From positions 310,001 through 374,000 of the forward strand of contig FUZM01000002.1 in assembly GCA_900167925.1 (NCBI GenBank): a stretch of DNA of 64,000 nt, read 5' to 3'. A program made the position numbers and the translations under genes. This DNA comes from Bacteroidales bacterium WCE2008. Its GTDB lineage: Bacteria > Bacteroidota > Bacteroidia > Bacteroidales > UBA932. Below, piece by piece: positions 1 through 64,000 of this stretch (its first letter is position 1; each line of letters opens with the position of its first letter). The notes beneath the pieces were generated by a model that searched no databases, had not been told where the DNA came from, and worked only from the letters and a program-made list of their open reading frames with translations.

Positions 1-1
1 G

Positions 2-2512
2 ATCGGCGAGAAAAAAGCGTCAGTCACTTTTGATGCATACATGGGATTCCAGAGTCCTAACACCAACGGAGTCCGCAGCGTGACCGCCCAGGAATATCTG
101 GATCTTATCGACCGTGCCTATACAAGCTTCGGTTCTCTCCAGGAAGGACAGCACTGGTATGACCTTGAGGCTCTCATGCCTGTCCAGAAGCAGTGGCTGG
201 AGAGCGGAAAGTGGAATGGAACAGACTGGTTCAAAGAATCTATCAACAAGAATGCCCCTACCAATAACATAGTATTAGGTATAACCGGAGGCGGAGACGC
301 CGTAAGGTACTCGCTCAGCTTCTCCAAATCCTATCAGGAAGGTACGCTCGGCATGCCGAAACCTACATATTTCGACAGGACGACCATACGCGCGAACACC
401 GATTTCACCATTCTCAAAAAGAACGACCGTGATGTCATAAAACTTGGCGAAAACGTTACCGTCTCGATAACTGACTCACGCGGAATCAATACCGGAGGCA
501 TCTTCAACAACGATGTCCACAACGCTCTTATTAAGACTCCTCTCCTTCCTGCTTACGACCTTGACGGCTCGATCTACACATATGACAAGCAACTCAGAGA
601 CGGCTGGATCGTAAAAGATGACGAAGCTAACTCCCTGCAGCAGGCAGACCTTACAGAGAAACAGGGCAAGGGAGTACGCGTCCAGGGAAGCGTCTATCTC
701 GAAGTCACCCCTGTCAAGGAACTCAAGATACGCACGGCCTTCGGTTTCCGCGCCTTTACCCACTTCGGCCGCGAGTACACTCCGGAATATGCACTGACTT
801 CGACGAATTACAAGAAGTATGACAGCGTAAGCCAGAATTCAAGAGTCAATACGAACTGGACATGGGAACTCACCGCCAACTATAAGAAGACCTTTGCAGA
901 GAACCATACGGTCGAAGCTCTCGCCGGTACCTCAATTGAAGCTACTGGATGGGGCATGGAGCTTTCCGGAACCCGTTCTTCTACAAAATTCAAGACATGG
1001 AATTCCGCAAACGTCGGTTCAGTAGAAAATGCGCTGACCACGGACGAAAATGCAAGCATGGACGGCAAGAACACAGTCCCTTACTATGATCTTATCTCCG
1101 TATTCGGCCGTCTGAACTATAGCTACATGGACAAATATCTGTTTACGGCGATTGTACGTTCAGACGCGTCAAGGAACTTCGACAGAAACTTCAAGAGAGG
1201 TTTATTCCCGTCAGTGTCTGCAGGTTGGATCATCACTTCCGAACCATGGATGGAGTTCTCCAGGAGCTGGCTCAACTTCTTCAAGCTGCGCGGGAGCTGG
1301 GGACAGAACGGAAACTGCATGATCGATCCATTCCAGTACGCAAGTATAATTACTCTCGACGGATCATATGACTTCTCGTACGACCAGATGAATCCGACAG
1401 TTGCAGCATATCCTCAGAATGTCGCAAACAAGAGACTTACATGGGAGACTTCCGAGCAGCTCGCCATAGGCTTCGACTCACGCTTCCTCAGAAGCCGTCT
1501 TGGAGTAAACTTCGACTGGTATCGCAAAGACACCAAGGACTGGCTGGTAACCCCTGACAACAGAGCCATAATGGGAGCAAACGCATCTCCAATCAACGGC
1601 GGCGCCGTACGCAATGCCGGAATAGAACTCAACCTCACCTGGAACGACCATATCGGGGATCTCTCCTACAGTCTCGGGCTCAACGGTTCTTACAACAAGA
1701 ACAAAGTCCTCTATATCAAAAATGAAGAGGGAATAATCCATGGAGATCCAAAGATACTGTCCGAGAACGTCAGGAACCTTGACGGTTTCCAGGCAAAGCC
1801 GGGCAAACCTATCGGATACTTCCTCGGTATCGCCAGCGAAGGTATCTTCCAGAACCAAGCCCAGATCGACAAGTACAATGATAACGGATACGCCTTCATA
1901 AACGGATATGAGCAGACCCAGCCGGGCGACGTGATCTGGATCGACCAGAACGGCGACGGCAACTACGACGAACAGGACTGCATCGAGATCGGCAATCCTA
2001 ATCCTGACTTCACGATGGGATTCAGCATCAACCTGGCATGGAAGGGACTCGATTTCAGCATCAGCGGTTCGGGCGCATTCGGCCACCAGATCATGCAGAG
2101 CTACCGTCAGTTCGCGCTTCAGGAGCTGGAGAACTATACCAACAACTTCGTCAACCGCCTGTGGACAGGAGAAGGTTCTACCAACAAGTTCCCTCGCTTC
2201 TCCCACGGATCGCACAACAACTTCAAGTGCAACGGTTACAACAGCGACATCTGGGCACAGGACGCTGACTATATCAAGATCAGGAACATTACTCTCGGCT
2301 ATGACCTGAAAAACGTGCTGAAAGGACTTCCGTTCAAGTCACTCAGATTATTCGTATCAGGCCAGAACCTCTTCACATTCACCGGATACGACGGGATGGA
2401 CCCTGAGGTCGGAACATACCCTGATATAAGATACAAATGGGCTTCCGGAGTCGATATCGGATATTATCCTTCTCCTAAGGTTTATATGGCTGGCGTAAGC
2501 ATCAAATTCTAA
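2..2512 (+). CDS. SusC-like TonB-dependent outer-membrane transporter, 5' truncated by window edge
   Basis: The reading frame is open from base 2, so the gene begins before the window; the Met at base 41 is internal. What remains (about 836 residues) is the barrel half of a SusC/RagA transporter, usually about 1000 residues; the signal peptide, carboxypeptidase-like domain and most of the plug are missing. The C-terminus ends in alternating residues closing with Phe (MAGVSIKF), the usual outer-membrane insertion signal. A SusD-like gene follows after 12 bases, the standard pair for importing glycans or peptides across the outer membrane with TonB energy. The substrate cannot be read from the sequence. 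The family call is firm. Confidence 0.95.
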   Translation: MGEKKASVTFDAYMGFQSPNTNGVRSVTAQEYLDLIDRAYTSFGSLQEGQHWYDLEALMPVQKQWLESGKWNGTDWFKESINKNAPTNNIVLGITGGGDAVRYSLSFSKSYQEGTLGMPKPTYFDRTTIRANTDFTILKKNDRDVIKLGENVTVSITDSRGINTGGIFNNDVHNALIKTPLLPAYDLDGSIYTYDKQLRDGWIVKDDEANSLQQADLTEKQGKGVRVQGSVYLEVTPVKELKIRTAFGFRAFTHFGREYTPEYALTSTNYKKYDSVSQNSRVNTNWTWELTANYKKTFAENHTVEALAGTSIEATGWGMELSGTRSSTKFKTWNSANVGSVENALTTDENASMDGKNTVPYYDLISVFGRLNYSYMDKYLFTAIVRSDASRNFDRNFKRGLFPSVSAGWIITSEPWMEFSRSWLNFFKLRGSWGQNGNCMIDPFQYASIITLDGSYDFSYDQMNPTVAAYPQNVANKRLTWETSEQLAIGFDSRFLRSRLGVNFDWYRKDTKDWLVTPDNRAIMGANASPINGGAVRNAGIELNLTWNDHIGDLSYSLGLNGSYNKNKVLYIKNEEGIIHGDPKILSENVRNLDGFQAKPGKPIGYFLGIASEGIFQNQAQIDKYNDNGYAFINGYEQTQPGDVIWIDQNGDGNYDEQDCIEIGNPNPDFTMGFSINLAWKGLDFSISGSGAFGHQIMQSYRQFALQELENYTNNFVNRLWTGEGSTNKFPRFSHGSHNNFKCNGYNSDIWAQDADYIKIRNITLGYDLKNVLKGLPFKSLRLFVSGQNLFTFTGYDGMDPEVGTYPDIRYKWASGVDIGYYPSPKVYMAGVSIKF

Positions 2513-2524
2513 ACCCGAAAGAAC

Positions 2525-4351
2525 ATGAAAAAAATAATACTTACTTTATTCACATGTCTGTTTGCCGTAATCAGCTGCGATAAGATCGAAGATATGCTCG
2601 ATGCGACAAACTACCAGAAAGCGGACAGTTCCTCTTTCCCTAAGACTGAGAAGGATGCGGAACAGCTCATAAACGCTCCGTACTATACCTTCTATTCCCT
2701 GTACAATGGAAGTATTTTCAGGACAAACCTGTTCAGACACATGATCGCCAGCGACGACGTCTATGGTCATGGATCCGAGTCTTCTACCGAAACATCAGCG
2801 GCAGACCGCCTGCTTGAGGTTTCCGGAGAAGAGACCAACGCCCCTTGGATAGACTACTATAAGGGTCTTCACCGCTGTAATTTCGCCATCGAAGCGATTT
2901 CGGCGATGGACGACGCTCTCTTCACGGGAGACAACAAGAACTGGTATCTCGGCCAGGCTCACTTCATGAGGGCCTTCTACCTCTGGACACTTGCCGACAA
3001 GCATGAGACATTCCCGCTTACGCTCACGGCTGAGGTTGATAATCTGCCGAATGCGACAGTAGATGAAATCTACGAAGCAATCGCCGCAGACCTTACCGAG
3101 GCCATCAGGCTCATCCCTGCCAAATACGGCTACTCACGCGAGAACAACCAGGTCGGCCGTGCTACAAAATACGCAGCAGAGGCTCTCATGGGCCGCGTAT
3201 GGCTGTTCTACACAGGATTCTACAAGAAGGACAAGATGGCAGATGTAACCAAGGAAATGGTCATAAGCTATCTTGAGGACTGTGCCAATACCAGCGTATC
3301 CCATTTCGACCTTGAAGACGATCCCCGTGCACTCTGGGCATATACCAATGAGTATTCCAGCGGTCTTAAATATTCCGAAGAAGGCTTCGATACATACGTA
3401 AGCCGCGAGAAAATCCGCTGGGTCGGAAACCACAGCAAGGAGACCATCTTCGCAACTCATTTCTCGCTCACCGGAACTGACCGCAACCGTCTCGGCGAAT
3501 GGCTGGGAATCCGTAATTCCAGCAAGACTACCAACGCGACCTGCTACCCTTATTCAGCTAAGTCCAACGGTAACGCGTCAGTCAACCCTCTGATGGTCAA
3601 AGAATGGTATGAGGATCCGGACTACGGCCCTGCCGACAAACGTTTCTATGGTTCGCTCATGGCGTCCCGAAATGCAGACGAAGTATATCCATGGTTCAAT
3701 GACGGCTATGTAGAGATTCCAGATTTCAGCGGAGATAACGCCAAGGAAGTGGAGAGGACTCTCTTCTATCCGAAGAAATACATCGCTGTCGCATGCTATG
3801 CCGACGGTAACAAGTCAAGCATGTACAACAACTTCTTCCATGCCATCAACAGTTCTGTCAGCGACAATAACAACGGACTGCGCAACGATGCCATATACAT
3901 ACGTTTCGCAGACGTTCTCCTGATGCTGGATGAACTGAAAGGCACAGTCACCGGAATGAACCGTCTTCGCGCACGTGCAGGACTGGCTCCATACGATTCA
4001 TACTCATTCGAACGCCTCCAGAAAGAGCGCCGCTATGAATTCGCATTCGAAGGACTACGTTTCGACGACCTCCGGCGCTGGTATCCGGAAACAGCCGGAG
4101 AAATCATCCAGAAGAACCAGGATGGCGGATATATCGAATTCAAGGGAAATATCGTTCCAGACGGTTACCGCGAGATGCCTGGCAGGTCCATCTCTCAGAG
4201 ATATGCCAAGACCCACGGTTTCTGGATGATTCCTCTGAAGCAGATCAGTCTCCAGGAAGGACTCCTGGTCCAGCACAAAGGATTTGAAGAAGGAGAAGAC
4301 TGGCTGTTCACCAGCGGTGACCTCCCTTACTATGATGTGATCAAGAAATAA
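2525..4351 (+). CDS. SusD/RagB-family nutrient-binding lipoprotein
   Basis: A 608-residue surface lipoprotein that caps the preceding SusC barrel and binds its substrate. The N-terminus is a lipoprotein signal peptide with the acceptor Cys at residue 18 (AVISC). The SusD core is visible as TPR-like helices around residues 80-220 (AHFMRAFYLW is the usual RagB/SusD motif) and a C-terminal SusD segment with QKERRYEFAFEGLRFDDLRRW, typical of the family. No enzyme gene follows; a strong terminator begins 27 bases after the stop, so this operon ends with SusD. The ligand is unknown. Confidence 0.95.
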   Translation: MKKIILTLFTCLFAVISCDKIEDMLDATNYQKADSSSFPKTEKDAEQLINAPYYTFYSLYNGSIFRTNLFRHMIASDDVYGHGSESSTETSAADRLLEVSGEETNAPWIDYYKGLHRCNFAIEAISAMDDALFTGDNKNWYLGQAHFMRAFYLWTLADKHETFPLTLTAEVDNLPNATVDEIYEAIAADLTEAIRLIPAKYGYSRENNQVGRATKYAAEALMGRVWLFYTGFYKKDKMADVTKEMVISYLEDCANTSVSHFDLEDDPRALWAYTNEYSSGLKYSEEGFDTYVSREKIRWVGNHSKETIFATHFSLTGTDRNRLGEWLGIRNSSKTTNATCYPYSAKSNGNASVNPLMVKEWYEDPDYGPADKRFYGSLMASRNADEVYPWFNDGYVEIPDFSGDNAKEVERTLFYPKKYIAVACYADGNKSSMYNNFFHAINSSVSDNNNGLRNDAIYIRFADVLLMLDELKGTVTGMNRLRARAGLAPYDSYSFERLQKERRYEFAFEGLRFDDLRRWYPETAGEIIQKNQDGGYIEFKGNIVPDGYREMPGRSISQRYAKTHGFWMIPLKQISLQEGLLVQHKGFEEGEDWLFTSGDLPYYDVIKK

Positions 4352-4378
4352 CAGGTTCTTTTCTCAACATATTGCGTT

Positions 4379-4420
4379 CAGGCCCCGGGAGACAGGCAAT
4401 TTCTTCCGGGGCCTGTTTTT
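4379..4420 (+). terminator. Rho-independent terminator after the first SusC/SusD pair
   Basis: A perfect 10-bp GC-rich stem (CAGGCCCCGG at 4379-4388 with CCGGGGCCTG at 4406-4415) encloses a 17-base loop and is followed by TTTTT. The T run lies on the right only, so it serves the plus-strand SusC/SusD transcript, although it also sits one base beyond the end of the convergent regulator gene. Confidence 0.9.
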
Positions 4421-7387
4421 CTACTCCTCAGAAACGTCATCCTGTTTACCGAGATTGCCGTTAAGCATGACCGAAGGGGCGATTCCGAACTGTTTCGTGA
4501 AGCATCGCGTGAAATACTTCGGATCGTTGAATCCGACTTCATAGGCGATTTCCGAGACATTCATGTCTCCCATGGTCCCGTTGATGATGATCTCCTTTGC
4601 GACATTGAGCCTGTAAAGCCTTATGAACTGCGCGATCGACTGGCCTATGGTAGCATTCAGCCTCTCGTTCAGGACGCTGCGGCTCATGCCCATCGCATCC
4701 GAGAACATGGCAATATCAAGGTCAGGCTGCTTGTAGAGCTCCTGGATCGTCGTCATGACCTTATCTACGAACATGGAATCGCTGTCGGCCGGATCCCTGT
4801 AGGTCAGCACATTATGGCTGGCGAGAATCTCATTCTGGCGGAGAAGACGATGGTTCTGTTCGGACAGCTCGTCGACCTTTTCCTGGATCTGGCGCTTCTG
4901 TTCGGACAGCAGTCGGGTCTGCCGGTCGACCTCTTTCTGGAGCTTTTCCTGATTGCGGCTGATGGCGCGGGTCCTCCACTTGACAATCTGCAGGATGAGG
5001 GCCAGTACCATGAGAACGACAATCAGCGCGAACCACCAGGTCCTGTAGAAGAACGGCTTCACCGATACCATGACTTCGTCCATCGAAATCACATTTCCTT
5101 CTTCGTCCAGAGCCCGGGCCTGCATCTTATAGTTCCCGCCGGGAACTTTCCCATATCTTATGAATCTTCCGCTCCTGTAAGTCGGAATCCATTCCTTCTC
5201 TTCAGGGAAAAGACGGTATTCGTATCTTATCCGGGAATTCTGGACATAAGAAAGATCCGATATCTGGAATATCAGTTCCCTTTCTTTTTCGTGGATACTT
5301 ATGCTCCTGTCATACAACAGATTTACCAGAGACTGGCCCACGATCGCCCCGGAAATCACTATTTTCGGTTTGCAATACGAGTCCGGGAACACATAGCTTG
5401 ACCGGAGCAGGCTCAAGCCTCTCTTCTGGCCGAGATAGATGGTTCCATGATCATCCTTGCCTATGCTGTTCTCGCAGAAGGCCTCCATTTTCAATCCGTC
5501 ATGGACATCAAAACTGCTCATGCTTCCGGTAAGGGTATCAAAACGGGAAAGTCCGTTTTCAGTCGTTATCCACATATATTCCCCGTCAAGCAGAAGCCCC
5601 CTCACACGATTGTCAGCCAGGCCATTCTCCTTGGTATAGACAGTTATCCCGGAATCCTTACTCAAGTCCTTACGGGCTTTATATACGCCATGAGCGAAGG
5701 TTCCGAACCACATATAATCCCCGTCAGGCACGAGAGAAAAACTGGCAGGTATCTCAGGATGGAGCACATAGCTGAAAGTTTTCAGGTCTATGATCCTCAG
5801 TCCGTCCTGACTGCTCATCCAGAGTTTACCGTCTTCGATCGTACCTCCGGTACACATGAATATGCTTTCCTTATACTCCCTGAAGACAAGTTCAGTCAGG
5901 TCATAGTAGAAAAGGCCTTCGCGTGCCAGTATCCATATATAATTGTTGATACTGTCATATATAAGCTGATTGATAAGGTCTATTCTTCCGGCTATTTCCG
6001 AGTCGCTGTCTTTCGGGACATAGACCGTGCCCGGAGAAACCGTGCTGATGTAGTTCATGTCCCCCTCGACCGATCCCATCCAGAGTCTTCCCTGCCCGTC
6101 TTCCGTAAATGCAGTCAATGTATTGTGGCTCAATCCGGAGTTCTGGGTGTTGAAATACTTGAACCTCATGTCTCCAAGATGGAGATATAGCCCGTGTTCG
6201 GTCGCCCCGAACCACTGGTGTCCCAGCCTGTCAATGTACAGGGAACGGATAGGAGTCAACGGAAGAGAAGTCGGATCGTTCTCCCTGTGGGAGACATTGA
6301 TTATGGGAAGTCTCTTCTTCATCAGTATTGTAAGGCCGTCCACCTCCTGTCCGACCCATATCTGGGCGCCGTTGGTCTTTATGCAACGCACGAGATCCCC
6401 GGGAAGTATCTTGTTTCCATAAATATTGGTATGCGAATCGTATCTGATGAACCTGTCATTCGAGGAATCATAGATATTGACGCCCCCGAGAGTACCGATC
6501 ACGACGTCACCGTCGGGAGAAAGCGCCAGACCGCTGATTTCGCTGTTGGAAAGAGAGTTTTTGTCGGAGATATCGTTAAGATAGACCTTATATGTCCCGC
6601 TGGCGAGGTCGATCCGGTAAAGACCACGGAGAGTACCTACCCATACCTCGCTTCCGGTACGGAGGTATGCAGTTCCTTCATTTCCCTCTCCGATATTGAT
6701 GTTAGGCTGCACAGGCGTCGCCACGAGCCCCTCCCCTCTGACCGGTCTTACCTTATAGATACGCCCGTTCCATGATACCCATATCGACCCGTCATTCTCG
6801 ACATCACACAGGGCGATATGGTTGTTGGTACTCGAATTCGAGCTGATTTCAATGGACTCGACATTGAATGTCTGGCCGTCATCGCTGAACGAAACGCGAT
6901 GGATAAGGTTTCCTATAGTGAACCACATGCATCCGTCCTCCGACTTGACGACAGCGTTGCAGTAGGAATGACGGTAAGTCGCCTTGACCACATCCGGAAC
7001 AGGATAAGCTTTAAGAGTATTCATGTCCAGGATGTCGATTCCGCCCGAACCGGCTATCCATAGACGGCCATAGTCGTCCTGTTCGCACTGAGTAAGATAA
7101 TAGCTGCTGATCGGAGTCTCGGTCGCAGGTGAGAAGTTGACGAAAGTATCTCCGTCGTATCTGGCGAGTCCGCCTCCGAACGTACTGATCCAGACGAAAC
7201 CTTTGTCATCGAAGAGAAGACCATTGATATTGGCATCAGGAAGACCGTCATCTTTGGTAAGAGTACAGATCGGGTAATAATCCTCCGTCCTGTCCTGGCT
7301 GAAACCCTGTAAAGGGCAGAGCAGCAGCAACATAAAAACTGTCGGCAGAAAATCCACCATGATTTTTTTCGTGTCCACCTTAAACAT
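4421..7387 (-). CDS. Membrane-bound one-component regulator: beta-propeller sensor, Y_Y_Y domain, TM helix, coiled coil, AraC HTH
   Basis: A 988-residue sensor-regulator. A signal peptide or anchor (about residues 1-31) is followed by two-component-regulator propeller repeats to about 640 (DGLPDANINGLLFDDKGFVW, LWIAGSGG, IWVGTLRG), a Y_Y_Y domain near 695-762, one TM helix near 780-803, a Gln/Glu-rich coiled coil near 805-855, and an AraC-type HTH near 880-978 (SEIAYEVGFNDPKYFTRCF). Hybrid two-component regulators of Bacteroides polysaccharide loci share both ends, but here histidine kinase and receiver domains are absent. I chose ATG at 7387; the codon before it is TTG, also a possible start. 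It is divergent from the SusC-SusD-GH43 operon, which it probably controls. Confidence 0.88.
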   Translation of the reverse strand: MFKVDTKKIMVDFLPTVFMLLLLCPLQGFSQDRTEDYYPICTLTKDDGLPDANINGLLFDDKGFVWISTFGGGLARYDGDTFVNFSPATETPISSYYLTQCEQDDYGRLWIAGSGGIDILDMNTLKAYPVPDVVKATYRHSYCNAVVKSEDGCMWFTIGNLIHRVSFSDDGQTFNVESIEISSNSSTNNHIALCDVENDGSIWVSWNGRIYKVRPVRGEGLVATPVQPNINIGEGNEGTAYLRTGSEVWVGTLRGLYRIDLASGTYKVYLNDISDKNSLSNSEISGLALSPDGDVVIGTLGGVNIYDSSNDRFIRYDSHTNIYGNKILPGDLVRCIKTNGAQIWVGQEVDGLTILMKKRLPIINVSHRENDPTSLPLTPIRSLYIDRLGHQWFGATEHGLYLHLGDMRFKYFNTQNSGLSHNTLTAFTEDGQGRLWMGSVEGDMNYISTVSPGTVYVPKDSDSEIAGRIDLINQLIYDSINNYIWILAREGLFYYDLTELVFREYKESIFMCTGGTIEDGKLWMSSQDGLRIIDLKTFSYVLHPEIPASFSLVPDGDYMWFGTFAHGVYKARKDLSKDSGITVYTKENGLADNRVRGLLLDGEYMWITTENGLSRFDTLTGSMSSFDVHDGLKMEAFCENSIGKDDHGTIYLGQKRGLSLLRSSYVFPDSYCKPKIVISGAIVGQSLVNLLYDRSISIHEKERELIFQISDLSYVQNSRIRYEYRLFPEEKEWIPTYRSGRFIRYGKVPGGNYKMQARALDEEGNVISMDEVMVSVKPFFYRTWWFALIVVLMVLALILQIVKWRTRAISRNQEKLQKEVDRQTRLLSEQKRQIQEKVDELSEQNHRLLRQNEILASHNVLTYRDPADSDSMFVDKVMTTIQELYKQPDLDIAMFSDAMGMSRSVLNERLNATIGQSIAQFIRLYRLNVAKEIIINGTMGDMNVSEIAYEVGFNDPKYFTRCFTKQFGIAPSVMLNGNLGKQDDVSEE

Positions 7388-7393
7388 CAATTT

Positions 7394-7419
7394 TTACACT
7401 TACGTACCCGTAAATGTAA
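7394..7419. promoter_or_regulatory. 26-bp palindrome, candidate operator between regulator and SusC
   Basis: The arms TTACA-c-TTACG and CGTAA-a-TGTAA flank a 4-base centre (TACC); one position on each arm does not pair. The element is 6 bases upstream of the regulator ATG and 70 bases upstream of the SusC ATG. A weak -7-like TAATTTG (7421-7427) abuts it on the plus strand and a TACATTTA lies inside it on the minus strand, so a bound protein would cover both divergent promoters. The palindrome is seen directly; the operator role is inferred. Confidence 0.55.
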
Positions 7420-7489
7420 GTAATTTGGTGCAGAAAAACAATTAACCGAATAAAACCGCATTAAATTAATTCCTAAAACAGAGATCATT

Positions 7490-10400
7490 ATGAAACTCTC
7501 ATGTAAACTAAGCTGTATCCTTTTCACGGGATTGTTGATGCTGTCTTCCAATTTCAGCTACGGACAGAACAACATAACAGTTACAGGAAAGGTTACTGAT
7601 CAAAGTGGAACCCCGGCCGTGGGGGTCAGCGTCATGCTCAACAGCAAAACGACTGTTGGTACAGAAACAGATCCGGAAGGAAACTATTCGCTTAACGTTC
7701 CTTCAGAATCAACTCTTATTTTTTCTTGCATAGGGTACGAGACTCAGAATGTACCCGTCAGGGGTCGCACTGTAATAAATATTGTAATGGTCGAGGATTC
7801 CGAATTCCTCGAAGAGACCGTAGTCATCGGATACGGCGTCCAGAAAAAGAGCGATGTTACCGGAGCAATCGCATCTGTCAAGAGTTCCGACCTGGAGAAC
7901 AGGACGGCGACAGACCTCGCCCAGGCCCTCCAGGGAAAAGCAGCCGGTGTCCAGATCGTCAACTCGTCAGGAGCGCCTGGTTCTTCATCCAACATCCAGA
8001 TCCGAGGATATTCCTCAAACAGCAGGACATCACCTCTTATTATAGTGGACGGTCTGAAGACAAACGACCTCAGCTATCTCGATCCGGAGACCATCGCCTC
8101 TATCGAAATCCTGAAAGATGCCGCTTCTGCGGCGATCTACGGTATCGAGGCCGGCAACGGAGTAATCCTCGTCACTACCAAGTCCGGCAGCTCCCAGAAC
8201 GGCAGAGGCCGCGTATTCTATAAATTCCAGAACTCATCGCAGTCAGTCGCCCGCCTTCCTAAGACGCTGAATTCAAAAGAATACATGGACTATATGGTCC
8301 TCTCCGGCGCAGCCACACAGGGAGACTTCCAATATGACGGCAAGACCGATACCGACTGGGCTTCAGAAATGCTGGAAACCGGTTTCCAGAGGAAACATGT
8401 CCTCGGCTTCGAGGGAGGAAACGACAGGGCCAAGTTCTATGCCGCGCTGACCTATTCCGACAACGATGGTATAATCATCGGTAATAAGGATACCTTCGAA
8501 CGTCTTTCAGGCCAGATCAATGCCGAATACAAGATCAACAGCTGGCTTACCGTCGGCGTCAACACGACCATTGACAAGAGCTCCAGGAGAGCCCTCAACG
8601 AAAGCGCCAGGACCACCGATACCGTATTCGCATCCATTCTTACCTCAGACCCTATCACTCCGTTCATATATGAAGACGGGGAAATTCCGATAAGAGTCCA
8701 GGAGACCATCAAAGCCGGCCACAATGTCCCGAGAGACCCGTCGGGAAGAGTCTATGGCGTATCCGTATTCGGCGACCCGAGCTATCTCTGGCATCCGCAC
8801 GCCCTTCTCGACAGGACAGATACGGAGACCAAGAGTTTCAGGGCCAGAGGTACCGCTTTCGTGAACATATCCCCTGTCAAAGGATTCGTCTTCACATCTA
8901 GGCTCGGATTCCATGGCGGTTACAGCCACACCAGCACATTTAACCACGACGTATATACCACTGCAAGGAACAATCAGGCTTTGTCCATCTCCGGCAATGT
9001 CAATGACATCATCTACTATCAGTGGGAGAACTTCGCCAACTACAACAAGGCGGTCGGCCGCCACGCCTTATCCGCAATGGCCGGTATTTCATATCAGCAG
9101 ACCGATTCTGATTTCATCAGGGCAAGCGGAAACGAGCTCTCCAACGAAGCGGAGAACTTCCGCTATCTCAGCAATGCAGTGAACACCGCCCAGATGTCAA
9201 TCTCCGGCCAGCCGGATACAAGGAGAAACGTTTCTTACTTCGGACGTCTCGGCTACACCTTCGACAACAGATTCTTCATCCTCGGCAACTTCCGCGCTGA
9301 TGCCTATGACAAATCCAAGCTGGATGTCCAAAGCAGATGGGGCTACTTCCCTTCCATCTCCGGAGGCTGGAACATCAGCAACGAAAAATTCATGAAGGGC
9401 ATCATGGACAAGACCGGTCTTACCTTCATGAAACTGAGAGCATCCTGGGGTGTCAACGGTAATGTCAACGCGCTCGGCGATTACCAGTACGCTTCCGTAC
9501 TGGAGAGCTCTTCCGACTACGGAAACAACCTCGGATCAGGCTTCATCATCGGAGTACGTCCTTCCAAGCTCCTCCCGAACAAGAATATCAAATGGGAGAC
9601 CTCGAAACAGGTCGACCTCGGTATCGACATCCGCATGTTCAAGGAAAGACTCACCTTCACTCTCGACTGGTACAACAAAAACACCCATGACCTTATCACC
9701 AGCACGACCGCACCTGGCAACACCGGAGCAGAGACTGTCTATGTCAACGCCGGAAAGGTCAACAACCATGGTACGGAAATCGAGCTCGGCTGGAAGGACG
9801 TCATCGGCGAATTCAGCTACGGAATCTCCGGAAACATCTCTACTGTCCATAACAAAGTAGTCAAAGGAACATCGAAAGACCGCGTCCCGGGCCAGAAGAT
9901 CTGGAGTTCATACGACGTCACCTATTTCGAGGAAGGCTATCCTCTCTGGTATCTCAGGACCTTTGTCGTAGACCATATCGACCAGGCTACAGGCGCCGCA
10001 GTCTACAAGGATTTCAACAACGACGGAGAGATCACTCCTGACGACCAGATGATGACCGGAAGCGGAATTCCTGACTACACCTACGGAATTACAGTCAACA
10101 TGGCCTACAAGGGCTTCGATTTCGTCCTTCTGGGCTCCGGCTCCCAGGGTGCAGACCTTCTCTATGCCGTGACCAGGGCTGATGCGCTCCAGCTGAACAC
10201 TCTCAGAGAATTCTACACCGACGCATGGCAGAACAGCAGTTCTACCGGATACAAGTATCCGAAGCCGGATGTGAGCGACCGTTTCTACAAGACTTCCAAC
10301 TTGCGTGTGTACGACGCTTCATTCTTCAAGATCAAACAGATCCAGCTCGGTTACAACGTCCCTGGCAAACTTCTCAAGAAAATCGCAGTCGGTTCATTGA

Positions 10401-10561
10401 GAGCATATGTTTCGCTGGATGATTTCTTCACCTTCACCAAATATCCGGGACTCGATCCGGAGACCAGTCACGCAGGTTCATCCGCATCAGGACTTGGTAT
10501 CGACTACGGTTCTTACCCTATCGCAAAGAAGGTTGTATTCGGCGTAAATCTGTCATTTTAA
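7490..10561 (+). CDS. SusC-like TonB-dependent outer-membrane transporter
   Basis: A full-length 1023-residue SusC/RagA transporter. In order: signal peptide ending near SYGQ (about residue 26); a carboxypeptidase-regulatory-like beta-sandwich (about 29-105, ITVTGKVTDQSGTPAVGVSV); a TonB-box-like stretch EETVVIGYG near 107; a plug domain with QIRGYSS, PLIIVDGLK and ASIEILKDAASAAIYG; then the barrel, ending in FGVNLSF. It heads an operon with SusD (13-base gap) and a GH43 lipoprotein, and is divergent from the propeller-AraC regulator. The GH43 partner suggests an arabinose- or xylose-containing glycan, which is inference. Confidence 0.97.
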   Translation: MKLSCKLSCILFTGLLMLSSNFSYGQNNITVTGKVTDQSGTPAVGVSVMLNSKTTVGTETDPEGNYSLNVPSESTLIFSCIGYETQNVPVRGRTVINIVMVEDSEFLEETVVIGYGVQKKSDVTGAIASVKSSDLENRTATDLAQALQGKAAGVQIVNSSGAPGSSSNIQIRGYSSNSRTSPLIIVDGLKTNDLSYLDPETIASIEILKDAASAAIYGIEAGNGVILVTTKSGSSQNGRGRVFYKFQNSSQSVARLPKTLNSKEYMDYMVLSGAATQGDFQYDGKTDTDWASEMLETGFQRKHVLGFEGGNDRAKFYAALTYSDNDGIIIGNKDTFERLSGQINAEYKINSWLTVGVNTTIDKSSRRALNESARTTDTVFASILTSDPITPFIYEDGEIPIRVQETIKAGHNVPRDPSGRVYGVSVFGDPSYLWHPHALLDRTDTETKSFRARGTAFVNISPVKGFVFTSRLGFHGGYSHTSTFNHDVYTTARNNQALSISGNVNDIIYYQWENFANYNKAVGRHALSAMAGISYQQTDSDFIRASGNELSNEAENFRYLSNAVNTAQMSISGQPDTRRNVSYFGRLGYTFDNRFFILGNFRADAYDKSKLDVQSRWGYFPSISGGWNISNEKFMKGIMDKTGLTFMKLRASWGVNGNVNALGDYQYASVLESSSDYGNNLGSGFIIGVRPSKLLPNKNIKWETSKQVDLGIDIRMFKERLTFTLDWYNKNTHDLITSTTAPGNTGAETVYVNAGKVNNHGTEIELGWKDVIGEFSYGISGNISTVHNKVVKGTSKDRVPGQKIWSSYDVTYFEEGYPLWYLRTFVVDHIDQATGAAVYKDFNNDGEITPDDQMMTGSGIPDYTYGITVNMAYKGFDFVLLGSGSQGADLLYAVTRADALQLNTLREFYTDAWQNSSSTGYKYPKPDVSDRFYKTSNLRVYDASFFKIKQIQLGYNVPGKLLKKIAVGSLRAYVSLDDFFTFTKYPGLDPETSHAGSSASGLGIDYGSYPIAKKVVFGVNLSF

Positions 10562-10574
10562 TTAAGAGTTCGTT

Positions 10575-12206
10575 ATGAAAAAGATATATATACTTATCCC
10601 ATTGATTGTCCTGGGACTGACATTCAGTTCATGTGAAAAGTATCTGGATGTCCAGCAGAAAAGCGTTCTTTCGACTGAAGACTACTACAAGAATGCTACA
10701 GCCAAGGAGGCCGATGCTCTTATCGCCAGTATATACAAGATGTATTGGGGAGGACGAGACGTCACTTGCGTCAACGGTATCGAAAAGATATTGTTCCTCA
10801 ATTCTCTCGACGATGACCACTATCCTGGAGGCGGATCCTTCTCGGATGCCACTAACCAGTACCAGGAGGCGGGAAACTACAACGTCACCTCTGCCGACTT
10901 CGCTCTCAAGATTGTCTATAAAGGCATTTACAGCGTAATCTACCACTGCAACCTTATCCTTGAGAAGATCCCTGAGACAAGCGATCCTGAGATAAACAGA
11001 GTCAAGGCCGAAGCCAACTTCCTCCGCGCGCTCGCAATGTTCGACGCAGTAAGATGGTGGGGCACGCCACCCCTCGCCGACCACCTTCTCTCCCAGAGCG
11101 AATACTATCAGGAGAACACCCCATCCGAGGTATCGATCAACTGGATACTGGAGCAGATGGGCGATGCAGTAAGCAAGCTTCCTCCAATCAGCGGAAAGGG
11201 ACGCCAGGCAGAATTCGGAGCACGTATCTCCAAGCATGCGGCTCTTGCATTCAAGGGAAAAGTCGAACTCTGGTATGGCCAGAAGACCAACAACAAAGAA
11301 ATGATTGCCGCTGCCGTCAAAGATCTGGGCGAAGTCATCAATTCGGGGCTGTATGATCTTGTCGCCGACATGTTCATACTCGAAAGACCCGCAGGAGATT
11401 TCTGCGAGGAATACCTGTTCGAGCACAATTCCGCCGAGGATGACGGTTTCCCTGGCAACCCTCAGAACGACCTCCGTCACATGTGGACAGGCTGGCCGGA
11501 CGGAATCGTCGCTCCAAATAACATCTATACAGGATGGGGCTGGAATGCAGTTTCCGGCGACTTCGGAAGATTCCTCATGGAACATGAAGGAGACGTAGAG
11601 AAGCCTCGTTTCAAATCCACCATCCATACCTACGAGCAGGTACTCGCAATGAATTACAACGAAGGTGTCACTCCGGGAGTACGTTCAAGCGGTATCTGCC
11701 ACAACGAAGGATATTTCACATACAGAGGAATAGCATTCCTGGAGGACTTCTATGATATCCCCGGATTCTGGAAATACTCGAGGACAAATGCAGCGATGCT
11801 GCGTTATGCAGAAGTCCTTCTGCTCTACGCCGAAGCTCAGTTCCTGAACGACAAAGATGCTGACGGTTCCGGTCTCGAGGCTCTCAACAAAGTACGCCGC
11901 AGAGCCCAGATTGATGAAGTCTCTGCCCTTACCTACCAGATAATCAAGGACGAACGCCGTGCAGAGCTGTTCTATGAGCAGGAGAGATTCTTCGACCTCG
12001 TACGATGGGGTGATGCGCCTTCAGTTCTCAAGGACAAAGGCAAGAAACTATATAAGTTCTATGGATATAAGCCTGGCACGACAGAATGGAATGTAGAAGT
12101 TATCAACGGAACCGGAAACGGATGGCAGGACAAGTACAATCTCCTCCCCTTCCCGTTCGAACAGATATCTGCAAATCCTAACTTGAAACAGAACCCAGGT
12201 TGGTAA
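10575..12206 (+). CDS. SusD/RagB-family nutrient-binding lipoprotein
   Basis: A 543-residue lipoprotein with a signal peptide and acceptor Cys at residue 20 (LTFSSC), followed by the typical SusD start EKYLDVQQKSVLSTEDYY. The family motifs EANFLRALAMFDAVRWWG (TPR region) and DERRAELFYEQERFFDLVRWGD (C-terminal) are clear. It should form the lid over the SusC barrel encoded just upstream and bind glycan at the cell surface. The GH43 gene follows after 23 bases in the same operon. Confidence 0.96.
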   Translation: MKKIYILIPLIVLGLTFSSCEKYLDVQQKSVLSTEDYYKNATAKEADALIASIYKMYWGGRDVTCVNGIEKILFLNSLDDDHYPGGGSFSDATNQYQEAGNYNVTSADFALKIVYKGIYSVIYHCNLILEKIPETSDPEINRVKAEANFLRALAMFDAVRWWGTPPLADHLLSQSEYYQENTPSEVSINWILEQMGDAVSKLPPISGKGRQAEFGARISKHAALAFKGKVELWYGQKTNNKEMIAAAVKDLGEVINSGLYDLVADMFILERPAGDFCEEYLFEHNSAEDDGFPGNPQNDLRHMWTGWPDGIVAPNNIYTGWGWNAVSGDFGRFLMEHEGDVEKPRFKSTIHTYEQVLAMNYNEGVTPGVRSSGICHNEGYFTYRGIAFLEDFYDIPGFWKYSRTNAAMLRYAEVLLLYAEAQFLNDKDADGSGLEALNKVRRRAQIDEVSALTYQIIKDERRAELFYEQERFFDLVRWGDAPSVLKDKGKKLYKFYGYKPGTTEWNVEVINGTGNGWQDKYNLLPFPFEQISANPNLKQNPGW

Positions 12207-12229
12207 TATAATATTAATACTAGCTAATT

Positions 12230-13402
12230 ATGAATTATTTAAGACTCGCAATGCCGGTATTTGCGGCAATCGCACTCTCGGGATGCACCAGCACTCCAAA
12301 GGCTCCCGTAACCGAAACCCCCGAAAAGGTGGTTATCCTGCCTGGTGAGCAGGCCCCTCTGGCCGATCCGGGCCAGAAAAACTTCGGCGGAATGATCCCT
12401 TCCGGGCCAATAGATACAGCTGCAAGAAACGCAGCCATTAGGGCGCGCATGGCCGAAATGAACAAAATCAGGACCGTCCATTTCAACGACCTTTCAATGT
12501 CAGATCCGTTCATCTATCCGGATCCTGAGACGAAGACATACTATCTCACCTCTTCCGGCGGACGTATGTACAAGAGCAAGGATCTCGTAATGTGGGAAGG
12601 TCCATACAACATCATAGACCTGAGCGGGACATGGTGCGAGAAGGCAGGTTTCGCCGCAGCCGCAGAAATCCACAAGATCGGTGACTACTACTATTATGCA
12701 GGAACATGGAGCGACCACAGCGACCTCATCCAGCAGGTCCCGAGACGCTACAACGTCCCTCACAACCAGACCTATCTTCTCCGCGCCGAGAGTCCTGAAG
12801 GTCCGTTCGTCCCATTCTCCGTCGAGCCGGGCTACGACTATCAGCCACACGACTGGGACTGCATCGACGGAACCCTCTACGAAGAAGACGGCCACATCTA
12901 CATGATTTTCGTCCATGAATGGACCCAGATCATTGACGGTACGATGGATTACATCGAGCTGTCGGAAGACCTGACACATACTATCTCGGAGCACCCTGTC
13001 ACTATGTTCAGGGCATCGGAGAACCCGTCATGCGGAGAGATGAACGGTCTCGGAGAGGCCACCTTCGGACGCAAGATGCCAGGCTGGGTAACAGACGGAC
13101 CTCAGATGTTCCGCACCCAGACCGGAAAACTCGGAATGCTATGGTCGACATGGGGCAAAGACCGTTATATCCAGGCAGTATGCTACTCAGAGTCCGGCAA
13201 GATTTCCGGACCATGGATTCAGGAACCGGAGCCTTTCCTCGGCAATAATTCCGGCCACGGAATGCTTTTCAGAACCTTTGACGGAGCACTCCGCTATGTA
13301 GTACATCATGTTGACGGGAACGGACCGAGGAAGCCTCAGTACTGGACTGTCGATGATAGCGGTGACAAGTTGAAACTCGGCACACGGATAATCGTTAAAT
13401 AA
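12230..13402 (+). CDS. Glycoside hydrolase family 43-like lipoprotein
   Basis: A 390-residue five-bladed-propeller glycosidase, anchored as a lipoprotein (Cys 19, ALSGC). The GH43 general-base Asp is in SDPFIYPDPE (D92); the second acidic motif is DCIDGTLYEEDGHIY, and the region where most GH43 enzymes have EGP reads VTDGPQMF (D289), so the usual catalytic Glu is an Asp. A metal-site-like His is in GHGMLF. GH43 enzymes act on arabinans, arabinoxylans and related glycans. As last gene of the SusC-SusD operon it probably trims the substrate at the cell surface or in the periplasm. A divergent or inactive subfamily member is possible because of the Asp. Confidence 0.87.
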   Translation: MNYLRLAMPVFAAIALSGCTSTPKAPVTETPEKVVILPGEQAPLADPGQKNFGGMIPSGPIDTAARNAAIRARMAEMNKIRTVHFNDLSMSDPFIYPDPETKTYYLTSSGGRMYKSKDLVMWEGPYNIIDLSGTWCEKAGFAAAAEIHKIGDYYYYAGTWSDHSDLIQQVPRRYNVPHNQTYLLRAESPEGPFVPFSVEPGYDYQPHDWDCIDGTLYEEDGHIYMIFVHEWTQIIDGTMDYIELSEDLTHTISEHPVTMFRASENPSCGEMNGLGEATFGRKMPGWVTDGPQMFRTQTGKLGMLWSTWGKDRYIQAVCYSESGKISGPWIQEPEPFLGNNSGHGMLFRTFDGALRYVVHHVDGNGPRKPQYWTVDDSGDKLKLGTRIIVK

Positions 13403-13458
13403 AAATTGCAATGTTGCTATGAGCAACAAATCTTAACACTATCACTTCTTTTTATTGG

Positions 13459-13490
13459 AAGAGTCCGGCATTGCACCGGACTCTTTTTTA
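13459..13490 (+). terminator. Rho-independent terminator of the SusC-SusD-GH43 operon
   Basis: A perfect 10-bp stem (AAGAGTCCGG at 13459-13468, CCGGACTCTT at 13476-13485) with a 7-base loop is followed by TTTTA. The T tract is on the right, so it terminates the plus-strand operon; it overlaps the last codon of the convergent glycosyltransferase gene. Confidence 0.9.
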
Positions 13491-14435
13491 TTTTAACCGC
13501 TTGAGGACGAGGCGGCAGATGAATCTGGTAAAACGCTGTTTGAAAAGAGGCACACGGCAATCCCGGATCAGTTTCATGGAAGAAAGGATCCTGACTGCTT
13601 CCGGATGTTCGCGGAGCATCTTCAGATTCAGTATGCAGGCGCAATACCATCCTCCACGAATGAGGATATCAATGCCGCTTGACTCTTTAGGCTCTCCCTC
13701 CGCTGGCAGTATATCATAGAGCTTCAGCATATTCTCGGCAGACATCTTGCGGGATTTGACAAGAGGAAGAGTGGTAAGCGCCCCCTTTCTCTTGCGACGG
13801 TAATGATAAAGGGCCTCGTTCAGGTGCACGACCTTGGCAGCACGATACAGTATCTGGGTCTGGAACACAAGGTCCTCATGATAGCCATATATCGGGACGA
13901 ACATTTTGTCGAGATCATACAGGGACCTTCTGGCAAGTTTATTCCACATATAGCCCCTTATGATACTGTTATGCATGTTCTTTACGGCCATGGCTCCATT
14001 GGAAGGAGTGAATTCCCCTTCGACGACCAACTTCGAGCGGCCTTCCATCTCCTTGATGAAATCGCAATAAACCACGTCGGCATTCTCTTTGACGGCCTTG
14101 GAAGCAAGATGGCTTATATATTCAGGCTCGACCCAGTCGTCGGAATCCACATGGATTATATACTCGCCTTCCGCAACCCTGAGGCCGGCCATACGTGACT
14201 GCGGAAGACCGGAATGCTCTTTGCGTATAATCTTCACGCAAGGACGCAATTCAGGGAATTCGAGGTTGAGAATCTCTTCAATTATGGAAACGGAACGGTC
14301 CGTGGAGGCATCGTCCACAAAAATGAACTCAATATTCTTCCAGTCCTGCATAAACACCGACCTGACACAACAGCCGACATATTCCTCAACATTATATACA
14401 GGAATGATTACAGATACTTTGGGAGTACTATTCAT
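13488..14435 (-). CDS. Family 2 glycosyltransferase
   Basis: A 315-residue cytoplasmic GT2 enzyme of the GT-A fold. The N-terminal nucleotide-sugar site is VSVIIPVYNVEEYVGCCVRSV, the first acidic motif is FVDDASTDRS, and the metal-binding motif is HVDSDDW near residue 96. It resembles capsule and exopolysaccharide glycosyltransferases. It is a single-gene unit with its own well-formed promoter and converges on the GH43 operon. Donor and acceptor sugars cannot be deduced. The nearest polysaccharide genes are the Wza/Wzc-like pair about 11 kb away. Confidence 0.92.
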   Translation of the reverse strand: MNSTPKVSVIIPVYNVEEYVGCCVRSVFMQDWKNIEFIFVDDASTDRSVSIIEEILNLEFPELRPCVKIIRKEHSGLPQSRMAGLRVAEGEYIIHVDSDDWVEPEYISHLASKAVKENADVVYCDFIKEMEGRSKLVVEGEFTPSNGAMAVKNMHNSIIRGYMWNKLARRSLYDLDKMFVPIYGYHEDLVFQTQILYRAAKVVHLNEALYHYRRKRKGALTTLPLVKSRKMSAENMLKLYDILPAEGEPKESSGIDILIRGGWYCACILNLKMLREHPEAVRILSSMKLIRDCRVPLFKQRFTRFICRLVLKRLK

Positions 14436-14476
14436 ACTAGGCTTGAATTGTTACAAAAAATAGTTTTTTCAAGGTG

Positions 14477-14507
14477 CAAAGTTAAACAGCATTATTAATT
14501 CTAGCAA
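14477..14507 (-). promoter_or_regulatory. Bacteroidetes-type promoter for the GT2 gene
   Basis: On the minus strand TTG (14505-14507) is followed after 20 bases by TAACTTTG (14477-14484), a full match to the TAnnTTTG -7 element. The expected start of transcription leaves a leader of about 36 bases before the ATG at 14435. Confidence 0.75.
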
Positions 14508-14526
14508 ATATGATTCCATTTTTATC

Positions 14527-15804
14527 TCAAAACTTTAAAGTATTGAGATAATCCTTCAGCTCCGGAGCGATACGGAAACTCTCCCTTGCTTTCTGGATCG
14601 CCTTATTATGGATCCAGCGGGAAAGACGGCGCTCCCGGATGTAAGGAAGGGCTATATCATATTGCCGGCAAAGAGCTTCAGCGAACAGCCAGGCCGCGCC
14701 CATACGTATATAGAACGGCGAATCATCCCCGATATTTCTTTCGACGACAGTATCGAGAGTCCTCTGCACGCTGCATTCATCCAAGAAATGGGCAAGAGAG
14801 AGGATCAGGCCGACCCTCGCCCGGAACTCCCCGGAAGACCCGATCAGTTCCCTGGCGAACTTCCACACTTTCTCCTTGTCAGATTTTTCCACCCACTTTG
14901 CATTGCAGCAGAAATTGTCGCAGATCGCCCAGTTATCGACAGCCGGAATGAACTTCCTGACCTCATCCAGACGCTCCTCCAGCGGGAGCTTCGCATAATC
15001 CAGCACAAGGCCCCAGATCATCCTTTCCTCGTGCGTCAGCCCTCCGGCCCCGGTCAGGGGACGGTGATTCTTCCATGCCTCCAGCTGCCTTCTCCACTCC
15101 CCTTTCTTCACCAGATCCCTGGCGACAGCTTTCATCTCCGGAGTATGCATGCCCAGAATCCGTGTCCCCGCTGCAGGAGCGAGAATGTTCATATGGCCGC
15201 GGCGGTATTTTTCGTCCCGGAGGAATCGCTCCGGCACGAAGCCCATAAGATATTCTTCAGTCAACGGCGCAGGCCTGTCCAGCCTCATTATCCGGACCGG
15301 ATTGTCCTTGCCGACTCTGAGGTTGCTGCACTTGTTCTCCCGGCCGGTATCAATGAAACCGCATTTTTCCATCACATGGCCGGAAGCCGGGTTGCCTATA
15401 AAGAAGTCGCCCCAAAGGGTAGAAAAGCCCTTTACATCAAAACAGTAATCGACAAGCGCGCGTAAAGCCTCGGTACAGATGCCCTGGTTCCAGTAAGGCT
15501 TCCCTATCCAGTAGCCTACTTCGGCATCATCCACGCCGATTTCGATGTTGCTCTCGCCATGGATGAAGTACCCGATGCAGCCGACCGGTTCTCCGGTCTC
15601 CTTCAGTACCAGCGCCCACATATGGTCCCCGCCGAAAAGAGTCCTTATGATCTCCCGGCTCTCCTCCACCGACTTATGCGGCGGCCATCCTGCCCTCGGC
15701 CCCACGTCGGGGTCGGAAGCATATCTGAATAGTGTCTCGGCGTCGTCGTCCCGCCACTTGCGGAAACCGAGCCTGTCTGTCTCTACAATATACATATCTG
15801 TCAT
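14527..15804 (-). CDS. GNAT N-acetyltransferase fused to an AlkD-like DNA alkylation-repair (HEAT-repeat) domain
   Basis: A 425-residue fusion. Residues 1 to about 185 are a RimJ/RimL-type GNAT domain (ETDRLGFRKWRDDDAETLFRYASD, GYWIGKPYWNQGICTEAL for acetyl-CoA binding, NPASGHVMEKCGF). Residues about 210-420 look like an AlkD/AlkC-type alpha-helical HEAT-repeat domain (MKAVARDLVKKGEW, LPLEERLDEVRKFIPAVDNWAICDNFC, then helical repeats), a fold that binds DNA and excises alkylated bases. The DNWAICDNF motif resembles the WDxxD region of AlkD proteins. Both domains are in one uninterrupted frame. The protein's substrate is unknown. An alternative start is Met 4. Confidence 0.82.
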   Translation of the reverse strand: MTDMYIVETDRLGFRKWRDDDAETLFRYASDPDVGPRAGWPPHKSVEESREIIRTLFGGDHMWALVLKETGEPVGCIGYFIHGESNIEIGVDDAEVGYWIGKPYWNQGICTEALRALVDYCFDVKGFSTLWGDFFIGNPASGHVMEKCGFIDTGRENKCSNLRVGKDNPVRIMRLDRPAPLTEEYLMGFVPERFLRDEKYRRGHMNILAPAAGTRILGMHTPEMKAVARDLVKKGEWRRQLEAWKNHRPLTGAGGLTHEERMIWGLVLDYAKLPLEERLDEVRKFIPAVDNWAICDNFCCNAKWVEKSDKEKVWKFARELIGSSGEFRARVGLILSLAHFLDECSVQRTLDTVVERNIGDDSPFYIRMGAAWLFAEALCRQYDIALPYIRERRLSRWIHNKAIQKARESFRIAPELKDYLNTLKF

Positions 15805-15815
15805 CCGTTCAGGAA

Positions 15816-15823
15816 CGAATATA
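15816..15823 (-). promoter_or_regulatory. TATATTCG, possible -7 element of the GNAT-AlkD gene
   Basis: TATATTCG on the minus strand ends 11 bases before the ATG at 15804. The same octamer precedes three other genes in the window at 7-16 bases, but no TTG is found at the right distance here. Confidence 0.4.
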
Positions 15824-15841
15824 AGAGTTTTAATTGAAAAG

Positions 15842-15874
15842 TTGATACTTAATTTCGGGAAATGATTATATTTG
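15842..15874 (+). promoter_or_regulatory. Promoter candidate for the 15910 outer-membrane protein
   Basis: TTG (15842-15844) and TATATTTG (15867-15874, full match to TAnnTTTG) are 22 bases apart, slightly longer than the usual 19-21. The leader would be about 30 bases. Confidence 0.6.
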
Positions 15875-15909
15875 TAAAACTGATCATAGATAAACCAGAA
15901 TTATAACCA

Positions 15910-18819
15910 ATGCGTATTCTAAAGTGTTCTATCGGAAGGCTCGCCACTTCTATCTTGCTTTTCCTTTGTATAGGTTTTTCCGCAAAAGCGCAGATCTTTA
16001 TCATCAACGACAATATCTTCCAGCAGAGACTGAGCGATATCAGTCTGACGGTGCTGGATTCCCTGACCAATGAGCAGATCCCCTACGCCTCGGTGTATGT
16101 AGTCCCTGCCAAGGATACTACGATAACGAACTTCACCCTTACCGACAATAAAGGTGAAGCCAGACTTGAAGAAGTGCCGTTCGGCAAATATGTAATCCAT
16201 GTCGAGATGATGGGCTACGTGCCGTTCGCCAAAGAGATGCAATTCCGCGAAAGTATAGTCAAAATGGGGACGGTACGCCTCAGGGAGGACAAACGCTTCA
16301 TCCAGGCCGCTACTGTCTCCGCCGTCGGCAATCCTATAGTAATCAAGAAAGACACGGTCGAAATCAACGCCTCCTCCTTCAGGGTAGGAGCCAACGCCAT
16401 GCTCAAGGACCTTCTGCGGCGCATGCCGGGCATGGAGATCACCGAGGACGGAAAGGTCAAGTTCAATGGCGAAGAAATCGACAAGCTCACTGTCGGCGGA
16501 AGGACTTTCTTCTTCAATGACCAGAGCACGGCTCTGAACAATCTGCCGGCAGCTGTCGTGGACAAGATAAGGATCATCGACAGGGAAAGCGAGCAGACGC
16601 GCGCTACAGGAATCCAGGACGGCAATAGGGAAAAAATACTCGATGTCGCCCTGAAGAAAGAATATGAAGAAGGCTTCTTCGGCAATGTCGGAGCCAAAGC
16701 CGGAACTACTGCAGGAAAGACAGACAGCGACGACATTCTCCGGGACAACCGTGGAATCCTCTGGAGCGGGGATGCTCTCCTTTCTTCATATACCAAGAAA
16801 GACCAGTTTACCATGATCGGGAATACCCAGAACATCAATGACTCCGGGGTTTCATTCGTCACCATGGACGAAAACGGGGATATGTCTTCCCTTGGCCAGG
16901 GGCTTTCCTCTTCAGCGCAGCTGAGCCTGAACTTCAACACCTCCCGTATCAAGGACGTGGAATCTACGGCAAGCGCAAACTATAAATATGCAGATACCGA
17001 TACAGGAATGCGGAGCGAACGTACGACTTTCCTGGAAGACGGAAATATCACATCATCCTCGGAAAACAGAGGGAAAGGTTACGCCAGTTCCGTCGGGAGC
17101 AACCTGGAATTCATGAAGGAGAAAGGAAAAGTTTGGTTCCATATACGCCCGTTCTTAAATACCAGCAAGACAGACTCCTACACCTCCAGTTCCTCTAGGT
17201 CCACCAGGGAAAACAAATTCATAAACAGTACAGAAAGCACGTCTAAGAGCCAATACCGGAATAAATATGCAGGTATAAGCTCCGATTTCACTTTCCGGGA
17301 ACTCTGGGGAAAGAAAAACAGAAGTATCCGCCTGGGGGTCTATTCCGCTTACAGCCTAGACGAAGGCAAATCAACCGAGTCATCCGTACTTACGGCCGGA
17401 GAATCCAAGGACGTCCGGAATATGAATTATGTCTTGGACAGGAGCAGCTTCGAGATAGGAGGAGGACTTGGCTATACGGAACCGTTCGGAGAGAAGCTCT
17501 CTGTTTCCGTCTCGACAGAATATACCATGTCACGCTCTGACAGCGACCGGGACGCTTTCGACATAAATGGCCGTAACGACTATTTCTCTTCTGTCAGCAA
17601 TTCCAGGAATTACGAACAGGAATATGGCATCTCGGCCCAATACCAGATATCGGAATCCGGATGGCTGACATTGGGCGGGACTCTGACCGGTATAATGCAA
17701 GAGACATTCTCGAAGAGTTTCGGCATAGAAGGGACCACCGGCAAAGACGAATGGAACTGGTTCGTGACTCCGAGACTAAGTTACAATCAGAACGGCGAAA
17801 AAAACAGGTTCTACGTTTCCGCCTACGGCTATACCAGGCAACCTTCGGCCAACCGCATGTTGCCTGTACTCAATATCAGCGATCCGTCAAGGCTGAGTCT
17901 CGGAAACATCTATCTGAAGCCGTCCTCTCACATAAACCTGGATTTCAACTGGAGTCGAAACAACCGCGAGAAATTCACAAACCTCATGCTGTATGCTTAC
18001 GGAGGAATAGATATAAACTCGATAAGTTCCGCCCAGTGGTTCGACACTGACGGGATCATGTATTCCATTCCGCTCAACGTCAGGAAGCCACGGATAACTT
18101 CGCATTTCCGGGCAAGCTATACAACCCCTCTGGACTCAAAAAAACTCTTGTCCCTTTCAGCCGATGCAGGAATTGCATATTCGACAATGTCCAGCTACCA
18201 TACGACAAAGCCCATGACGGCGCTGGACAAGGATTCATTCGATTACTCGGATTTCATGTCCGGCTTCTGGGGTAATTCTTCCAAAGGAGATCTCTTCTTC
18301 AGCGGAGCCAGCGGCTTCAGGGAGACCCATACCAGCACGATCAATCCTATTGGCGGCATCTCGGTCAAGTATAATCCGGAGAACTTCTCCTTCGTCCTGG
18401 GAATGGACTGTACCGGCGGCATTACCCGTTACTCTCTTGACCCGAGTGCTGACATGAACACGCTTGTGACCAGATTCAACGCAAACGCGACCTACAACTC
18501 TCCTCTGCAGTTCGACATCGACACGGACCTCTCCTATGTGACGTACAAAGGATATCCAGCCGGGTACGGACAGCCGGAATGGCAGTGGAACGCCGAGATA
18601 ACCAAAAGCATAGGCGCATTCAACCTCAGCATCAAGCTCCACGACATTCTGAACCAGACAAGGAGCCTCAACCATATAGCCGAGGCAAACTACAAGGAAG
18701 ACACATACAGTCTCGTGATGGGAAGATTCATCCTCTTCGGAGTAAAGTGGAACTTCGGCAAGATGAATGCAGTCCACAGCCGGCGAGCCCAGAATGCAGC
18801 CTGGAATATGATATTCTAA
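15910..18819 (+). CDS. TonB-receptor-like outer-membrane beta-barrel protein (carboxypeptidase-like domain plus plug)
   Basis: A 969-residue outer-membrane protein. A signal peptide (cleavage after AKAQ, about residue 28) precedes a carboxypeptidase-regulatory-like domain (about 43-120, DSLTNEQIPYASVYVV), then a plug-like region (VIKKDTVEINASSFRVGANAMLKDLLRRMPGMEI, GGRTFFFND) and a large barrel rich in alternating hydrophobics. It matches the OMP beta-barrel-3 type often called TonB-dependent receptor rather than the SusC type, and no SusD follows. Its cargo is unknown. Its stop overlaps the stop of the convergent GH3 gene by 4 bases. Confidence 0.88.
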   Translation: MRILKCSIGRLATSILLFLCIGFSAKAQIFIINDNIFQQRLSDISLTVLDSLTNEQIPYASVYVVPAKDTTITNFTLTDNKGEARLEEVPFGKYVIHVEMMGYVPFAKEMQFRESIVKMGTVRLREDKRFIQAATVSAVGNPIVIKKDTVEINASSFRVGANAMLKDLLRRMPGMEITEDGKVKFNGEEIDKLTVGGRTFFFNDQSTALNNLPAAVVDKIRIIDRESEQTRATGIQDGNREKILDVALKKEYEEGFFGNVGAKAGTTAGKTDSDDILRDNRGILWSGDALLSSYTKKDQFTMIGNTQNINDSGVSFVTMDENGDMSSLGQGLSSSAQLSLNFNTSRIKDVESTASANYKYADTDTGMRSERTTFLEDGNITSSSENRGKGYASSVGSNLEFMKEKGKVWFHIRPFLNTSKTDSYTSSSSRSTRENKFINSTESTSKSQYRNKYAGISSDFTFRELWGKKNRSIRLGVYSAYSLDEGKSTESSVLTAGESKDVRNMNYVLDRSSFEIGGGLGYTEPFGEKLSVSVSTEYTMSRSDSDRDAFDINGRNDYFSSVSNSRNYEQEYGISAQYQISESGWLTLGGTLTGIMQETFSKSFGIEGTTGKDEWNWFVTPRLSYNQNGEKNRFYVSAYGYTRQPSANRMLPVLNISDPSRLSLGNIYLKPSSHINLDFNWSRNNREKFTNLMLYAYGGIDINSISSAQWFDTDGIMYSIPLNVRKPRITSHFRASYTTPLDSKKLLSLSADAGIAYSTMSSYHTTKPMTALDKDSFDYSDFMSGFWGNSSKGDLFFSGASGFRETHTSTINPIGGISVKYNPENFSFVLGMDCTGGITRYSLDPSADMNTLVTRFNANATYNSPLQFDIDTDLSYVTYKGYPAGYGQPEWQWNAEITKSIGAFNLSIKLHDILNQTRSLNHIAEANYKEDTYSLVMGRFILFGVKWNFGKMNAVHSRRAQNAAWNMIF

Positions 18820-21095
18820 TGCTTGTCCACCTTAAAGAATTGTGGTTTTCCAAGCTTGAAGGAATCCTTTGCCCTTATATCCTCAACGCTAGCGCCGAAC
18901 AAGACATCATATCTGCCTGAGGCCGTCTCCCAGCGGGAAGCCTCCTCATTGAAAGAAGCAAGTTCATAAGCACTTACCTTGAATGTAAGAGTATGGCTCT
19001 CCCCGGGGGCGAGAAGGCCGGTCTTGGCGAAAGCCTTAAGTTCCCTGGCCGGCTTTTCAAGGCCGCCTGCAGGGGCGCTTACATAGACCTCGACCACTTC
19101 CCTGCCTGCTACGGAACCGGTATTGGTGACGGTGACCGAAGCAGTAAAACCATCCTCAGAAGCCTTTACGGACGGCTTGTCATAGCTGAAAGAAGTATAG
19201 CTGAGTCCATATCCGAAAGGATAGGAAACCTCGATATCACGGGTATCGAAAAGACGGTATCCCACCCATATTCCTTCCGCATAGTCAGTATAGTCTATAT
19301 CCTTGACCGCGATCCTGGAACGGTACCTGTTTCTCTGGAGGAAACGGCTGTATTCATCCGGGAAATTACGGGACGAAAGATGGTCCATGTAATTGACAGG
19401 GAAAGTCATAGGAAGCTTTCCGGAAGGATTGATCTCCCCCTTGAGCACCTGGGCTATGGCATTCGCGCCCTCCTGGCCCGGAGACCACGGGAGAAGGATG
19501 GCATCCACCTGATTCTTCCATGAAGCCGTCTCGATCACTCCGCCGATATTCAGTATCACGATGACCTTCTTTCCTTCGGCATGATAAGCTCTCGACACTC
19601 TGCAGATAAGATTACGCTCGACCTCGGAAAGCTCGAAATCGTCCTCCACGTTACGGTCGGCGCCCTCTCCTGCATTGCGGCCTATCACTACGACGGCGAC
19701 GTCGTCATTCTTGGCCTGATCACGTATCGTCTCGGAAGGGATATCCACCTCCTTGAGCTTCGGACTGCCCAGAAGGATATACTGCCCCGAAGAAGACATG
19801 TTCCGGGATGCATTCGCATACCTGTAATTCGCATCATAGAAATCCACCAGACCCTTGTCGAGCTGGAATCCGGCATTCTCGAGTCCCTGTCTCATGTTGA
19901 CGACATAGGCCTTGTTCACATTGCCCGAGCCGGTTCCTCCGGCAATGAAATCGACGGAGGAGATGCCGTAGAGAGCGACTTTCTCCCCTCCCTCAAGAGG
20001 AAGGGCGGCCTCGTTGCGGAGCATTACGACAGACTCTCCGGCAGCATCCAGGGCGACCTTGGCATGGGCCTCGAGGTCGGGCTTTTCGCTATAATGATAT
20101 CCATTGAAGCGAGGAGTACGGACGATATATTCCAGTATCCTGCGGACATTCCTGTCAAGATCCTCTATCGGGAGACTGCCATTCCTGACAGCATCCAGGA
20201 TCCTTACGATCTCTGTCTCGGCACCCGGCTCCATCAGGTCGTTGCCTGCCTTTACGGCCGTAACTGTACCGGCCTTGTTGCCCCAGTCGGTCATCACGAT
20301 TCCCTTGAATCCCCAGTCATTGCGGAGTACGCTTGTGAGAAGGTAATGGCTCTGCTGGGTGAATTCTCCGTTGAGCCTGTTGTATGACGACATGACTGTC
20401 CATGGATCCGACTCCCTTACAGCTATCTCGAAGTTCTTCAGATATATTTCGCGCAGAGCCCTCTCGCTCACACGCGCGTCATTCTCCAGACGGTTCGTCT
20501 CCTGATTGTTGGCGGCGTAATGCTTTATCGAAGTTCCGACTCCGTTGGACTGGACACCGCGCACATAAGCCGCTGCAATCTTGCCCGAAAGGACCGGATC
20601 CTCGGAGAAATACTCGAAATTACGGCCGCAGAGAGGGTTTCTATGGATATTCATTCCAGGGGCCAGGAGCACATCGACGCCATACTCAAGAACCTCGTCG
20701 CCCATGGCTGCGGTGACTTTCTCGACAAGGTCGACGTCCCATGAGCTGGCGAGCAGCGTTCCTACAGGGAAACCGGTACAATAGAAGGTGGCGTCAGAGC
20801 CCGGTCTAACCGGATCGATCCTCAGTCCGGCAGGGCCGTCAGCAAGGACAGTGGCCGGGATCCCGAGACGAGGTATCGCCCTGGTAACTCCGGCTGCTCC
20901 CGGAACCAGCATGGTGCTTCCTGTAGGAATACCGCCGATATTGACCGGACGGCTTGCCCCGACTGCCAGTCCAGCCTTCTCCTCAAGGGTCATTGCCTTG
21001 AGTACTTCGTCTATATTATCCTTGCGCAGCTGCGGCTGTGCGAACATAGGGAGGGTGCAGAAAGCGACACCGAGAATCATTAGGATCTTATTCAT
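18816..21095 (-). CDS. Glycoside hydrolase family 3 beta-glucosidase/xylosidase, secreted
   Basis: A 759-residue GH3 enzyme with a signal peptide (about residues 1-19, PMFAQ). The N-terminal TIM-barrel holds GPAGLRIDP, the substrate motif KHYAANNQE and the nucleophile in VMTDWGN (Asp 270). The alpha/beta sandwich domain follows (about 370-600), then a fibronectin-III-like C-terminal domain (VTVTNTGSVAGREVVEVYV). It removes beta-linked glucose, xylose or similar sugars from oligosaccharide ends, probably in the periplasm. It stands alone, so its link to the GH43 locus 5 kb away is only suggestive. Confidence 0.95.
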   Translation of the reverse strand: MNKILMILGVAFCTLPMFAQPQLRKDNIDEVLKAMTLEEKAGLAVGASRPVNIGGIPTGSTMLVPGAAGVTRAIPRLGIPATVLADGPAGLRIDPVRPGSDATFYCTGFPVGTLLASSWDVDLVEKVTAAMGDEVLEYGVDVLLAPGMNIHRNPLCGRNFEYFSEDPVLSGKIAAAYVRGVQSNGVGTSIKHYAANNQETNRLENDARVSERALREIYLKNFEIAVRESDPWTVMSSYNRLNGEFTQQSHYLLTSVLRNDWGFKGIVMTDWGNKAGTVTAVKAGNDLMEPGAETEIVRILDAVRNGSLPIEDLDRNVRRILEYIVRTPRFNGYHYSEKPDLEAHAKVALDAAGESVVMLRNEAALPLEGGEKVALYGISSVDFIAGGTGSGNVNKAYVVNMRQGLENAGFQLDKGLVDFYDANYRYANASRNMSSSGQYILLGSPKLKEVDIPSETIRDQAKNDDVAVVVIGRNAGEGADRNVEDDFELSEVERNLICRVSRAYHAEGKKVIVILNIGGVIETASWKNQVDAILLPWSPGQEGANAIAQVLKGEINPSGKLPMTFPVNYMDHLSSRNFPDEYSRFLQRNRYRSRIAVKDIDYTDYAEGIWVGYRLFDTRDIEVSYPFGYGLSYTSFSYDKPSVKASEDGFTASVTVTNTGSVAGREVVEVYVSAPAGGLEKPARELKAFAKTGLLAPGESHTLTFKVSAYELASFNEEASRWETASGRYDVLFGASVEDIRAKDSFKLGKPQFFKVDKH

Positions 21096-21115
21096 ATGGC
21101 AAGGTGTTGTTCAGA

Positions 21116-21123
21116 CAAATTTA
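21116..21123 (-). promoter_or_regulatory. -7 element (TAAATTTG) of the GH3 gene
   Basis: TAAATTTG on the minus strand fully matches TAnnTTTG; the upstream region at the -33 distance is T-rich without a clear TTG. The leader before the ATG at 21095 would be about 15 bases. Confidence 0.5.
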
Positions 21124-21147
21124 AGAAATAAAGTGGGAAAAAATCAG

Positions 21148-21155
21148 TATATTCG
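21148..21155 (+). promoter_or_regulatory. TATATTCG, possible -7 element of the CDF gene, very short leader
   Basis: TATATTCG ends 7 bases before the ATG at 21163. The identical octamer has the identical 7-base spacing in front of the TPR-AraC gene at 28338. A transcript starting at the usual distance would be essentially leaderless. Confidence 0.45.
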
Positions 21156-21162
21156 CATTACT

Positions 21163-22056
21163 ATGTCAAGAACAGATGAATTATCAAGAGTAACCATATC
21201 AGGTGCCGTCGCCAACATCGCTCTGTCAGCCTTGAAACTGGGAGCAGGCCTGGCAGGACGCAGTACCGCCATGATAGCGGATGCCGTCCACTCTTTGACA
21301 GACCTTGTAAGCGACGTTATCGTGCTTCTGATGGTCCATGTCTCTTCAAAGGAGCATGACCGGGGGCATGAATACGGTCATGGAAAATTCGAGACTCTTG
21401 CGACTGCTTTCGTAGCCGTGATGCTTCTGGCGGTCGGAGTGAAGATGTGCGTCGACGGGATGGGAAAAGTGCTCTATGTCATACGCGGAGGCACCCTCGA
21501 ATCCCCGGGAATCATCGCCCTCGCGGCCGCATTGGTTTCTATCGCCGTCAAGGAGTTTCTCTATCAGTGGACCTCCCGCACGGGAAAGAAATATGACTCC
21601 CCTTCCGTAGTCGCGAATGCATGGCACCACCGTACCGATGCCTTCTCATCCGTTGCGGCAGCCCTGGGCATCGGCCTGGCCCTCCTTCTGGGTGGCAAAT
21701 GGACCGTAATGGACCCTCTGGTATGCTGTGGCATCAGCGTATTCATCTTCGTCGTGGCTTTCAGGATGGGAATTCCTGCGCTGAACGAACTAACCGAATC
21801 ATCCCTGTCCGAAGGCACCGAAGCCGAAATAAAGGAATTGATCGCATCCGTGGACGGCGTCCAGGATGTGCACGCCCTGAAGACCAGGAAGAATGGACCT
21901 TCGACAATAATCGATACCCATATAGTAGTCAACCAGACATTGACGGTCAAAGATGCCCATGATATCACCGTCGAGGCCGAGAAGAAGCTCCGCGAGAGGT
22001 TCGGCCAGTCCACTCAGATATCGATCCATGTAGAGCCAGATGTCGAATCCGATTAG
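21163..22056 (+). CDS. Cation diffusion facilitator (CDF) family efflux transporter
   Basis: A 297-residue inner-membrane metal exporter. Six TM segments cover about residues 10-200; metal-site residues typical of CDF proteins are visible in MIADAVHSLTDLVSD (TM2) and NAWHHRTDAFSSV (TM5), and HEYGHGKFETLA is the usual loop motif. A cytoplasmic ferredoxin-like domain follows (IKELIASVDGVQDVHALKTRKNG). Likely substrates are zinc, iron or manganese. The open frame runs further upstream into the GH3 gene; I chose the ATG at 21163 because family homology begins there. The winged-helix gene starts 13 bases downstream. Confidence 0.92.
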   Translation: MSRTDELSRVTISGAVANIALSALKLGAGLAGRSTAMIADAVHSLTDLVSDVIVLLMVHVSSKEHDRGHEYGHGKFETLATAFVAVMLLAVGVKMCVDGMGKVLYVIRGGTLESPGIIALAAALVSIAVKEFLYQWTSRTGKKYDSPSVVANAWHHRTDAFSSVAAALGIGLALLLGGKWTVMDPLVCCGISVFIFVVAFRMGIPALNELTESSLSEGTEAEIKELIASVDGVQDVHALKTRKNGPSTIIDTHIVVNQTLTVKDAHDITVEAEKKLRERFGQSTQISIHVEPDVESD

Positions 22057-22069
22057 AAATAACTGCCAC

Positions 22070-22723
22070 ATGAAGCATAATATCTCATCATTCATAGTCG
22101 TACTGCTGTTTCTCGCCGCCATCTTTTCCGGCGAGCGCAGCTACAAGAATGCCAGAATCATGATCATCAGCGACCTCAACAGCGCTCTGTCCTCTACTCT
22201 GGCAAGCACTCCGGACGATGTCATCACTCCCGACACAGTCGCAATGATGCGCGACAACCTGACGCTGCTCCTCCTGAAGGACAGCACCTATATCGCCTAC
22301 TGCCTCCCCGGAGACAAGCACAGCGGAATCTGCAGCGATGTCATGAATCTGGATGACGCTGCCGTACGCAGCTATGCGGACGTCTCGATGGCCGCTGTCC
22401 TCGGACTCGCGGACAAGAGACTGCCGGCCGCATTCTCTCTGATTGCCATATCATGGATGCTCGGTATCATGATCCCGGTCCGGAAAAACAGAGGCCTGGA
22501 GCTTCAGCTGACCCCGATGCAGCAGCGGCTGCTGGAGATGTTCCAGTCCGCCCCTGAAGGCGAGCTTTCGAAGGATGAGATCTGCCGGACGCTCTGGCCG
22601 GGAAAGCCTGTGACGGACGATGCGATGTACTCGCTGATCCGCCATTTCAAGAAAGCCTTGAGCGGCAGCGGATACGGGATCGAGACCCGGCGCGGTATCG
22701 GATACAGACTGAAAAAACGCTGA
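22070..22723 (+). CDS. Membrane-anchored winged-helix transcription regulator
   Basis: A 217-residue protein with one TM segment near residues 5-22, an extracytoplasmic domain of about 90 residues with no recognised family, a second TM near 120-138 (AAFSLIAISWMLGIMIPV), and a C-terminal OmpR/ToxR-type winged helix (about 145-217; LTPMQQRLLEMF, SKDEICRTLWPGKPVTDDAMYSLIRHFKKAL, IETRRGIGYRL). It resembles ToxR-type regulators with the domain order reversed. An in-frame ATG at 22040 would overlap the CDF gene by 17 bases; 22070 fits the membrane-anchor start better. Tandem TGTCAGA repeats just after its stop suggest it controls the next gene. Confidence 0.82.
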   Translation: MKHNISSFIVVLLFLAAIFSGERSYKNARIMIISDLNSALSSTLASTPDDVITPDTVAMMRDNLTLLLLKDSTYIAYCLPGDKHSGICSDVMNLDDAAVRSYADVSMAAVLGLADKRLPAAFSLIAISWMLGIMIPVRKNRGLELQLTPMQQRLLEMFQSAPEGELSKDEICRTLWPGKPVTDDAMYSLIRHFKKALSGSGYGIETRRGIGYRLKKR

Positions 22724-22731
22724 CAGGCAAT

Positions 22732-22760
22732 TGTCAGACAAATGTCAGAGAGTTTCTGAC
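22732..22760. promoter_or_regulatory. Direct repeats TGTCAGA spaced by 11 bases plus an inverted copy, candidate winged-helix binding site
   Basis: TGTCAGA occurs at 22732-22738 and again at 22743-22749, exactly one helical turn apart, and an inverted copy TCTGAC is at 22755-22760. Tandem half-sites 10-11 bp apart are the usual targets of OmpR/PhoB-type winged helices. The block lies just upstream of a -7 element (22782-22789), as expected for an activator. The repeats are seen; the function is inferred. Confidence 0.5.
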
Positions 22761-22781
22761 GGACTTTCAACTTCTTCATTG

Positions 22782-22789
22782 TACGTTTG
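22782..22789 (+). promoter_or_regulatory. -7 element (TACGTTTG) of the 22814 receptor gene
   Basis: TACGTTTG fully matches TAnnTTTG, about 24 bases before the ATG. No TTG is present at the normal -33 position, which fits a promoter that needs an activator bound at the repeats upstream. Confidence 0.55.
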
Positions 22790-22813
22790 TGCCGTTGAAA
22801 AAGATCACAACCA

Positions 22814-24943
22814 ATGAAGAAGTTTTTTATTGCATTATCCATTATCCTGCATGCGACGCTGTCAGTCGCGCAGCAGATTGACACCACCGGCGTTTACGCC
22901 GAAAAGACCGATTCTCTCAGCGCGGCCGGAGTCGTCGCCCAGAGGAATCTCGTCAGACTGAAAGCTGACCGTATCACCTACGATGTCGGGAATGATATCG
23001 ACGCCAGGAGCATGACTGTCCTGGACATGCTCCGCAAGATCCCGATGGTGAATGTAGGCGCGGATGACAGCATAACCATAGGAGGCAGCAGCTCTTTCAA
23101 GGTCTATGTAGACGGCCGTCCGGACCAGATGCTTACCGCCAACCCCTCGAGAATGTTCAGGGCCATGCCTGCAAGCAACATAAAGAGCATAGAAGTAATC
23201 ACCAATCCGGGGGCGAGATACGATGCCGAAGGGGTCGGGGGCGTGCTCGAGATTACGACCTTCCGCGCATCGCGAAAGGCTCTCCATGACGGAATCTACG
23301 GGGACATTATGGGCTTCGGCAATTCGACCGGGAGCGGATACGGTTCCCTTAGCCTGAGCGCCCGTCTCGGAAAATGGACAGTAAGTTCCGACCTTCAGCC
23401 GTCGAGCTATCGCACTTCCGGGCTAGAAAGTCTGACGGAAAACAATTCAAGGGGGCATTTCTCCCGGGAGGAAAAGCGCCAGAGTATAGTAAACAACTCA
23501 TACACAGGAACATTTTCCGCAAACTTCGAACCTGATTCCCTTAATCTGATATCCGCTTCGATAGGGCTGGATCATTCCCCGAACTGGGGCAGGATGGATC
23601 ATGGACATTTCGAGGCCGCGAATGCATATTCATACGACATGACAGCCGCCTATGACGAGACCTGGAGCTCCGTCAAGGGAAGTCTCGACTGGCAACACCG
23701 GTCCAGGAAAAATCCTGACAGGATTCTTACGCTTTCATGGCAGATCTCCGACAATCCGGCCAGGACCCGGGACACGACTTTCATTGCCAATGTCAGCGGC
23801 GTCCTTCCCTTCGATGCCGACAAGATCCTGCTCATAAAGGACAACAAGATTCTCGAAAACACATTCCAGGCAGACCTGACCACTCCTGTCGGCGCCAGCC
23901 AGTCGCTCAGCACTGGCGCCAAACTGATTCTGCGTCATTTCGGCACAGAAGCTACCGACGGGACGACTCCGACAGACTACGATTACCACAGCAACATAGG
24001 AGCGGCTTATGCTGAATATACGGGTTCCTTCGGCAACTTCACATTGACCGGAGGACTGCGTTATGAGCATACATGGCAGGATTATTCGCAGACCGGCAAC
24101 AGCTTCAGCCTCGACTACGGGAACCTCGTCCCGAACGCCAGCATCCAATACACCCTCAGCACCCTGAGCAATCTAAGCCTGACTTATAATCTGCGTATCG
24201 GGCGCCCGGGGATATCACTTCTGAGCCCATATATCGACCGCATCACCCCGAACTACATTTCCTACGGCAATCCTGATCTCGAAGCGGAAAAAAGCCACAG
24301 ACTGAACCTGATATACAACTACTCCGGCCCGCGCTGGATAATAAGCGCCCGATTTGCAGACTATTTCAGCGATAACGGCATTGAAAGATATACCATCTTC
24401 AAAGGAGATATCGCAGAGAGGACTTACGGGAATATCGTAAGACGCAACTCTGTCGAAGCAAATATATATGTCAGCTGCAACGCAAGCGGAAAGACCCGCC
24501 TGTCCTTTTCCGCAGACGGAGGATACCAGCATTACCGGAGTGAGGTCCTGGGCCTGAGGAATGAAGGATTCGGGGTTTCTACGGTTACCGGCATAGAGCA
24601 GGTACTTCCCTGGGATATCAGTCTGAGCTCTTATCTGTATCTTTCGACCAAGTCGCATACTCTCCAGGGCTGGTATAAAGACAAGCCTTATATCAGCGTC
24701 AGGCTGGCTAAATCATTCCTGGAGGACAAGCTTACGATAGTGCTTTCCGGAGTGACCGACTTCGGGAAAGGAAAACTGGAATCGACGTCCTGGGCCAAAG
24801 GCAGAGACTTCTCGAAGAAAGACGTGTCCTTGACCCCGTGGCGCTCGGTCGGACTCGGCATAAGCTGGACCTTCGGCAAGAAGCGCATAGAAGTCAAAAA
24901 GGCATCCCGATCCATCGTCAACGACGATACTGTCGGCGGATAG
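22814..24943 (+). CDS. TonB-receptor-like outer-membrane beta-barrel protein with plug, no carboxypeptidase-like domain
   Basis: A 709-residue outer-membrane protein. A signal peptide (to about residue 19, LSVAQ) is followed directly by a plug domain (RLKADRITYDVGNDIDARSM, FKVYVDGRPDQML, IKSIEVITNPGARYDAEGVGGVLEI) and a barrel (GLRYEHTWQDYSQTGNSFS, YGNPDLEAEKSHRLNLIYNY), typical of the OMP beta-barrel-3 family. It is shorter than SusC proteins and lacks a SusD partner. It lies next to a membrane winged-helix regulator with candidate binding repeats between them. Metal or small-molecule uptake is a guess from the CDF neighbour only. Confidence 0.88.
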   Translation: MKKFFIALSIILHATLSVAQQIDTTGVYAEKTDSLSAAGVVAQRNLVRLKADRITYDVGNDIDARSMTVLDMLRKIPMVNVGADDSITIGGSSSFKVYVDGRPDQMLTANPSRMFRAMPASNIKSIEVITNPGARYDAEGVGGVLEITTFRASRKALHDGIYGDIMGFGNSTGSGYGSLSLSARLGKWTVSSDLQPSSYRTSGLESLTENNSRGHFSREEKRQSIVNNSYTGTFSANFEPDSLNLISASIGLDHSPNWGRMDHGHFEAANAYSYDMTAAYDETWSSVKGSLDWQHRSRKNPDRILTLSWQISDNPARTRDTTFIANVSGVLPFDADKILLIKDNKILENTFQADLTTPVGASQSLSTGAKLILRHFGTEATDGTTPTDYDYHSNIGAAYAEYTGSFGNFTLTGGLRYEHTWQDYSQTGNSFSLDYGNLVPNASIQYTLSTLSNLSLTYNLRIGRPGISLLSPYIDRITPNYISYGNPDLEAEKSHRLNLIYNYSGPRWIISARFADYFSDNGIERYTIFKGDIAERTYGNIVRRNSVEANIYVSCNASGKTRLSFSADGGYQHYRSEVLGLRNEGFGVSTVTGIEQVLPWDISLSSYLYLSTKSHTLQGWYKDKPYISVRLAKSFLEDKLTIVLSGVTDFGKGKLESTSWAKGRDFSKKDVSLTPWRSVGLGISWTFGKKRIEVKKASRSIVNDDTVGG

Positions 24944-24969
24944 CAATGCTATATTGCAGACAAGTCCTT

Positions 24970-27396
24970 TCAGCCACGCTTGCGGGCCTCCTTTTCTCCG
25001 TAGCCGTAACCATAGCCGTAGCCGTATTCCATTCCGGATTTGCAGCCGTAGCCATCTCCGTAGCCGTAGCGATACTTTCGCGCACGACGGTTGAAGTCGT
25101 TGATGACTATGTTCAGGTTCCTTATCGGATTGATCCTGTCATGGGCGGCGACGTCGATCTCCCGGAGCAGTTTCAGCGAAGTATAATCGCAACGCACCAC
25201 GAACAGGGTCGCATCTACGCACTTGTTGACGATTGACGAATCAGCCACAGGGAAATATGGAGTGCTGTCAAGGATAATATAGTCGTACCGCTTCCTCAAC
25301 TGCGAGATAAGTTCCTCATGCCGCCCCCGGGCCAGCAGCTCGTTCGGATTAGGAGGGATCATGCCTGCAGGGAGCAAGTCGAGATGGCTGCTTACCCCGC
25401 TTGGGGTTATGATCTCGTCCAGATCCGTATTCTTCCCGCTGAGATACCCATAAAGCGATTTCAATTCATCAGCCTCATACTTGAATATCTTCGAAAGGGC
25501 AGGCTTGCGAAGGTCCATTCCTACGAGAATCACCTTCATGCCCACATATGCCAGGGACAAGGCCAGATTGGCAGCCACGAAAGACTTTCCCTCGCCCAGC
25601 ACGGAAGAAGTGACCTGAAAAACCCTCGCGTCCGGGATGGACTGGACGGTGGACCGCAGCATACGGAACGATTCGCTGAGCGAATCATATCCGCCTTTTG
25701 GAATAAGCTTGTAGCTCTTGGTCACGCTATTTGGCAGCACTGCCAGGATCGGGGCGTCCACGACATTCTCCACGTCATGCCTGGTCTCGACCTTGCTCCT
25801 TATGAAAGACCTGAACCTCTCGGCGAAAGGACACACAAGGAAACCGCATATGAGTGCGAGAAGATAGATCATCCTGCGGTTTGGAGCGACAGGCCGGTCT
25901 GGTCCGAAGGCAGCCTCTATCACCCGGAACGTATCCGCTTCTCCATACATGGTAATCTGGTTCTCTTCCCTCTTCTGCTGGAGCAGGAGGTACAGAGGCT
26001 CGATCACTTCCATCTTCCTGGAGAACTGCTGCAGCTCAAGCTGCTGCTTCGGGATGGCGGTAATATGGCTCCTGTTCCTGCCGAGCACTTTCTCGATCTC
26101 CTTCTCCCGGAGAGTATAGACGCCGACAAGATTCGACAGCGATGATTCGATGCTTCTCTTGCTGATATCAAGCTCTGTATTCACGGCCATGACCTTAGGG
26201 TTCGATTCAGAAGAGTTTGCGACCATGCGCTCGCGGCCGACTACCCTTTCATTGTAGTTCTTTATCATGGCGTCAAGGCTCGCATCCGTGATTCCGACAT
26301 TGGCCGGAAGGACTCTGTATGAACCCTCCGGAGTCTCCGACATGTAATCGGAAATCATGCCCAGCACCTGCAGCTGGAGACGGACATCGTTCAGCTGGTC
26401 CCTGTAAGACATGTCGTTCGATATCGCAAGGCTTGTCTGGGTTTCATTGTCCACGAGCGCCCGGGACGACTGGTAATCCTTGTAGCCCGCCTCGGCGTCG
26501 CTCAGCTGGCCTGATATCTCCGCGAGACGGCTGTCAATGAAATCGATGATGTTCAGGGATGTCTGCGCCTTGTACTGTCTCGCCTCCTGGTTGAAGATGA
26601 CCACAAGGTTATCCAGTATGTCTGACGCTCTGGACGGAGACGAGTCAGTAAAGCTGACAAGTACTATGTCGGTACGGGCTGCATTCTTTCCCTGGACTGA
26701 GATGCTGAGGTTTTTCACGAAGTTTCCGGCAGTAGCGTAAGGCGTGTTCCAGGTTGAAAGATATTTTTTCCCGGAAGCCATATTTTCAGGATTCCGGAGT
26801 TCCAGGGTAAATTCAAGCCCCCCGACGGTCACCGGGGTGCCATAGGCGTAATCGACTTTCTTTCCAGGGACGGGCTCCCCGTTCAAGGAAAGACCGGTCA
26901 CACGGAATTTTCCGCCGGCCAGATGCCTGAACTCAAGACGCACGCTCTTGAGTTCTTTGTCTGAGGAGGTGGCGACGGACATTGCGAAAGGATTGTTTCC
27001 GTAGTATTCGGCACATCTCAGGCCGTACATCTCCTTGCTGTAATATCTGGTATTGAGGCCCAGCCGCTCTACGACCTGTCTCATCAGCGAAGGACTCTTC
27101 AGTATGAACACTTCATTGTCCAGTCTCTTGTTGCCTGATATGTCAGACATGCCCGGCAGAAGAGACAGTTCCGAGCTCAGATTGTGCTCATTCCCGTTAA
27201 GCTTTATCCAGGTCGTGCGCTCATAGGCAGGTGTCTGGGTCCTCAGATAAAAGAAGGCCAGAGTCAGGGAGACTATCACGGCTGCGACAATCCAGCCTCG
27301 CAGACGCCAGAAATACGCCAACAGTTCACGTATGACCAGACTGCCGTCCTCATACAGGGCGGATTCGTTTCTGTTTCGGATATCGTATGTTTCCAT
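24970..27396 (-). CDS. Wzc-like polysaccharide co-polymerase and bacterial tyrosine autokinase
   Basis: An 808-residue inner-membrane protein controlling capsule or exopolysaccharide chain length and export. A Wzz domain with TM1 near residues 34-53 and a long coiled-coil periplasmic segment precede TM2 near 505-522 and a cytoplasmic BY-kinase domain: Walker A SSVLGEGKSF near 596, Walker A' LVGMDLRKP, Walker B YIILDSTPYF. The C-terminus is a Tyr/Gly repeat with nine tyrosines in the last 40 residues, the autophosphorylation cluster. It follows the Wza-like gene by 4 bases. No flippase, polymerase or other polysaccharide genes adjoin, so this export pair serves a locus elsewhere. Confidence 0.95.
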   Translation of the reverse strand: METYDIRNRNESALYEDGSLVIRELLAYFWRLRGWIVAAVIVSLTLAFFYLRTQTPAYERTTWIKLNGNEHNLSSELSLLPGMSDISGNKRLDNEVFILKSPSLMRQVVERLGLNTRYYSKEMYGLRCAEYYGNNPFAMSVATSSDKELKSVRLEFRHLAGGKFRVTGLSLNGEPVPGKKVDYAYGTPVTVGGLEFTLELRNPENMASGKKYLSTWNTPYATAGNFVKNLSISVQGKNAARTDIVLVSFTDSSPSRASDILDNLVVIFNQEARQYKAQTSLNIIDFIDSRLAEISGQLSDAEAGYKDYQSSRALVDNETQTSLAISNDMSYRDQLNDVRLQLQVLGMISDYMSETPEGSYRVLPANVGITDASLDAMIKNYNERVVGRERMVANSSESNPKVMAVNTELDISKRSIESSLSNLVGVYTLREKEIEKVLGRNRSHITAIPKQQLELQQFSRKMEVIEPLYLLLQQKREENQITMYGEADTFRVIEAAFGPDRPVAPNRRMIYLLALICGFLVCPFAERFRSFIRSKVETRHDVENVVDAPILAVLPNSVTKSYKLIPKGGYDSLSESFRMLRSTVQSIPDARVFQVTSSVLGEGKSFVAANLALSLAYVGMKVILVGMDLRKPALSKIFKYEADELKSLYGYLSGKNTDLDEIITPSGVSSHLDLLPAGMIPPNPNELLARGRHEELISQLRKRYDYIILDSTPYFPVADSSIVNKCVDATLFVVRCDYTSLKLLREIDVAAHDRINPIRNLNIVINDFNRRARKYRYGYGDGYGCKSGMEYGYGYGYGYGEKEARKRG
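24998..25071 (-). repeat. Imperfect GCCGTA hexamer repeats encoding the Tyr-Gly tail of the Wzc-like kinase
   Basis: Runs of GCCGTA and GCCATA-like units (24998-25026 and 25043-25071) encode YG dipeptides in the C-terminal tyrosine cluster. Copy-number change in whole units would stay in frame and alter the number of phosphorylatable tyrosines. Confidence 0.7.
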
Positions 27397-27400
27397 GGCT

Positions 27401-28174
27401 CTATTCTAAGTATCGTAAAACAGCGATCAGGGCGGTCACGGAAGAGGCTATAGCGCCCCAGAGATACGGTACCGAATTCGAGAACATGACACGGCTCGAA
27501 CTTGGCGGGACATACAGCACGTCATTCTGCTGCAGATAGTAATACGGCGAATCAATGATCTTGCTGTCGCGAAGATCCATCTTCACATGGACAGGCATCC
27601 CGTCCACTTCCCTTATAAGGATTATCCCGTTCCTGCGGGCGGTCATCTTAAGGTCTCCCGCATATCCGAGGGCCTGCAGTACGCTGACCTTCTCGGAGTT
27701 GCATGTGTATGTGCCCGGCTTCTGGACTTCGCCGAGCACGGTTATCTTGTAGTTTTTGAACTTCACGTAGACAATAGGATCCTTGACATCTTTCCCGATT
27801 TCGCGCGTGAGATAGTCAGTCAGCTGGATACGTGTCATCCCCTCGACATGGATGCGGCCGAGCACCGGAAAGTCTATGTTCCCGTCCGAATCGACAAGAT
27901 ATGACATCGTAAGCCGTTCAGGTTCATAGTTGAGGTTGTACTCGGAGGCGATGTCGACGAGCATGAGGTTATACGGAGCGACGACTGTCTTGTCAGGGCC
28001 GCTGACGATGATCTTGAGTTCATCGTCTTTCCTTATGACAGCCTCATACTTAGTGGTGAGCTTTTCCAGGGTAACGTCATCGATATCCTGGAAATACAGG
28101 ATCTTCTTGGGCGTGGCGCACCCGGCTATTGCCAGACAGAGGGCAAGTAAGATAGGTTTAGTGATTAGTCTCAT
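27401..28174 (-). CDS. Wza-like polysaccharide export outer-membrane lipoprotein
   Basis: A 257-residue lipoprotein (Cys 19, AIAGC). It has a polysaccharide-export (Poly_export) domain (about 45-140, IRKDDELKIIVSG, MSYLVDSDGNIDFPVLGRIHVEGMTRIQLTDYLTREI) and one SLBB domain (ITVLGEVQKPGTYTCNSEKVSVLQALGYAGDL), and ends in a hydrophobic helix (VPYLWGAIASSVTALIAVL) instead of the amphipathic helix of E. coli Wza, as is common in Bacteroidetes. The open frame extends 42 codons upstream; I chose the ATG at 28174 because the lipoprotein signal starts there. The Wzc-like gene follows in the same operon. Confidence 0.93.
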   Translation of the reverse strand: MRLITKPILLALCLAIAGCATPKKILYFQDIDDVTLEKLTTKYEAVIRKDDELKIIVSGPDKTVVAPYNLMLVDIASEYNLNYEPERLTMSYLVDSDGNIDFPVLGRIHVEGMTRIQLTDYLTREIGKDVKDPIVYVKFKNYKITVLGEVQKPGTYTCNSEKVSVLQALGYAGDLKMTARRNGIILIREVDGMPVHVKMDLRDSKIIDSPYYYLQQNDVLYVPPSSSRVMFSNSVPYLWGAIASSVTALIAVLRYLE

Positions 28175-28217
28175 ATGTGTCAAAATCAATTGCTTATTAT
28201 TCACCACATGGAATTTC

Positions 28218-28225
28218 AAAGTTAG
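28218..28225 (-). promoter_or_regulatory. -7 element (TAACTTTG) of the Wza/Wzc-like operon
   Basis: TAACTTTG on the minus strand fully matches TAnnTTTG and would give a leader of about 37 bases. No clear TTG is seen at the -33 position, so activator dependence is possible; the divergent regulator gene starts 164 bases away. Confidence 0.5.
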
Positions 28226-28299
28226 GCAAGGCTCAATTAAAAATTGTATCCAGTACGCACGTTTTTGTGCTCTCCATGCATAAAAACATCTGATTTTCA

Positions 28300-28330
28300 T
28301 TGTTTTCCACGTGTTTTATTTTTATATTCG
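28300..28330 (+). promoter_or_regulatory. Promoter of the TPR-AraC regulator, predicted leaderless transcript
   Basis: TTG (28300-28302) and TATATTCG (28323-28330) are 20 bases apart. The -7 element ends 7 bases before the ATG at 28338, so the mRNA should have almost no 5' leader. Confidence 0.6.
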
Positions 28331-28337
28331 CGTAACT

Positions 28338-30023
28338 ATGAGAAGCCACGCAATTTGTATTTTAATCCTCTCTCTGGTACTATCCGGTTGCAAAAGGATT
28401 GAACCCAAAGTATCGACATATCAGAACCTTCTGTCCGAAATCGACGTCCGGGCAGAAAACTCTGACAGTATCCTGTCCGTAATTGACAACCTCAACGAAT
28501 CAAAAGCGATAAGCAACCAGATGGCCGACTTGCTCCGGGCCAAGGTCTATGACCATAATGGCCGGAGAAGAATCAGCGAGCATTACTATCAGCGCGCATA
28601 TGAGGGATGGTCAGATCCTCCTGAAGATTGGGATGCCTATTTTGCTTCAGCATATGGGCTGTCCGCCCTGCGTCTGCTCAAATGTGATCCGGAGGGGGCG
28701 ATCCAGGTCCTTACGGTCGCCTTGGACAAAGAGACGGAAATCAGGAATGAGAATCCGACGCTCCGCTCGCATTTCCTCTCCATACTGGCCCAGTGCCAGG
28801 GTCAGCTCAACCGGCCTGAGATGATGATAAAGACTGAGCTGGAATGCTATGACCTCCTGCTCAAGAACAAACATCAGTCTAATGCGGACATCAACCTGAT
28901 CATCAATACGAACATAATATTCGACTACTATCTGAGCGAGGGCAGCTTTGACAATGCGCGTCTCTGGATGGAGCGCTGGGAGAACGAGATGAAGGAATAT
29001 GAAGCCGAAGGAGATCCCGAACTGTTCAGAGAATACCGGGGCTCCCTCCAGATGGGCAAGGTGCTCCTGCTCAAAAAGACCGGCCATGAGAAAGAAGCCG
29101 CCAAACTGTTCGAGTCGATTCCGGTTGACGACCTGCTGTTCAATTTCACCATCGGGCAGGTCGCCGATTACCTGATGTCGGAGGAACGCTATGGCGAAGC
29201 CGCCGACTGGCTTGAGCTCCTGGATGAGAACGTCTATAAGGACGACGGGGCAAAGATGAACCTCGACAATATCGCAGCCCGTCTTACGCCACGGTTTTTC
29301 GCTACCCTTAAGGCCGGACGCTCGCAGGAGGCTCTTGAAATCGGGACCCAGATATGCGAGGCCATCGATTCAGCGCTGATATGGGAAAAGACCAATAAGG
29401 CGACGGAACTGGCAATCGTGTATGAGACTGCCCAGAAGGAACAGATGTGGCAGGAAAAACAGTCGCAGGTCAAGACTCTCAGATTCGTGATCATGTTCCT
29501 GATCCTCCTTCTGGAAGTCGTTGCGATAGCCCTGTGGCTGAACTCCCTGGCCAGAAAGCAGCTTCGCGAGAAGAACCGGGACCTTTATGAGACTATCCAG
29601 AAACTGTCAGCGAAAGAAGAAGCTGACATCAGGACTCTGCAGGAGGTGCCGGAAGAAAGGCTCACCCACAAGCAGGCGCTGTTCAGGAAAATCTGCACGC
29701 TGATGAGGGAGTCCGCCCCATATACGGACTGCGACCTGAAGCGCGAAGACCTTGCGAAAATGCTGGCGACCAATTACAACAATGTCGCCGAAGCGATAAG
29801 GGAATGTTCATCAGGACAGACGCTGAGCGAATTCCTGGACGGATGGAGGCTTAAGCATGCGGCCAGGATGCTGGCCGAACAGGAAGAGCCTATAGGTCTG
29901 GTAGCGGAAATGAGCGGTTTCCAGAGCAGAGGTCATTTCAACACTCTGTTCCGTGAAAAATATAAGATGACGCCAAGTGAATATAGAAAGGCTGTCCATG
30001 AGGACAGCCCGGAAATTCTATAG
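28338..30023 (+). CDS. Lipoprotein-type membrane regulator: TPR-like sensor, TM helix, AraC HTH
   Basis: A 561-residue transcription regulator. The N-terminus is a lipoprotein signal peptide (LVLSGC, Cys 18); residues about 25-375 are TPR-like helical repeats facing the periplasm. A TM helix near 383-405 (FVIMFLILLLEVVAIALWL) is followed by a short coiled coil and an AraC-type HTH near 470-555 (DLKREDLAKMLATNYNNVAEAI, IGLVAEMSGFQSRGHFNTLFREKYKMTPSEYR). The open frame starts nine codons earlier; I preferred Met 10 because the signal sequence and promoter fit it. It is divergent from the Wza/Wzc-like operon, a likely target. Its end overlaps the convergent TlpA-like gene by 6 bases. Confidence 0.86.
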   Translation: MRSHAICILILSLVLSGCKRIEPKVSTYQNLLSEIDVRAENSDSILSVIDNLNESKAISNQMADLLRAKVYDHNGRRRISEHYYQRAYEGWSDPPEDWDAYFASAYGLSALRLLKCDPEGAIQVLTVALDKETEIRNENPTLRSHFLSILAQCQGQLNRPEMMIKTELECYDLLLKNKHQSNADINLIINTNIIFDYYLSEGSFDNARLWMERWENEMKEYEAEGDPELFREYRGSLQMGKVLLLKKTGHEKEAAKLFESIPVDDLLFNFTIGQVADYLMSEERYGEAADWLELLDENVYKDDGAKMNLDNIAARLTPRFFATLKAGRSQEALEIGTQICEAIDSALIWEKTNKATELAIVYETAQKEQMWQEKQSQVKTLRFVIMFLILLLEVVAIALWLNSLARKQLREKNRDLYETIQKLSAKEEADIRTLQEVPEERLTHKQALFRKICTLMRESAPYTDCDLKREDLAKMLATNYNNVAEAIRECSSGQTLSEFLDGWRLKHAARMLAEQEEPIGLVAEMSGFQSRGHFNTLFREKYKMTPSEYRKAVHEDSPEIL

Positions 30024-31031
30024 TTCAGATTTAAGCCAGGATTCGAGTTCGTCGTGGTCCATCTTGCCGATAAGCTTCCCATCCTTGTCTATCAGGAAAA
30101 GAGACGGGATGTAGCGTACGCCATAGATAGTCGCGACACGGGAGGAACGGCTTCCTGACGGAGTCTCGTCGATGACATGTATCCATGGAGTTCCGTCCTC
30201 CGCCATGGCCTTCTTCCAGGCCTCAGCGTCAGAATCTATCGAGACGCCAAGGATTTCGAGACCCTTGTCATGGTATTTCGCATATATTTCCTTGAGGCCC
30301 GGCATGCTCCTGCGGCATGGTCCGCACCATGATGCCCAGAAATCGACCAGAAGATAGTTTCCACGCAATGATTCGAGGGAGATTGTCTCCCCTGCCGCGG
30401 TCTTCAGCTCGAAAAGAGGAGCGTCTATACCAGGACGCACGACCTTGCGGGACTCATACTCGGCCACCAGAGACTCTGCGAGGAAACTTTTCTTGACCCT
30501 GTCGGTAAATTTGTCGAATCCTGCCTCGAACTCCTCGAAAGGAGTATCGCCGTTAAGGATATTGTACATGAAAGCGGCGGATTCGACATCCGGATGGGCC
30601 GCGATACATTCGTTCACCAGTCTTCTGAATTCCTTCTGCGGATCGGCCGACGTGGTATCCACCTTATCAGCAACCGCATCCAGATCACGCATGAAATCGT
30701 TGTTCGGGCCTCCGCTGACCTTGCCGTCGGCGACCATGAGCCTGGCATTCTCCAGGAAGAAGAATGTTCCGTAGTCAGGATCCGGAGTAAAGAGGTGTAT
30801 CTCACCTTCTACCGGCTCCGGGACCTCGCCGCTGAAGACATACTTACCCCCGGCAATAGTAACCGTGTCGGCTACGGTCTCACCGTCCGGAGTGTGGTAT
30901 TTCAACACTGCATAACCGTCCCCATCGCTTACTCCCTCGATGCGGAAACCTTTGCCATTGCCGCATGAGACAACGCTGACGGCAATGAGCAGAGTCAAGA
31001 AGAATCTGTTTAAACTGCTGCTATTATTCAT
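30018..31031 (-). CDS. TlpA-like thioredoxin-fold lipoprotein with N-terminal DUF4369-like domain
   Basis: A 337-residue lipoprotein (Cys 23, VSVVSC). The first half resembles the DUF4369 beta domain common in Bacteroidetes (FRIEGVSDGDGYAVLKYHTPDGETVADTV); the second half is a TlpA/AhpC-type thioredoxin domain with the redox motif FWASWCGPCRRS. It should act as a periplasmic or surface thiol-disulfide reductase. The frame is open further upstream inside the SusD gene; the ATG at 31031, overlapping the SusD stop by 8 bases, starts the signal peptide. It is the third gene of a SusC-SusD-TlpA operon. Confidence 0.9.
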   Translation of the reverse strand: MNNSSSLNRFFLTLLIAVSVVSCGNGKGFRIEGVSDGDGYAVLKYHTPDGETVADTVTIAGGKYVFSGEVPEPVEGEIHLFTPDPDYGTFFFLENARLMVADGKVSGGPNNDFMRDLDAVADKVDTTSADPQKEFRRLVNECIAAHPDVESAAFMYNILNGDTPFEEFEAGFDKFTDRVKKSFLAESLVAEYESRKVVRPGIDAPLFELKTAAGETISLESLRGNYLLVDFWASWCGPCRRSMPGLKEIYAKYHDKGLEILGVSIDSDAEAWKKAMAEDGTPWIHVIDETPSGSRSSRVATIYGVRYIPSLFLIDKDGKLIGKMDHDELESWLKSEL

Positions 31032-32487
31032 TTGATTTATAGTTTTGATGAAGATTCGGATTGTTGTCGACTGCATTGGAAGGGAACGGGAAAATCCACA
31101 TAGGAGAATCCGGCTCAAGAGTATATGTCTGCCCGAGTATGGTCCTTGTAAGAGTTTCTTTCATATCGTCCAGCTTATTCCAGCGCTTGCGTCCGATGAA
31201 ATTATATACTGAATATACATTCTCCCCGAGAGCGGTCTGCTTTAGGTGGGCGACAGCCTCGGCCTTATCGGTGACCGTCCCCTCGAGAGGAGCATATACA
31301 GACGGATCGATACGCTTCGAGCGGATGATGTCGAGGTATCGCATGGCCTCGTCGATATTACCTTTGCGAAGCTCGCATTCGGCGATTATCAGATACTGAT
31401 GGGTAGTCTTGAGTCCATACATGTTCCAGCTGCTGGAAGCGTCCATGTCCCAGATCGTGGTATACCCGCTGACTCCCTGGGTCATCTGGCCCTGGTTCAT
31501 CATGTAGTTGTAACGCATCCCGTCCGTTGGCATGCGCACCAGCGCGGAATGTCCCCCTTCGAGAGCCGCCTCGCACTCAGGAGCGCGCAGAGGCATGAAA
31601 TTCAGCACTGAATGGGTATGGAACAGGTCTTCCTCGCAGGCGAGCTGAGGACGATAGACCGCCGGGGTGAACATAGTCGGGATCATGAAGCACATTACTT
31701 GCTGGGTATAGGCATCGGACCAGTAATCGGCCACTGCATCATTGACAGCCAGGACCTGTTTTGCCGCGGCTTCAGCTTCGTCGAAACGCTGCATTCCGAT
31801 AAGCGCCAGTGCCTTGACGGCAACAGGGCAGGCCTTGTTCATGCGCATCTGGTTGACAGCCGTTTCCGGAAGTGCATCCAGATCTATTGCGTCGTCGCAG
31901 TCCTTGAGGATCTGGTCATATACCCTGGCTACAGACCACTGCTCAGGAGGGACCGTGATATCCCAGTCTTCAAGCACATAAGGGATTCCCGGAGTGCTCT
32001 CCGCCGTAGACGGGTCATATGCGGCCGCATACTTGTTGACCAGCAGGAACTCACACCATGCGCGCAGGGTGAGGGCCTCCGCACGGAGCTGGGCCTTCTT
32101 TGCATCGCTTCCCGTGGCAAATTCCAGAGAAGAAAGAATCGGATTGGCTATCTGGCCGACATATCCGTACAGCTGCGAATAGTCGCTGTCAGATGTGGTC
32201 AGGCCGGCCATCAGGTCCATCTTGTCATCAGCCCAGGTAAGTATGAGGGCTGCTCTGGAAGGAGTAGGCGCGGAGAGAAGATTAGGTATATTGCTCGTGA
32301 CGCAGATAAGGTCTCCCGTCAGCTGATACATATCGAACTGATAGAAATTCGAATACTCGACATTGAGGAGAAGTTCCAGTTCGTCGGTGGTCGAGAGCAG
32401 GTTCTTTCCCTTCGGCTTAAGCTCGGTGAAGTCCTCGCAGGACGCCAGCATCAGAGCGAAAGCTATGATTATATATATCTTTTTCAT
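31024..32487 (-). CDS. SusD/RagB-family nutrient-binding lipoprotein
   Basis: A 487-residue SusD-type lipoprotein (Cys 17, LMLASC) starting EDFTELKPKGKNLLSTTDELE. The TPR region has RAEALTLRAWCEFLLVNKYAAAYD, the usual SusD helix plus NXYA motif, and the C-terminus has NFIGRKRWNKLDDM. The ATG at 32487 lies 10 bases after the SusC stop; an upstream in-frame ATG at 32517 would overlap SusC and is less likely. The substrate may be peptide rather than glycan, because no glycosidase is present and the partner gene is a thioredoxin-like lipoprotein. That is an inference. Confidence 0.93.
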   Translation of the reverse strand: MKKIYIIIAFALMLASCEDFTELKPKGKNLLSTTDELELLLNVEYSNFYQFDMYQLTGDLICVTSNIPNLLSAPTPSRAALILTWADDKMDLMAGLTTSDSDYSQLYGYVGQIANPILSSLEFATGSDAKKAQLRAEALTLRAWCEFLLVNKYAAAYDPSTAESTPGIPYVLEDWDITVPPEQWSVARVYDQILKDCDDAIDLDALPETAVNQMRMNKACPVAVKALALIGMQRFDEAEAAAKQVLAVNDAVADYWSDAYTQQVMCFMIPTMFTPAVYRPQLACEEDLFHTHSVLNFMPLRAPECEAALEGGHSALVRMPTDGMRYNYMMNQGQMTQGVSGYTTIWDMDASSSWNMYGLKTTHQYLIIAECELRKGNIDEAMRYLDIIRSKRIDPSVYAPLEGTVTDKAEAVAHLKQTALGENVYSVYNFIGRKRWNKLDDMKETLTRTILGQTYTLEPDSPMWIFPFPSNAVDNNPNLHQNYKSNE

Positions 32488-32497
32488 GATAAGTCCG

Positions 32498-35400
32498 TTA
32501 GAAATTGATGTGAACACCTAAGACATAAGAGCTGCGCAGAGGAACGCCTCCGGTCTCCGGATCGAATATCGCCTTGCGGCTATAGTATGGCATCTCGTCG
32601 TGAGGACGGAATCCAGTCCATATAGGAGGCAGGTCATTGATCTGGAACTGCAGGTTGGCGCGGGACGCCCCTATCGCCTTCACCCATCTTTCAGGAAGCT
32701 CATACCCGAGTACGATGTTTCGGATCTTGATGAACGAGGCATTCCTTACAGAGATATCGCTGTTGAGAGGCTCGTTGCCATGGGCAGTGCTGGAATAACG
32801 CCCGATACCCGGAGTGTTTGTCTTGTTGTCCGGGGTCCATGCATTCGCGAAATATCCCGGGAGCGTCGACCTGTTTCCGAGGCCCATGACTTCGTCCTCG
32901 ACGAGGGCGCGCATCTTATGGCCTCCGTAGTATGCCAGCATCACGCTCAGGCTGAAGCCGTTCCACACGAAGCGGTTGTCAAGTCCGGCGATGACCACAG
33001 GGTCCTTCTGACCGGAATATACCAGTATGTCGACCGGAGCTCCCTGGGCTGTATGCTCTATAGCAGGCTCCCCTGTCTCCTCGTCTACACGGCCATACCA
33101 GAGGGTCTGGCCGAGCGATCCTTCCTTGTCGCTGATTCCGGCAAAACGGTAACTCCAGATTGCGCTGGTAGGATATCCGACAACGTATGGATTGCTGAAT
33201 CTCTGATAAGCCTGGATGGCAGGATTGTCGACGTTTGTGATCTTGTTATGGTTGACGGAAAGGGTCAGGGTGCTGCTCCATCCGAAGTCCTCGCGGCTGT
33301 TCTCCCTTATCCAGTCGCCGGAGAAAGTCAGTTCGACTCCGTGATTGACCATGTCTGCGGAATTGACGAACATGCTGTTGAAGCCAGTCGTAGGATCAAG
33401 AGTCTTGTAGGAGAACAGGTCCATTCCCTTCTTGCGGTAATAATCGAGAGAACCGCGGAAACGGTTGTCGACCAGGGAGAAATCCGCACCGAGGTTGACA
33501 GTGCGCGTCTGCTCCCACTTGAGGTTAGGGTTGGCAGGGCTTTCGATTCTTCCATAAGGCTGGCCTGTAAGCAAGTTCAGCCCGGTGCTGGTGGCAGTCA
33601 TATAGCTGGTTGCGCCCTGGTAGATATTGCCTGTGACTCCGTAGCTGAAACGCAACTTGAGAGCGTTGATCCACTTCGCCGCCGAGAGGAAGCTTTCTTC
33701 ACTGATGTTCCATGCAGCGCCGGCCGACCATAGCGGACGTCCGCGCAATTTGACGTTAAGTCCATATACGTCGGCATAGTCCTTACGGAACGAGCCGAAC
33801 ACGTTGTACTTGCCGTCGTATGTGTAGGTAAAGTTGGCATAGCCCGAAGCATAGCGGTGATGCTGCTCTACTATAGGACTCATGCTTCCGTCGAAATATG
33901 GCCTGTAGACAAGCTGCTTGGCCTGGAATCCCGTTCCGGCGTTGGCCTGATAGGAAGGACTCGTCTCCATCTGGCTGAGAGCGCCGAAATCGACAGTCTG
34001 GGTAGCGGCATTCTGGAGCTGGTCATCATAGCCGAGCATGAGGCTGCGAGTACCGGAATAAAGGGTTTCCCTGAACTCCATACCGGCGAGGGCGACGATT
34101 TCGTGCTTGCCGAATGTTCCGGAATAATTGAGCTGCCCGCGGGCCGTCCAGTAGCGTCCGTCCATGTTGGTGGCCGAGCGGAGGCCTCCGGTCTCAGGAG
34201 TATGGTAGATCACCGAACCGTCAGGGGTGATTTCCTTGTAGGCATTATAGATTGTCCTGGCGACATTGCTTTCCTGATTGGCATACCAGTCCACGGTACG
34301 GTGGTCTGTCTCATATACCAGCTGGGCGTTGGCAGTGAGACCTTTCACAATCCTGAAAAGGAGATCGCCGTGATAACGCATATACTGGCGTGAGGTATTC
34401 TGCACGTTGTTGTAGTATTCGTCGACAAGGTTTACTCCGAGTTCCTTATAGAGGCCTCCTTCCGTTGTGTCACGGTAGAGGTTGGTACCGAGAAGACGCA
34501 CGGAACCGTCCTCATTATAGAGGGACTCATAGGCCGGATATGACCATGGAGATGAGTATGAACCTGTATAATTGTAGCCTTTCTCGCGCTGACGGCCGTA
34601 GATTCCGTTGACGGCCAGGGATGCGGTCAGCCAAGGGGCGACATCGTATGATCCCTTATAGTCGACCGAGATCTGACGGTCGAATGCATTGATGACTCCG
34701 GAATTGTCGCCCCTGTAGTTCAGCACGATGCTGTTGGAAGACTTGTCGTTGCGGCTGCGCAGGGCGAGGTTGTACTGCTGGACGAGCTGGCGGCGATATA
34801 CCGCGTCTGCATAATCCTTCGCGAAATTGTTCCTGGAGAGACGGTTACAGAGTTCGTCGACCTGCTCTGGGGTCCATTCTCCCGTCGCCTGCATATAATA
34901 TGCATATTCGATCGGAGAAACCCTGGTGTCGAACAGGTTGATGCTCTGCGAAGCTGAGCCTATCGGATCGCTGACCTCTCCGTCATTGTTGAAGAAATAG
35001 TAGTCGTAATAATCCCTTTCGACCTTTACCTGCTGCGCCGGATCGAGATAGAAATTGGCGCCGTAGTCGAGATTATACTTCTGGTAAAGGGTCAGGTTAT
35101 ATGAGAAATCGACCTCGACCTTACCCTTTTCGCGGGCGTTCTTGGTAGTGATCACAATGATACCGTTTGACGCCCTGGCTCCATAGATAGCCGCAGCGGC
35201 GGCGTCCTTGAGGACATTGATGCTCTCGATATCATAAGGATTCAGGTCGTCGATATCCCCTTCTATTGGAAGACCGTCCACTACAAGCAGCGGGCTGGCT
35301 TCAGCGTACATGGAGCTGACTCCGCGGATGGTAAGTTTGCCGCCGTATGTGGAGAGACCTGCAACCCGGCCTTCGAGATTCTGGACTATGGACGGGCTGT

Positions 35401-35845
35401 AACGCTCCTCGATTGCCTTGGACGAGACGCTTGAGATCGCGCCTGTAACTTTCTTCAGCTGGATTTCCTGATAACCCGTGACCACGGCTTCGTTAAGGAA
35501 GAGCTGGCTGTCGGACATCGTGACATCGAGAACCTGACGTCCTGCCAGTTCTTCAGTGACGGTATCCATTCCTATGAACGAGAATTCGATGACAGCGCTG
35601 GAGGCGTCCTTGACATAGAGGGTATATTTTCCGTCCGAATCAGACGTAGTATAACTCTTTTCGGTCAAGTTCTGGATTGTTGCCCCCGGGATTGGTTGGC
35701 CGTCCTGGTCAGAAACTGTGCCTTTCAGTGTAACGGCCCCGTTGCGTCCGGCATTCTGAGCCAGAGCGAGATAAGGAAAGGCTGACAAAGACACGACAAG
35801 AAAAACCCATTTCAAGAGCGTGTCTCTGAAACTTTTGCTAGACAT
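32498..35845 (-). CDS. SusC-like TonB-dependent outer-membrane transporter
   Basis: A 1115-residue SusC/RagA transporter. After the signal peptide (ends near LALAQ, residue 30) come a carboxypeptidase-like domain (about 38-120, LKGTVSDQDGQPIPGATIQNL), a TonB-box-like NEAVVTGYQ, a plug (LTIRGVSS, PLLVVDGLPI, ESINVLKDAAAAAIYGARASNGIIVITTK) and the barrel ending in VLGVHINF. It heads the SusC-SusD-TlpA operon. The polyene operon ends 98 bases upstream on the same strand with no clear terminator between, so some read-through is possible. Confidence 0.96.
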   Translation of the reverse strand: MSSKSFRDTLLKWVFLVVSLSAFPYLALAQNAGRNGAVTLKGTVSDQDGQPIPGATIQNLTEKSYTTSDSDGKYTLYVKDASSAVIEFSFIGMDTVTEELAGRQVLDVTMSDSQLFLNEAVVTGYQEIQLKKVTGAISSVSSKAIEERYSPSIVQNLEGRVAGLSTYGGKLTIRGVSSMYAEASPLLVVDGLPIEGDIDDLNPYDIESINVLKDAAAAAIYGARASNGIIVITTKNAREKGKVEVDFSYNLTLYQKYNLDYGANFYLDPAQQVKVERDYYDYYFFNNDGEVSDPIGSASQSINLFDTRVSPIEYAYYMQATGEWTPEQVDELCNRLSRNNFAKDYADAVYRRQLVQQYNLALRSRNDKSSNSIVLNYRGDNSGVINAFDRQISVDYKGSYDVAPWLTASLAVNGIYGRQREKGYNYTGSYSSPWSYPAYESLYNEDGSVRLLGTNLYRDTTEGGLYKELGVNLVDEYYNNVQNTSRQYMRYHGDLLFRIVKGLTANAQLVYETDHRTVDWYANQESNVARTIYNAYKEITPDGSVIYHTPETGGLRSATNMDGRYWTARGQLNYSGTFGKHEIVALAGMEFRETLYSGTRSLMLGYDDQLQNAATQTVDFGALSQMETSPSYQANAGTGFQAKQLVYRPYFDGSMSPIVEQHHRYASGYANFTYTYDGKYNVFGSFRKDYADVYGLNVKLRGRPLWSAGAAWNISEESFLSAAKWINALKLRFSYGVTGNIYQGATSYMTATSTGLNLLTGQPYGRIESPANPNLKWEQTRTVNLGADFSLVDNRFRGSLDYYRKKGMDLFSYKTLDPTTGFNSMFVNSADMVNHGVELTFSGDWIRENSREDFGWSSTLTLSVNHNKITNVDNPAIQAYQRFSNPYVVGYPTSAIWSYRFAGISDKEGSLGQTLWYGRVDEETGEPAIEHTAQGAPVDILVYSGQKDPVVIAGLDNRFVWNGFSLSVMLAYYGGHKMRALVEDEVMGLGNRSTLPGYFANAWTPDNKTNTPGIGRYSSTAHGNEPLNSDISVRNASFIKIRNIVLGYELPERWVKAIGASRANLQFQINDLPPIWTGFRPHDEMPYYSRKAIFDPETGGVPLRSSYVLGVHINF

Positions 35846-35943
35846 GTTAAATCCGTTTTAAAAGTATTAATGTAAATATCCGGGGTGCAATGTAAGAAAT
35901 ATTTCCCTTATTTGTTCACTTTTGGAAGCAAAAAAACGGGGTT

Positions 35944-38364
35944 TCAGAACTGCAGGTCGGTACCAATCGTGACGACAAAATTGCGGGTGCTGCGATGCGT
36001 GAGACGCCAGTTTGCATCTACTCTCATGATTCTGAATATATTGGAGATTCCGGCGCTTACTTCCACGTATGGAGTCTTCATCGGGGACTTGGCGAGAGAC
36101 CCGTAGGCACAGCGAATTCCGGCGACCTCCCTGAGGTCCAGCCCGGATATCAGCGGTATCTTGCTGAGCAGGAGACCGTTGAGATTATGTTCATAGAAAA
36201 CCTCTACCCATCTGTCAGACGTCAGTTCATAGTAGTCCAGACAGTTGAAAGCATTCTTATCGAAGAAAATTGACTGATTTCCCGAATGCAGTTTCAGCAA
36301 AGGATAAGGTACGTCTCCGAAAATCGCCCCGGCATCGACATGGATGCTCCCAAAACCGAGAGCGCCGGAAGAAGCATGCCAGTCCAGCACGACATCCGCC
36401 CTGGTAAAATCAGTATCATTCTTCAGGAGACCCTTGAAGGCCTTTGTAACGCTGAGATAGAGCACCGGATATCTTGTGAATATATGGGCCTTGTCGAAAA
36501 CGCCTCTGGTGACTCTTTCGTCGTGGGAGAATCTGGCGGTCAGCCTCACCTGGTTCGAGCAGACAGACTTGAGGGGACTCCCGTCAGATGCAGTCAGCGG
36601 CACCATCTCATTGCCGTATATCCTGCTGGAAGAAGCGTCGAGATAAAGCGAGAAATCACTGGTCACCTCATGCTCATACAAAAGACTGTACCTCTCCAGA
36701 AGAGTCTGGCGGTCGCCTCCGCCCGTAGTCACGAACGAATTGAATATGGACCGGCCCGTAAGTTGTCCGTTCCCCGCCCCGAGCTGCTCATAATCATAGC
36801 TGCCGGAGAGTGTCAGCTTCCTCGTAACCTCCCGGTTGAAGACATATTCCATCCCGAAGGTGCCCTTAGGCTTCCTGTCACGGAATCCATATCCGGCAGT
36901 AGCGGAAAGCCTGACCTTGGTGCTAAAATTCCTGGTCGTGCGGAAACCGGTACCGACATGAAGTCCCTCGGTAGAGTTATACAGGACGGTCTTGAAGATA
37001 GGTCCGATGCCTATTTTGGCCGTTTCAGGCTCAACATAGCCTACGATAAGAGAGCGTGCCACCCCATGCAGGGTCTTGAATGCGGCCTTTGCTTTTGTAG
37101 TCTCGATCATCTCGACGAGCCCCGTTTCCCTTGCTGTCAGCGGGACGGGACGGTTCCATGTCCAGAACTCATCCGATCCGGTCTCTCCGGAATCGACGAC
37201 CCTGTTCCTTCCGGCAGGAGATTTCAGAGCATCGGAATCCGTCACAGGGACATCGTAATGCGTGTGCCTGTTCGCAAGGAAAGAAATCACCTTCGAGCTG
37301 TCGCTGACGGCGATGGAGAAGTCTATGAAAAGCGTCTCATTGGCCGGGAACGAGAATCCGGAGTCCAGCCTGTAGAAATCAGTATCCAGATTGATTGACC
37401 TTATCCAGTTGACGTTCGACTTTCCGGAAAGGCTGACATGCACCGAACGGATGCCATAATCTTCGGCATCGAAAGTCACCTCTCCGTCAAGAGTCGGAGA
37501 GGACACATACTTCTTGGGATGGAAACGCAGACAATAAGTCTTCCGTCCGTCGATATTCAGGCTGTCGACCAGATAATAGTTATAGAAAGGATGCCCGTTA
37601 CGGCTTATAGGAGAAGGAATGTCCAGATTGAACAGCCTTATGGTATTCTTGTAGATATTCGTATTGAGAAGATATGTTCCGGAATACGGACGCATGAAAT
37701 CCTCTTCCACGAATCCGGTTATCTTATTGGCGATTATCCTTTCCTGGTCCAGACCGTCGCCCACAACACCATGGGTTCTCTCCGAAATAGTCTCGGAAAA
37801 CAGTATGGGGATAAAAGTCTGGCCGGTAACGACCGAAGTATCCCGATACTGTATAGTCGATTCCAGGGCATTGCGGAAAAGAGCGCTCGAGACCAGTTCT
37901 TCGGCATGGGTCGCATCCAGTTCGGTCTTCACATAGCATCTGGTCGCCCATTTCCGGTCCATTTCATAGTCATTGCGCGCGCGACTGCGGTCCAGCGCAT
38001 CCAGGATCCTCCTGATCCTGCGATTATCAGGCTTGACGACAGCAGAACGGAGTTCATCCGAATATGGCTCCAGCACGAAGTCGATTTCGTTGAACGAGCC
38101 TCTGGAAACAGGCCTTTCCTGGGCAGAATAGCCGAGGATACTGGCCGTCAGCACGCGGGCTGCCGTATCCGCAGTCTCTATATAGTATCTGCCTTCAAGG
38201 TCTGTAGAGATTCCGATTGTGGTATTCTTGAAATACACGGAAACGAACGGGACAGGCTCTCCGGTCACGGCATCGGTAACAGCCCCTCTCACTCTTGTCA
38301 TCTGCGAGTAAGACGGTACTGAAACGAGGCAAAGTAGCAACAGGACAAGCCAATTCTTATTCAT
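35944..38364 (-). CDS. DUF5686-type outer-membrane protein with carboxypeptidase-like domain
   Basis: An 806-residue outer-membrane protein. A signal peptide (to about residue 20) and a carboxypeptidase-regulatory-like domain (about 24-110, VRGAVTDAVTGEPVPFVSVYF) are followed by a DUF5686-type middle region (about 110-420) and a C-terminal barrel with Omp85-like alternation (GFRTTRNFSTKVRLSATAGYGF) ending IGTDLQF. Its start is one base after the ketoreductase stop, so it is the last gene of the polyene operon. No role is known to me; a place in delivering the pigment lipid to the outer membrane is inferred from position and barrel fold. Confidence 0.82.
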   Translation of the reverse strand: MNKNWLVLLLLCLVSVPSYSQMTRVRGAVTDAVTGEPVPFVSVYFKNTTIGISTDLEGRYYIETADTAARVLTASILGYSAQERPVSRGSFNEIDFVLEPYSDELRSAVVKPDNRRIRRILDALDRSRARNDYEMDRKWATRCYVKTELDATHAEELVSSALFRNALESTIQYRDTSVVTGQTFIPILFSETISERTHGVVGDGLDQERIIANKITGFVEEDFMRPYSGTYLLNTNIYKNTIRLFNLDIPSPISRNGHPFYNYYLVDSLNIDGRKTYCLRFHPKKYVSSPTLDGEVTFDAEDYGIRSVHVSLSGKSNVNWIRSINLDTDFYRLDSGFSFPANETLFIDFSIAVSDSSKVISFLANRHTHYDVPVTDSDALKSPAGRNRVVDSGETGSDEFWTWNRPVPLTARETGLVEMIETTKAKAAFKTLHGVARSLIVGYVEPETAKIGIGPIFKTVLYNSTEGLHVGTGFRTTRNFSTKVRLSATAGYGFRDRKPKGTFGMEYVFNREVTRKLTLSGSYDYEQLGAGNGQLTGRSIFNSFVTTGGGDRQTLLERYSLLYEHEVTSDFSLYLDASSSRIYGNEMVPLTASDGSPLKSVCSNQVRLTARFSHDERVTRGVFDKAHIFTRYPVLYLSVTKAFKGLLKNDTDFTRADVVLDWHASSGALGFGSIHVDAGAIFGDVPYPLLKLHSGNQSIFFDKNAFNCLDYYELTSDRWVEVFYEHNLNGLLLSKIPLISGLDLREVAGIRCAYGSLAKSPMKTPYVEVSAGISNIFRIMRVDANWRLTHRSTRNFVVTIGTDLQF

Positions 38365-38365
38365 C

Positions 38366-39097
38366 TCAGCAATACAGACCTCCGTTTATTGAAATACATT
38401 CTCCGGTAATGTAAGAGCACTCCTTTGAAGCAAGGAAGCCGACTATCGCCGCAACCTCCGCGCAGGTGCCGAAGCGTCCTGCGGGGATGGTCTTCTTAAG
38501 CTCATTCTCGTCCAGCTCCGCAGTCATGTCAGAACTGATGAATCCAGGAGCTACCGCATTGACCATCACGTTCTTCCTTGCGACCTCCTGGGCAAGAGCC
38601 TTGGTAGCCGCGATAAGGCCACCCTTTGCGGCGGAGTAATTGACCTGCCCCGGAAGTCCCTTTACTCCCGAGAGCGAGGCAACATTGACTATCCTGCCGT
38701 ATTTATGGAGGATCATAGGCTGAAGGAGAGGTCTGGTGACATTATAGAAGCTGTCGAGGTCCGTCCTCAACACACTGTCCCACTCATCCTTTTCCAGCCA
38801 GATCATCAGGTTATCCTTGCGGATACCGGCATTGTTGACAAGTACTTCGATATAGTCCTCGGGATGGCCCTTCTGCCAGTCGAGGATAGCATTACCTGCC
38901 GAAGCTGCGTCAGAGATATCGAAAGGCATGAGTTCGGCATCTCCGCCGGCATTGCGGATCTCCGCCTGCACCTCCAGCGCGGCGGCCTGATTACTTTTAT
39001 AGTTGATCAGTATATCATATCCCATTTCTGCCAGCTTTATCGCCACTGCCCTGCCGATACCGCGGCTGGCTCCGGTAACTAATGCATACTTTTTCAT
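38366..39097 (-). CDS. FabG-like 3-oxoacyl-ACP reductase, polyene ketoreductase
   Basis: A 243-residue short-chain dehydrogenase that reduces the beta-keto group of the ACP-bound chain with NADPH in each polyene cycle. The cofactor motif is TGASRGIGRA at the N-terminus; NNAG is near residue 90; the catalytic Ser and Tyr-X3-Lys are in ASLSGVKGLPGQVNYSAAKGG. It is a single domain and full length for FabG. Its ATG overlaps the ammonia-lyase stop by 4 bases. It is the only ketoreductase in the operon, so it must serve all elongation steps. Confidence 0.93.
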   Translation of the reverse strand: MKKYALVTGASRGIGRAVAIKLAEMGYDILINYKSNQAAALEVQAEIRNAGGDAELMPFDISDAASAGNAILDWQKGHPEDYIEVLVNNAGIRKDNLMIWLEKDEWDSVLRTDLDSFYNVTRPLLQPMILHKYGRIVNVASLSGVKGLPGQVNYSAAKGGLIAATKALAQEVARKNVMVNAVAPGFISSDMTAELDENELKKTIPAGRFGTCAEVAAIVGFLASKECSYITGECISINGGLYC

Positions 39098-40602
39098 ATC
39101 GTTTCCTTTTTTAGCATTTCTATAACAGCAGAGATATCCTCATAGAAAGGAGCGTCTTCCTTCATGAACGGACGTATTCCGCGGATTCTGTCATATATAC
39201 GTCTGGATGCCTCCGAGATTGAATCTTTTATTCCCAGACAATCCACGGCCTGAGCCAGCGCCAGATACTCCACGGCCATTACCTGATAGACATTGTCGAT
39301 CACCTGACGGCAAAGCAGGGCGCTGTTGGTACCCATGCTGACAATATCCTGATTGTCATTGTTGTTCGGGATACTGTGTACATAGTTCGGCATGGCGAGG
39401 GTCTGGCATTCAGCCGTAGTAGACGTAGCGGTGAACTGGCAGGCCTGCATACCATAGTTGAGTCCCAGCGTACCCATGTTCAGGAACGGAGGAAGAATAC
39501 CGTTGATACGGTCATGGAAAAGATAGTTCAGCTGACGTTCGGCCGTCATCGCAACCCTTACCATGGCGATCTTTACCTTATCCTCCTCAAGGGAGATGTA
39601 GTCTCCATGGAAGTTGCCTCCATGATAGACATTCTGGGTATCCGGGTCTATTATAGGGTTGTCACAGGCCGAATTAAGTTCCTCGTCAAGTATCCTGTGG
39701 GCATTCTCGAGAGTCTCCGCGACCGGGCCAAGGATCTGAGGGATGCAGCGCAGAGAATAGTAAGCCTGGACCTTGTCCTTGAAAACCGTCTCCGTATGTT
39801 CCCCGGTATAGAGAGTATGCTCCCTGCTCTTCATCCTGGAAGAAGAGGCGGAGAGTTCCCTCATCCTGCGGGCGACCTTCTGCTGGCCTTCATGACGACG
39901 GACCTCATTCAGCGGCTCCGACATGAAATCATCATAAGAATCGGCGATTTCGTTCATCCAGACTCCGGCAAGGACCGCCCAGTCGAGGAGACGCTCCGCA
40001 TCCAGCTGGTTGACAATTCCGATTCCGGTCATGACCGACGTTCCGTTGGTCGAGGACAGGCCTTCGCGGATATGGATGGCCATCGGCTTCAGCCCGCACT
40101 CAGCAAGGACTTCGCCGGCGGGACGCCACTGGCCATGATATTTCACCTTTCCCTCTCCGATCAGCGCCAGGGCCATATGTGCCAGCTGGACGAGGTCGCC
40201 GCTGGCACCGACGCTTCCATGACGCGGAATGAACGGGATTATGTCCATATTGATGAACGAAAGCAGAAGACTGACGACGTCAGGATGAATTCCGGATTTC
40301 CCCTGGAGGAAAGTCCCGAGGCGCGCAATCATGGCAGCCTTTACGCATTTGTCGTCCAATGGTTCTCCGGCTCCTGTCGCATGGCTCCGGATTATGTTGT
40401 ACTGCAGGTCTTTGAGGTATTTGTCATCTACCCTCCACTGAGCCATGGGGCCGAATCCGGTATTGATTCCGTAGATCACCTTATTCGAGCTGAATCCCTT
40501 CAGGAAGTCATAACTCTTCCTGACTCTGGCCATCTCTTCTTCACTGATGGAAAGTTTCTCTTTCCCGTTGATAATTTTGTTTGTTGTGTTGATTGTGAGC
40601 AT
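39094..40602 (-). CDS. Aromatic amino acid ammonia-lyase, probable tyrosine ammonia-lyase
   Basis: A 502-residue MIO enzyme predicted to convert L-tyrosine to p-coumarate, the polyene starter. The MIO cofactor forms from Ala-Ser-Gly at residues 133-135 (GASGDLVQL). The substrate-selectivity pair is Ser-His (73-74, NIIRSHATGAGEP), as in histidine lyases, but long stretches match the characterised Flavobacterium johnsoniae tyrosine ammonia-lyase as I recall it (NKVIYGINTGFGPMAQ, KVQAYYSLRCIPQILGPV, NVYHGGNFHGDYISLE, YVHSIPNNNDNQDIVSMGTN). With no histidine-degradation genes nearby and an aryl polyene operon around it, tyrosine is the likely substrate. It overlaps the flavoprotein gene by one base. 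Confidence 0.9.
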   Translation of the reverse strand: MLTINTTNKIINGKEKLSISEEEMARVRKSYDFLKGFSSNKVIYGINTGFGPMAQWRVDDKYLKDLQYNIIRSHATGAGEPLDDKCVKAAMIARLGTFLQGKSGIHPDVVSLLLSFINMDIIPFIPRHGSVGASGDLVQLAHMALALIGEGKVKYHGQWRPAGEVLAECGLKPMAIHIREGLSSTNGTSVMTGIGIVNQLDAERLLDWAVLAGVWMNEIADSYDDFMSEPLNEVRRHEGQQKVARRMRELSASSSRMKSREHTLYTGEHTETVFKDKVQAYYSLRCIPQILGPVAETLENAHRILDEELNSACDNPIIDPDTQNVYHGGNFHGDYISLEEDKVKIAMVRVAMTAERQLNYLFHDRINGILPPFLNMGTLGLNYGMQACQFTATSTTAECQTLAMPNYVHSIPNNNDNQDIVSMGTNSALLCRQVIDNVYQVMAVEYLALAQAVDCLGIKDSISEASRRIYDRIRGIRPFMKEDAPFYEDISAVIEMLKKETI

Positions 40603-41930
40603 TATATATAACTATATAAATCTTTTCCAAGTATGGTTCCGGACGTTCTCAACGCGGACATCGCCACACCGAGCATCCCGTGCAGGCCTACGCTCTGTCC
40701 CGTAAGGAAAAGGTTCGCTTTCGGCGTCCTCGGGCTGAGTACCGTAACCAAAGGAGACTTCCAGTCCTTCCTGATTCCGAAAGCCCCGGCGCATCCGGTA
40801 AACTGCTTCCATGTAAGCGGAGACGACGAGAAGACCATTTCAATGCCCTCCCTCAGTCCGGGAATCCTGGATTCCGCAATGGAGAGACATCTCTCAGTAT
40901 TCTTTTCTTTCCAATCCCTGTAGTCGCCGTCCCTTTCGCACGGACAGTTCTCCACAGGTGCCATTATCTCGACGGTATCGGCGAATTCTCCGGACCTCGG
41001 AACGCCCATATGGATGGAGATTTCCCGGTCTATCGAAATGCTGTGATTGACATATCGCACTGTTCCAGGCTTCAGGCCGATAAAGACCGTAAATACCCCG
41101 TAGCTGTCCTTCAGCGACGATATCCTTCTGACATACGACGGTCTCATATCTTCGCAGAGAGCGACTGTAGCGGCGGGATGGATATCAGAGACTATGGTCC
41201 CGGCCTCATATTCACTGCCGTCGCTGCAGAAGACTGAGCTGCCGGCAATCCGGCTGACTCTCTTTCCCGTAAAGATAGAGCCGCCGTTCTCCCTGATTAT
41301 TCCGGCAAGCCTGCCGGTTATAAGCGCCGGGGCCCCTGCGAGCCTGTACGTCCCCCTGATGAAGGAATCGGTAATCCTTGCGTACTCATACAGCGAGAGC
41401 GACGAAAGGTCATTATCCATACGCAGCACCGCACCGGTAAGCACTTTGACGATCAGAGGATCCTTGAACGTGTCTTCAAGGAAAGCTCCGGCTGACTGAC
41501 CGAAGGCTTCAGGGATGCTGTCAGTCTCCAGCCTTCCGGTTATTTCCCGAATTCTGGCGACATAAGATTCTATGCCCGCTTTCTCCCCGGGGAAACGTCT
41601 TTCCAAATACTCCTTGAATGCATCATATCCGACCGGGATCATGAATGATTCCCCGTCTATCACGACTTCTTCGCAGATATCGGTCCGGTCCCATGGCAGC
41701 CCGTCCAGGCCGCTATAGTCCAGCAGTCGGCCGAGCAGGTCGTCGCTGCTGACCGATCCGACATAGTGTAATCCCGGAGTGAAGCTGAACCGTCCTCTGG
41801 AGAAAGACTGCATGGCTCCGCCGATTGCAGTCCCCTGCTCGAGTACGGTGACGGTCTTCCCTTCGCGGGACAGGATTGCCCCGCAGATAAGGCCGCCCAA
41901 GCCCGCTCCGATGATTATGACATCAGACAT
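40602..41930 (-). CDS. Phytoene-desaturase-like FAD-dependent oxidoreductase
   Basis: A 442-residue flavoprotein of the CrtI/retinol-saturase/amine-oxidase fold. The dinucleotide-binding motif is VIIIGAGLGGLICGAILSREG followed by VLEQG; a Pro/Gly-rich C-terminal FAD motif is NLFLTGQSVGLHGMLG. In the polyene operon it may act on the aryl ring or the polyene chain; its reaction is not known to me. It sits between the ammonia-lyase (1-base overlap) and a ketosynthase (8-base overlap), so it is certainly cotranscribed. Confidence 0.85.
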   Translation of the reverse strand: MSDVIIIGAGLGGLICGAILSREGKTVTVLEQGTAIGGAMQSFSRGRFSFTPGLHYVGSVSSDDLLGRLLDYSGLDGLPWDRTDICEEVVIDGESFMIPVGYDAFKEYLERRFPGEKAGIESYVARIREITGRLETDSIPEAFGQSAGAFLEDTFKDPLIVKVLTGAVLRMDNDLSSLSLYEYARITDSFIRGTYRLAGAPALITGRLAGIIRENGGSIFTGKRVSRIAGSSVFCSDGSEYEAGTIVSDIHPAATVALCEDMRPSYVRRISSLKDSYGVFTVFIGLKPGTVRYVNHSISIDREISIHMGVPRSGEFADTVEIMAPVENCPCERDGDYRDWKEKNTERCLSIAESRIPGLREGIEMVFSSSPLTWKQFTGCAGAFGIRKDWKSPLVTVLSPRTPKANLFLTGQSVGLHGMLGVAMSALRTSGTILGKDLYSYI

Positions 41931-43146
41931 TCCTGATAATGAGCGAAGAGTTGGTCCCTCCGAATCCGAAGGAGTTCGAGAGGAATACGTCGAAATGCTT
42001 CTGTATGGTCTCGGCCGGGATCAGCAGACGCGCCGAGTCCTCGTCAGGATTCTCGAAATTGAGGTTTCCGGCGATGAAGTCGTTCTTCATCATCAGAATT
42101 GAGTAGATCACCTCGCTGGCTCCGGCCATCCACATCTCGTGTCCGGTCTGTCCCTTGGTGCTGGTAATCTCTATCTTCCTGTCTCCGAAGACTTTATATA
42201 AAGCCCTTGCCTCATTGGCGTCGCCTACGCGGGTCGAGGTTGCATGTGCATTGACATAGCCGATACTGTCTATGTCAATCCCGGAGCGGCGTATCGCGAA
42301 TTCCAGGGATCTGGCCGGTCCGTCGACATTAGGAGTCGAGATATGCTCTCCGTTGGACGAGAATCCATATCCGATCACTTCCGCGAGGATAGGCGCGCCT
42401 CTCTTGACAGCCGACTCGTAGCTCTCGAGCACGACTGTCGCAGCACCACCGCTCGGGATAAGTCCGTCGCGGTCGCGGTCGAAAGGACGGCTGGCCTTTG
42501 CAGGCTCGTCTTCCCTGACAGAGAAGGCGGAAATGCCGTCGAATGAGCCTGTAGCTGCAGGATTGACCTCCTGGGCGCCTCCGCAGACAACGACATCCTG
42601 AAGCCCGTTCTGAATCAGCATGGCTCCCAGACCGATTGCATGGGATCCGCTGGCGCATGCCCCTGACACCGTGAGATTGATGCCTTTAAGGTGGAAAATG
42701 ACGCCGAGATTCATGGTCACCGTTGAGTTCATGGACTGGAATATAGCTCCGGATCCGCAGAGCATGGTATCCTTCTTCTCTACGATCTTCGAGATCGACT
42801 TATATACTGCGTCGGCCGTGCTGTCGTTGCCGTAGAGCAGGCCGACTTCATGGGAATCCAGCCAGTCCTGATCAAGTCCGGCCGATTTCAGGGCGTCCCT
42901 TGTTGCGCAATATGCATATTGAGCAGGTTCGGGCATATATATGCGCTGGTTCCTGGGGAGTTCCTGCTTCAGATCAGGCAGCGGGACAAACCCAGTAAGT
43001 CCGGAACGGAAGCCGAGCACTTTCCGTTCCGGATCCAATATGATTCCTGACTTGCCTTTGTATAAGGCGTCTTGTACTTCTTCAAGCGTCTGACCGAGAC
43101 AGGAATATATTCCCATGCCGGTTATGACGACACGTTTGATCTGCAT
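41923..43146 (-). CDS. Beta-ketoacyl-ACP synthase (FabF/APE type), complete active site
   Basis: A 407-residue type II ketosynthase extending the polyene by two carbons from malonyl-ACP. The full Cys-His-His set is visible: Cys near residue 163 (VSGACASGSHAIG), His near 301 (NAHATSTRVGD) and His near 337 (KGQTGHEMWMAGASE); the C-terminal SFGFGGTNSSLI loop is intact. It is one of three complete ketosynthases in the operon and the only one far from the other two, next to the flavoprotein and ammonia-lyase genes. Initiation from the aryl starter is a possible special role, unproven. Confidence 0.93.
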   Translation of the reverse strand: MQIKRVVITGMGIYSCLGQTLEEVQDALYKGKSGIILDPERKVLGFRSGLTGFVPLPDLKQELPRNQRIYMPEPAQYAYCATRDALKSAGLDQDWLDSHEVGLLYGNDSTADAVYKSISKIVEKKDTMLCGSGAIFQSMNSTVTMNLGVIFHLKGINLTVSGACASGSHAIGLGAMLIQNGLQDVVVCGGAQEVNPAATGSFDGISAFSVREDEPAKASRPFDRDRDGLIPSGGAATVVLESYESAVKRGAPILAEVIGYGFSSNGEHISTPNVDGPARSLEFAIRRSGIDIDSIGYVNAHATSTRVGDANEARALYKVFGDRKIEITSTKGQTGHEMWMAGASEVIYSILMMKNDFIAGNLNFENPDEDSARLLIPAETIQKHFDVFLSNSFGFGGTNSSLIIRNV

Positions 43147-43151
43147 CTATA

Positions 43152-43700
43152 TTAGAATCTTATTACAAGACCGACACCGTTGGACGTTCCTTCTATATTG
43201 AAAGAGTAGGCCGGGCTGTTTTTCATATTATAGTCCTCGGCGATCCAGCTGAGTCTTCTCTTACCGATTATCAGGAATGGAACACCGACATCGATACAAG
43301 CACCTCCGGCTATCATAAGCAAAGCACCTAAAGCCGCACGACCATCGCATTCATCATAACCATAATAATTGTCACTTCTGACTCCGGAATTGTCCGCAGT
43401 CACCATTAAGGCGATTCCGGCACCGACTCCGGCAAGACCACCGGAAAGAAGAGCGATACCGGCATTGTACTGCCGTCTTGCGCCTACATACGTCTTCTGG
43501 AAGATTTCATCTCCGACAAGGAGACGTACTTCATTGTCAGAAAGAGGACGACCACCTTCTGCAGTCAGTCTGCCCGAATGGATTTCCAGGGCCTGCGGGG
43601 CCGGCTGGGCATACTGCGCATTTGCATCAATAGAACAGAACAGCATTGCTGCCACTGCTATCAGTAACTGGATACTGATAATACTAGCTATACGTTTCAT
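43152..43700 (-). CDS. Hypothetical exported protein with glycine-rich hydrophobic hairpin
   Basis: An unrecognised 182-residue protein. It has a signal peptide (about residues 1-29, IDANAQ), a short region (LEIHSGRLTAEGGRPLSDNEVRLLVG), and two Gly/Ala-rich hydrophobic segments (IALLSGGLAGVGAGIALMV and ALGALLMIAGGACIDVGVPFLII) that would form a membrane hairpin; the C-terminus VGLVIRF looks like an outer-membrane strand end. It is 5 bases upstream of the ketosynthase gene but 76 bases after the acyltransferase gene, the largest gap in the operon. No function is proposed. Confidence 0.72.
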   Translation of the reverse strand: MKRIASIISIQLLIAVAAMLFCSIDANAQYAQPAPQALEIHSGRLTAEGGRPLSDNEVRLLVGDEIFQKTYVGARRQYNAGIALLSGGLAGVGAGIALMVTADNSGVRSDNYYGYDECDGRAALGALLMIAGGACIDVGVPFLIIGKRRLSWIAEDYNMKNSPAYSFNIEGTSNGVGLVIRF

Positions 43701-43776
43701 AACTGATAAATTTATAAAAAAACCTTATATGTGGAATTTCTCCACAAGATAGTCTAATTCTGCAAAAAAAGCAAAA

Positions 43777-44880
43777 TCATCTCTCAAAAACAGGGTTCGC
43801 ATATATCCCCAGCAGAATCTCCCGCATTCTCTCATTATCGGCAGCCTCTATATGTCTGACAAAGATATCACGCTCGGAATCAGAATATTCATTCCGGAAC
43901 CTTTCCTCTCCGCGGAGCAGGTCGGCCGCGATATAATTGTTCGGGAAAAGATGGTATGCCTTGTTGATACGTTCAGTAATCATGCGTGCGACTTCCTGAT
44001 TGAGATGGTTGCTGCGCATACCTGCGAAAGGAGCCAGGTCCGCTGACGTGACAGGCTTGCAGATACTGATGAATATCCGGCCTTTCTGCTGGCTGATTCC
44101 GGTAATGATGCTGTTGAGATCCTCCCCCGGAGACTTGCGGTATTCCCCAGACACTTCCCTTGCATACAGTTCCCTGGCCTTAAGCATGTCGCACGGTTCC
44201 CACTCGTATGATATGGCCATAGGAGCGATATGCAGGGCAGCCATATCGGCGACGGGATCGCCTTTCCCGCTCATCGAGAACATCCTGACTATTCCGGAAT
44301 CGGTGGCATCCTTGCCGTCTTTTGTCCGTCCGTTCCGCTGCGCGATCCAGATGGAACTGTTGTTTTCAGTGACGACGTGACGTATGTATTCCGAAAGATA
44401 CTGGGACTTGAAGAAGAATTCCCGCGGACTGGATACGGTATCCGGCCTCTCCACCTTGTACATCTTGTTTGCCTTTCCGAGATCGACTATCATCGGGCTG
44501 ATCATCAGGTTGGCTCCGAAAGATATCTCCGCAGTCTCCATGCCCTCCTTGTCCAGAAGCACCTGGAGGAATGCCGCATCCAGGACGATATCCCTGTGGT
44601 TGGAGACGAAAAGATAGCCCTGATTCTTGTCGAGATTCCCGAATCCCGAATACGAAAGACCGCCGGTAGAAGACTTTTCGATGAACTTCATTACAGGATA
44701 CATGAACACATGCTGGAATTCGTAGATATTCCGGCAACGGAGCATCATGTCCTCGACTTCACTGAAAGACGTGTCAGGGAAAACGTAGCGGCATATCGAG
44801 GCAAACTGCGGATCTGCAGTTATACGGCGCATCGCGGCAGGAATCTCGACGTCGGTATATGGTCTTATATCGTCAAACAT
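43777..44880 (-). CDS. PlsC/glycerolphosphate-acyltransferase-like protein
   Basis: A 367-residue acyltransferase-like protein. The N-terminal part (IRPYTDVEIPAAMRRI) and the core (GYLFVSNHRDIVLDAAFL, SIWIAQRNGRTKDGKDATD) match the Bacteroidetes 1-acyl-glycerol-3-phosphate acyltransferase group. The active-site motif reads NHRDIVLD, spacing His and Asp by five residues instead of the usual HX4D. It may attach the polyene acyl chain to a lipid acceptor. The frame opens 23 codons earlier, but ATG 44880 overlaps the ligase stop by 8 bases, as is typical in this operon. Confidence 0.82.
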   Translation of the reverse strand: MFDDIRPYTDVEIPAAMRRITADPQFASICRYVFPDTSFSEVEDMMLRCRNIYEFQHVFMYPVMKFIEKSSTGGLSYSGFGNLDKNQGYLFVSNHRDIVLDAAFLQVLLDKEGMETAEISFGANLMISPMIVDLGKANKMYKVERPDTVSSPREFFFKSQYLSEYIRHVVTENNSSIWIAQRNGRTKDGKDATDSGIVRMFSMSGKGDPVADMAALHIAPMAISYEWEPCDMLKARELYAREVSGEYRKSPGEDLNSIITGISQQKGRIFISICKPVTSADLAPFAGMRSNHLNQEVARMITERINKAYHLFPNNYIAADLLRGEERFRNEYSDSERDIFVRHIEAADNERMREILLGIYANPVFER

Positions 44881-46168
44881 TCTTTTTTCTGTTATCGATG
44901 AATTTGACAGGTTTTCTGGATTTAGCTGGGAAATTGATGGCGGCGACATCCTTGACCGGAAGGATCTCGATTATCGGAGCCACCCTTATCCTGGAGCGGA
45001 AACGGTCTTTCAGATCCTTTATCGGGTCAAAGGCCGGAGTGCTCTTGAGGCCGATCTTGACGATTACTTCATCTGTTCCGGCATCGCTGTCCCGGACTTC
45101 GACGACATAGTTCTCCACATAATCGGTATTGTCGAGGACGTCATTGACTGCAGGCGGGTAAAGCGTAGTACCCTTGAGTTTGATCATATTGTTCTTCCTG
45201 CCGACAAGCGGGGTCAGACGGTAAGAATATCGTCCGCACTTGCACTTGTCCGCTATCTTGGCTGCGATGTCGCCTGTACGGAACCGCAGGAGAGGCATTC
45301 CTTCGACCCCGAGAGTGGTCACCACGATCTCTCCGGCCTGGCCGTCAGGAACCGGGAGGTTGTCCTCTCCGATGATCTCGACGATGATCAGTTCAGGATG
45401 CACATGGCCTCCGCAACCGTATTCGCATTCGGAGAAGGTCGCCCCCATTTCGGTCGACGAATAGGTCGCGAACAGGTCGACGTCCCATTTTTCCTTGATA
45501 CGGCGACCGAGAAGATTCAGGCTGAAATCCTGCTCCCTCAGGCCCTCGCCGATGCCGATGATCCTCTTGATGGAAGAATTCCGGTAGTCGATTCCATGTT
45601 CCTCGGCATACTGGACAAGCTTGAGGATAAAAGAAGGGACGCACATGATCGTATCCGGTTTCAGCCGGCGGATCGTGTCCCACTGGAGTTCCGGGATACC
45701 GTTGCCAACCCTGATTATGCTGGCTCCGAGTTCGCGGATTCCGAGGAAATATGCAAGTCCGGCCATGAATCTCTTGTCCATGGTCGTCATGAGCTGGACG
45801 ATGTCGCCATGCTTTACGCCGGCGCAGGCAAACGATTTCTTCTCGTTGTAGGCAAGACGCTGGAGGTCCTTCTCGGTGCATCCGAATGTGACCGGATCTC
45901 CGAGCGTGCCGGAAGTGGTCACGTAATCCACTATGTCAGCCTTAGGACAGCAGAGGAAATCTTCGTTGAACAGCTGCAGGTCCTTCTTTTCCGTAAAAGG
46001 AATCTTCTGCAGGTCTTCAATCGTATTAATCTCGGAGACATCTATGCCGTTGTCCTTGAACACTCGCTGATAATATCTGGAGTGCGTCGCAAGATAATCC
46101 AGTGCACCTCTCAACAACTGCTCCTGAAACTTCTTTATCTCTTCAGGAGACTTGAACTCAATATCCAT
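44873..46168 (-). CDS. PaaK-like AMP-dependent ligase, probable aryl starter activation
   Basis: A 431-residue adenylate-forming enzyme of the phenylacetate-CoA ligase group. Motifs: VTTSGTLGDPVTFG (ATP loop), YSSTEMGATFSECE, LLRFRTGDIA and the C-terminal GRKNNMIKLKGTTLYPP. CKCG suggests a metal-binding loop common in this group. In the operon it most likely activates p-coumarate from the ammonia-lyase and transfers it to an acyl carrier protein. The gene overlaps the esterase gene upstream by 11 bases and the acyltransferase gene downstream by 8. Confidence 0.9.
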   Translation of the reverse strand: MDIEFKSPEEIKKFQEQLLRGALDYLATHSRYYQRVFKDNGIDVSEINTIEDLQKIPFTEKKDLQLFNEDFLCCPKADIVDYVTTSGTLGDPVTFGCTEKDLQRLAYNEKKSFACAGVKHGDIVQLMTTMDKRFMAGLAYFLGIRELGASIIRVGNGIPELQWDTIRRLKPDTIMCVPSFILKLVQYAEEHGIDYRNSSIKRIIGIGEGLREQDFSLNLLGRRIKEKWDVDLFATYSSTEMGATFSECEYGCGGHVHPELIIVEIIGEDNLPVPDGQAGEIVVTTLGVEGMPLLRFRTGDIAAKIADKCKCGRYSYRLTPLVGRKNNMIKLKGTTLYPPAVNDVLDNTDYVENYVVEVRDSDAGTDEVIVKIGLKSTPAFDPIKDLKDRFRSRIRVAPIIEILPVKDVAAINFPAKSRKPVKFIDNRKKNV

Positions 46169-47027
46169 AATCGTTTAACCATTTGATAAATTCCTTTTGC
46201 CACCCACCGGTCTCGGCAGTGTACTTTTTCCTGTCTGCGCCGAACCCATGTCCCCCGGACTTGAACCGGAGATATTTATGCGGGACCCTTTCTGCCGTCA
46301 AGGCGGAATCAAGGATTACACTGTTATGCCAGTCTACAGTAGGGTCATCTTCACAATTGAGCAGGAACACCGGAGGCATCGCGGGAGTTACGTGTTTTTC
46401 CATCGACAGCGAATCCTGAAGCGCCTGGTTCCCGGCGGCGTCTTCTCCGAGAAGCCCGCGACGGGAGCGCTTATGCACATAATTGTTGTTGGACATCGTA
46501 ACGACAGGATAGATAGCCGCGATGAAATCCGGTTTCAGCGACATGCTGCCGGAATCCACTCCGCATCCGGTAACATAATCGGTTTCCCCGAACGCTGCCG
46601 ACATCAAGGCCAGATGGCCGCCGGCAGAAAAGCCCATGACTCCGATATACTGGTCCCCGTTCCTGTCCCTTATGACCTGGATCGATCTCTGGAGGTCGCA
46701 TATCATGTCGGGGAAGCGTGATCCCCGTGCGACTCTGCGGAACCGCGTAATGAAATCAAATGTACCGGCAACCCTGTATTTCAGGACGTAGGCGTTGTAT
46801 CCCTCCGAAGACAGCCATTCGGCCACCTTGCTGCCCTCACCCTTCATGTCGTGCCAGAAATAGCTGCCCCCGGGGCAGATTATGATGGACCCTTTCGCCT
46901 GGCCGGCAGTCTTATACTCATTCAATACCACGTCCTCCTCCTTATGCGACGTCCCGTCCCAGATTCTTATCTGGGCGGATGTCTGCACAGAAAGCAGCAG
47001 CGATATGACTATAATCAGTCTGTTCAT
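46158..47027 (-). CDS. Exported alpha/beta-hydrolase esterase
   Basis: A 289-residue serine hydrolase with a signal peptide (about residues 1-18, QTSAQ). The oxyanion motif is CPGGSYFWHD; the nucleophile is in GFSAGGH; the acid is probably in CEDDPTVDW and the His in SGGHGFG. It resembles the BD-FAE/acetyl-xylan-esterase group usually found in polysaccharide loci. In this operon an exported esterase could remove or transfer acyl groups on the pigment lipid, but this is inference. It overlaps both neighbours (4 and 11 bases), so it is an integral member. Confidence 0.87.
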   Translation of the reverse strand: MNRLIIVISLLLSVQTSAQIRIWDGTSHKEEDVVLNEYKTAGQAKGSIIICPGGSYFWHDMKGEGSKVAEWLSSEGYNAYVLKYRVAGTFDFITRFRRVARGSRFPDMICDLQRSIQVIRDRNGDQYIGVMGFSAGGHLALMSAAFGETDYVTGCGVDSGSMSLKPDFIAAIYPVVTMSNNNYVHKRSRRGLLGEDAAGNQALQDSLSMEKHVTPAMPPVFLLNCEDDPTVDWHNSVILDSALTAERVPHKYLRFKSGGHGFGADRKKYTAETGGWQKEFIKWLNDYGY

Positions 47028-50000
47028 AACTCGATCACTTTTCCTTCGGCTTCAGCCGGAGCCTCCCCATTGACATGATGCAGATTGGAAGGCACTCCGA
47101 CGCATCTGCTGGCAGTCAGGAACTTGTCCTCGTCAGCCTCATAAGCAATAACTTCCGTTTCAGGATGGGTCAAAGCGAGCAGAAGCGCATAGGCGCCGTA
47201 ACCGGAGCCCTTGACAACCACCTTCTTTTCATGCATCCCGTCAATTTCCCCTATCTTTGTCCTCAGCACCTGCCGGCACTCCCTCATAGCCTCGTTTCCT
47301 TTGTAAAGATACTGATATTTTACATACTCGGCGTTATAGGAGGCAGTTTCTTTCTCACGGCGTATAGTCGAATATTCCTCGCAGAAAGAATGGCGCATAT
47401 TGCGAGTGAAAGCCATAAGATTGTCCCCCACCTGCTTCCAGTCTATTCTCTTGCCGACTTTAAGGCTGATATCCGCCTTCCTCAATATGAAATCCTTTTT
47501 CCTCAACGCATATCCGAAACCATGGATATACAGAGGCAGTATGTCGACCTGAAGTTCCCTCGCGGCAAGAAAGGCTCCGCGATGGAAGCGCTGGATATCG
47601 CACGTCTCGCTTCTGGTGCCCTCAGGGAAGATTCCTATCGAATAGCCCTTTCCTATAAGTTCGCGCATCCTCTCCAGATTGGCTTCCAGTCCGTCGGACG
47701 AAGGCAGGCAATCCGCCTTGTGGAGAAGATAACCGTAGAACGGGCTTTTCCATACCCAGTCGTTAGTTATCATCGCCAGCTTAGGATTCAGGGCGAGAAG
47801 GGCCAGTACATCGAAATGAGACTGATGGTTGCATACATATATGGCCGGTCTGGAGAAGTCTTCTCCGACGCTGTTGTCGACTGAATAATGGCATCCCGGA
47901 AGGAATCTGAGCGCAAGCTGGGCCGTCTTCTGCAGGACTCTGCGGTACTTTTCTTTCCTGGCTTCGGAATCTCCGCGGAGGAAATGGAAGAAAGTCCAGA
48001 CTGAAAGCACCAGCATCGCGACAAGGAACACGGCGAAGATATATACAGTAGCCAGGATATTGGAAATGGTAAGCGGCAGTCCGCTTTTCCTTCCGGTAAA
48101 GAATCTGAAAAGCAGAGGCGGGAGGTAATATGCCATCATCACGACTATGACCATACCGGCGATAGTCAGCTCAGCCAGAGATTTCATCGCAGGATGCTTC
48201 GCCACGATCAGGGCGCCTATGCCTATGAACATGATCAGGGCCGAGAGAGCCACGGCATTCTTGAATGAGTGCAGAATCTTCTTCCCGGTCGCGTATTCAT
48301 GCATCAGGCCCTCGGTCATGAATATGGTATAGTCGTCCCCCTGGCCGAAAATGAATGACGCCAGTATGACATTGACCACATTGAACTGCCAGCCGAAAAG
48401 ATTCATGGTACCCAGAATCCATATCCAGCCCACGGCGAGCGGCAGGAAGGAAATCAGCGTCAGTCCCAGGGAGCCGAAAGACAGCCACAGGAATACGAAT
48501 ACGATAAGGCTGCATATAAGCCCTATACGGTCGAAATCTCCTGAAAGCTGCTCCTGGAAAGAATATGAGAGATCGGAACTGCTGAAGCAGAAGGCCCCCT
48601 CAGGAAGGCCGGCTCTGAGCCTGTCCTTGCAGTCCTCCACATCAGTCGCGTCCAGATAACTTACGATCTTGACATCATTCCCGTCGTCGAGGTACATGCT
48701 TCTGCCGACAGACTTCAGCAGGACGTCGAAATACCCGGCAGGCTGCACATCCCAATCTCTTAGCACAGTCTCCCGGAACGGATTGAAGGCCGTACCTGCG
48801 AATCCTTCTTTCCCGGCGGCCTTGTCCATCTCCTCGAGCACATCCCCGTGACGGCCCCAAAATACTCTCCACATACGGAGTTTCTCTTTCTGGGCAGACA
48901 TCGACGGCACGAACGTGGCAATGCTCCTCGCCCCGTCCAGACCGATAGCCTCGCAGGCCTGAAGGGCAGACTCGGCATCATTTCCCGAGGCTACCACATA
49001 TATCGACTCGCCGGCGCTTCCGGAATTGCCTTCCATTATTGCGAATCCCCTGCGCTGGTCTTCCGTCATGTAATTGATATTATGCATGTCGGTATCGAAA
49101 CCGACTTTTCTGCCCATGAAGAAGAATACGCAGCTTACGGCGACAAAAACGCAGAACACGGCGCAGCGCCACTTCCGGGAGAGGTTGATGTTCCTGTCGA
49201 AATCGAGTTTTATAGTCCCCCTGCGTTCCGTTGTCCCGGACACGAATACAGGCAGGAAGAACAGCACGAAAAGAATGGTCCCGACAAGCATCATGGCCCC
49301 GACGAAGCCGAAATCCTTTAGGGCATCAGCCTTCATCAGCATCAGGGACAGGAATGCGCCTACAGTAGTTATGTTTCCGACCAGCAGCGGATTGACCTGC
49401 TCCGAGAGAGCCTTGCGCCTGTCCGGCTGGTACTTCAGATGGTCTATATAATGCAGCGGATAATTGACGGCGATTCCGATAATCATACAGCCGATGCCGA
49501 GAATGATTATCGAGATGCTGCTCTTGAAAGCTGCGATGATTCCGATTGCCATTACCGCTCCGGCGGCGATAGATGCGAGAATCCACAAGATATCGCTGAG
49601 TCTCCGGTAGCTGAACCAAAGTACCAGGGATATGAGGATTCCGGCCACCAGCAGGGCAAGGATACTGTCCTTCTTGATTCTGGACGCATTCTCCACGGCG
49701 ACTTCAGGTCCTCCGGTCGAGAATACGGAGACCTCGGGATAAAGGTCCATGACCTTAGCCTTGACCTCATCCAGAATCTCCACCAGACCGGCATTACGGT
49801 CGGATTCCGAAGCCCCGAACGGCGAACGGAAAAAGACGACGCCCAGCCCGTCTTCCGTGAATATGAGTCCGTCCTCAGTGCTGAATCCGCTCTCCGGGGC
49901 CATTTCCCTCAGCCTCAGCAGGACGGGAGAGAACAGCTTCAGAGGATCCGAGCGCATATACTCCGACTCGATCTTCGACGAGAAAGAATACTGCGACGCG

Positions 50001-50461
50001 CGGTTCCCGGCCATGGCTCCGGCAATAAAACCGGGCTCCGACAGAAGCGAATCCATACGCTCATAATCGGCTTCATTCAGGAAATATGGCCAGTTGGAGC
50101 GGACGAAACCGAAGACTTCGCCGACTCCGACATCTTCCCCGCTCAAGCTTATGTCTTCGACGATTCCCGTCGTATCGGTCTCTGCCCAGATGTCCCGGAA
50201 GGCGTACATGGCATCGGCGACGTCATCTCTTGACTCTCCTTCGAAGAACACTGTCAGCATATCCTGCGTCCCAAGTCTGGAATAGACTTCCGAGTACATG
50301 CGGCTCTGCTCATTCTGAGGCAGGAATGACGAGATGTCTTCATCATATTCCATCCTGAGCGCCGAGATCACGCAGAGCGCCAGCAGCGCCACAACCAGCG
50401 CCGCCGCAAGACTCTTACGGGAGGAAAGATAGTCATGTATGTCCAGTATCAGTCTTTTCAT
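47024..50461 (-). CDS. MMPL/RND exporter fused to a PlsC acyltransferase and a partial Rossmann domain
   Basis: A 1145-residue fusion. Residues 1 to about 800 are an RND/MMPL lipid exporter with two six-helix bundles and two periplasmic loops (DEDISSFLPQNEQSRMYSEV after TM1). Residues about 820-1020 are a PlsC-type acyltransferase with CNHQSHFDVLAL (HX4D near 877) and FPEGTRSE near 945. The last 70 residues look like the start of a methyltransferase-type Rossmann fold (KKVVVKGSGYGAYALLL, VIAYEADEDKF). This would couple lipid attachment and export. ATG 50461 overlaps the glycosyltransferase stop by 4 bases; an open frame 20 codons further up is ignored. Confidence 0.9.
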   Translation of the reverse strand: MKRLILDIHDYLSSRKSLAAALVVALLALCVISALRMEYDEDISSFLPQNEQSRMYSEVYSRLGTQDMLTVFFEGESRDDVADAMYAFRDIWAETDTTGIVEDISLSGEDVGVGEVFGFVRSNWPYFLNEADYERMDSLLSEPGFIAGAMAGNRASQYSFSSKIESEYMRSDPLKLFSPVLLRLREMAPESGFSTEDGLIFTEDGLGVVFFRSPFGASESDRNAGLVEILDEVKAKVMDLYPEVSVFSTGGPEVAVENASRIKKDSILALLVAGILISLVLWFSYRRLSDILWILASIAAGAVMAIGIIAAFKSSISIIILGIGCMIIGIAVNYPLHYIDHLKYQPDRRKALSEQVNPLLVGNITTVGAFLSLMLMKADALKDFGFVGAMMLVGTILFVLFFLPVFVSGTTERRGTIKLDFDRNINLSRKWRCAVFCVFVAVSCVFFFMGRKVGFDTDMHNINYMTEDQRRGFAIMEGNSGSAGESIYVVASGNDAESALQACEAIGLDGARSIATFVPSMSAQKEKLRMWRVFWGRHGDVLEEMDKAAGKEGFAGTAFNPFRETVLRDWDVQPAGYFDVLLKSVGRSMYLDDGNDVKIVSYLDATDVEDCKDRLRAGLPEGAFCFSSSDLSYSFQEQLSGDFDRIGLICSLIVFVFLWLSFGSLGLTLISFLPLAVGWIWILGTMNLFGWQFNVVNVILASFIFGQGDDYTIFMTEGLMHEYATGKKILHSFKNAVALSALIMFIGIGALIVAKHPAMKSLAELTIAGMVIVVMMAYYLPPLLFRFFTGRKSGLPLTISNILATVYIFAVFLVAMLVLSVWTFFHFLRGDSEARKEKYRRVLQKTAQLALRFLPGCHYSVDNSVGEDFSRPAIYVCNHQSHFDVLALLALNPKLAMITNDWVWKSPFYGYLLHKADCLPSSDGLEANLERMRELIGKGYSIGIFPEGTRSETCDIQRFHRGAFLAARELQVDILPLYIHGFGYALRKKDFILRKADISLKVGKRIDWKQVGDNLMAFTRNMRHSFCEEYSTIRREKETASYNAEYVKYQYLYKGNEAMRECRQVLRTKIGEIDGMHEKKVVVKGSGYGAYALLLALTHPETEVIAYEADEDKFLTASRCVGVPSNLHHVNGEAPAEAEGKVIEL

Positions 50462-51180
50462 CGCTTTACAATCTTGCGCATCAGCAGGCGCGGATATCCA
50501 TAGACCACGGCCAGCAGACACAGGATGACGTTGAGCACGCTGATCCTTGCGAAATCGGCGTATGGGCGGAAATGCGACACCCTGTCTTCAGGATAGCATA
50601 TCCTTATCGGCACGGAGTCTATCCGCACTCCTTTCCATGCCGACAGCACCAGCAGCAGCAATTCGGCCTCATATCTGGACGGGACCATCCATAGAGGAGG
50701 CAATGTCCCGAGAGAATAGATGCGGAAACCGCTCTGGGTATCCGGGACCCTTTCGCCGGTCTGCAGAGTAAACCAGAAATTCGAGAATCTGTTGGCGAAA
50801 GTATTGCCTGAAGGCATTCCTTCAGCGTTCAGATTCCGGCTTCCCACGACCAGCCTATCCTTTTCCGCATGGTCCAGAAGGGTCGGAATGTCTTCTGGGA
50901 AATGCTGCCCGTCGGCATCGATTGTCACGGCATAATCATATCCCAGCCCGGTCGCTTTCCGGAACCCGGTCTTGAGCGCATGCCCCTTTCCCCTGTTCTT
51001 TTCGTATGAGACGACAGTCACAGGCAGGCGGGAAAGGATTTCCGCCGTACCGTCGGTGCTGCCGTCGTTTACCACGATTACAGGCAGACCGGTAGCCAGG
51101 GCCCTTTCCACTACAGCGCCAACCGTCCCGCCATTGTTGAATGCGGGAATCAGAATGCATATATGAAGGTCATTACTCAA
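50458..51180 (-). CDS. Family 2 glycosyltransferase (DPM1-like) of the polyene operon
   Basis: A 240-residue GT2 enzyme resembling dolichol-phosphate mannose synthases. Motifs: ICILIPAFNNGGTVGAVVE, VIVVNDGSTDGTAEIL, VTIDADGQHFPEDI (metal site) and QSGFRIYS. A hydrophobic C-terminal helix (VLNVILCLLAVVYGYP) suggests membrane association. In aryl polyene clusters such an enzyme probably glycosylates a lipid or the polyene head. It overlaps the hotdog gene by 8 bases and the exporter gene by 4. Confidence 0.92.
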   Translation of the reverse strand: MSNDLHICILIPAFNNGGTVGAVVERALATGLPVIVVNDGSTDGTAEILSRLPVTVVSYEKNRGKGHALKTGFRKATGLGYDYAVTIDADGQHFPEDIPTLLDHAEKDRLVVGSRNLNAEGMPSGNTFANRFSNFWFTLQTGERVPDTQSGFRIYSLGTLPPLWMVPSRYEAELLLLVLSAWKGVRIDSVPIRICYPEDRVSHFRPYADFARISVLNVILCLLAVVYGYPRLLMRKIVKR

Positions 51181-51514
51181 GCGTAAAACTCATTTTTGCA
51201 TAGGTGACAGCCTCGTCGGAGACCGTCACTGAAATATCGCCCCCTTCCGGGACGACGGTAAAAACGGCTGTCTTCCCTTCCGCGGGAATGACAGGGGCGA
51301 GGAATCGTACATTCTTCGCCGTTTTCATGATCCCCTTGCCTACAGTCCTCTCCGCCAGTTCGATGGCGATCTGCAGGAGGCAGGCTCCGGGAGTTATGGG
51401 AAAGCCCGGGAAATGCGCTTTGTATATCCGGCTTCCGGGCAGGAATTCGATTTTGTAGACCTGTCCTTCACCGCATGATACGGAAACTATTTCATATAAA
51501 TCTCCCTGAAGCAT
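51173..51514 (-). CDS. FabZ-like hotdog protein retaining His but with Gln in place of the catalytic Glu
   Basis: A 113-residue single hotdog domain of the 3-hydroxyacyl-ACP dehydratase type. The central-helix motif reads HFPGFPITPGACLLQIAIELAE. Aligned residue by residue to E. coli FabZ (HFPGKPIFPGVLILE), the catalytic His is present but the position of the catalytic Glu is Gln. The other hotdog protein of this operon (55957-56382) has the Glu and lacks the His. The two may form one dehydratase, as reported for the paired dehydratases of proteobacterial aryl polyene systems. It overlaps the GT2 gene by 8 bases. Confidence 0.87.
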   Translation of the reverse strand: MLQGDLYEIVSVSCGEGQVYKIEFLPGSRIYKAHFPGFPITPGACLLQIAIELAERTVGKGIMKTAKNVRFLAPVIPAEGKTAVFTVVPEGGDISVTVSDEAVTYAKMSFTLE

Positions 51515-51516
51515 AT

Positions 51517-52032
51517 CTATCTCTTGAATAAGGATTCATCCAGAGGCTCGTCGATTGTGACGGCGCTGAATACGAGTTCAGTCCAGTCTTCCTCCGAGGT
51601 GTTGATTCTGGCGGAAACTATCCTGTATGTCGCAGGGTCGACCGTGACAAGTACGGAGTCGAAAAGATTCTTCATATCCCTGGTGAGAGGCCTAAGCAGG
51701 AACTGGTCTTTCTTTCCCTCGACCGGAGTAATGGAAAAATCCTTCTCCTTAGGTATTCTGAAGCCTCTTCTCCTTTTTGCGTCACCACGCACTACCTTTA
51801 CGTCCTGATAAGGAGTGAGGGTCTCCCAGCGGACCTTGTCCGGAGACGAAAGGTAGAGGATTCCGGTACTGACCAGATCCTCCGTCATCAGGGCCGAGTG
51901 GCGGGTCTGGACATATATCGCTTTTACTGTATTGAAGGAATTGGCTTCCATCAGTCTGGAGACGCTAAGGTTATCCTGCGCGGCTGAGGCAAGACCGATG
52001 GAGAGGAATATCAAGATAAGGAGCTTTCTCAT
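51517..52032 (-). CDS. LolA-like periplasmic lipid carrier
   Basis: A 171-residue exported protein with a signal peptide (LASAAQ near residue 18). The LolA/LppX-type half-barrel is suggested by ALMTEDLVSTGILYLSSPDKVRWETLTPYQDVKVVRGD and the C-terminal VSARINTSEEDWTELVFSAVTID. Such carriers shuttle lipids from the inner membrane to the outer membrane and are regular members of aryl polyene loci, so it probably takes the pigment lipid from the MMPL exporter. ATG 52032 overlaps the upstream EamA-like gene by 4 bases; the 16-codon upstream extension lies within that gene. Confidence 0.87.
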   Translation of the reverse strand: MRKLLILIFLSIGLASAAQDNLSVSRLMEANSFNTVKAIYVQTRHSALMTEDLVSTGILYLSSPDKVRWETLTPYQDVKVVRGDAKRRRGFRIPKEKDFSITPVEGKKDQFLLRPLTRDMKNLFDSVLVTVDPATYRIVSARINTSEEDWTELVFSAVTIDEPLDESLFKR

Positions 52033-52382
52033 TTTGCAATCAATATACAACCCGACACTACCAGGAATACTCCGATCCACTGGGTCCAGGATACGGTTTC
52101 CTTAAAGATCATTATAGCGGCGAAAACACCGAGCACGTAACTCAGGCACGAAAGCGGATAAGCTATGCTGAACGGGAAATTCCTAAGTATATAGGCCCAC
52201 AGCACAGTCGCCGCGGCAAACGAAAGGCCGCATCCGAGATACCACCAGTTCGTCAGCTGAGCCTTGAAGAAACCCCAGGACCAGCTGAACGGTCCCGAGG
52301 CATTGAGCCCCAGCTTGAACAGAATCTGGCCGCCGCAGAGAAACAGGCTCTGCAGCAGCGAAAGCGGAATCAGTTTATACAT
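52029..52382 (-). CDS. Small EamA/SMR-like four-helix membrane protein
   Basis: A 117-residue inner-membrane protein with four TM helices (LLQSLFLCGGQILFKLGL, WWYLGCGLSFAAATVLWAYIL, FSIAYPLSCLSYVLGVFAAI, WTQWIGVFLVVSGCIL). It resembles half-size drug/metabolite transporters such as ArnE/ArnF-type subunits and would work as a dimer. In this operon a flippase for a lipid-linked sugar, partnering the DPM1-like glycosyltransferase, is plausible but unproven. It overlaps the ketosynthase-like gene by 13 bases and the LolA-like gene by 4. Confidence 0.84.
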   Translation of the reverse strand: MYKLIPLSLLQSLFLCGGQILFKLGLNASGPFSWSWGFFKAQLTNWWYLGCGLSFAAATVLWAYILRNFPFSIAYPLSCLSYVLGVFAAIMIFKETVSWTQWIGVFLVVSGCILIAK

Positions 52383-52939
52383 AACTCTGGCATTGTTAAT
52401 TCTCTTATAGAGCCTTCCGGATCGGCGGAAAGCACATAACTTATGGCAACACTCTCCCCTGCCCCGTCTTTGCAGAACAGCGGAGCCACCTCGTCAAATT
52501 TCCCTACGAGAGCCGTATCGATATCCCCGAGGGATATCTGCAGCCATGCATCCAGCAATGCGCTCTCAAGCGAAGCCCCGGTATGGGAATAAGTCGCATT
52601 GTAGCCGTGGCATCCCAGATGGATGGCTATCATGGAGCTGACCGTGTTGTGCGTGGACTGCATGAAACTGGTAGGACTCAAAGCCGCTTCGCTTACTCCG
52701 TAAAGGGCGCTCATATACTGTTCCGTATTGAGTATGCAGCCGTGGTCCGTAGCCGTCATGATTGCATCTACATTCTTCAGGCCGGCAACGGAAAGAGCCT
52801 CCACGGACGTCCAGATTGCATGTTTCAGCATCTTTCCCATACGTCTGGAAGCAATCGGAGACAATATGTTCCTGTAATCCGGCTCGGGGTCTCCGTTCCG
52901 GAATTCACATATAGCCTTAATGTAGACTTTTCTTCCCAT
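52370..52939 (-). CDS. Half-length ketosynthase-like protein without active-site Cys (chain-length-factor type)
   Basis: A 189-residue protein covering only the N-terminal thiolase-fold half of a ketosynthase, of the Ketoacyl-synt_2 type. The region SPTSFMQSTHNTVSSMIAIHLGCHGYNATYSHTGASLESAL aligns with the MNSTVTMNLGVIFHLKGINLTVSGACASGSHAIG of the full enzyme at 41923, but the Cys position is not Cys. In aryl polyene systems such proteins act as chain-length factors bound to a ketosynthase. Its ATG overlaps the stop of the ketosynthase gene at 52939 (TGATG), suggesting equal expression. A longer open frame extending upstream is a shadow inside that gene. Confidence 0.85.
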   Translation of the reverse strand: MGRKVYIKAICEFRNGDPEPDYRNILSPIASRRMGKMLKHAIWTSVEALSVAGLKNVDAIMTATDHGCILNTEQYMSALYGVSEAALSPTSFMQSTHNTVSSMIAIHLGCHGYNATYSHTGASLESALLDAWLQISLGDIDTALVGKFDEVAPLFCKDGAGESVAISYVLSADPEGSIRELTMPELCIN

Positions 52940-54090
52940 CAGTATTTTGATATTATAAGCGAAGTATCGTTTCCTCCGAAGCCGAAGGCATTGCACATCA
53001 CATGCTCTAGCTTTACCGTTCCCTTTCCCCTGTACGGAGTGATGCATTCCGGGTCCTGGGTCTTCCAGCCCGTCTGAGCAGGAATGAAAGAGTGATTCAG
53101 GGCAAGTATGCAGAAAACGGCCTCGATCGACCCCGAAGCGCTTGTAGTATGGCCGGTAAAGCATTTGGTGGAAGACACGGGAGGTACGTCCTCCCCGAAA
53201 ACCCGCCTTATCGCATGGCTCTCGGAAGCGTCGTTGTTAGGCGTTCCGGTACCGTGGGCATTGATATATCCGATATCGGAAGGACGCAATCCTGCCATCG
53301 ACAGAGCCTTCCCCATTGCCAGAAAAGCTCCCTCTCCTTCAGGGGAAGAAGCTGTCTGGTGGTAAGCATCGCAGGCATTGCCGAAACCGGACAAGACGGC
53401 GACAGGTCTTGCCTTTCTCGCAATTGCCGACTCCTCCGTCTCAAGCACCAGGAAACCTGCGCCCTCTCCCAGATTAAGGCCTGTACGGTCCTTGTCGAAA
53501 GGAGAGCACAGCTCCCTGCTGAGAATCATCAGAGAGTTGAATCCGTTCATATGGTAGTCGGTCAGGCATTCGCTTCCTCCGGCAATTACCCTGGTGCATA
53601 GCCCGCTCCTGAGCAGATTGGCCCCCAGGATTATGGCATTGGCAGCCGACGAGCATGCAGTCGAAAGAGTCGTCCTGAAACCTGTCGCGCCGGTATAGCG
53701 GGCGATATCGTCAGTAGAAGAGCCGCAGTCATGTTTCGGAGAGTACTCCGGGAACATCCTCTCGCTAAGGTCCATTCCTCCCACAGTAGTCCCGCCGATC
53801 AGCGGAATGCCGGAGGCGTCCTCTATCCCTGCCTGGGCCAGAGCTTCTCTTACCGCCTTTATTCCAAGGAGAGAAGTCCTGCTGATTTTCTCGCCGATTC
53901 CGAGTTCCGCAGCAAGTTCAGCGTCTGAAAGAGCGAATTCCCCGGACGGGAAATCCGAGAGCGAGGTCTTGAGATGGCGCAGAGTCCCGATACCGGAACG
54001 GGAAGCGATGAGAGACTCGAGAGTCCTATCCTTGTCCGATCCGATAGCGCTTACTACGCCGGCTCCTGTTATGACGATCCTGCCTGTCAC
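52939..54090 (-). CDS. Beta-ketoacyl-ACP synthase, complete active site
   Basis: A 383-residue type II ketosynthase. Cys near residue 146 (LSTACSSAANAI), His near 276 (NAHGTGTPNND) and His near 312 (KCFTGHTTSASGS) are all present, with NAFGFGGNDTSLI at the end. It is directly coupled to the half-length ketosynthase-like gene downstream (1-base overlap), which makes the two a probable KS:chain-length-factor pair for polyene extension. The acyl carrier protein gene upstream overlaps it by 4 bases. Confidence 0.94.
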   Translation of the reverse strand: MTGRIVITGAGVVSAIGSDKDRTLESLIASRSGIGTLRHLKTSLSDFPSGEFALSDAELAAELGIGEKISRTSLLGIKAVREALAQAGIEDASGIPLIGGTTVGGMDLSERMFPEYSPKHDCGSSTDDIARYTGATGFRTTLSTACSSAANAIILGANLLRSGLCTRVIAGGSECLTDYHMNGFNSLMILSRELCSPFDKDRTGLNLGEGAGFLVLETEESAIARKARPVAVLSGFGNACDAYHQTASSPEGEGAFLAMGKALSMAGLRPSDIGYINAHGTGTPNNDASESHAIRRVFGEDVPPVSSTKCFTGHTTSASGSIEAVFCILALNHSFIPAQTGWKTQDPECITPYRGKGTVKLEHVMCNAFGFGGNDTSLIISKY

Positions 54091-54347
54091 TTCTTTCTGT
54101 TTTCAGCAACGTATTTTGCCATTACGGCGAAACTCTGGAAGACTTTCTTTCCATCTGCCGGAGAAGCGATATGGATTCCATAATTCTTCTCCAGAAGCAC
54201 TATAAGCTCCAGGACATCGATAGAATCAAGGCCCAGGCCCTGGTCGCCGAACAGCGGCGCATGGTCGTCGATATCTTCCGGAGTCATTCCTTCAAGGTTC
54301 AACGCCTCAATCACTTTCAGTTTAATCTCATTGATCAGTTCTTCCAT
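54087..54347 (-). CDS. Acyl carrier protein
   Basis: An 86-residue acyl carrier protein of four helices. The phosphopantetheine attachment Ser is in GLDSIDVLELIV. It carries the growing polyene or the malonyl unit between ketosynthase, reductase and dehydratase. It is one of two carriers in the operon (the other at 57250), which may separate starter from extender or chain roles. Its start overlaps the preceding gene by 20 bases. Confidence 0.95.
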   Translation of the reverse strand: MEELINEIKLKVIEALNLEGMTPEDIDDHAPLFGDQGLGLDSIDVLELIVLLEKNYGIHIASPADGKKVFQSFAVMAKYVAENRKK

Positions 54348-54879
54348 AATATATTTTCTTGATTATTTCACTGTCAAATCCTTCGCCATCCCGGTCCACA
54401 AGCCAGATCACTGCCTCGAACCCGATTTCCGAAGGACAATCTATCCATCCGCAGATGACAGACCGTGTCTCCTCATCCATGAACGCCTCTTCCACTGTCG
54501 CAAATATACGGTCTGCATCGAATCCGTCTGTCACATAAGCCGAAGTTTCTCCGGCATATTTATTCCTTATCGCAATTTCCCCGGTCACTATATTCGGCAA
54601 TGTATACACAAATAATGCTGGACTCGGGAAATCTTGTACCGTTTTCTGGAAATTTCCGTCATTCACCAGGGACCCGGACCTGCTGAACATGATTACGGCC
54701 CTGTCTTTCCTCGGTTCGAACCGCCCCTGCTCATCTTTCACCAGCATCTCCACCCCGAGCAGTCCAAGCCTGGAGAGTATATCCATCTTGAAGAACTTCG
54801 GATACTCCATCTTGAGCGAACGGTACAAAGCCGTAAGATCCGTTCCGGAATCTATCGATATGTATTTCAGTAGTCTCAT
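54328..54879 (-). CDS. Second half-length ketosynthase-like protein without active-site Cys
   Basis: A 183-residue protein not named by any family I can recall with certainty. The segment SPALFVYTLPNIVTGEIAIRNKYAGETSAYVTDGFDAD lines up with SPTSFMQSTHNTVSSMIAIHLGCHGYNATYSHTGASLES of the protein at 52370 (SP..F.....N.V...IAI.....G....Y...G), so both derive from the N-terminal half of a ketosynthase. There is no Cys at the active-site position. It starts within the ATGA overlap with the ketosynthase at 54876, the same arrangement as the other pair. A longer upstream frame is a shadow of that ketosynthase. Confidence 0.75.
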   Translation of the reverse strand: MRLLKYISIDSGTDLTALYRSLKMEYPKFFKMDILSRLGLLGVEMLVKDEQGRFEPRKDRAVIMFSRSGSLVNDGNFQKTVQDFPSPALFVYTLPNIVTGEIAIRNKYAGETSAYVTDGFDADRIFATVEEAFMDEETRSVICGWIDCPSEIGFEAVIWLVDRDGEGFDSEIIKKIYYGRTDQ

Positions 54880-55964
54880 TCCAGCCCTCCTTTTCTGAAC
54901 AGGACAGCACCGTTGACTCCGCCGAAACCTGACAGCAGCTTGATGAACGAAGTCCCGGAAGTCTTGGCAAGAGTGGCGTTGACGTTGATCGGATGAGTGA
55001 CTCCGAGCTGGCCGAAGCCCTTTGTCGGAAGGATCACTCCCCTGTCGCAGGCCATCATCGAAAGTGCCGATTCGAGAATGCCGGCAGCCCCCATCGTATG
55101 ACCGAAATACCCTTTGAGAGCATTTACAGGAACATTCTGGAGCCCGGCCCTCTCCAGGGCGAACGATTCCATCTCGTCGTTGTACAGGGTTGCGGTCCCA
55201 TGGACATTGACAAACGCCAGCTCGCTGACGTCGGCTTTCCGGAGGACATACCGGAGAGCGTTGAAACTGCCTTCTCCGGTCCTGGACGGCCCGGAAATAT
55301 GGTTCGCATCGTTGCGGACCGCGCCGTCGACGATCTCCCATCCGCCCTCGTGTCCTATGATCATGGCCGCAGACGACTCTCCCAGATTCAGGCCGTCTCT
55401 GCCGGCGTCGAACGGACGGCACGGGGCCATGGACAAAGCCTTCAGCGACTGGAAGCCCGATACGATGAACCGGCTCTGGATTTCGGTTCCGATGACGACT
55501 ATATGGTCATAATCCCCGTGAAGAATCATTCTGCGGGCCTGGACTATCGCCGCCAGTCCCGAGATGCAGGCGTTGGAGACTACCAGCGGAGGGTTGGGAT
55601 TATTGAACGCCCGCGCTATCCTGACAGCCGAATGGGCCAGGGTGACATCTTCGCTGCCGATGGCCTCTATGTTTCCTTTGATCGAAGAAAGCACGAAGCC
55701 GACTCTGCCGGAATCAGGACGGATGCCGGCGGCTTCTATGGCCTTTCTGGCAGCCTCGATCGAGACAGTCTCGAAGAGGTTGTAGCCAGGCTCCCTGTAT
55801 TTTTCCCTGTCAAGCAATGAGGCCACGAACGGCTCTTTGCAGCCGAACGTGCCGTCATGACGGCAAAGCATGGTCCGCCCCTCCAGGATGGAGCTGAAGA
55901 CAGCCTCAGCCGTCTCCCCCAGCGGAGTGACCATACCATATGAAATGCATCCTGCTCTACTCAT
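54876..55964 (-). CDS. Beta-ketoacyl-ACP synthase, complete active site
   Basis: A 362-residue ketosynthase. Cys near residue 133 (VSNACISGLAAI), His near 254 (NVHGTATLYND) and His near 288 (KGYFGHTMGAAGI) are present; the C-terminal loop reads LSGFGGVNGAVLF. It is shorter at the N-terminus than FabF and starts MSRAGCISYGMVTPLGE. Coupling to the half-length ketosynthase-like gene downstream (4-base overlap) suggests a second ketosynthase heterodimer. It overlaps the hotdog gene upstream by 8 bases. Confidence 0.92.
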   Translation of the reverse strand: MSRAGCISYGMVTPLGETAEAVFSSILEGRTMLCRHDGTFGCKEPFVASLLDREKYREPGYNLFETVSIEAARKAIEAAGIRPDSGRVGFVLSSIKGNIEAIGSEDVTLAHSAVRIARAFNNPNPPLVVSNACISGLAAIVQARRMILHGDYDHIVVIGTEIQSRFIVSGFQSLKALSMAPCRPFDAGRDGLNLGESSAAMIIGHEGGWEIVDGAVRNDANHISGPSRTGEGSFNALRYVLRKADVSELAFVNVHGTATLYNDEMESFALERAGLQNVPVNALKGYFGHTMGAAGILESALSMMACDRGVILPTKGFGQLGVTHPINVNATLAKTSGTSFIKLLSGFGGVNGAVLFRKGGLE

Positions 55965-56382
55965 CTTTCAGCGCACTTTTTATCATTGCCTTGGCAATCA
56001 ATTCGTCATCTATGAATGTTTCTGCCGAAACAGAAGTTATCCCGAAGACTTCCTGGAGGACCGTGATCCTGGTGCGGAGCACCTCGCCGGACTTCGGAAA
56101 CCTGGATATCTCAAGGTTTCGTACCTGGCCGATGAAGCCTATCTGCACCGGTATATGAAGTATATACTTAGAGATATACCCGATGCGGGCGGCGCTGGCC
56201 TGGGCCATGTTCTCCACGATGCCTCCTTCTTCGAACCTGGAATCCTGCACGAAGACTCCCGTCTGCGGAACCTCATAAAGAGTCGTCACGCCGGCCTCGT
56301 CGTAAGATTCAAGCGAATCAACGAAGCGGAATGGCGGCTGCTGGAGCAGTATATCTCCGATATTTACTTCTTTAGGCTCCAC
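55957..56382 (-). CDS. ApeP-like hotdog protein retaining Glu but lacking the catalytic His
   Basis: A 141-residue hotdog domain of the 3-hydroxyacyl-ACP dehydratase type. The central helix IVENMAQASAARIGY matches the FabZ ILEAMAQ helix and keeps its Glu; fourteen residues upstream, where FabZ has the catalytic His of HFPG, the sequence is VFVQD, with no His nearby. It therefore has the half active site missing from the hotdog protein at 51173. Family members in aryl polyene loci act with a partner dehydratase. Its start overlaps the acyltransferase stop by one base. Confidence 0.85.
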   Translation of the reverse strand: MEPKEVNIGDILLQQPPFRFVDSLESYDEAGVTTLYEVPQTGVFVQDSRFEEGGIVENMAQASAARIGYISKYILHIPVQIGFIGQVRNLEISRFPKSGEVLRTRITVLQEVFGITSVSAETFIDDELIAKAMIKSALKDE

Positions 56383-57257
56383 TATTTCCAGAAATCATAA
56401 AAATTATACCACTGGTCCGGATATTTCCGGGCTATCTTTTCAAGCGAAGCGGCATAGCTGTCGGCAAGGAACTGGATCTTATTCTCCTTTCCCGTGTATT
56501 CCGGGAGAGCCTCCACATAGACCTTGTACCTTGACATCCCGGTCTTGAGGGAATACGCAGCTATCACGGGGATTTCCCTTACGGCCGCAAGCTTGAACGG
56601 CCCCAGAGGGAATCTGGCGTTCTCTCCCATGAAAGGACATGATATCGTCCTTCCGGAATCCGTCGAACGGTCTCCGCTGATGCTTACGATCTCCCCGCGG
56701 GAAAGAGCGTCGTTCATCAGGAAAATATGGGACATGTCCCCGGATATCGGGAGGACCTTCACGTTAGTGCGTCCGAAGACCTTGGAACGGTTGCTTTTGA
56801 TCGTATCCGTCTCGCCTCCGAAGACGAGAGCGTTGACCGTCTTTCCGCTGCTGAGGGTATATCCTACCATCTCGAAGTTGCCGACATGGGCCGTAAGCAT
56901 GATGAAGCCGGATTCCTTCGCGCAGAGTCCGTCGAAGATGTCCCGTCCTTCCACTTCTACCTTGAAGTTCTTGCCCCCATATGCGGCAAACCTGTCAAGC
57001 ACTACCATTCCCAGCTCGAATTCGTTCTTATAGACGTGCAGGAAAGAGCTTACAGGCCCCTTGCCTATACGCTTCCGGAAGAACCTGTAGGAGGCTCCGA
57101 ATCCCGGAGCGAACATCATGTAGAAAGGGATCACAAGGCCCATAAGTCCGTACAGAAGCCATAGCGGGAACACCCTGAACAAAGCGATCAGAGATCGCTG
57201 CATCCAAGGAGTTCCGTCAGTCTTGCCCTGCCAGGCCTTATGTCCGGTCTCAGCCAA
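56382..57257 (-). CDS. LpxL/HtrB-like lipid acyltransferase
   Basis: A 291-residue membrane-associated acyltransferase of the lipid A late-acylation family. It has an N-terminal hydrophobic helix (LWLLYGLMGLVIPFYMMF), the HX4E motif in TAHVGNFEM, GDRSTDSGR, and the C-terminal YPDQWYNFYDFW seen in LpxL proteins. In aryl polyene clusters this enzyme type probably transfers an ACP-bound chain to a lipid acceptor. It starts inside the end of the acyl carrier gene (8-base overlap), consistent with using that carrier as donor. Confidence 0.92.
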   Translation of the reverse strand: MAETGHKAWQGKTDGTPWMQRSLIALFRVFPLWLLYGLMGLVIPFYMMFAPGFGASYRFFRKRIGKGPVSSFLHVYKNEFELGMVVLDRFAAYGGKNFKVEVEGRDIFDGLCAKESGFIMLTAHVGNFEMVGYTLSSGKTVNALVFGGETDTIKSNRSKVFGRTNVKVLPISGDMSHIFLMNDALSRGEIVSISGDRSTDSGRTISCPFMGENARFPLGPFKLAAVREIPVIAAYSLKTGMSRYKVYVEALPEYTGKENKIQFLADSYAASLEKIARKYPDQWYNFYDFWK

Positions 57258-57492
57258 TTTTCGTCTCTATATGTTTGCAGAAATCATCGAATGTCTTGAT
57301 CTCGCGGAAGTCTTCCGGCCTCATCTTGAAGCCGAAGGCCTGGTCGACATAGACAACCACGTCCACGATCTCCAGGCTGTCTATACCGAGATCTTCCTTG
57401 AGGCGGGCGTCGCCGGAGATCTTGGATCCGTCGATTTCGAGTTCTTCTGTCAGGAAACCCGTTACTGTTTCTTGAATCTCTTGAATAGTCAT
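57250..57492 (-). CDS. Acyl carrier protein
   Basis: An 80-residue acyl carrier protein with the phosphopantetheine Ser in GIDSLEIVDVVVYVDQ. It is acidic and helical as expected. It differs clearly from the carrier at 54087 (GLDSIDVLE), so the two are not a recent duplication. Position near the methyltransferase and lipid acyltransferase suggests that it handles the starter unit or the finished chain, which is inference. Confidence 0.95.
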   Translation of the reverse strand: MTIQEIQETVTGFLTEELEIDGSKISGDARLKEDLGIDSLEIVDVVVYVDQAFGFKMRPEDFREIKTFDDFCKHIETKIG

Positions 57493-57496
57493 ATTT

Positions 57497-58591
57497 TTAT
57501 CTGATAAGTTTACATACTAGAATGCTGTGTCCCTGGCCAAGTCCGTCATGGATGGTCTCAATTTCCAGTCCGGCCTTGTTTATGATCGAGATCATATCAT
57601 CGGAATGATACATCTTCGAGTTGCCGTTTGCCATAGCTGTAAAGTAAAGGCTAGTCATAGTAAGGCAGAATGATGCCGGCTCGAATCTCTGACGGTCCCA
57701 GAACGTCTCCATGATACAGAGTCTGGTCTTGTCCGTCATGATCTTGGCGGCGCGGCTGAGGATGCTGAATATCTGATCCTCGGAGAAGCAGTCAAGGAAC
57801 TGGCTCATCCAGATAACATCGGCATCCAGCCCTTCAGGGAAGGCAGCCGACTGGTCCAGCATATTCATAGGGACGCCATGGATCCTGTCTGCCCCCGTGA
57901 CGTCTTTCGTAGCCTCGCGCATAAGCCCGAGCTGCTGCGGAAGGTCGATTATGGTCACATTCACATCCGGATCGTATTTGACGCATTCGGTAGCCCACCG
58001 GCCGGTATTTCCGCCGACATCGATTATGTTGCGCGGCTTGAATCCGAAGACGATCTCCAGGGCGCTGTCGAATGAATGGTCAGAATAGAAATGGTCGAAG
58101 GCAAGCCAGCTCTCGCGGACTCTTTCAGGAAGGGATGACAGGCCCTCATAAAGGGTCGGCCAGTCTCCGAAATGCTTCAGGCCTTCCGGCTTACCGTTAC
58201 GCAACGACTCCTCCAGCCGGTAGAATCCCTCATAGTTGACATAGTGGTTGAAGTCCATGTTGACTCTGGTAGCAGGATCATTGAGAAGGAACCATCCTGT
58301 CTTGGAAAGGCTGAATCTGTCCGTTTCTTTGTCCACCAGCACAGTTCCGATAGAAAGCGACGCTTCCAGAAGCACCTTTGCGGCATATTCCGATATTCCG
58401 GCTTTTTCCGCCACTTCAGAGATAGTCAGTCCGTTATCCCTCAGCATATCGAGAATACCGAATTCCAGCATCATTCTGCTGGCCTGGAAGACAATTGGTC
58501 CGAACGCTATATATTCTGCGAGCCGCTGGGCATACCTTGCGGAGAGATGCTCCTTTGTGTATGCTTCTTCAACATTAGGGAATAGATTCAT
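57497..58591 (-). CDS. SAM-dependent O-methyltransferase-like protein
   Basis: A 364-residue class I methyltransferase of the plant-O-methyltransferase/ubiquinone type. The N-terminal helical dimerisation and winged-helix region (about 25-100, LEFGILDMLRDNGLTISEVAEKAGISEYAAKVLLEAS) precedes the SAM-binding domain (NIIDVGGNTGRWATE near residue 190, VTIIDLPQQ). It most likely methylates the aryl head group (O- or C-methylation), a known modification of aryl polyenes and flexirubins. It overlaps the leading hydrolase gene by 4 bases. Confidence 0.9.
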   Translation of the reverse strand: MNLFPNVEEAYTKEHLSARYAQRLAEYIAFGPIVFQASRMMLEFGILDMLRDNGLTISEVAEKAGISEYAAKVLLEASLSIGTVLVDKETDRFSLSKTGWFLLNDPATRVNMDFNHYVNYEGFYRLEESLRNGKPEGLKHFGDWPTLYEGLSSLPERVRESWLAFDHFYSDHSFDSALEIVFGFKPRNIIDVGGNTGRWATECVKYDPDVNVTIIDLPQQLGLMREATKDVTGADRIHGVPMNMLDQSAAFPEGLDADVIWMSQFLDCFSEDQIFSILSRAAKIMTDKTRLCIMETFWDRQRFEPASFCLTMTSLYFTAMANGNSKMYHSDDMISIINKAGLEIETIHDGLGQGHSILVCKLIR

Positions 58592-59343
58592 GAGAGATTA
58601 TTTTTCAAAAAGTTAACAGTCAGTTCTATAATGTCGTTTCTTTTTTTTCTGAGGAAATGCCCTTCTCCGGGGATGACATGCAGTTCGCTGTTCTTGTATA
58701 TTCCGTTGAACTCCTCCGCATAACGGACCGGCACTATGATGTCGTTGGCGCCATGGATTATGCAGACAGGGCCTTCATACGCCGAAGAATTCTCATATAT
58801 CGGCAAAGACCTGGCGACAGTGATGTAATCCCGGCCCAAAGTATGGAGATAGACATGCAGTCTTTCAGGAGGATTCTCCGGATCGAAACGGCGCCCCATA
58901 ATGCTTCCGCTTATGGCCTCATCCTTGAGTGACGGGGCTGGAGACAGCAGTACGAGAGCCGAGAGCTTCGGTCCGAGTTCTCCGGCAAGCATCGCGGAAA
59001 CGACTCCGCCCTGCGAATGACCGGCAAAGGCTATGCTGCCGGCCCATTCCTGGGCGCATACATAGTCATAAACGAAACGGGCGTCATCGATCTCTTTCAG
59101 GACTGTCATTTCACTCATTTTCCCGTAACTTCTGCCGTGGCCGTTGAAATCAAAACTTAAAGATGCTATACCTTGCTGAGGAAGGGCTTTCGCCATGCTT
59201 TTGAGAGGTTCCAGATTCTTGCTCGCCATCAGTCCATGCATCAGGATGACGACAGGGCACTTCCCGGAAACCTGCGACGGTCTCTGGACCACAACTGATA
59301 TTTTGCCCGAAGGACTGTCGATAAAAAATCTGCTTTCTCCCAT
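58588..59343 (-). CDS. Alpha/beta-hydrolase, first gene of the polyene operon
   Basis: A 251-residue cytoplasmic serine hydrolase with no signal peptide. Motifs: VVILMHGLMASK (oxyanion loop), AGHSQGG (nucleophile), HGANDIIVP (acid) and GEGHFLRKK (His). A thioesterase role, releasing or editing chains on the carrier proteins, is plausible given its place at the head of the operon. The frame continues to a TTG four codons upstream at 59355, but that lies within the predicted -7 promoter element, so I chose ATG 59343. Confidence 0.88.
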   Translation of the reverse strand: MGESRFFIDSPSGKISVVVQRPSQVSGKCPVVILMHGLMASKNLEPLKSMAKALPQQGIASLSFDFNGHGRSYGKMSEMTVLKEIDDARFVYDYVCAQEWAGSIAFAGHSQGGVVSAMLAGELGPKLSALVLLSPAPSLKDEAISGSIMGRRFDPENPPERLHVYLHTLGRDYITVARSLPIYENSSAYEGPVCIIHGANDIIVPVRYAEEFNGIYKNSELHVIPGEGHFLRKKRNDIIELTVNFLKNNLS

Positions 59344-59352
59344 AATCCCATG

Positions 59353-59382
59353 CAAAGTTACATCATTTTACTTTAAAAACAA
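59353..59382 (-). promoter_or_regulatory. Promoter of the polyene operon, predicted leaderless transcript
   Basis: On the minus strand TTG (59380-59382) is followed after exactly 19 bases by TAACTTTG (59353-59360), a full match to the Bacteroidetes consensus. The -7 element ends 9 bases before the ATG at 59343, so the operon mRNA should begin within a few bases of the first start codon. No second comparable promoter was found upstream of the downstream genes of the operon. Confidence 0.8.
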
Positions 59383-59397
59383 CACTGCTAAAATACA

Positions 59398-59435
59398 CGA
59401 AGCCATTCTGCGCCTGATACGTCGGAATGGCTTCG
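59398..59435 (-). terminator. Hairpin terminator candidate after the purine permease gene
   Basis: A perfect 11-bp stem (CGAAGCCATTC at 59398-59408 with GAATGGCTTCG at 59425-59435) and 16-base loop lie 24 bases after the permease stop. On the minus strand it is followed by the U-rich TGTATTTTAG, which is not a clean T run. It separates the purine operon from the polyene operon promoter. Confidence 0.65.
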
Positions 59436-59459
59436 CACATTACTCTATATTACAATGTC

Positions 59460-60782
59460 TTAGATGAAGATATACTTGAGCACGAAAAGTGCAGCAAGAA
59501 CCCACATCGTGATTGAAATCTTCTTTGCCTTTCCGGTAATCGCATTAAGGATTACGTAAGTGATCACGCCAAGGAGAATACCATCGGAGATACTGTAGGC
59601 AAGAGGCATGAATATCATGGTTATGAATGCAGGAAGAGCCTCGCGGTAGTCGCCCCACTCGATATCAATCACCGGGGTCATCATCATCATTCCGACAATG
59701 ATAAGGGCAGGAGCCGTAGCTGCGCTCGGGATAGCCAGGAAGATAGGAGAAAGGAACAAGGCAAGAGCGAAGCAGACTGCGACGCTGAATGCCGTAAGAC
59801 CTGTACGTCCGCCAGCTGCGACACCTGAGGAGCTTTCCACGTAGGTCGTCGTAGTAGAGGTACCGAGGCATGCTCCTGCGACAGTACCGATAGAGTCAGC
59901 AAGGAATACCTTCTCGGCCTCAGGAATATTACCGTCCTTGTCAACCATTCCGGCCTTCTGGGATACTCCGATGACCGTTCCCATGGTATCGAACATATCG
60001 ATGAAGAGGAAGGTGAACACGATTGCGAGCATGTCCAGAGAGAATACCTGGCTGAAATCGAACTTGCAGAATATCGGATCCAGGCTTGGAGGTGTAGAGA
60101 CAAAGCCGCCAAGCTTCGTGATTGCGGCGCCTGATGCAGGATCCTTGATGAACAGACCGATGATTGTCGTAGCTATGATACCGATAAGCATTCCGCCGCG
60201 GACATTGAGGATAACGAGAGCGCCGGTGATGAATACGCCGATGACGGCGAGAAGAGCCGGGCCTTCGGTTATCTTGCCGAGAACGACGAGAGTTGCGTCA
60301 GAGTTGGCGATGATTCCGGCGTTCTGCAGACCGATGAATGCGATGAAAAGACCGATTCCCGCTCCGATTGCCTTCTTGAGGGACAGAGGAATAGCATTGA
60401 GCAGCCACGTACGGATTCTGGTCACGGAGAGGATCACGAAGATGATACCCTCGATCAGGACTGCGGTAAGGGCGAACTGCCAGCTGTAACCCATAGTGAG
60501 GCAGACCGTATAAACGAAGAAAGCGTTGAGTCCCATACCAGGGGCAAGGGCGAACGGTTTCTTTGCATAGAGGGCCATCACAAGAGTAGCGATGAGAGCA
60601 GCGCATGCTGTAGCTGTGAATACGGCGCCGTTTGGCATACCGTCAAGAGCGCCGAAGATGCTTGGATTGACAGCCAGGATATAGGCCATCGTCAGGAAAG
60701 TGGTAACACCAGCCAGTATCTCTGTACGGACTGTGTGCTTCTGGCTGTCGAAGCCAAAAGCCTTTTCAAGGAATTTACTCAT
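59460..60782 (-). CDS. NCS2-family (AzgA/PbuG-like) purine permease
   Basis: A 440-residue inner-membrane permease with about 12-14 TM segments, importing adenine, guanine or hypoxanthine with protons. Family motifs: GVTTFLTMAYILAVNP, PFALAPGMGLNAFFVYT, FLFIDMFDTMGTVIGVSQKAG and GTSTTTTYVESSSGVAAGGRTGL. It starts 10 bases after the adenine phosphoribosyltransferase gene, so uptake and salvage of purine bases are coexpressed. Confidence 0.95.
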   Translation of the reverse strand: MSKFLEKAFGFDSQKHTVRTEILAGVTTFLTMAYILAVNPSIFGALDGMPNGAVFTATACAALIATLVMALYAKKPFALAPGMGLNAFFVYTVCLTMGYSWQFALTAVLIEGIIFVILSVTRIRTWLLNAIPLSLKKAIGAGIGLFIAFIGLQNAGIIANSDATLVVLGKITEGPALLAVIGVFITGALVILNVRGGMLIGIIATTIIGLFIKDPASGAAITKLGGFVSTPPSLDPIFCKFDFSQVFSLDMLAIVFTFLFIDMFDTMGTVIGVSQKAGMVDKDGNIPEAEKVFLADSIGTVAGACLGTSTTTTYVESSSGVAAGGRTGLTAFSVAVCFALALFLSPIFLAIPSAATAPALIIVGMMMMTPVIDIEWGDYREALPAFITMIFMPLAYSISDGILLGVITYVILNAITGKAKKISITMWVLAALFVLKYIFI

Positions 60783-60792
60783 ATAGCATTAA

Positions 60793-61317
60793 TTAAACCT
60801 GAATAATCGACGTAACTTCTATACCGTCAGGAAGGACTTTCCTTCCATTCAGTTCTACTAATTCTATAATAAAATTGATGTAGGTCTTGGCTGGATGGAA
60901 CTTCTCGACGAGTCTGGAAGCGGCGAGCGCGGAGCCTCCCGTAGCGAGAAGGTCATCATGGATCAGTACGACGTCGTCAGGTTCAATGGCATCGGTATGG
61001 ATTTCAATAGTGTCCTTGCCGTACTCCTTGTCGTATGTCACGCTCAGCGTCTCTGCCGGAAGCTTGCCCTTCTTGCGGGCAAGCACGAAACCGGCGCCGA
61101 GCTTGACGGCCAGGGCGGCACCCATGACGAATCCTCTGGATTCGATACCGACTACCTTTGTAATGCCTTTGTCTTTGTAAAGATCGTAAAGAATATCTTC
61201 GAGTTCCCTGATGCAGTCAGCGTTCTTATAAAGCGTGGTCACATCCCAGAACAGAATTCCCTTGATCGGGAAATCCGGAATCGTTCTGATATTAGATTTT
61301 AGTGATTCTATGCTCAT
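60793..61317 (-). CDS. apt: Adenine phosphoribosyltransferase
   Basis: A 174-residue cytosolic salvage enzyme converting adenine and PRPP to AMP. The start SLKSNIRTIPDFPIKGILFWDVTTL is typical of Apt; the adenine side has GIESRGFVMGAALA; the PRPP-binding loop is VVLIHDDLLATGGSA. Length is normal for Apt. It is the first gene of the apt-permease operon, divergent from the fimbrillin genes. Confidence 0.96.
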   Translation of the reverse strand: MSIESLKSNIRTIPDFPIKGILFWDVTTLYKNADCIRELEDILYDLYKDKGITKVVGIESRGFVMGAALAVKLGAGFVLARKKGKLPAETLSVTYDKEYGKDTIEIHTDAIEPDDVVLIHDDLLATGGSALAASRLVEKFHPAKTYINFIIELVELNGRKVLPDGIEVTSIIQV

Positions 61318-61333
61318 ACGGAAAACTTGAGCA

Positions 61334-61341
61334 CGAATATA
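61334..61341 (-). promoter_or_regulatory. TATATTCG, possible -7 element of the apt operon
   Basis: TATATTCG on the minus strand ends 16 bases before the apt ATG. The -33 region has TTC rather than TTG at 20 bases, so the match is partial. Confidence 0.4.
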
Positions 61342-61445
61342 GCTATTTTTCTTTATAACCTGAATATTTTCACTTAAAAGATTTCCACCATTTCTTCAAC
61401 AGGAAAAAAACATAACAAATTTGTAACAAAAGTGCTCTGAAGCCA

Positions 61446-61475
61446 TTGTAATACGGAAAAAGATTCCTATCTTCG
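61446..61475 (+). promoter_or_regulatory. Promoter candidate for the fimbrillin genes
   Basis: TTG (61446-61448) and TATCTTCG (61468-61475, one mismatch to TAnnTTTG) are 19 bases apart. The leader would be about 88 bases, the longest of the promoters seen here. The rest of the 250-base apt-fimbrillin intergenic region is AT-rich; I see no other element in it. Confidence 0.55.
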
Positions 61476-61567
61476 ATTAAGCGAACAATTGAATTTAAAG
61501 CATCACTAATCAAAAAGAACATACTATTCACAATTGTATTACTTATTAACTTTCACACCAACCAGTT

Positions 61568-62791
61568 ATGAAAATAACAACCACTTGGGCAGTCGCCATA
61601 TTGGCGGCCGCAGCCACTTTTGCGGGCTGCACAAAAGAGGCTCCTTCGGGAAAACCATTCATCGTTAAAGTCGCCGACACAAAGGGACAGGCGATCAGCG
61701 CCGTGAACTCTTTCAAAATGGTAGGTATCCAGGGAACGGACGCTCCATGGATTTCTGACTACCTGTTCACAAAACAGCAGGACGCCTGGATTTCCACAGA
61801 CCACTCTGATCTCAGATGGCCGGGAGGCAGCGCGACCCACACTTTCTACGGGGTTAGCGACAATACCGCAGAAGTGCCGGACATCATTGACGGCAAGTTC
61901 GAATACACCGTACCGGAATCCTTCGCCAACCAGAAAGACCTTCTTGTATCCAAGAACGAAGACCATCCGGACGGCGAGACCGTATTGCTGAATTTCAAGC
62001 ATGCGCTGTCCTCAGTCAGGTTCAAAGTCGGATTCGACAAGGCCAGCAGATTCGGAGACAGCGACTACCATATCAAGATCACCAGAATCACTCTTTACCA
62101 TATAGCCACGAAGGGAACATTCGACTTCGCCGGCTTCGACTCGAACCCATGGACAGTCAATCCTGACGATGCCGAGTACAGAGACATCGTAATCGACCTG
62201 AAGGAGCCTGTGGAATTCACACCGACTCCGGTGTCAGGATACACTCTTCTGGACAGCCGCTACATCGACAGCGATGCCATCGGAGAGATCTACGTGATGC
62301 CGCAGAAGCCTACTGCATGGGACACGGACGGAACAGAAGGACATCCTCTGAAAGACAGCTATATCGGAGTCACCTGTCAGCTTTATGAATATATGGGAGG
62401 CCAGACTTTCTATGATTACTACGGCCTGGATGAGGATTCCGACGAGGATGAATATGACGATGCGAAAGAGCTTTACATCGATGATGGCGGCCAGCTCAGC
62501 ACTGACAACGACGACTGGCTTAACGACCCTATGATCAGCGTCTGGATTCCGACATCTGACGATTACTCCATGAATGTCTACCTCAAGAGTCATCTGGACT
62601 ACAGAAACCAGGAGGCGGCAGCAAACGGCACTTCTGACAACGTCGAGGAACTCTTCATCCCGCTGACCATGGCCAATGGATTCGGGTTCAACAAGACCAA
62701 TACGCTGAACATCGGAATAGACAAGGTCAAGAAGTCAAACGGACGCGACCTCTTCCAGGAAATCCAGATTATCATCCCTATTGAACCATAA
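61568..62791 (+). CDS. Fimbrillin-family (Mfa-like) lipoprotein
   Basis: A 407-residue exported lipoprotein (Cys 21, TFAGC). The layout is that of Bacteroidales fimbrillin-like proteins: a first domain with KFEYTVPESFANQKDLLVSKN and LLNFKHALSSVRFKVGF, the usual FKHALS motif, then a second beta domain ending FNKTNTLNIGIDKVKKSNGRDLFQEIQIII. Such proteins form the stalk or tip of type V pili after lipoprotein processing, or act as related surface adhesins. A second fimbrillin follows after 6 bases. Acidic stretches near residue 300 (DEDSDEDEYDD) may bind calcium. Confidence 0.85.
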   Translation: MKITTTWAVAILAAAATFAGCTKEAPSGKPFIVKVADTKGQAISAVNSFKMVGIQGTDAPWISDYLFTKQQDAWISTDHSDLRWPGGSATHTFYGVSDNTAEVPDIIDGKFEYTVPESFANQKDLLVSKNEDHPDGETVLLNFKHALSSVRFKVGFDKASRFGDSDYHIKITRITLYHIATKGTFDFAGFDSNPWTVNPDDAEYRDIVIDLKEPVEFTPTPVSGYTLLDSRYIDSDAIGEIYVMPQKPTAWDTDGTEGHPLKDSYIGVTCQLYEYMGGQTFYDYYGLDEDSDEDEYDDAKELYIDDGGQLSTDNDDWLNDPMISVWIPTSDDYSMNVYLKSHLDYRNQEAAANGTSDNVEELFIPLTMANGFGFNKTNTLNIGIDKVKKSNGRDLFQEIQIIIPIEP

Positions 62792-62797
62792 TAGCTT

Positions 62798-63877
62798 ATG
62801 AAGCTATTGATCAAAGTGGCCCTGACGGTCATTTGTCCTGTAATCCTGGCATGTACCAAAAACACTCCCGGATCTATGACAGCCTATCCTGAAGGATACC
62901 CTGTCACGTTCGACATATCGATAGAAGGCACTCCCCTTACCCGCGGCTCACGTCTGGATGCTTCCGGCATTGACAAATACGGAGTTTTCGGTATTCTCGG
63001 AAAGAAAGTCTTCGCGTCAAACGTAGTCTTCCAACGGAATGCAGATGGTACCTGGAGTCAGGACAAGCCTCTCACGACCCCTGAAGGAAATGTCAACTTC
63101 TATGCGGTGAACGCATCCTTTGCAAAGATATCCGCAGGCGGAGTCATGGATAAGCTGACCATGAATTCATCCAGACAGACATTCACCTATACCGTACCGG
63201 AAAGTTCCGAAGACCAGTTCGACCTTATGTATTCTTCGTCTATCGGAGTCAATGTGTATGAGAACGGAGGAAGGACCGGACTGAGTTTCAGACCGGCATT
63301 ATCCGCCCTGAACTTCACAATAATCAACAAGATGGAGGAAGATTGCACAGTAACTGTCGGCGGAATATCGGTATATAACATGATTGATTCAGGCACCTTC
63401 ACATTCGATGCCACCACCTCGAACACCGGGACCTGGAAAGAAGGGACAACCCGCGGGAAGATGGTACGTATCTTTGACGAGCCTTTCGAGGTATCAAGGA
63501 CAAAGCAGTATCTCGTAGACAAGGATACTCTTTTTCTCGTGATTCCCCAGCCGAAGACCACCAAATGGAAGACCAAGGACACAAGTCCTGTCTCCACTCT
63601 GGAGGCCGACATGGAAGGTCATGTTTACATAAAGCTTCTCTGCAAGATAAAGAATGCCAACGGACATTATGTCCTCGGATCGGATTCCACGTACGGCGAT
63701 GTTTATTTGCCGGCCAACATATTAAAGACGACTGAAGGAAAGACGGTCACTTACTCCATCACTTTTTCCGGCGGCTATGACAGCGAAGGACAACCGATGT
63801 CGTTCGGTTCAGGCTTCGATATAGACGTCGACCCCTGGACCTACGGAAACGACACTCCGGAGGACATGGAATTTTAG
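62798..63877 (+). CDS. Fimbrillin-family (Mfa-like) lipoprotein
   Basis: A 359-residue exported lipoprotein (Cys 19, PVILAC). Fimbrillin hallmarks are the segment VTFDISIEGTPLTRGSRLDASGIDKYGVFG after the lipobox, TFTYTVPESSEDQFDLMYSSS, LSFRPALSALNFTIIN and a C-terminal VTYSITFSGGYD. It is paired with the fimbrillin upstream in the same operon and differs from it enough to be another pilus subunit (for example anchor, stalk or tip). Which role it has cannot be said. Confidence 0.85.
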   Translation: MKLLIKVALTVICPVILACTKNTPGSMTAYPEGYPVTFDISIEGTPLTRGSRLDASGIDKYGVFGILGKKVFASNVVFQRNADGTWSQDKPLTTPEGNVNFYAVNASFAKISAGGVMDKLTMNSSRQTFTYTVPESSEDQFDLMYSSSIGVNVYENGGRTGLSFRPALSALNFTIINKMEEDCTVTVGGISVYNMIDSGTFTFDATTSNTGTWKEGTTRGKMVRIFDEPFEVSRTKQYLVDKDTLFLVIPQPKTTKWKTKDTSPVSTLEADMEGHVYIKLLCKIKNANGHYVLGSDSTYGDVYLPANILKTTEGKTVTYSITFSGGYDSEGQPMSFGSGFDIDVDPWTYGNDTPEDMEF

Positions 63878-63907
63878 AATCATCAACAAAACATCAAGAA
63901 TAAAATC

Positions 63908-64000
63908 ATGAAAACCATTTATACAAAACCAGAAATTTCTATAGTAGAATTAGACTGCGAGTCCATAATCTGCGGCTCTGACTTCTCATCTGTATTTGAC
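63908..64000 (+). CDS. Small protein of the fimbrillin operon, 3' end cut by window edge
   Basis: An ATG at 63908 opens a frame that is still open at the window end after 31 codons: MKTIYTKPEISIVELDCESI followed by ICGSDFSSVFD. Short proteins with this YxKPEIxxxELxxExxxCGS pattern are common near Bacteroidales fimbrillin and surface-protein genes; their function is not known to me. It lies 30 bases after the second fimbrillin gene on the same strand. Confidence 0.6.
   Translation, partial: MKTIYTKPEISIVELDCESIICGSDFSSVFD

What the first reader, a model, noticed from the sequence alone, without database searches (positions are those of the whole stretch)
52370..54879. Two half-length, cysteine-less ketosynthase-like proteins, each coupled to a complete ketosynthase
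The proteins at 52370-52939 (189 aa) and 54328-54879 (183 aa) align with each other and with the N-terminal half of a ketosynthase, lack the active-site Cys, and each begins within the stop codon of a full ketosynthase gene (1- and 4-base overlaps). One resembles the known chain-length-factor type; the other is more diverged. This predicts two separate KS:half-KS complexes, perhaps for chain start and chain extension, plus the third ketosynthase at 41923 without such a partner.
Basis: partly seen in the sequence, partly recalled or inferred. Interest (0 to 1): 0.6.

Follow-up and report, generated by a model that had tools for sequence, protein, structure and literature searches.

The report
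Second half-size partner for pigment-making ketosynthase
This gut-type Bacteroidota gene cluster for a yellow aryl-polyene pigment encodes two chain-building enzymes that each have their own inactive half-size partner: one pair is already known from other bacteria, while the second, very diverged pair appears to be a standard but largely unrecognised part of these clusters.

Summary
Both genes are on the minus strand. P0001 (52370-52939) is ApeC, the known half-size chain-length factor (CLF) of aryl-polyene (APE) synthases, next to ApeO (52939-54090). P0002 (54328-54879) matches no Pfam family. AlphaFold gives a confident single thiolase half-fold (pLDDT 92); its best PDB matches are the solved ApeC half-CLFs and the ishigamide CLF. 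A remote homologue passes the PF00109 cut-off, so it is a true ketosynthase N-half without active-site Cys. Its partner is the adjacent ketosynthase P0004 (catalytic Cys-His-His-Lys invariant). In 80 related loci, P0004/P0002 homologues are one natural fusion protein in 20, ApeO/ApeC in 29, no cross-fusion was found, and the third ketosynthase (ApeR) is never fused to either half. In 395 Bacteroidota genomes the 34 with a strong P0002 match are exactly the 34 with a strong ApeC match. So the Bacteroidota (flexirubin-type) APE machinery carries a second, ancient KS:half-CLF pair that the E. coli APE cluster lacks. The split of roles (start versus extension) is untested. Most likely it is a second condensing heterodimer: a new variant of a known kind. 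Physical binding was not shown.

The parts
52370..52939 (-). P0001, ApeC-type half-length chain-length factor, 189 aa
   Evidence: PF13723 E 4.8e-12, PF00109; PDB sequence hits 7f28_A and 6qsp_B; fused to ApeO in 29 of 80 related loci
52939..54090 (-). P0003, ApeO-type ketosynthase, 383 aa (GTG start), active-site Cys in STACSSA
   Evidence: PF00109 + PF02801; PDB hits include ApeO 6qsp_A E 6e-57; C146, H279, K309, H314 invariant in family A5
54087..54347 (-). ACP2, acyl carrier protein between the two pairs, 86 aa
   Evidence: PF00550; natural fusion of the P0002 homologue with this ACP in 6 loci
54328..54879 (-). P0002, second, diverged half-ketosynthase (CLF-like), 183 aa
   Evidence: AlphaFold pLDDT 92.4, pTM 0.88; Foldseek best 6qsp_B ApeC E 2.6e-7; VIA Z 14.1; no Pfam; remote homologue passes PF00109 cut-off
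54876..55964 (-). P0004 ('KS4'), ketosynthase partner of P0002, 362 aa, Cys in NACISG
   Evidence: PF00109 + PF02801; C133, H255, K284, H289 invariant in family A6; fused with the P0002 type in 20 of 80 loci; own clade, support 100/100
41923..43146 (-). P0005, ApeR-type (FabB-like) ketosynthase without half-partner, 407 aa
   Evidence: PF00109 + PF02801, best NCBIfam beta-ketoacyl-ACP synthase I; ApeR fused to either half in 0 of 50
57250..57492 (-). ACP1, 80 aa
   Evidence: PF00550
55957..56382 (-). hotdog-type dehydratase candidate (DH1), 141 aa
   Evidence: position and length only; no Pfam match; inference
51173..51514 (-). hotdog-type dehydratase candidate (DH2, ApeI/ApeP-like), 113 aa
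   Evidence: position and length only; no Pfam match; inference
38366..39097 (-). ketoreductase (ApeQ-like), 243 aa
   Evidence: PF00106/PF13561
39094..40602 (-). aromatic amino acid ammonia-lyase (starter supply), 502 aa
   Evidence: PF00221 E 6e-161; counterpart FlxA of Chitinophaga pinensis is a tyrosine ammonia-lyase (PMC3992019)
44873..46168 (-). AMP-binding ligase (starter activation), 431 aa
   Evidence: PF00501
57497..58591 (-). O-methyltransferase, 364 aa
   Evidence: PF00891, PF21212

Best explanation
The window holds a Bacteroidota aryl-polyene cluster of the flexirubin type with two ketosynthase:half-CLF heterodimers and one stand-alone ketosynthase. ApeO:ApeC (P0003:P0001) is the known pair. 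P0004:P0002 is a second, ancient pair. P0004 does the chemistry (decarboxylative Claisen condensation by Cys-His-His-Lys). P0002 is a catalytically dead copy of a KS N-terminal thiolase half that takes the place of the second KS subunit: it would complete the dimer interface, close one wall of P0004's acyl pocket and offer part of the carrier-protein docking patch (its invariant KMD motif aligns with the Lys69 region of E. coli FabF). Shown here: fold, missing Cys, intact KS catalytic residues, strict partner choice in natural fusions, strict co-occurrence with ApeC. Inferred: heterodimer geometry, ACP docking, pocket role. Which condensation the second pair performs is a guess: first condensation(s) on the aromatic starter (about 0.35), a late extension window (about 0.3), or general extension redundant with ApeO:ApeC (about 0.2).
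For: AlphaFold model of P0002 pLDDT 92.4; best PDB folds are ApeC 6qsp_B (Foldseek E 2.6e-7, Z 14.1, 167 aligned, 3.6 A), AbApeC 7f28_C and Iga12 6kxd/6kxe_B, though FabFs at Z 13.7 are tied. Natural fusions KS4=P0002-type in 20 loci, ApeO=ApeC in 29, no cross-fusion, ApeR 0 of 50. Fused and split forms intermix (at least 3 changes on the KS4 tree, 11 on the ApeO tree). Same 34 of 395 genomes carry both half-KS types. KS4 residues C133, H255, K284, H289 invariant. Family-wide invariants include P27 K31 M32 D33 D74 P87 F90 V91 Y92 T93 L94 E101 W145. Outside Bacteroidales the order KS4-P0002 type-ACP-ApeO-CLF is kept in Aureispira and Persicobacter. A half-size CLF with one thiolase fold is a solved precedent (PMC8358021).
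Against: No complex was modelled or measured. A fused polypeptide could also be a KS4 homodimer with two appended halves. hhalign of the P0002 family against the ApeC family is weak (E 0.0035, probability 9%) and null against ApeO and KS4. Six loci fuse the P0002 type to the ACP rather than to KS4, so it may have a second role. The AlphaFold model of a natural fusion is only fair (pLDDT 81.5, pTM 0.67) and no interdomain confidence was returned.
Confidence: 0.8

Rival explanations
1. P0002 is an ACP-tethering or delivery subunit: a dead KS half that holds ACP2 near KS4, while KS4 itself works as a homodimer.
For: P0002-type=ACP2 fusions in 6 of 80 loci; the ACP gene lies directly downstream in most loci; KS4 has a complete KS domain.
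Against: KS4 fusions are three times as frequent (20); the closest folds are CLFs that sit on the dimer face of their KS (PMC8358021); conserved residues cover the segment that precedes and forms the KS dimer strand.
Confidence: 0.1
2. The second pair does no polyene extension but makes or attaches another acyl part of the final lipid (anchor chain or a dialkylresorcinol-like moiety).
For: The cluster also holds acyltransferases and an AMP ligase; the role of the pair is unmeasured.
Against: Strict co-occurrence with ApeC (34 of 34) and a constant place beside ACP2 and ApeO; no DarB above cut-off in this genome, so the pair cannot depend on a resorcinol.
Confidence: 0.12
3. P0002 is a decaying remnant of a full CLF with no function left.
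For: It is short and diverged; the ApeC lineage does show stepwise loss of the C-terminal half.
Against: Present in every sampled ApeC-bearing Bacteroidota genome, with 15 invariant columns among 52 sequences, and kept in frame in 20 fusions.
Confidence: 0.02

Closest known systems
ApeO:ApeC of Xenorhabdus doucetiae (6QSP) and Acinetobacter baumannii (7F28)
   Same: KS paired with a half-size CLF that has one thiolase fold; P0001/P0003 are its counterparts; P0002's model matches ApeC best
   Different: P0002 belongs to a separate, diverged family without a Pfam model, paired with a different KS (P0004), and exists beside ApeC in the same cluster
Ishigamide KS:CLF Iga11:Iga12 (6KXD, 6KXE, 6KXF)
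   Same: Polyene-making type II KS:CLF; Iga12 is the best credible sequence hit of the P0002 profile and a top fold match
   Different: Iga12 is a full-length CLF; actinobacterial; no second pair known to me
Flexirubin cluster of Chitinophaga pinensis (flxA-flxY)
   Same: Ammonia-lyase, ligase, several KSs (FlxC, I, L, N, O are listed), LolA, glycosyltransferase, exporter (PMC3992019)
   Different: No DarB above cut-off in this genome; which Flx proteins equal P0004/P0002 could not be checked, because the tables are in the supplement
Actinorhodin KS:CLF (1TQY)
   Same: Dead KS copy as heterodimer partner
   Different: Full-length CLF; P0002 and P0001 keep only about half
E. coli CFT073 APE cluster
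   Same: ApeC, ApeO and ApeR present
   Different: Only these three ketoacyl synthases; no P0004/P0002 pair (PMC8253772)

Membership tests
ApeC-type half-size CLF (P0001) | KS N-terminal half only, one thiolase fold | tested here: met
   PF13723/PF00109 N-half match, 189 aa, no C-half; the fold itself was not predicted for P0001
ApeC-type half-size CLF (P0001) | No active-site Cys, and Arg pair (AbApeC Arg30-Arg31) for ACP | tested here: met
   R32 R33 invariant, no Cys at the site; role of the Arg pair from PMC8358021
ApeC-type half-size CLF (P0001) | Heterodimer with ApeO | not testable with these tools
   Indirect: ApeO=ApeC fusions in 29 loci
ApeC family (P0002 as a member) | Match to the ApeC domain model PF13723 or orthology to ApeC | tested here: not met
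   No PF13723 match; hhalign probability 9%; ApeC is present beside it as a separate gene
CLF / dead KS partner in general (P0002) | KS-type thiolase half-fold | tested here: met
CLF / dead KS partner in general (P0002) | Active-site Cys absent | tested here: met
   Site falls at D118/G119 in the profile-to-KS alignment; variable in the family
CLF / dead KS partner in general (P0002) | Dedicated, catalytically intact KS partner | tested here: met
   Fusions only with KS4; catalytic residues invariant
CLF / dead KS partner in general (P0002) | Physical heterodimer and effect on chain length | not testable with these tools
   No complex prediction or assay available
KSQ-type decarboxylase partner | Gln in place of the Cys | tested here: not met
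   D118/G119 at the site, variable in family
Flexirubin cluster | Aromatic ammonia-lyase and AMP ligase for 4-coumarate starter | tested here: met
   PF00221 and PF00501; substrate specificity not tested
Flexirubin cluster | DarA/DarB for the dialkylresorcinol | tested here: not met
   No DarB above the NF053539 cut-off in the genome, which is 98.8% complete; DarA not searched

The most novel reading that the evidence does not exclude
Bacteroidota aryl-polyene synthases are a machine with three condensing enzymes in which a second, previously undescribed KS:half-CLF heterodimer (P0004:P0002, sometimes covalently joined to each other or to ACP2) performs a dedicated step, such as the first condensation on the 4-coumaroyl starter, that proteobacterial APE systems, with only ApeO:ApeC and ApeR, do not have.
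Probability: 0.35. Interest if true: 0.6.

Novelty: new variant of a known kind. Interest (0 to 1): 0.45.

Why it matters
APE clusters are described as the most abundant biosynthetic cluster family, and the Bacteroidota branch occurs in gut bacteria. Chain length in type II systems is set by KS partners. A second half-size partner that no Pfam model recognises in Bacteroidales, yet is present wherever ApeC is in the sampled Bacteroidota, means that models built from the proteobacterial enzymes miss one of the condensing pairs. The natural fusions give ready-made single-chain constructs for structures and assays. The series of full, eroded and half-length ApeC proteins shows how half a ketosynthase can be discarded.

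Tried and rejected
Direct pairwise and Pfam/NCBIfam comparison of P0002 gave nothing, so sequence homology had to come from profiles, a remote homologue and structure. The top profile hit in the PDB, 8g8i_A (a chain named C3HR3_9r_shift4, matched as repeated short low-scoring stretches), was rejected as a chance composite. hhalign of the P0002 family against ApeO and KS4 families failed. An AlphaFold model of a natural fusion (L060) gave only a fair score and no interdomain measure, so no interface claim rests on it. The P0004:P0002 complex itself was not predicted: the tool folds single unchanged chains only. A first cross-fusion filter listed the 20 KS4 fusions wrongly as cross-fusions because KS4 also hits ApeO; the corrected count is. 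A paper on PDB 9s5h (nearest solved chain to P0003 and to full-length ApeC) was sought and not found.

Full report
OBSERVATION. All genes concerned lie on the minus strand. P0001 (52370-52939, 189 aa) follows P0003 (52939-54090, 383 aa) with a 1-base overlap. P0002 (54328-54879, 183 aa) follows P0004 (54876-55964, 362 aa) with a 4-base overlap. P0003, P0004 and P0005 (41923-43146) are complete ketosynthases with both Pfam halves. P0001 matches the KS N-half models PF13723 and PF00109. P0002 matches no Pfam or NCBIfam model, nor does its family above chance. The two short proteins align with each other only weakly (24% over 111 aa).

P0002 IS A KETOSYNTHASE N-HALF. Four lines agree. (a) A profile of 22 family members finds the ishigamide CLF Iga12 (6kxd_B, E 0.0066) and, lower, FabFs and the actinorhodin CLF, aligned over the N-terminal half. 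(b) A 52-member profile finds, in other Bacteroidota, 419-465 aa proteins of KS length at E 8e-6 to 8e-4, always over one N-terminal-length stretch. (c) A plasmid-borne homologue in Aureispira anguillae (31% identity to P0002, E 1e-20) passes the PF00109 gathering score (31.0 vs 20.8 bits). (d) AlphaFold with 52 natural sequences gives pLDDT 92.4 and pTM 0.88; the best folds in the PDB are the solved half-CLF ApeC of X. doucetiae (6qsp_B, Foldseek E 2.6e-7), ApeC of A. baumannii (7f28_C) and Iga12. On the DALI-like scale these are Z 14.1, 13.9 and 14.0 over 167-177 residues. Ordinary FabFs at Z 13.7 are tied, so the fold says 'KS N-half' firmly and 'ApeC-like' only by rank. The active-site Cys position falls at D118/G119 (alignment) and is not conserved in the family.

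WHO PARTNERS WHOM. In 80 loci from public genomes the gene order dehydratase candidate-KS4-P0002 type-ACP-ApeO-ApeC is widely kept. In 20 loci the P0004 and P0002 homologues are one open frame of about 560-750 aa; in 29 loci ApeO and ApeC are one frame. Never is KS4 fused to ApeC or ApeO to the P0002 type, and ApeR is fused to neither in 50 cases. Fused and split states change at least 3 times on the KS4 tree and 11 times on a quick ApeO tree. In split loci an ATG of the P0002 type overlaps the KS4 stop by 4 or 7 bases in 41 of 56 (my count). In six loci the P0002 type is fused to the following ACP instead. In a sample of 395 Bacteroidota genomes, 34 have a strong P0002-type match and 34 a strong ApeC match, and they are the same 34. 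The genomes are related and the genes share an operon, so this is not 34 independent events, but no exception was seen.

THE KETOSYNTHASES. KS4, ApeO and ApeR form three separate, well supported clades (100/100, 98/96, 100/100); KS4 groups with ApeO rather than ApeR only weakly (92/70) on a long branch. Catalytic Cys, two His and Lys are invariant in KS4 (C133, H255, H289, K284) and ApeO (C146, H279, H314, K309). A separate housekeeping FabF lies elsewhere in the genome.

MECHANISM. [quoted passage not shown] By analogy P0002 would sit as the second subunit of P0004. Family-wide invariant residues K31-M32-D33 align with the FabF segment around Lys69 (alignment made by eye on the KMD motif); Lys65, Arg68 and Lys69 of FabF bind the carrier protein (PMC7138838). 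The conserved block around FPSPxxFVYTLPNIVTGEIAIRNK aligns with the KS segment before the active-site strand. These roles are inferred from alignment; no interface was modelled.

WHAT STEP. The E. coli APE cluster has only ApeC, ApeO and ApeR (PMC8253772). The flexirubin cluster of C. pinensis lists five putative ketoacyl synthases (PMC3992019), so extra genes were seen before, but no paper found in the held library describes the second half-CLF; the key 2019 JACS paper on APE biosynthesis did not appear in these searches and was read only through papers that cite it. Here the starter route is an aromatic ammonia-lyase plus an AMP ligase. The extra pair might take the aromatic starter, or extend late intermediates; nothing tested here decides.

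HISTORY OF THE HALF PROTEINS. Most ApeC homologues in other Bacteroidota are 300-390 aa and align over most of their length with ApeO (hhalign E 2e-9), so they are full-length CLFs. The window's clade has half-length forms, and its sister lineages have 262-267 aa forms with an eroded C-half. Long and short forms need at least 3 changes on the ApeC tree. The window's short ApeC is therefore most simply a local loss of the C-terminal half. No full-length form of the P0002 type was seen.

VERDICT. A correct and useful reading by the first stage. P0001 is a known kind. P0002 with P0004 is a new variant of that kind: a second KS:half-CLF pair, apparently standard in Bacteroidota APE clusters. Binding and role remain to be shown.

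Noticed in passing
L034:7690-8481, L036:11997-12782, L038:12002-12802, L065:11985-13019: ApeC homologues range from full-length (about 345 aa) through eroded C-half (about 265 aa) to half-length: an apparent stepwise loss of the second thiolase half, with at least 3 long/short changes on the tree.
   Followed up: partly
L041:4200-5231, L042, L050, L051, L052, L062: Natural fusion of the P0002-type half-ketosynthase with the following acyl carrier protein.
   Followed up: partly
window 54328-54879, residue W145: An invariant Trp in the P0002 family lies just before the position where ApeC has its Asp-Glu (E150 invariant); it may shape the pocket floor differently. Alignment only.
   Followed up: no
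window 47024-50521: 1165 aa protein joining an MMPL-type exporter and a PlsC-type acyltransferase, with a further C-terminal stretch of about 150 residues that was not assigned.
   Followed up: no
L172 (Aureispira anguillae plasmid pAUEa), L173 (Persicobacter psychrovividus plasmid pPP6): APE clusters carried on plasmids, with the same KS4-half-KS-ACP-ApeO-CLF order.
   Followed up: partly
G353, G369, G400, G491: Four sampled Bacteroidota genomes carry two strong full-length ApeC homologues each.
   Followed up: no
PDB 9s5h chains B and C: A two-sequence KS entry is the nearest solved chain to P0003 and to full-length Bacteroidota ApeC; its source could not be found here.
   Followed up: partly
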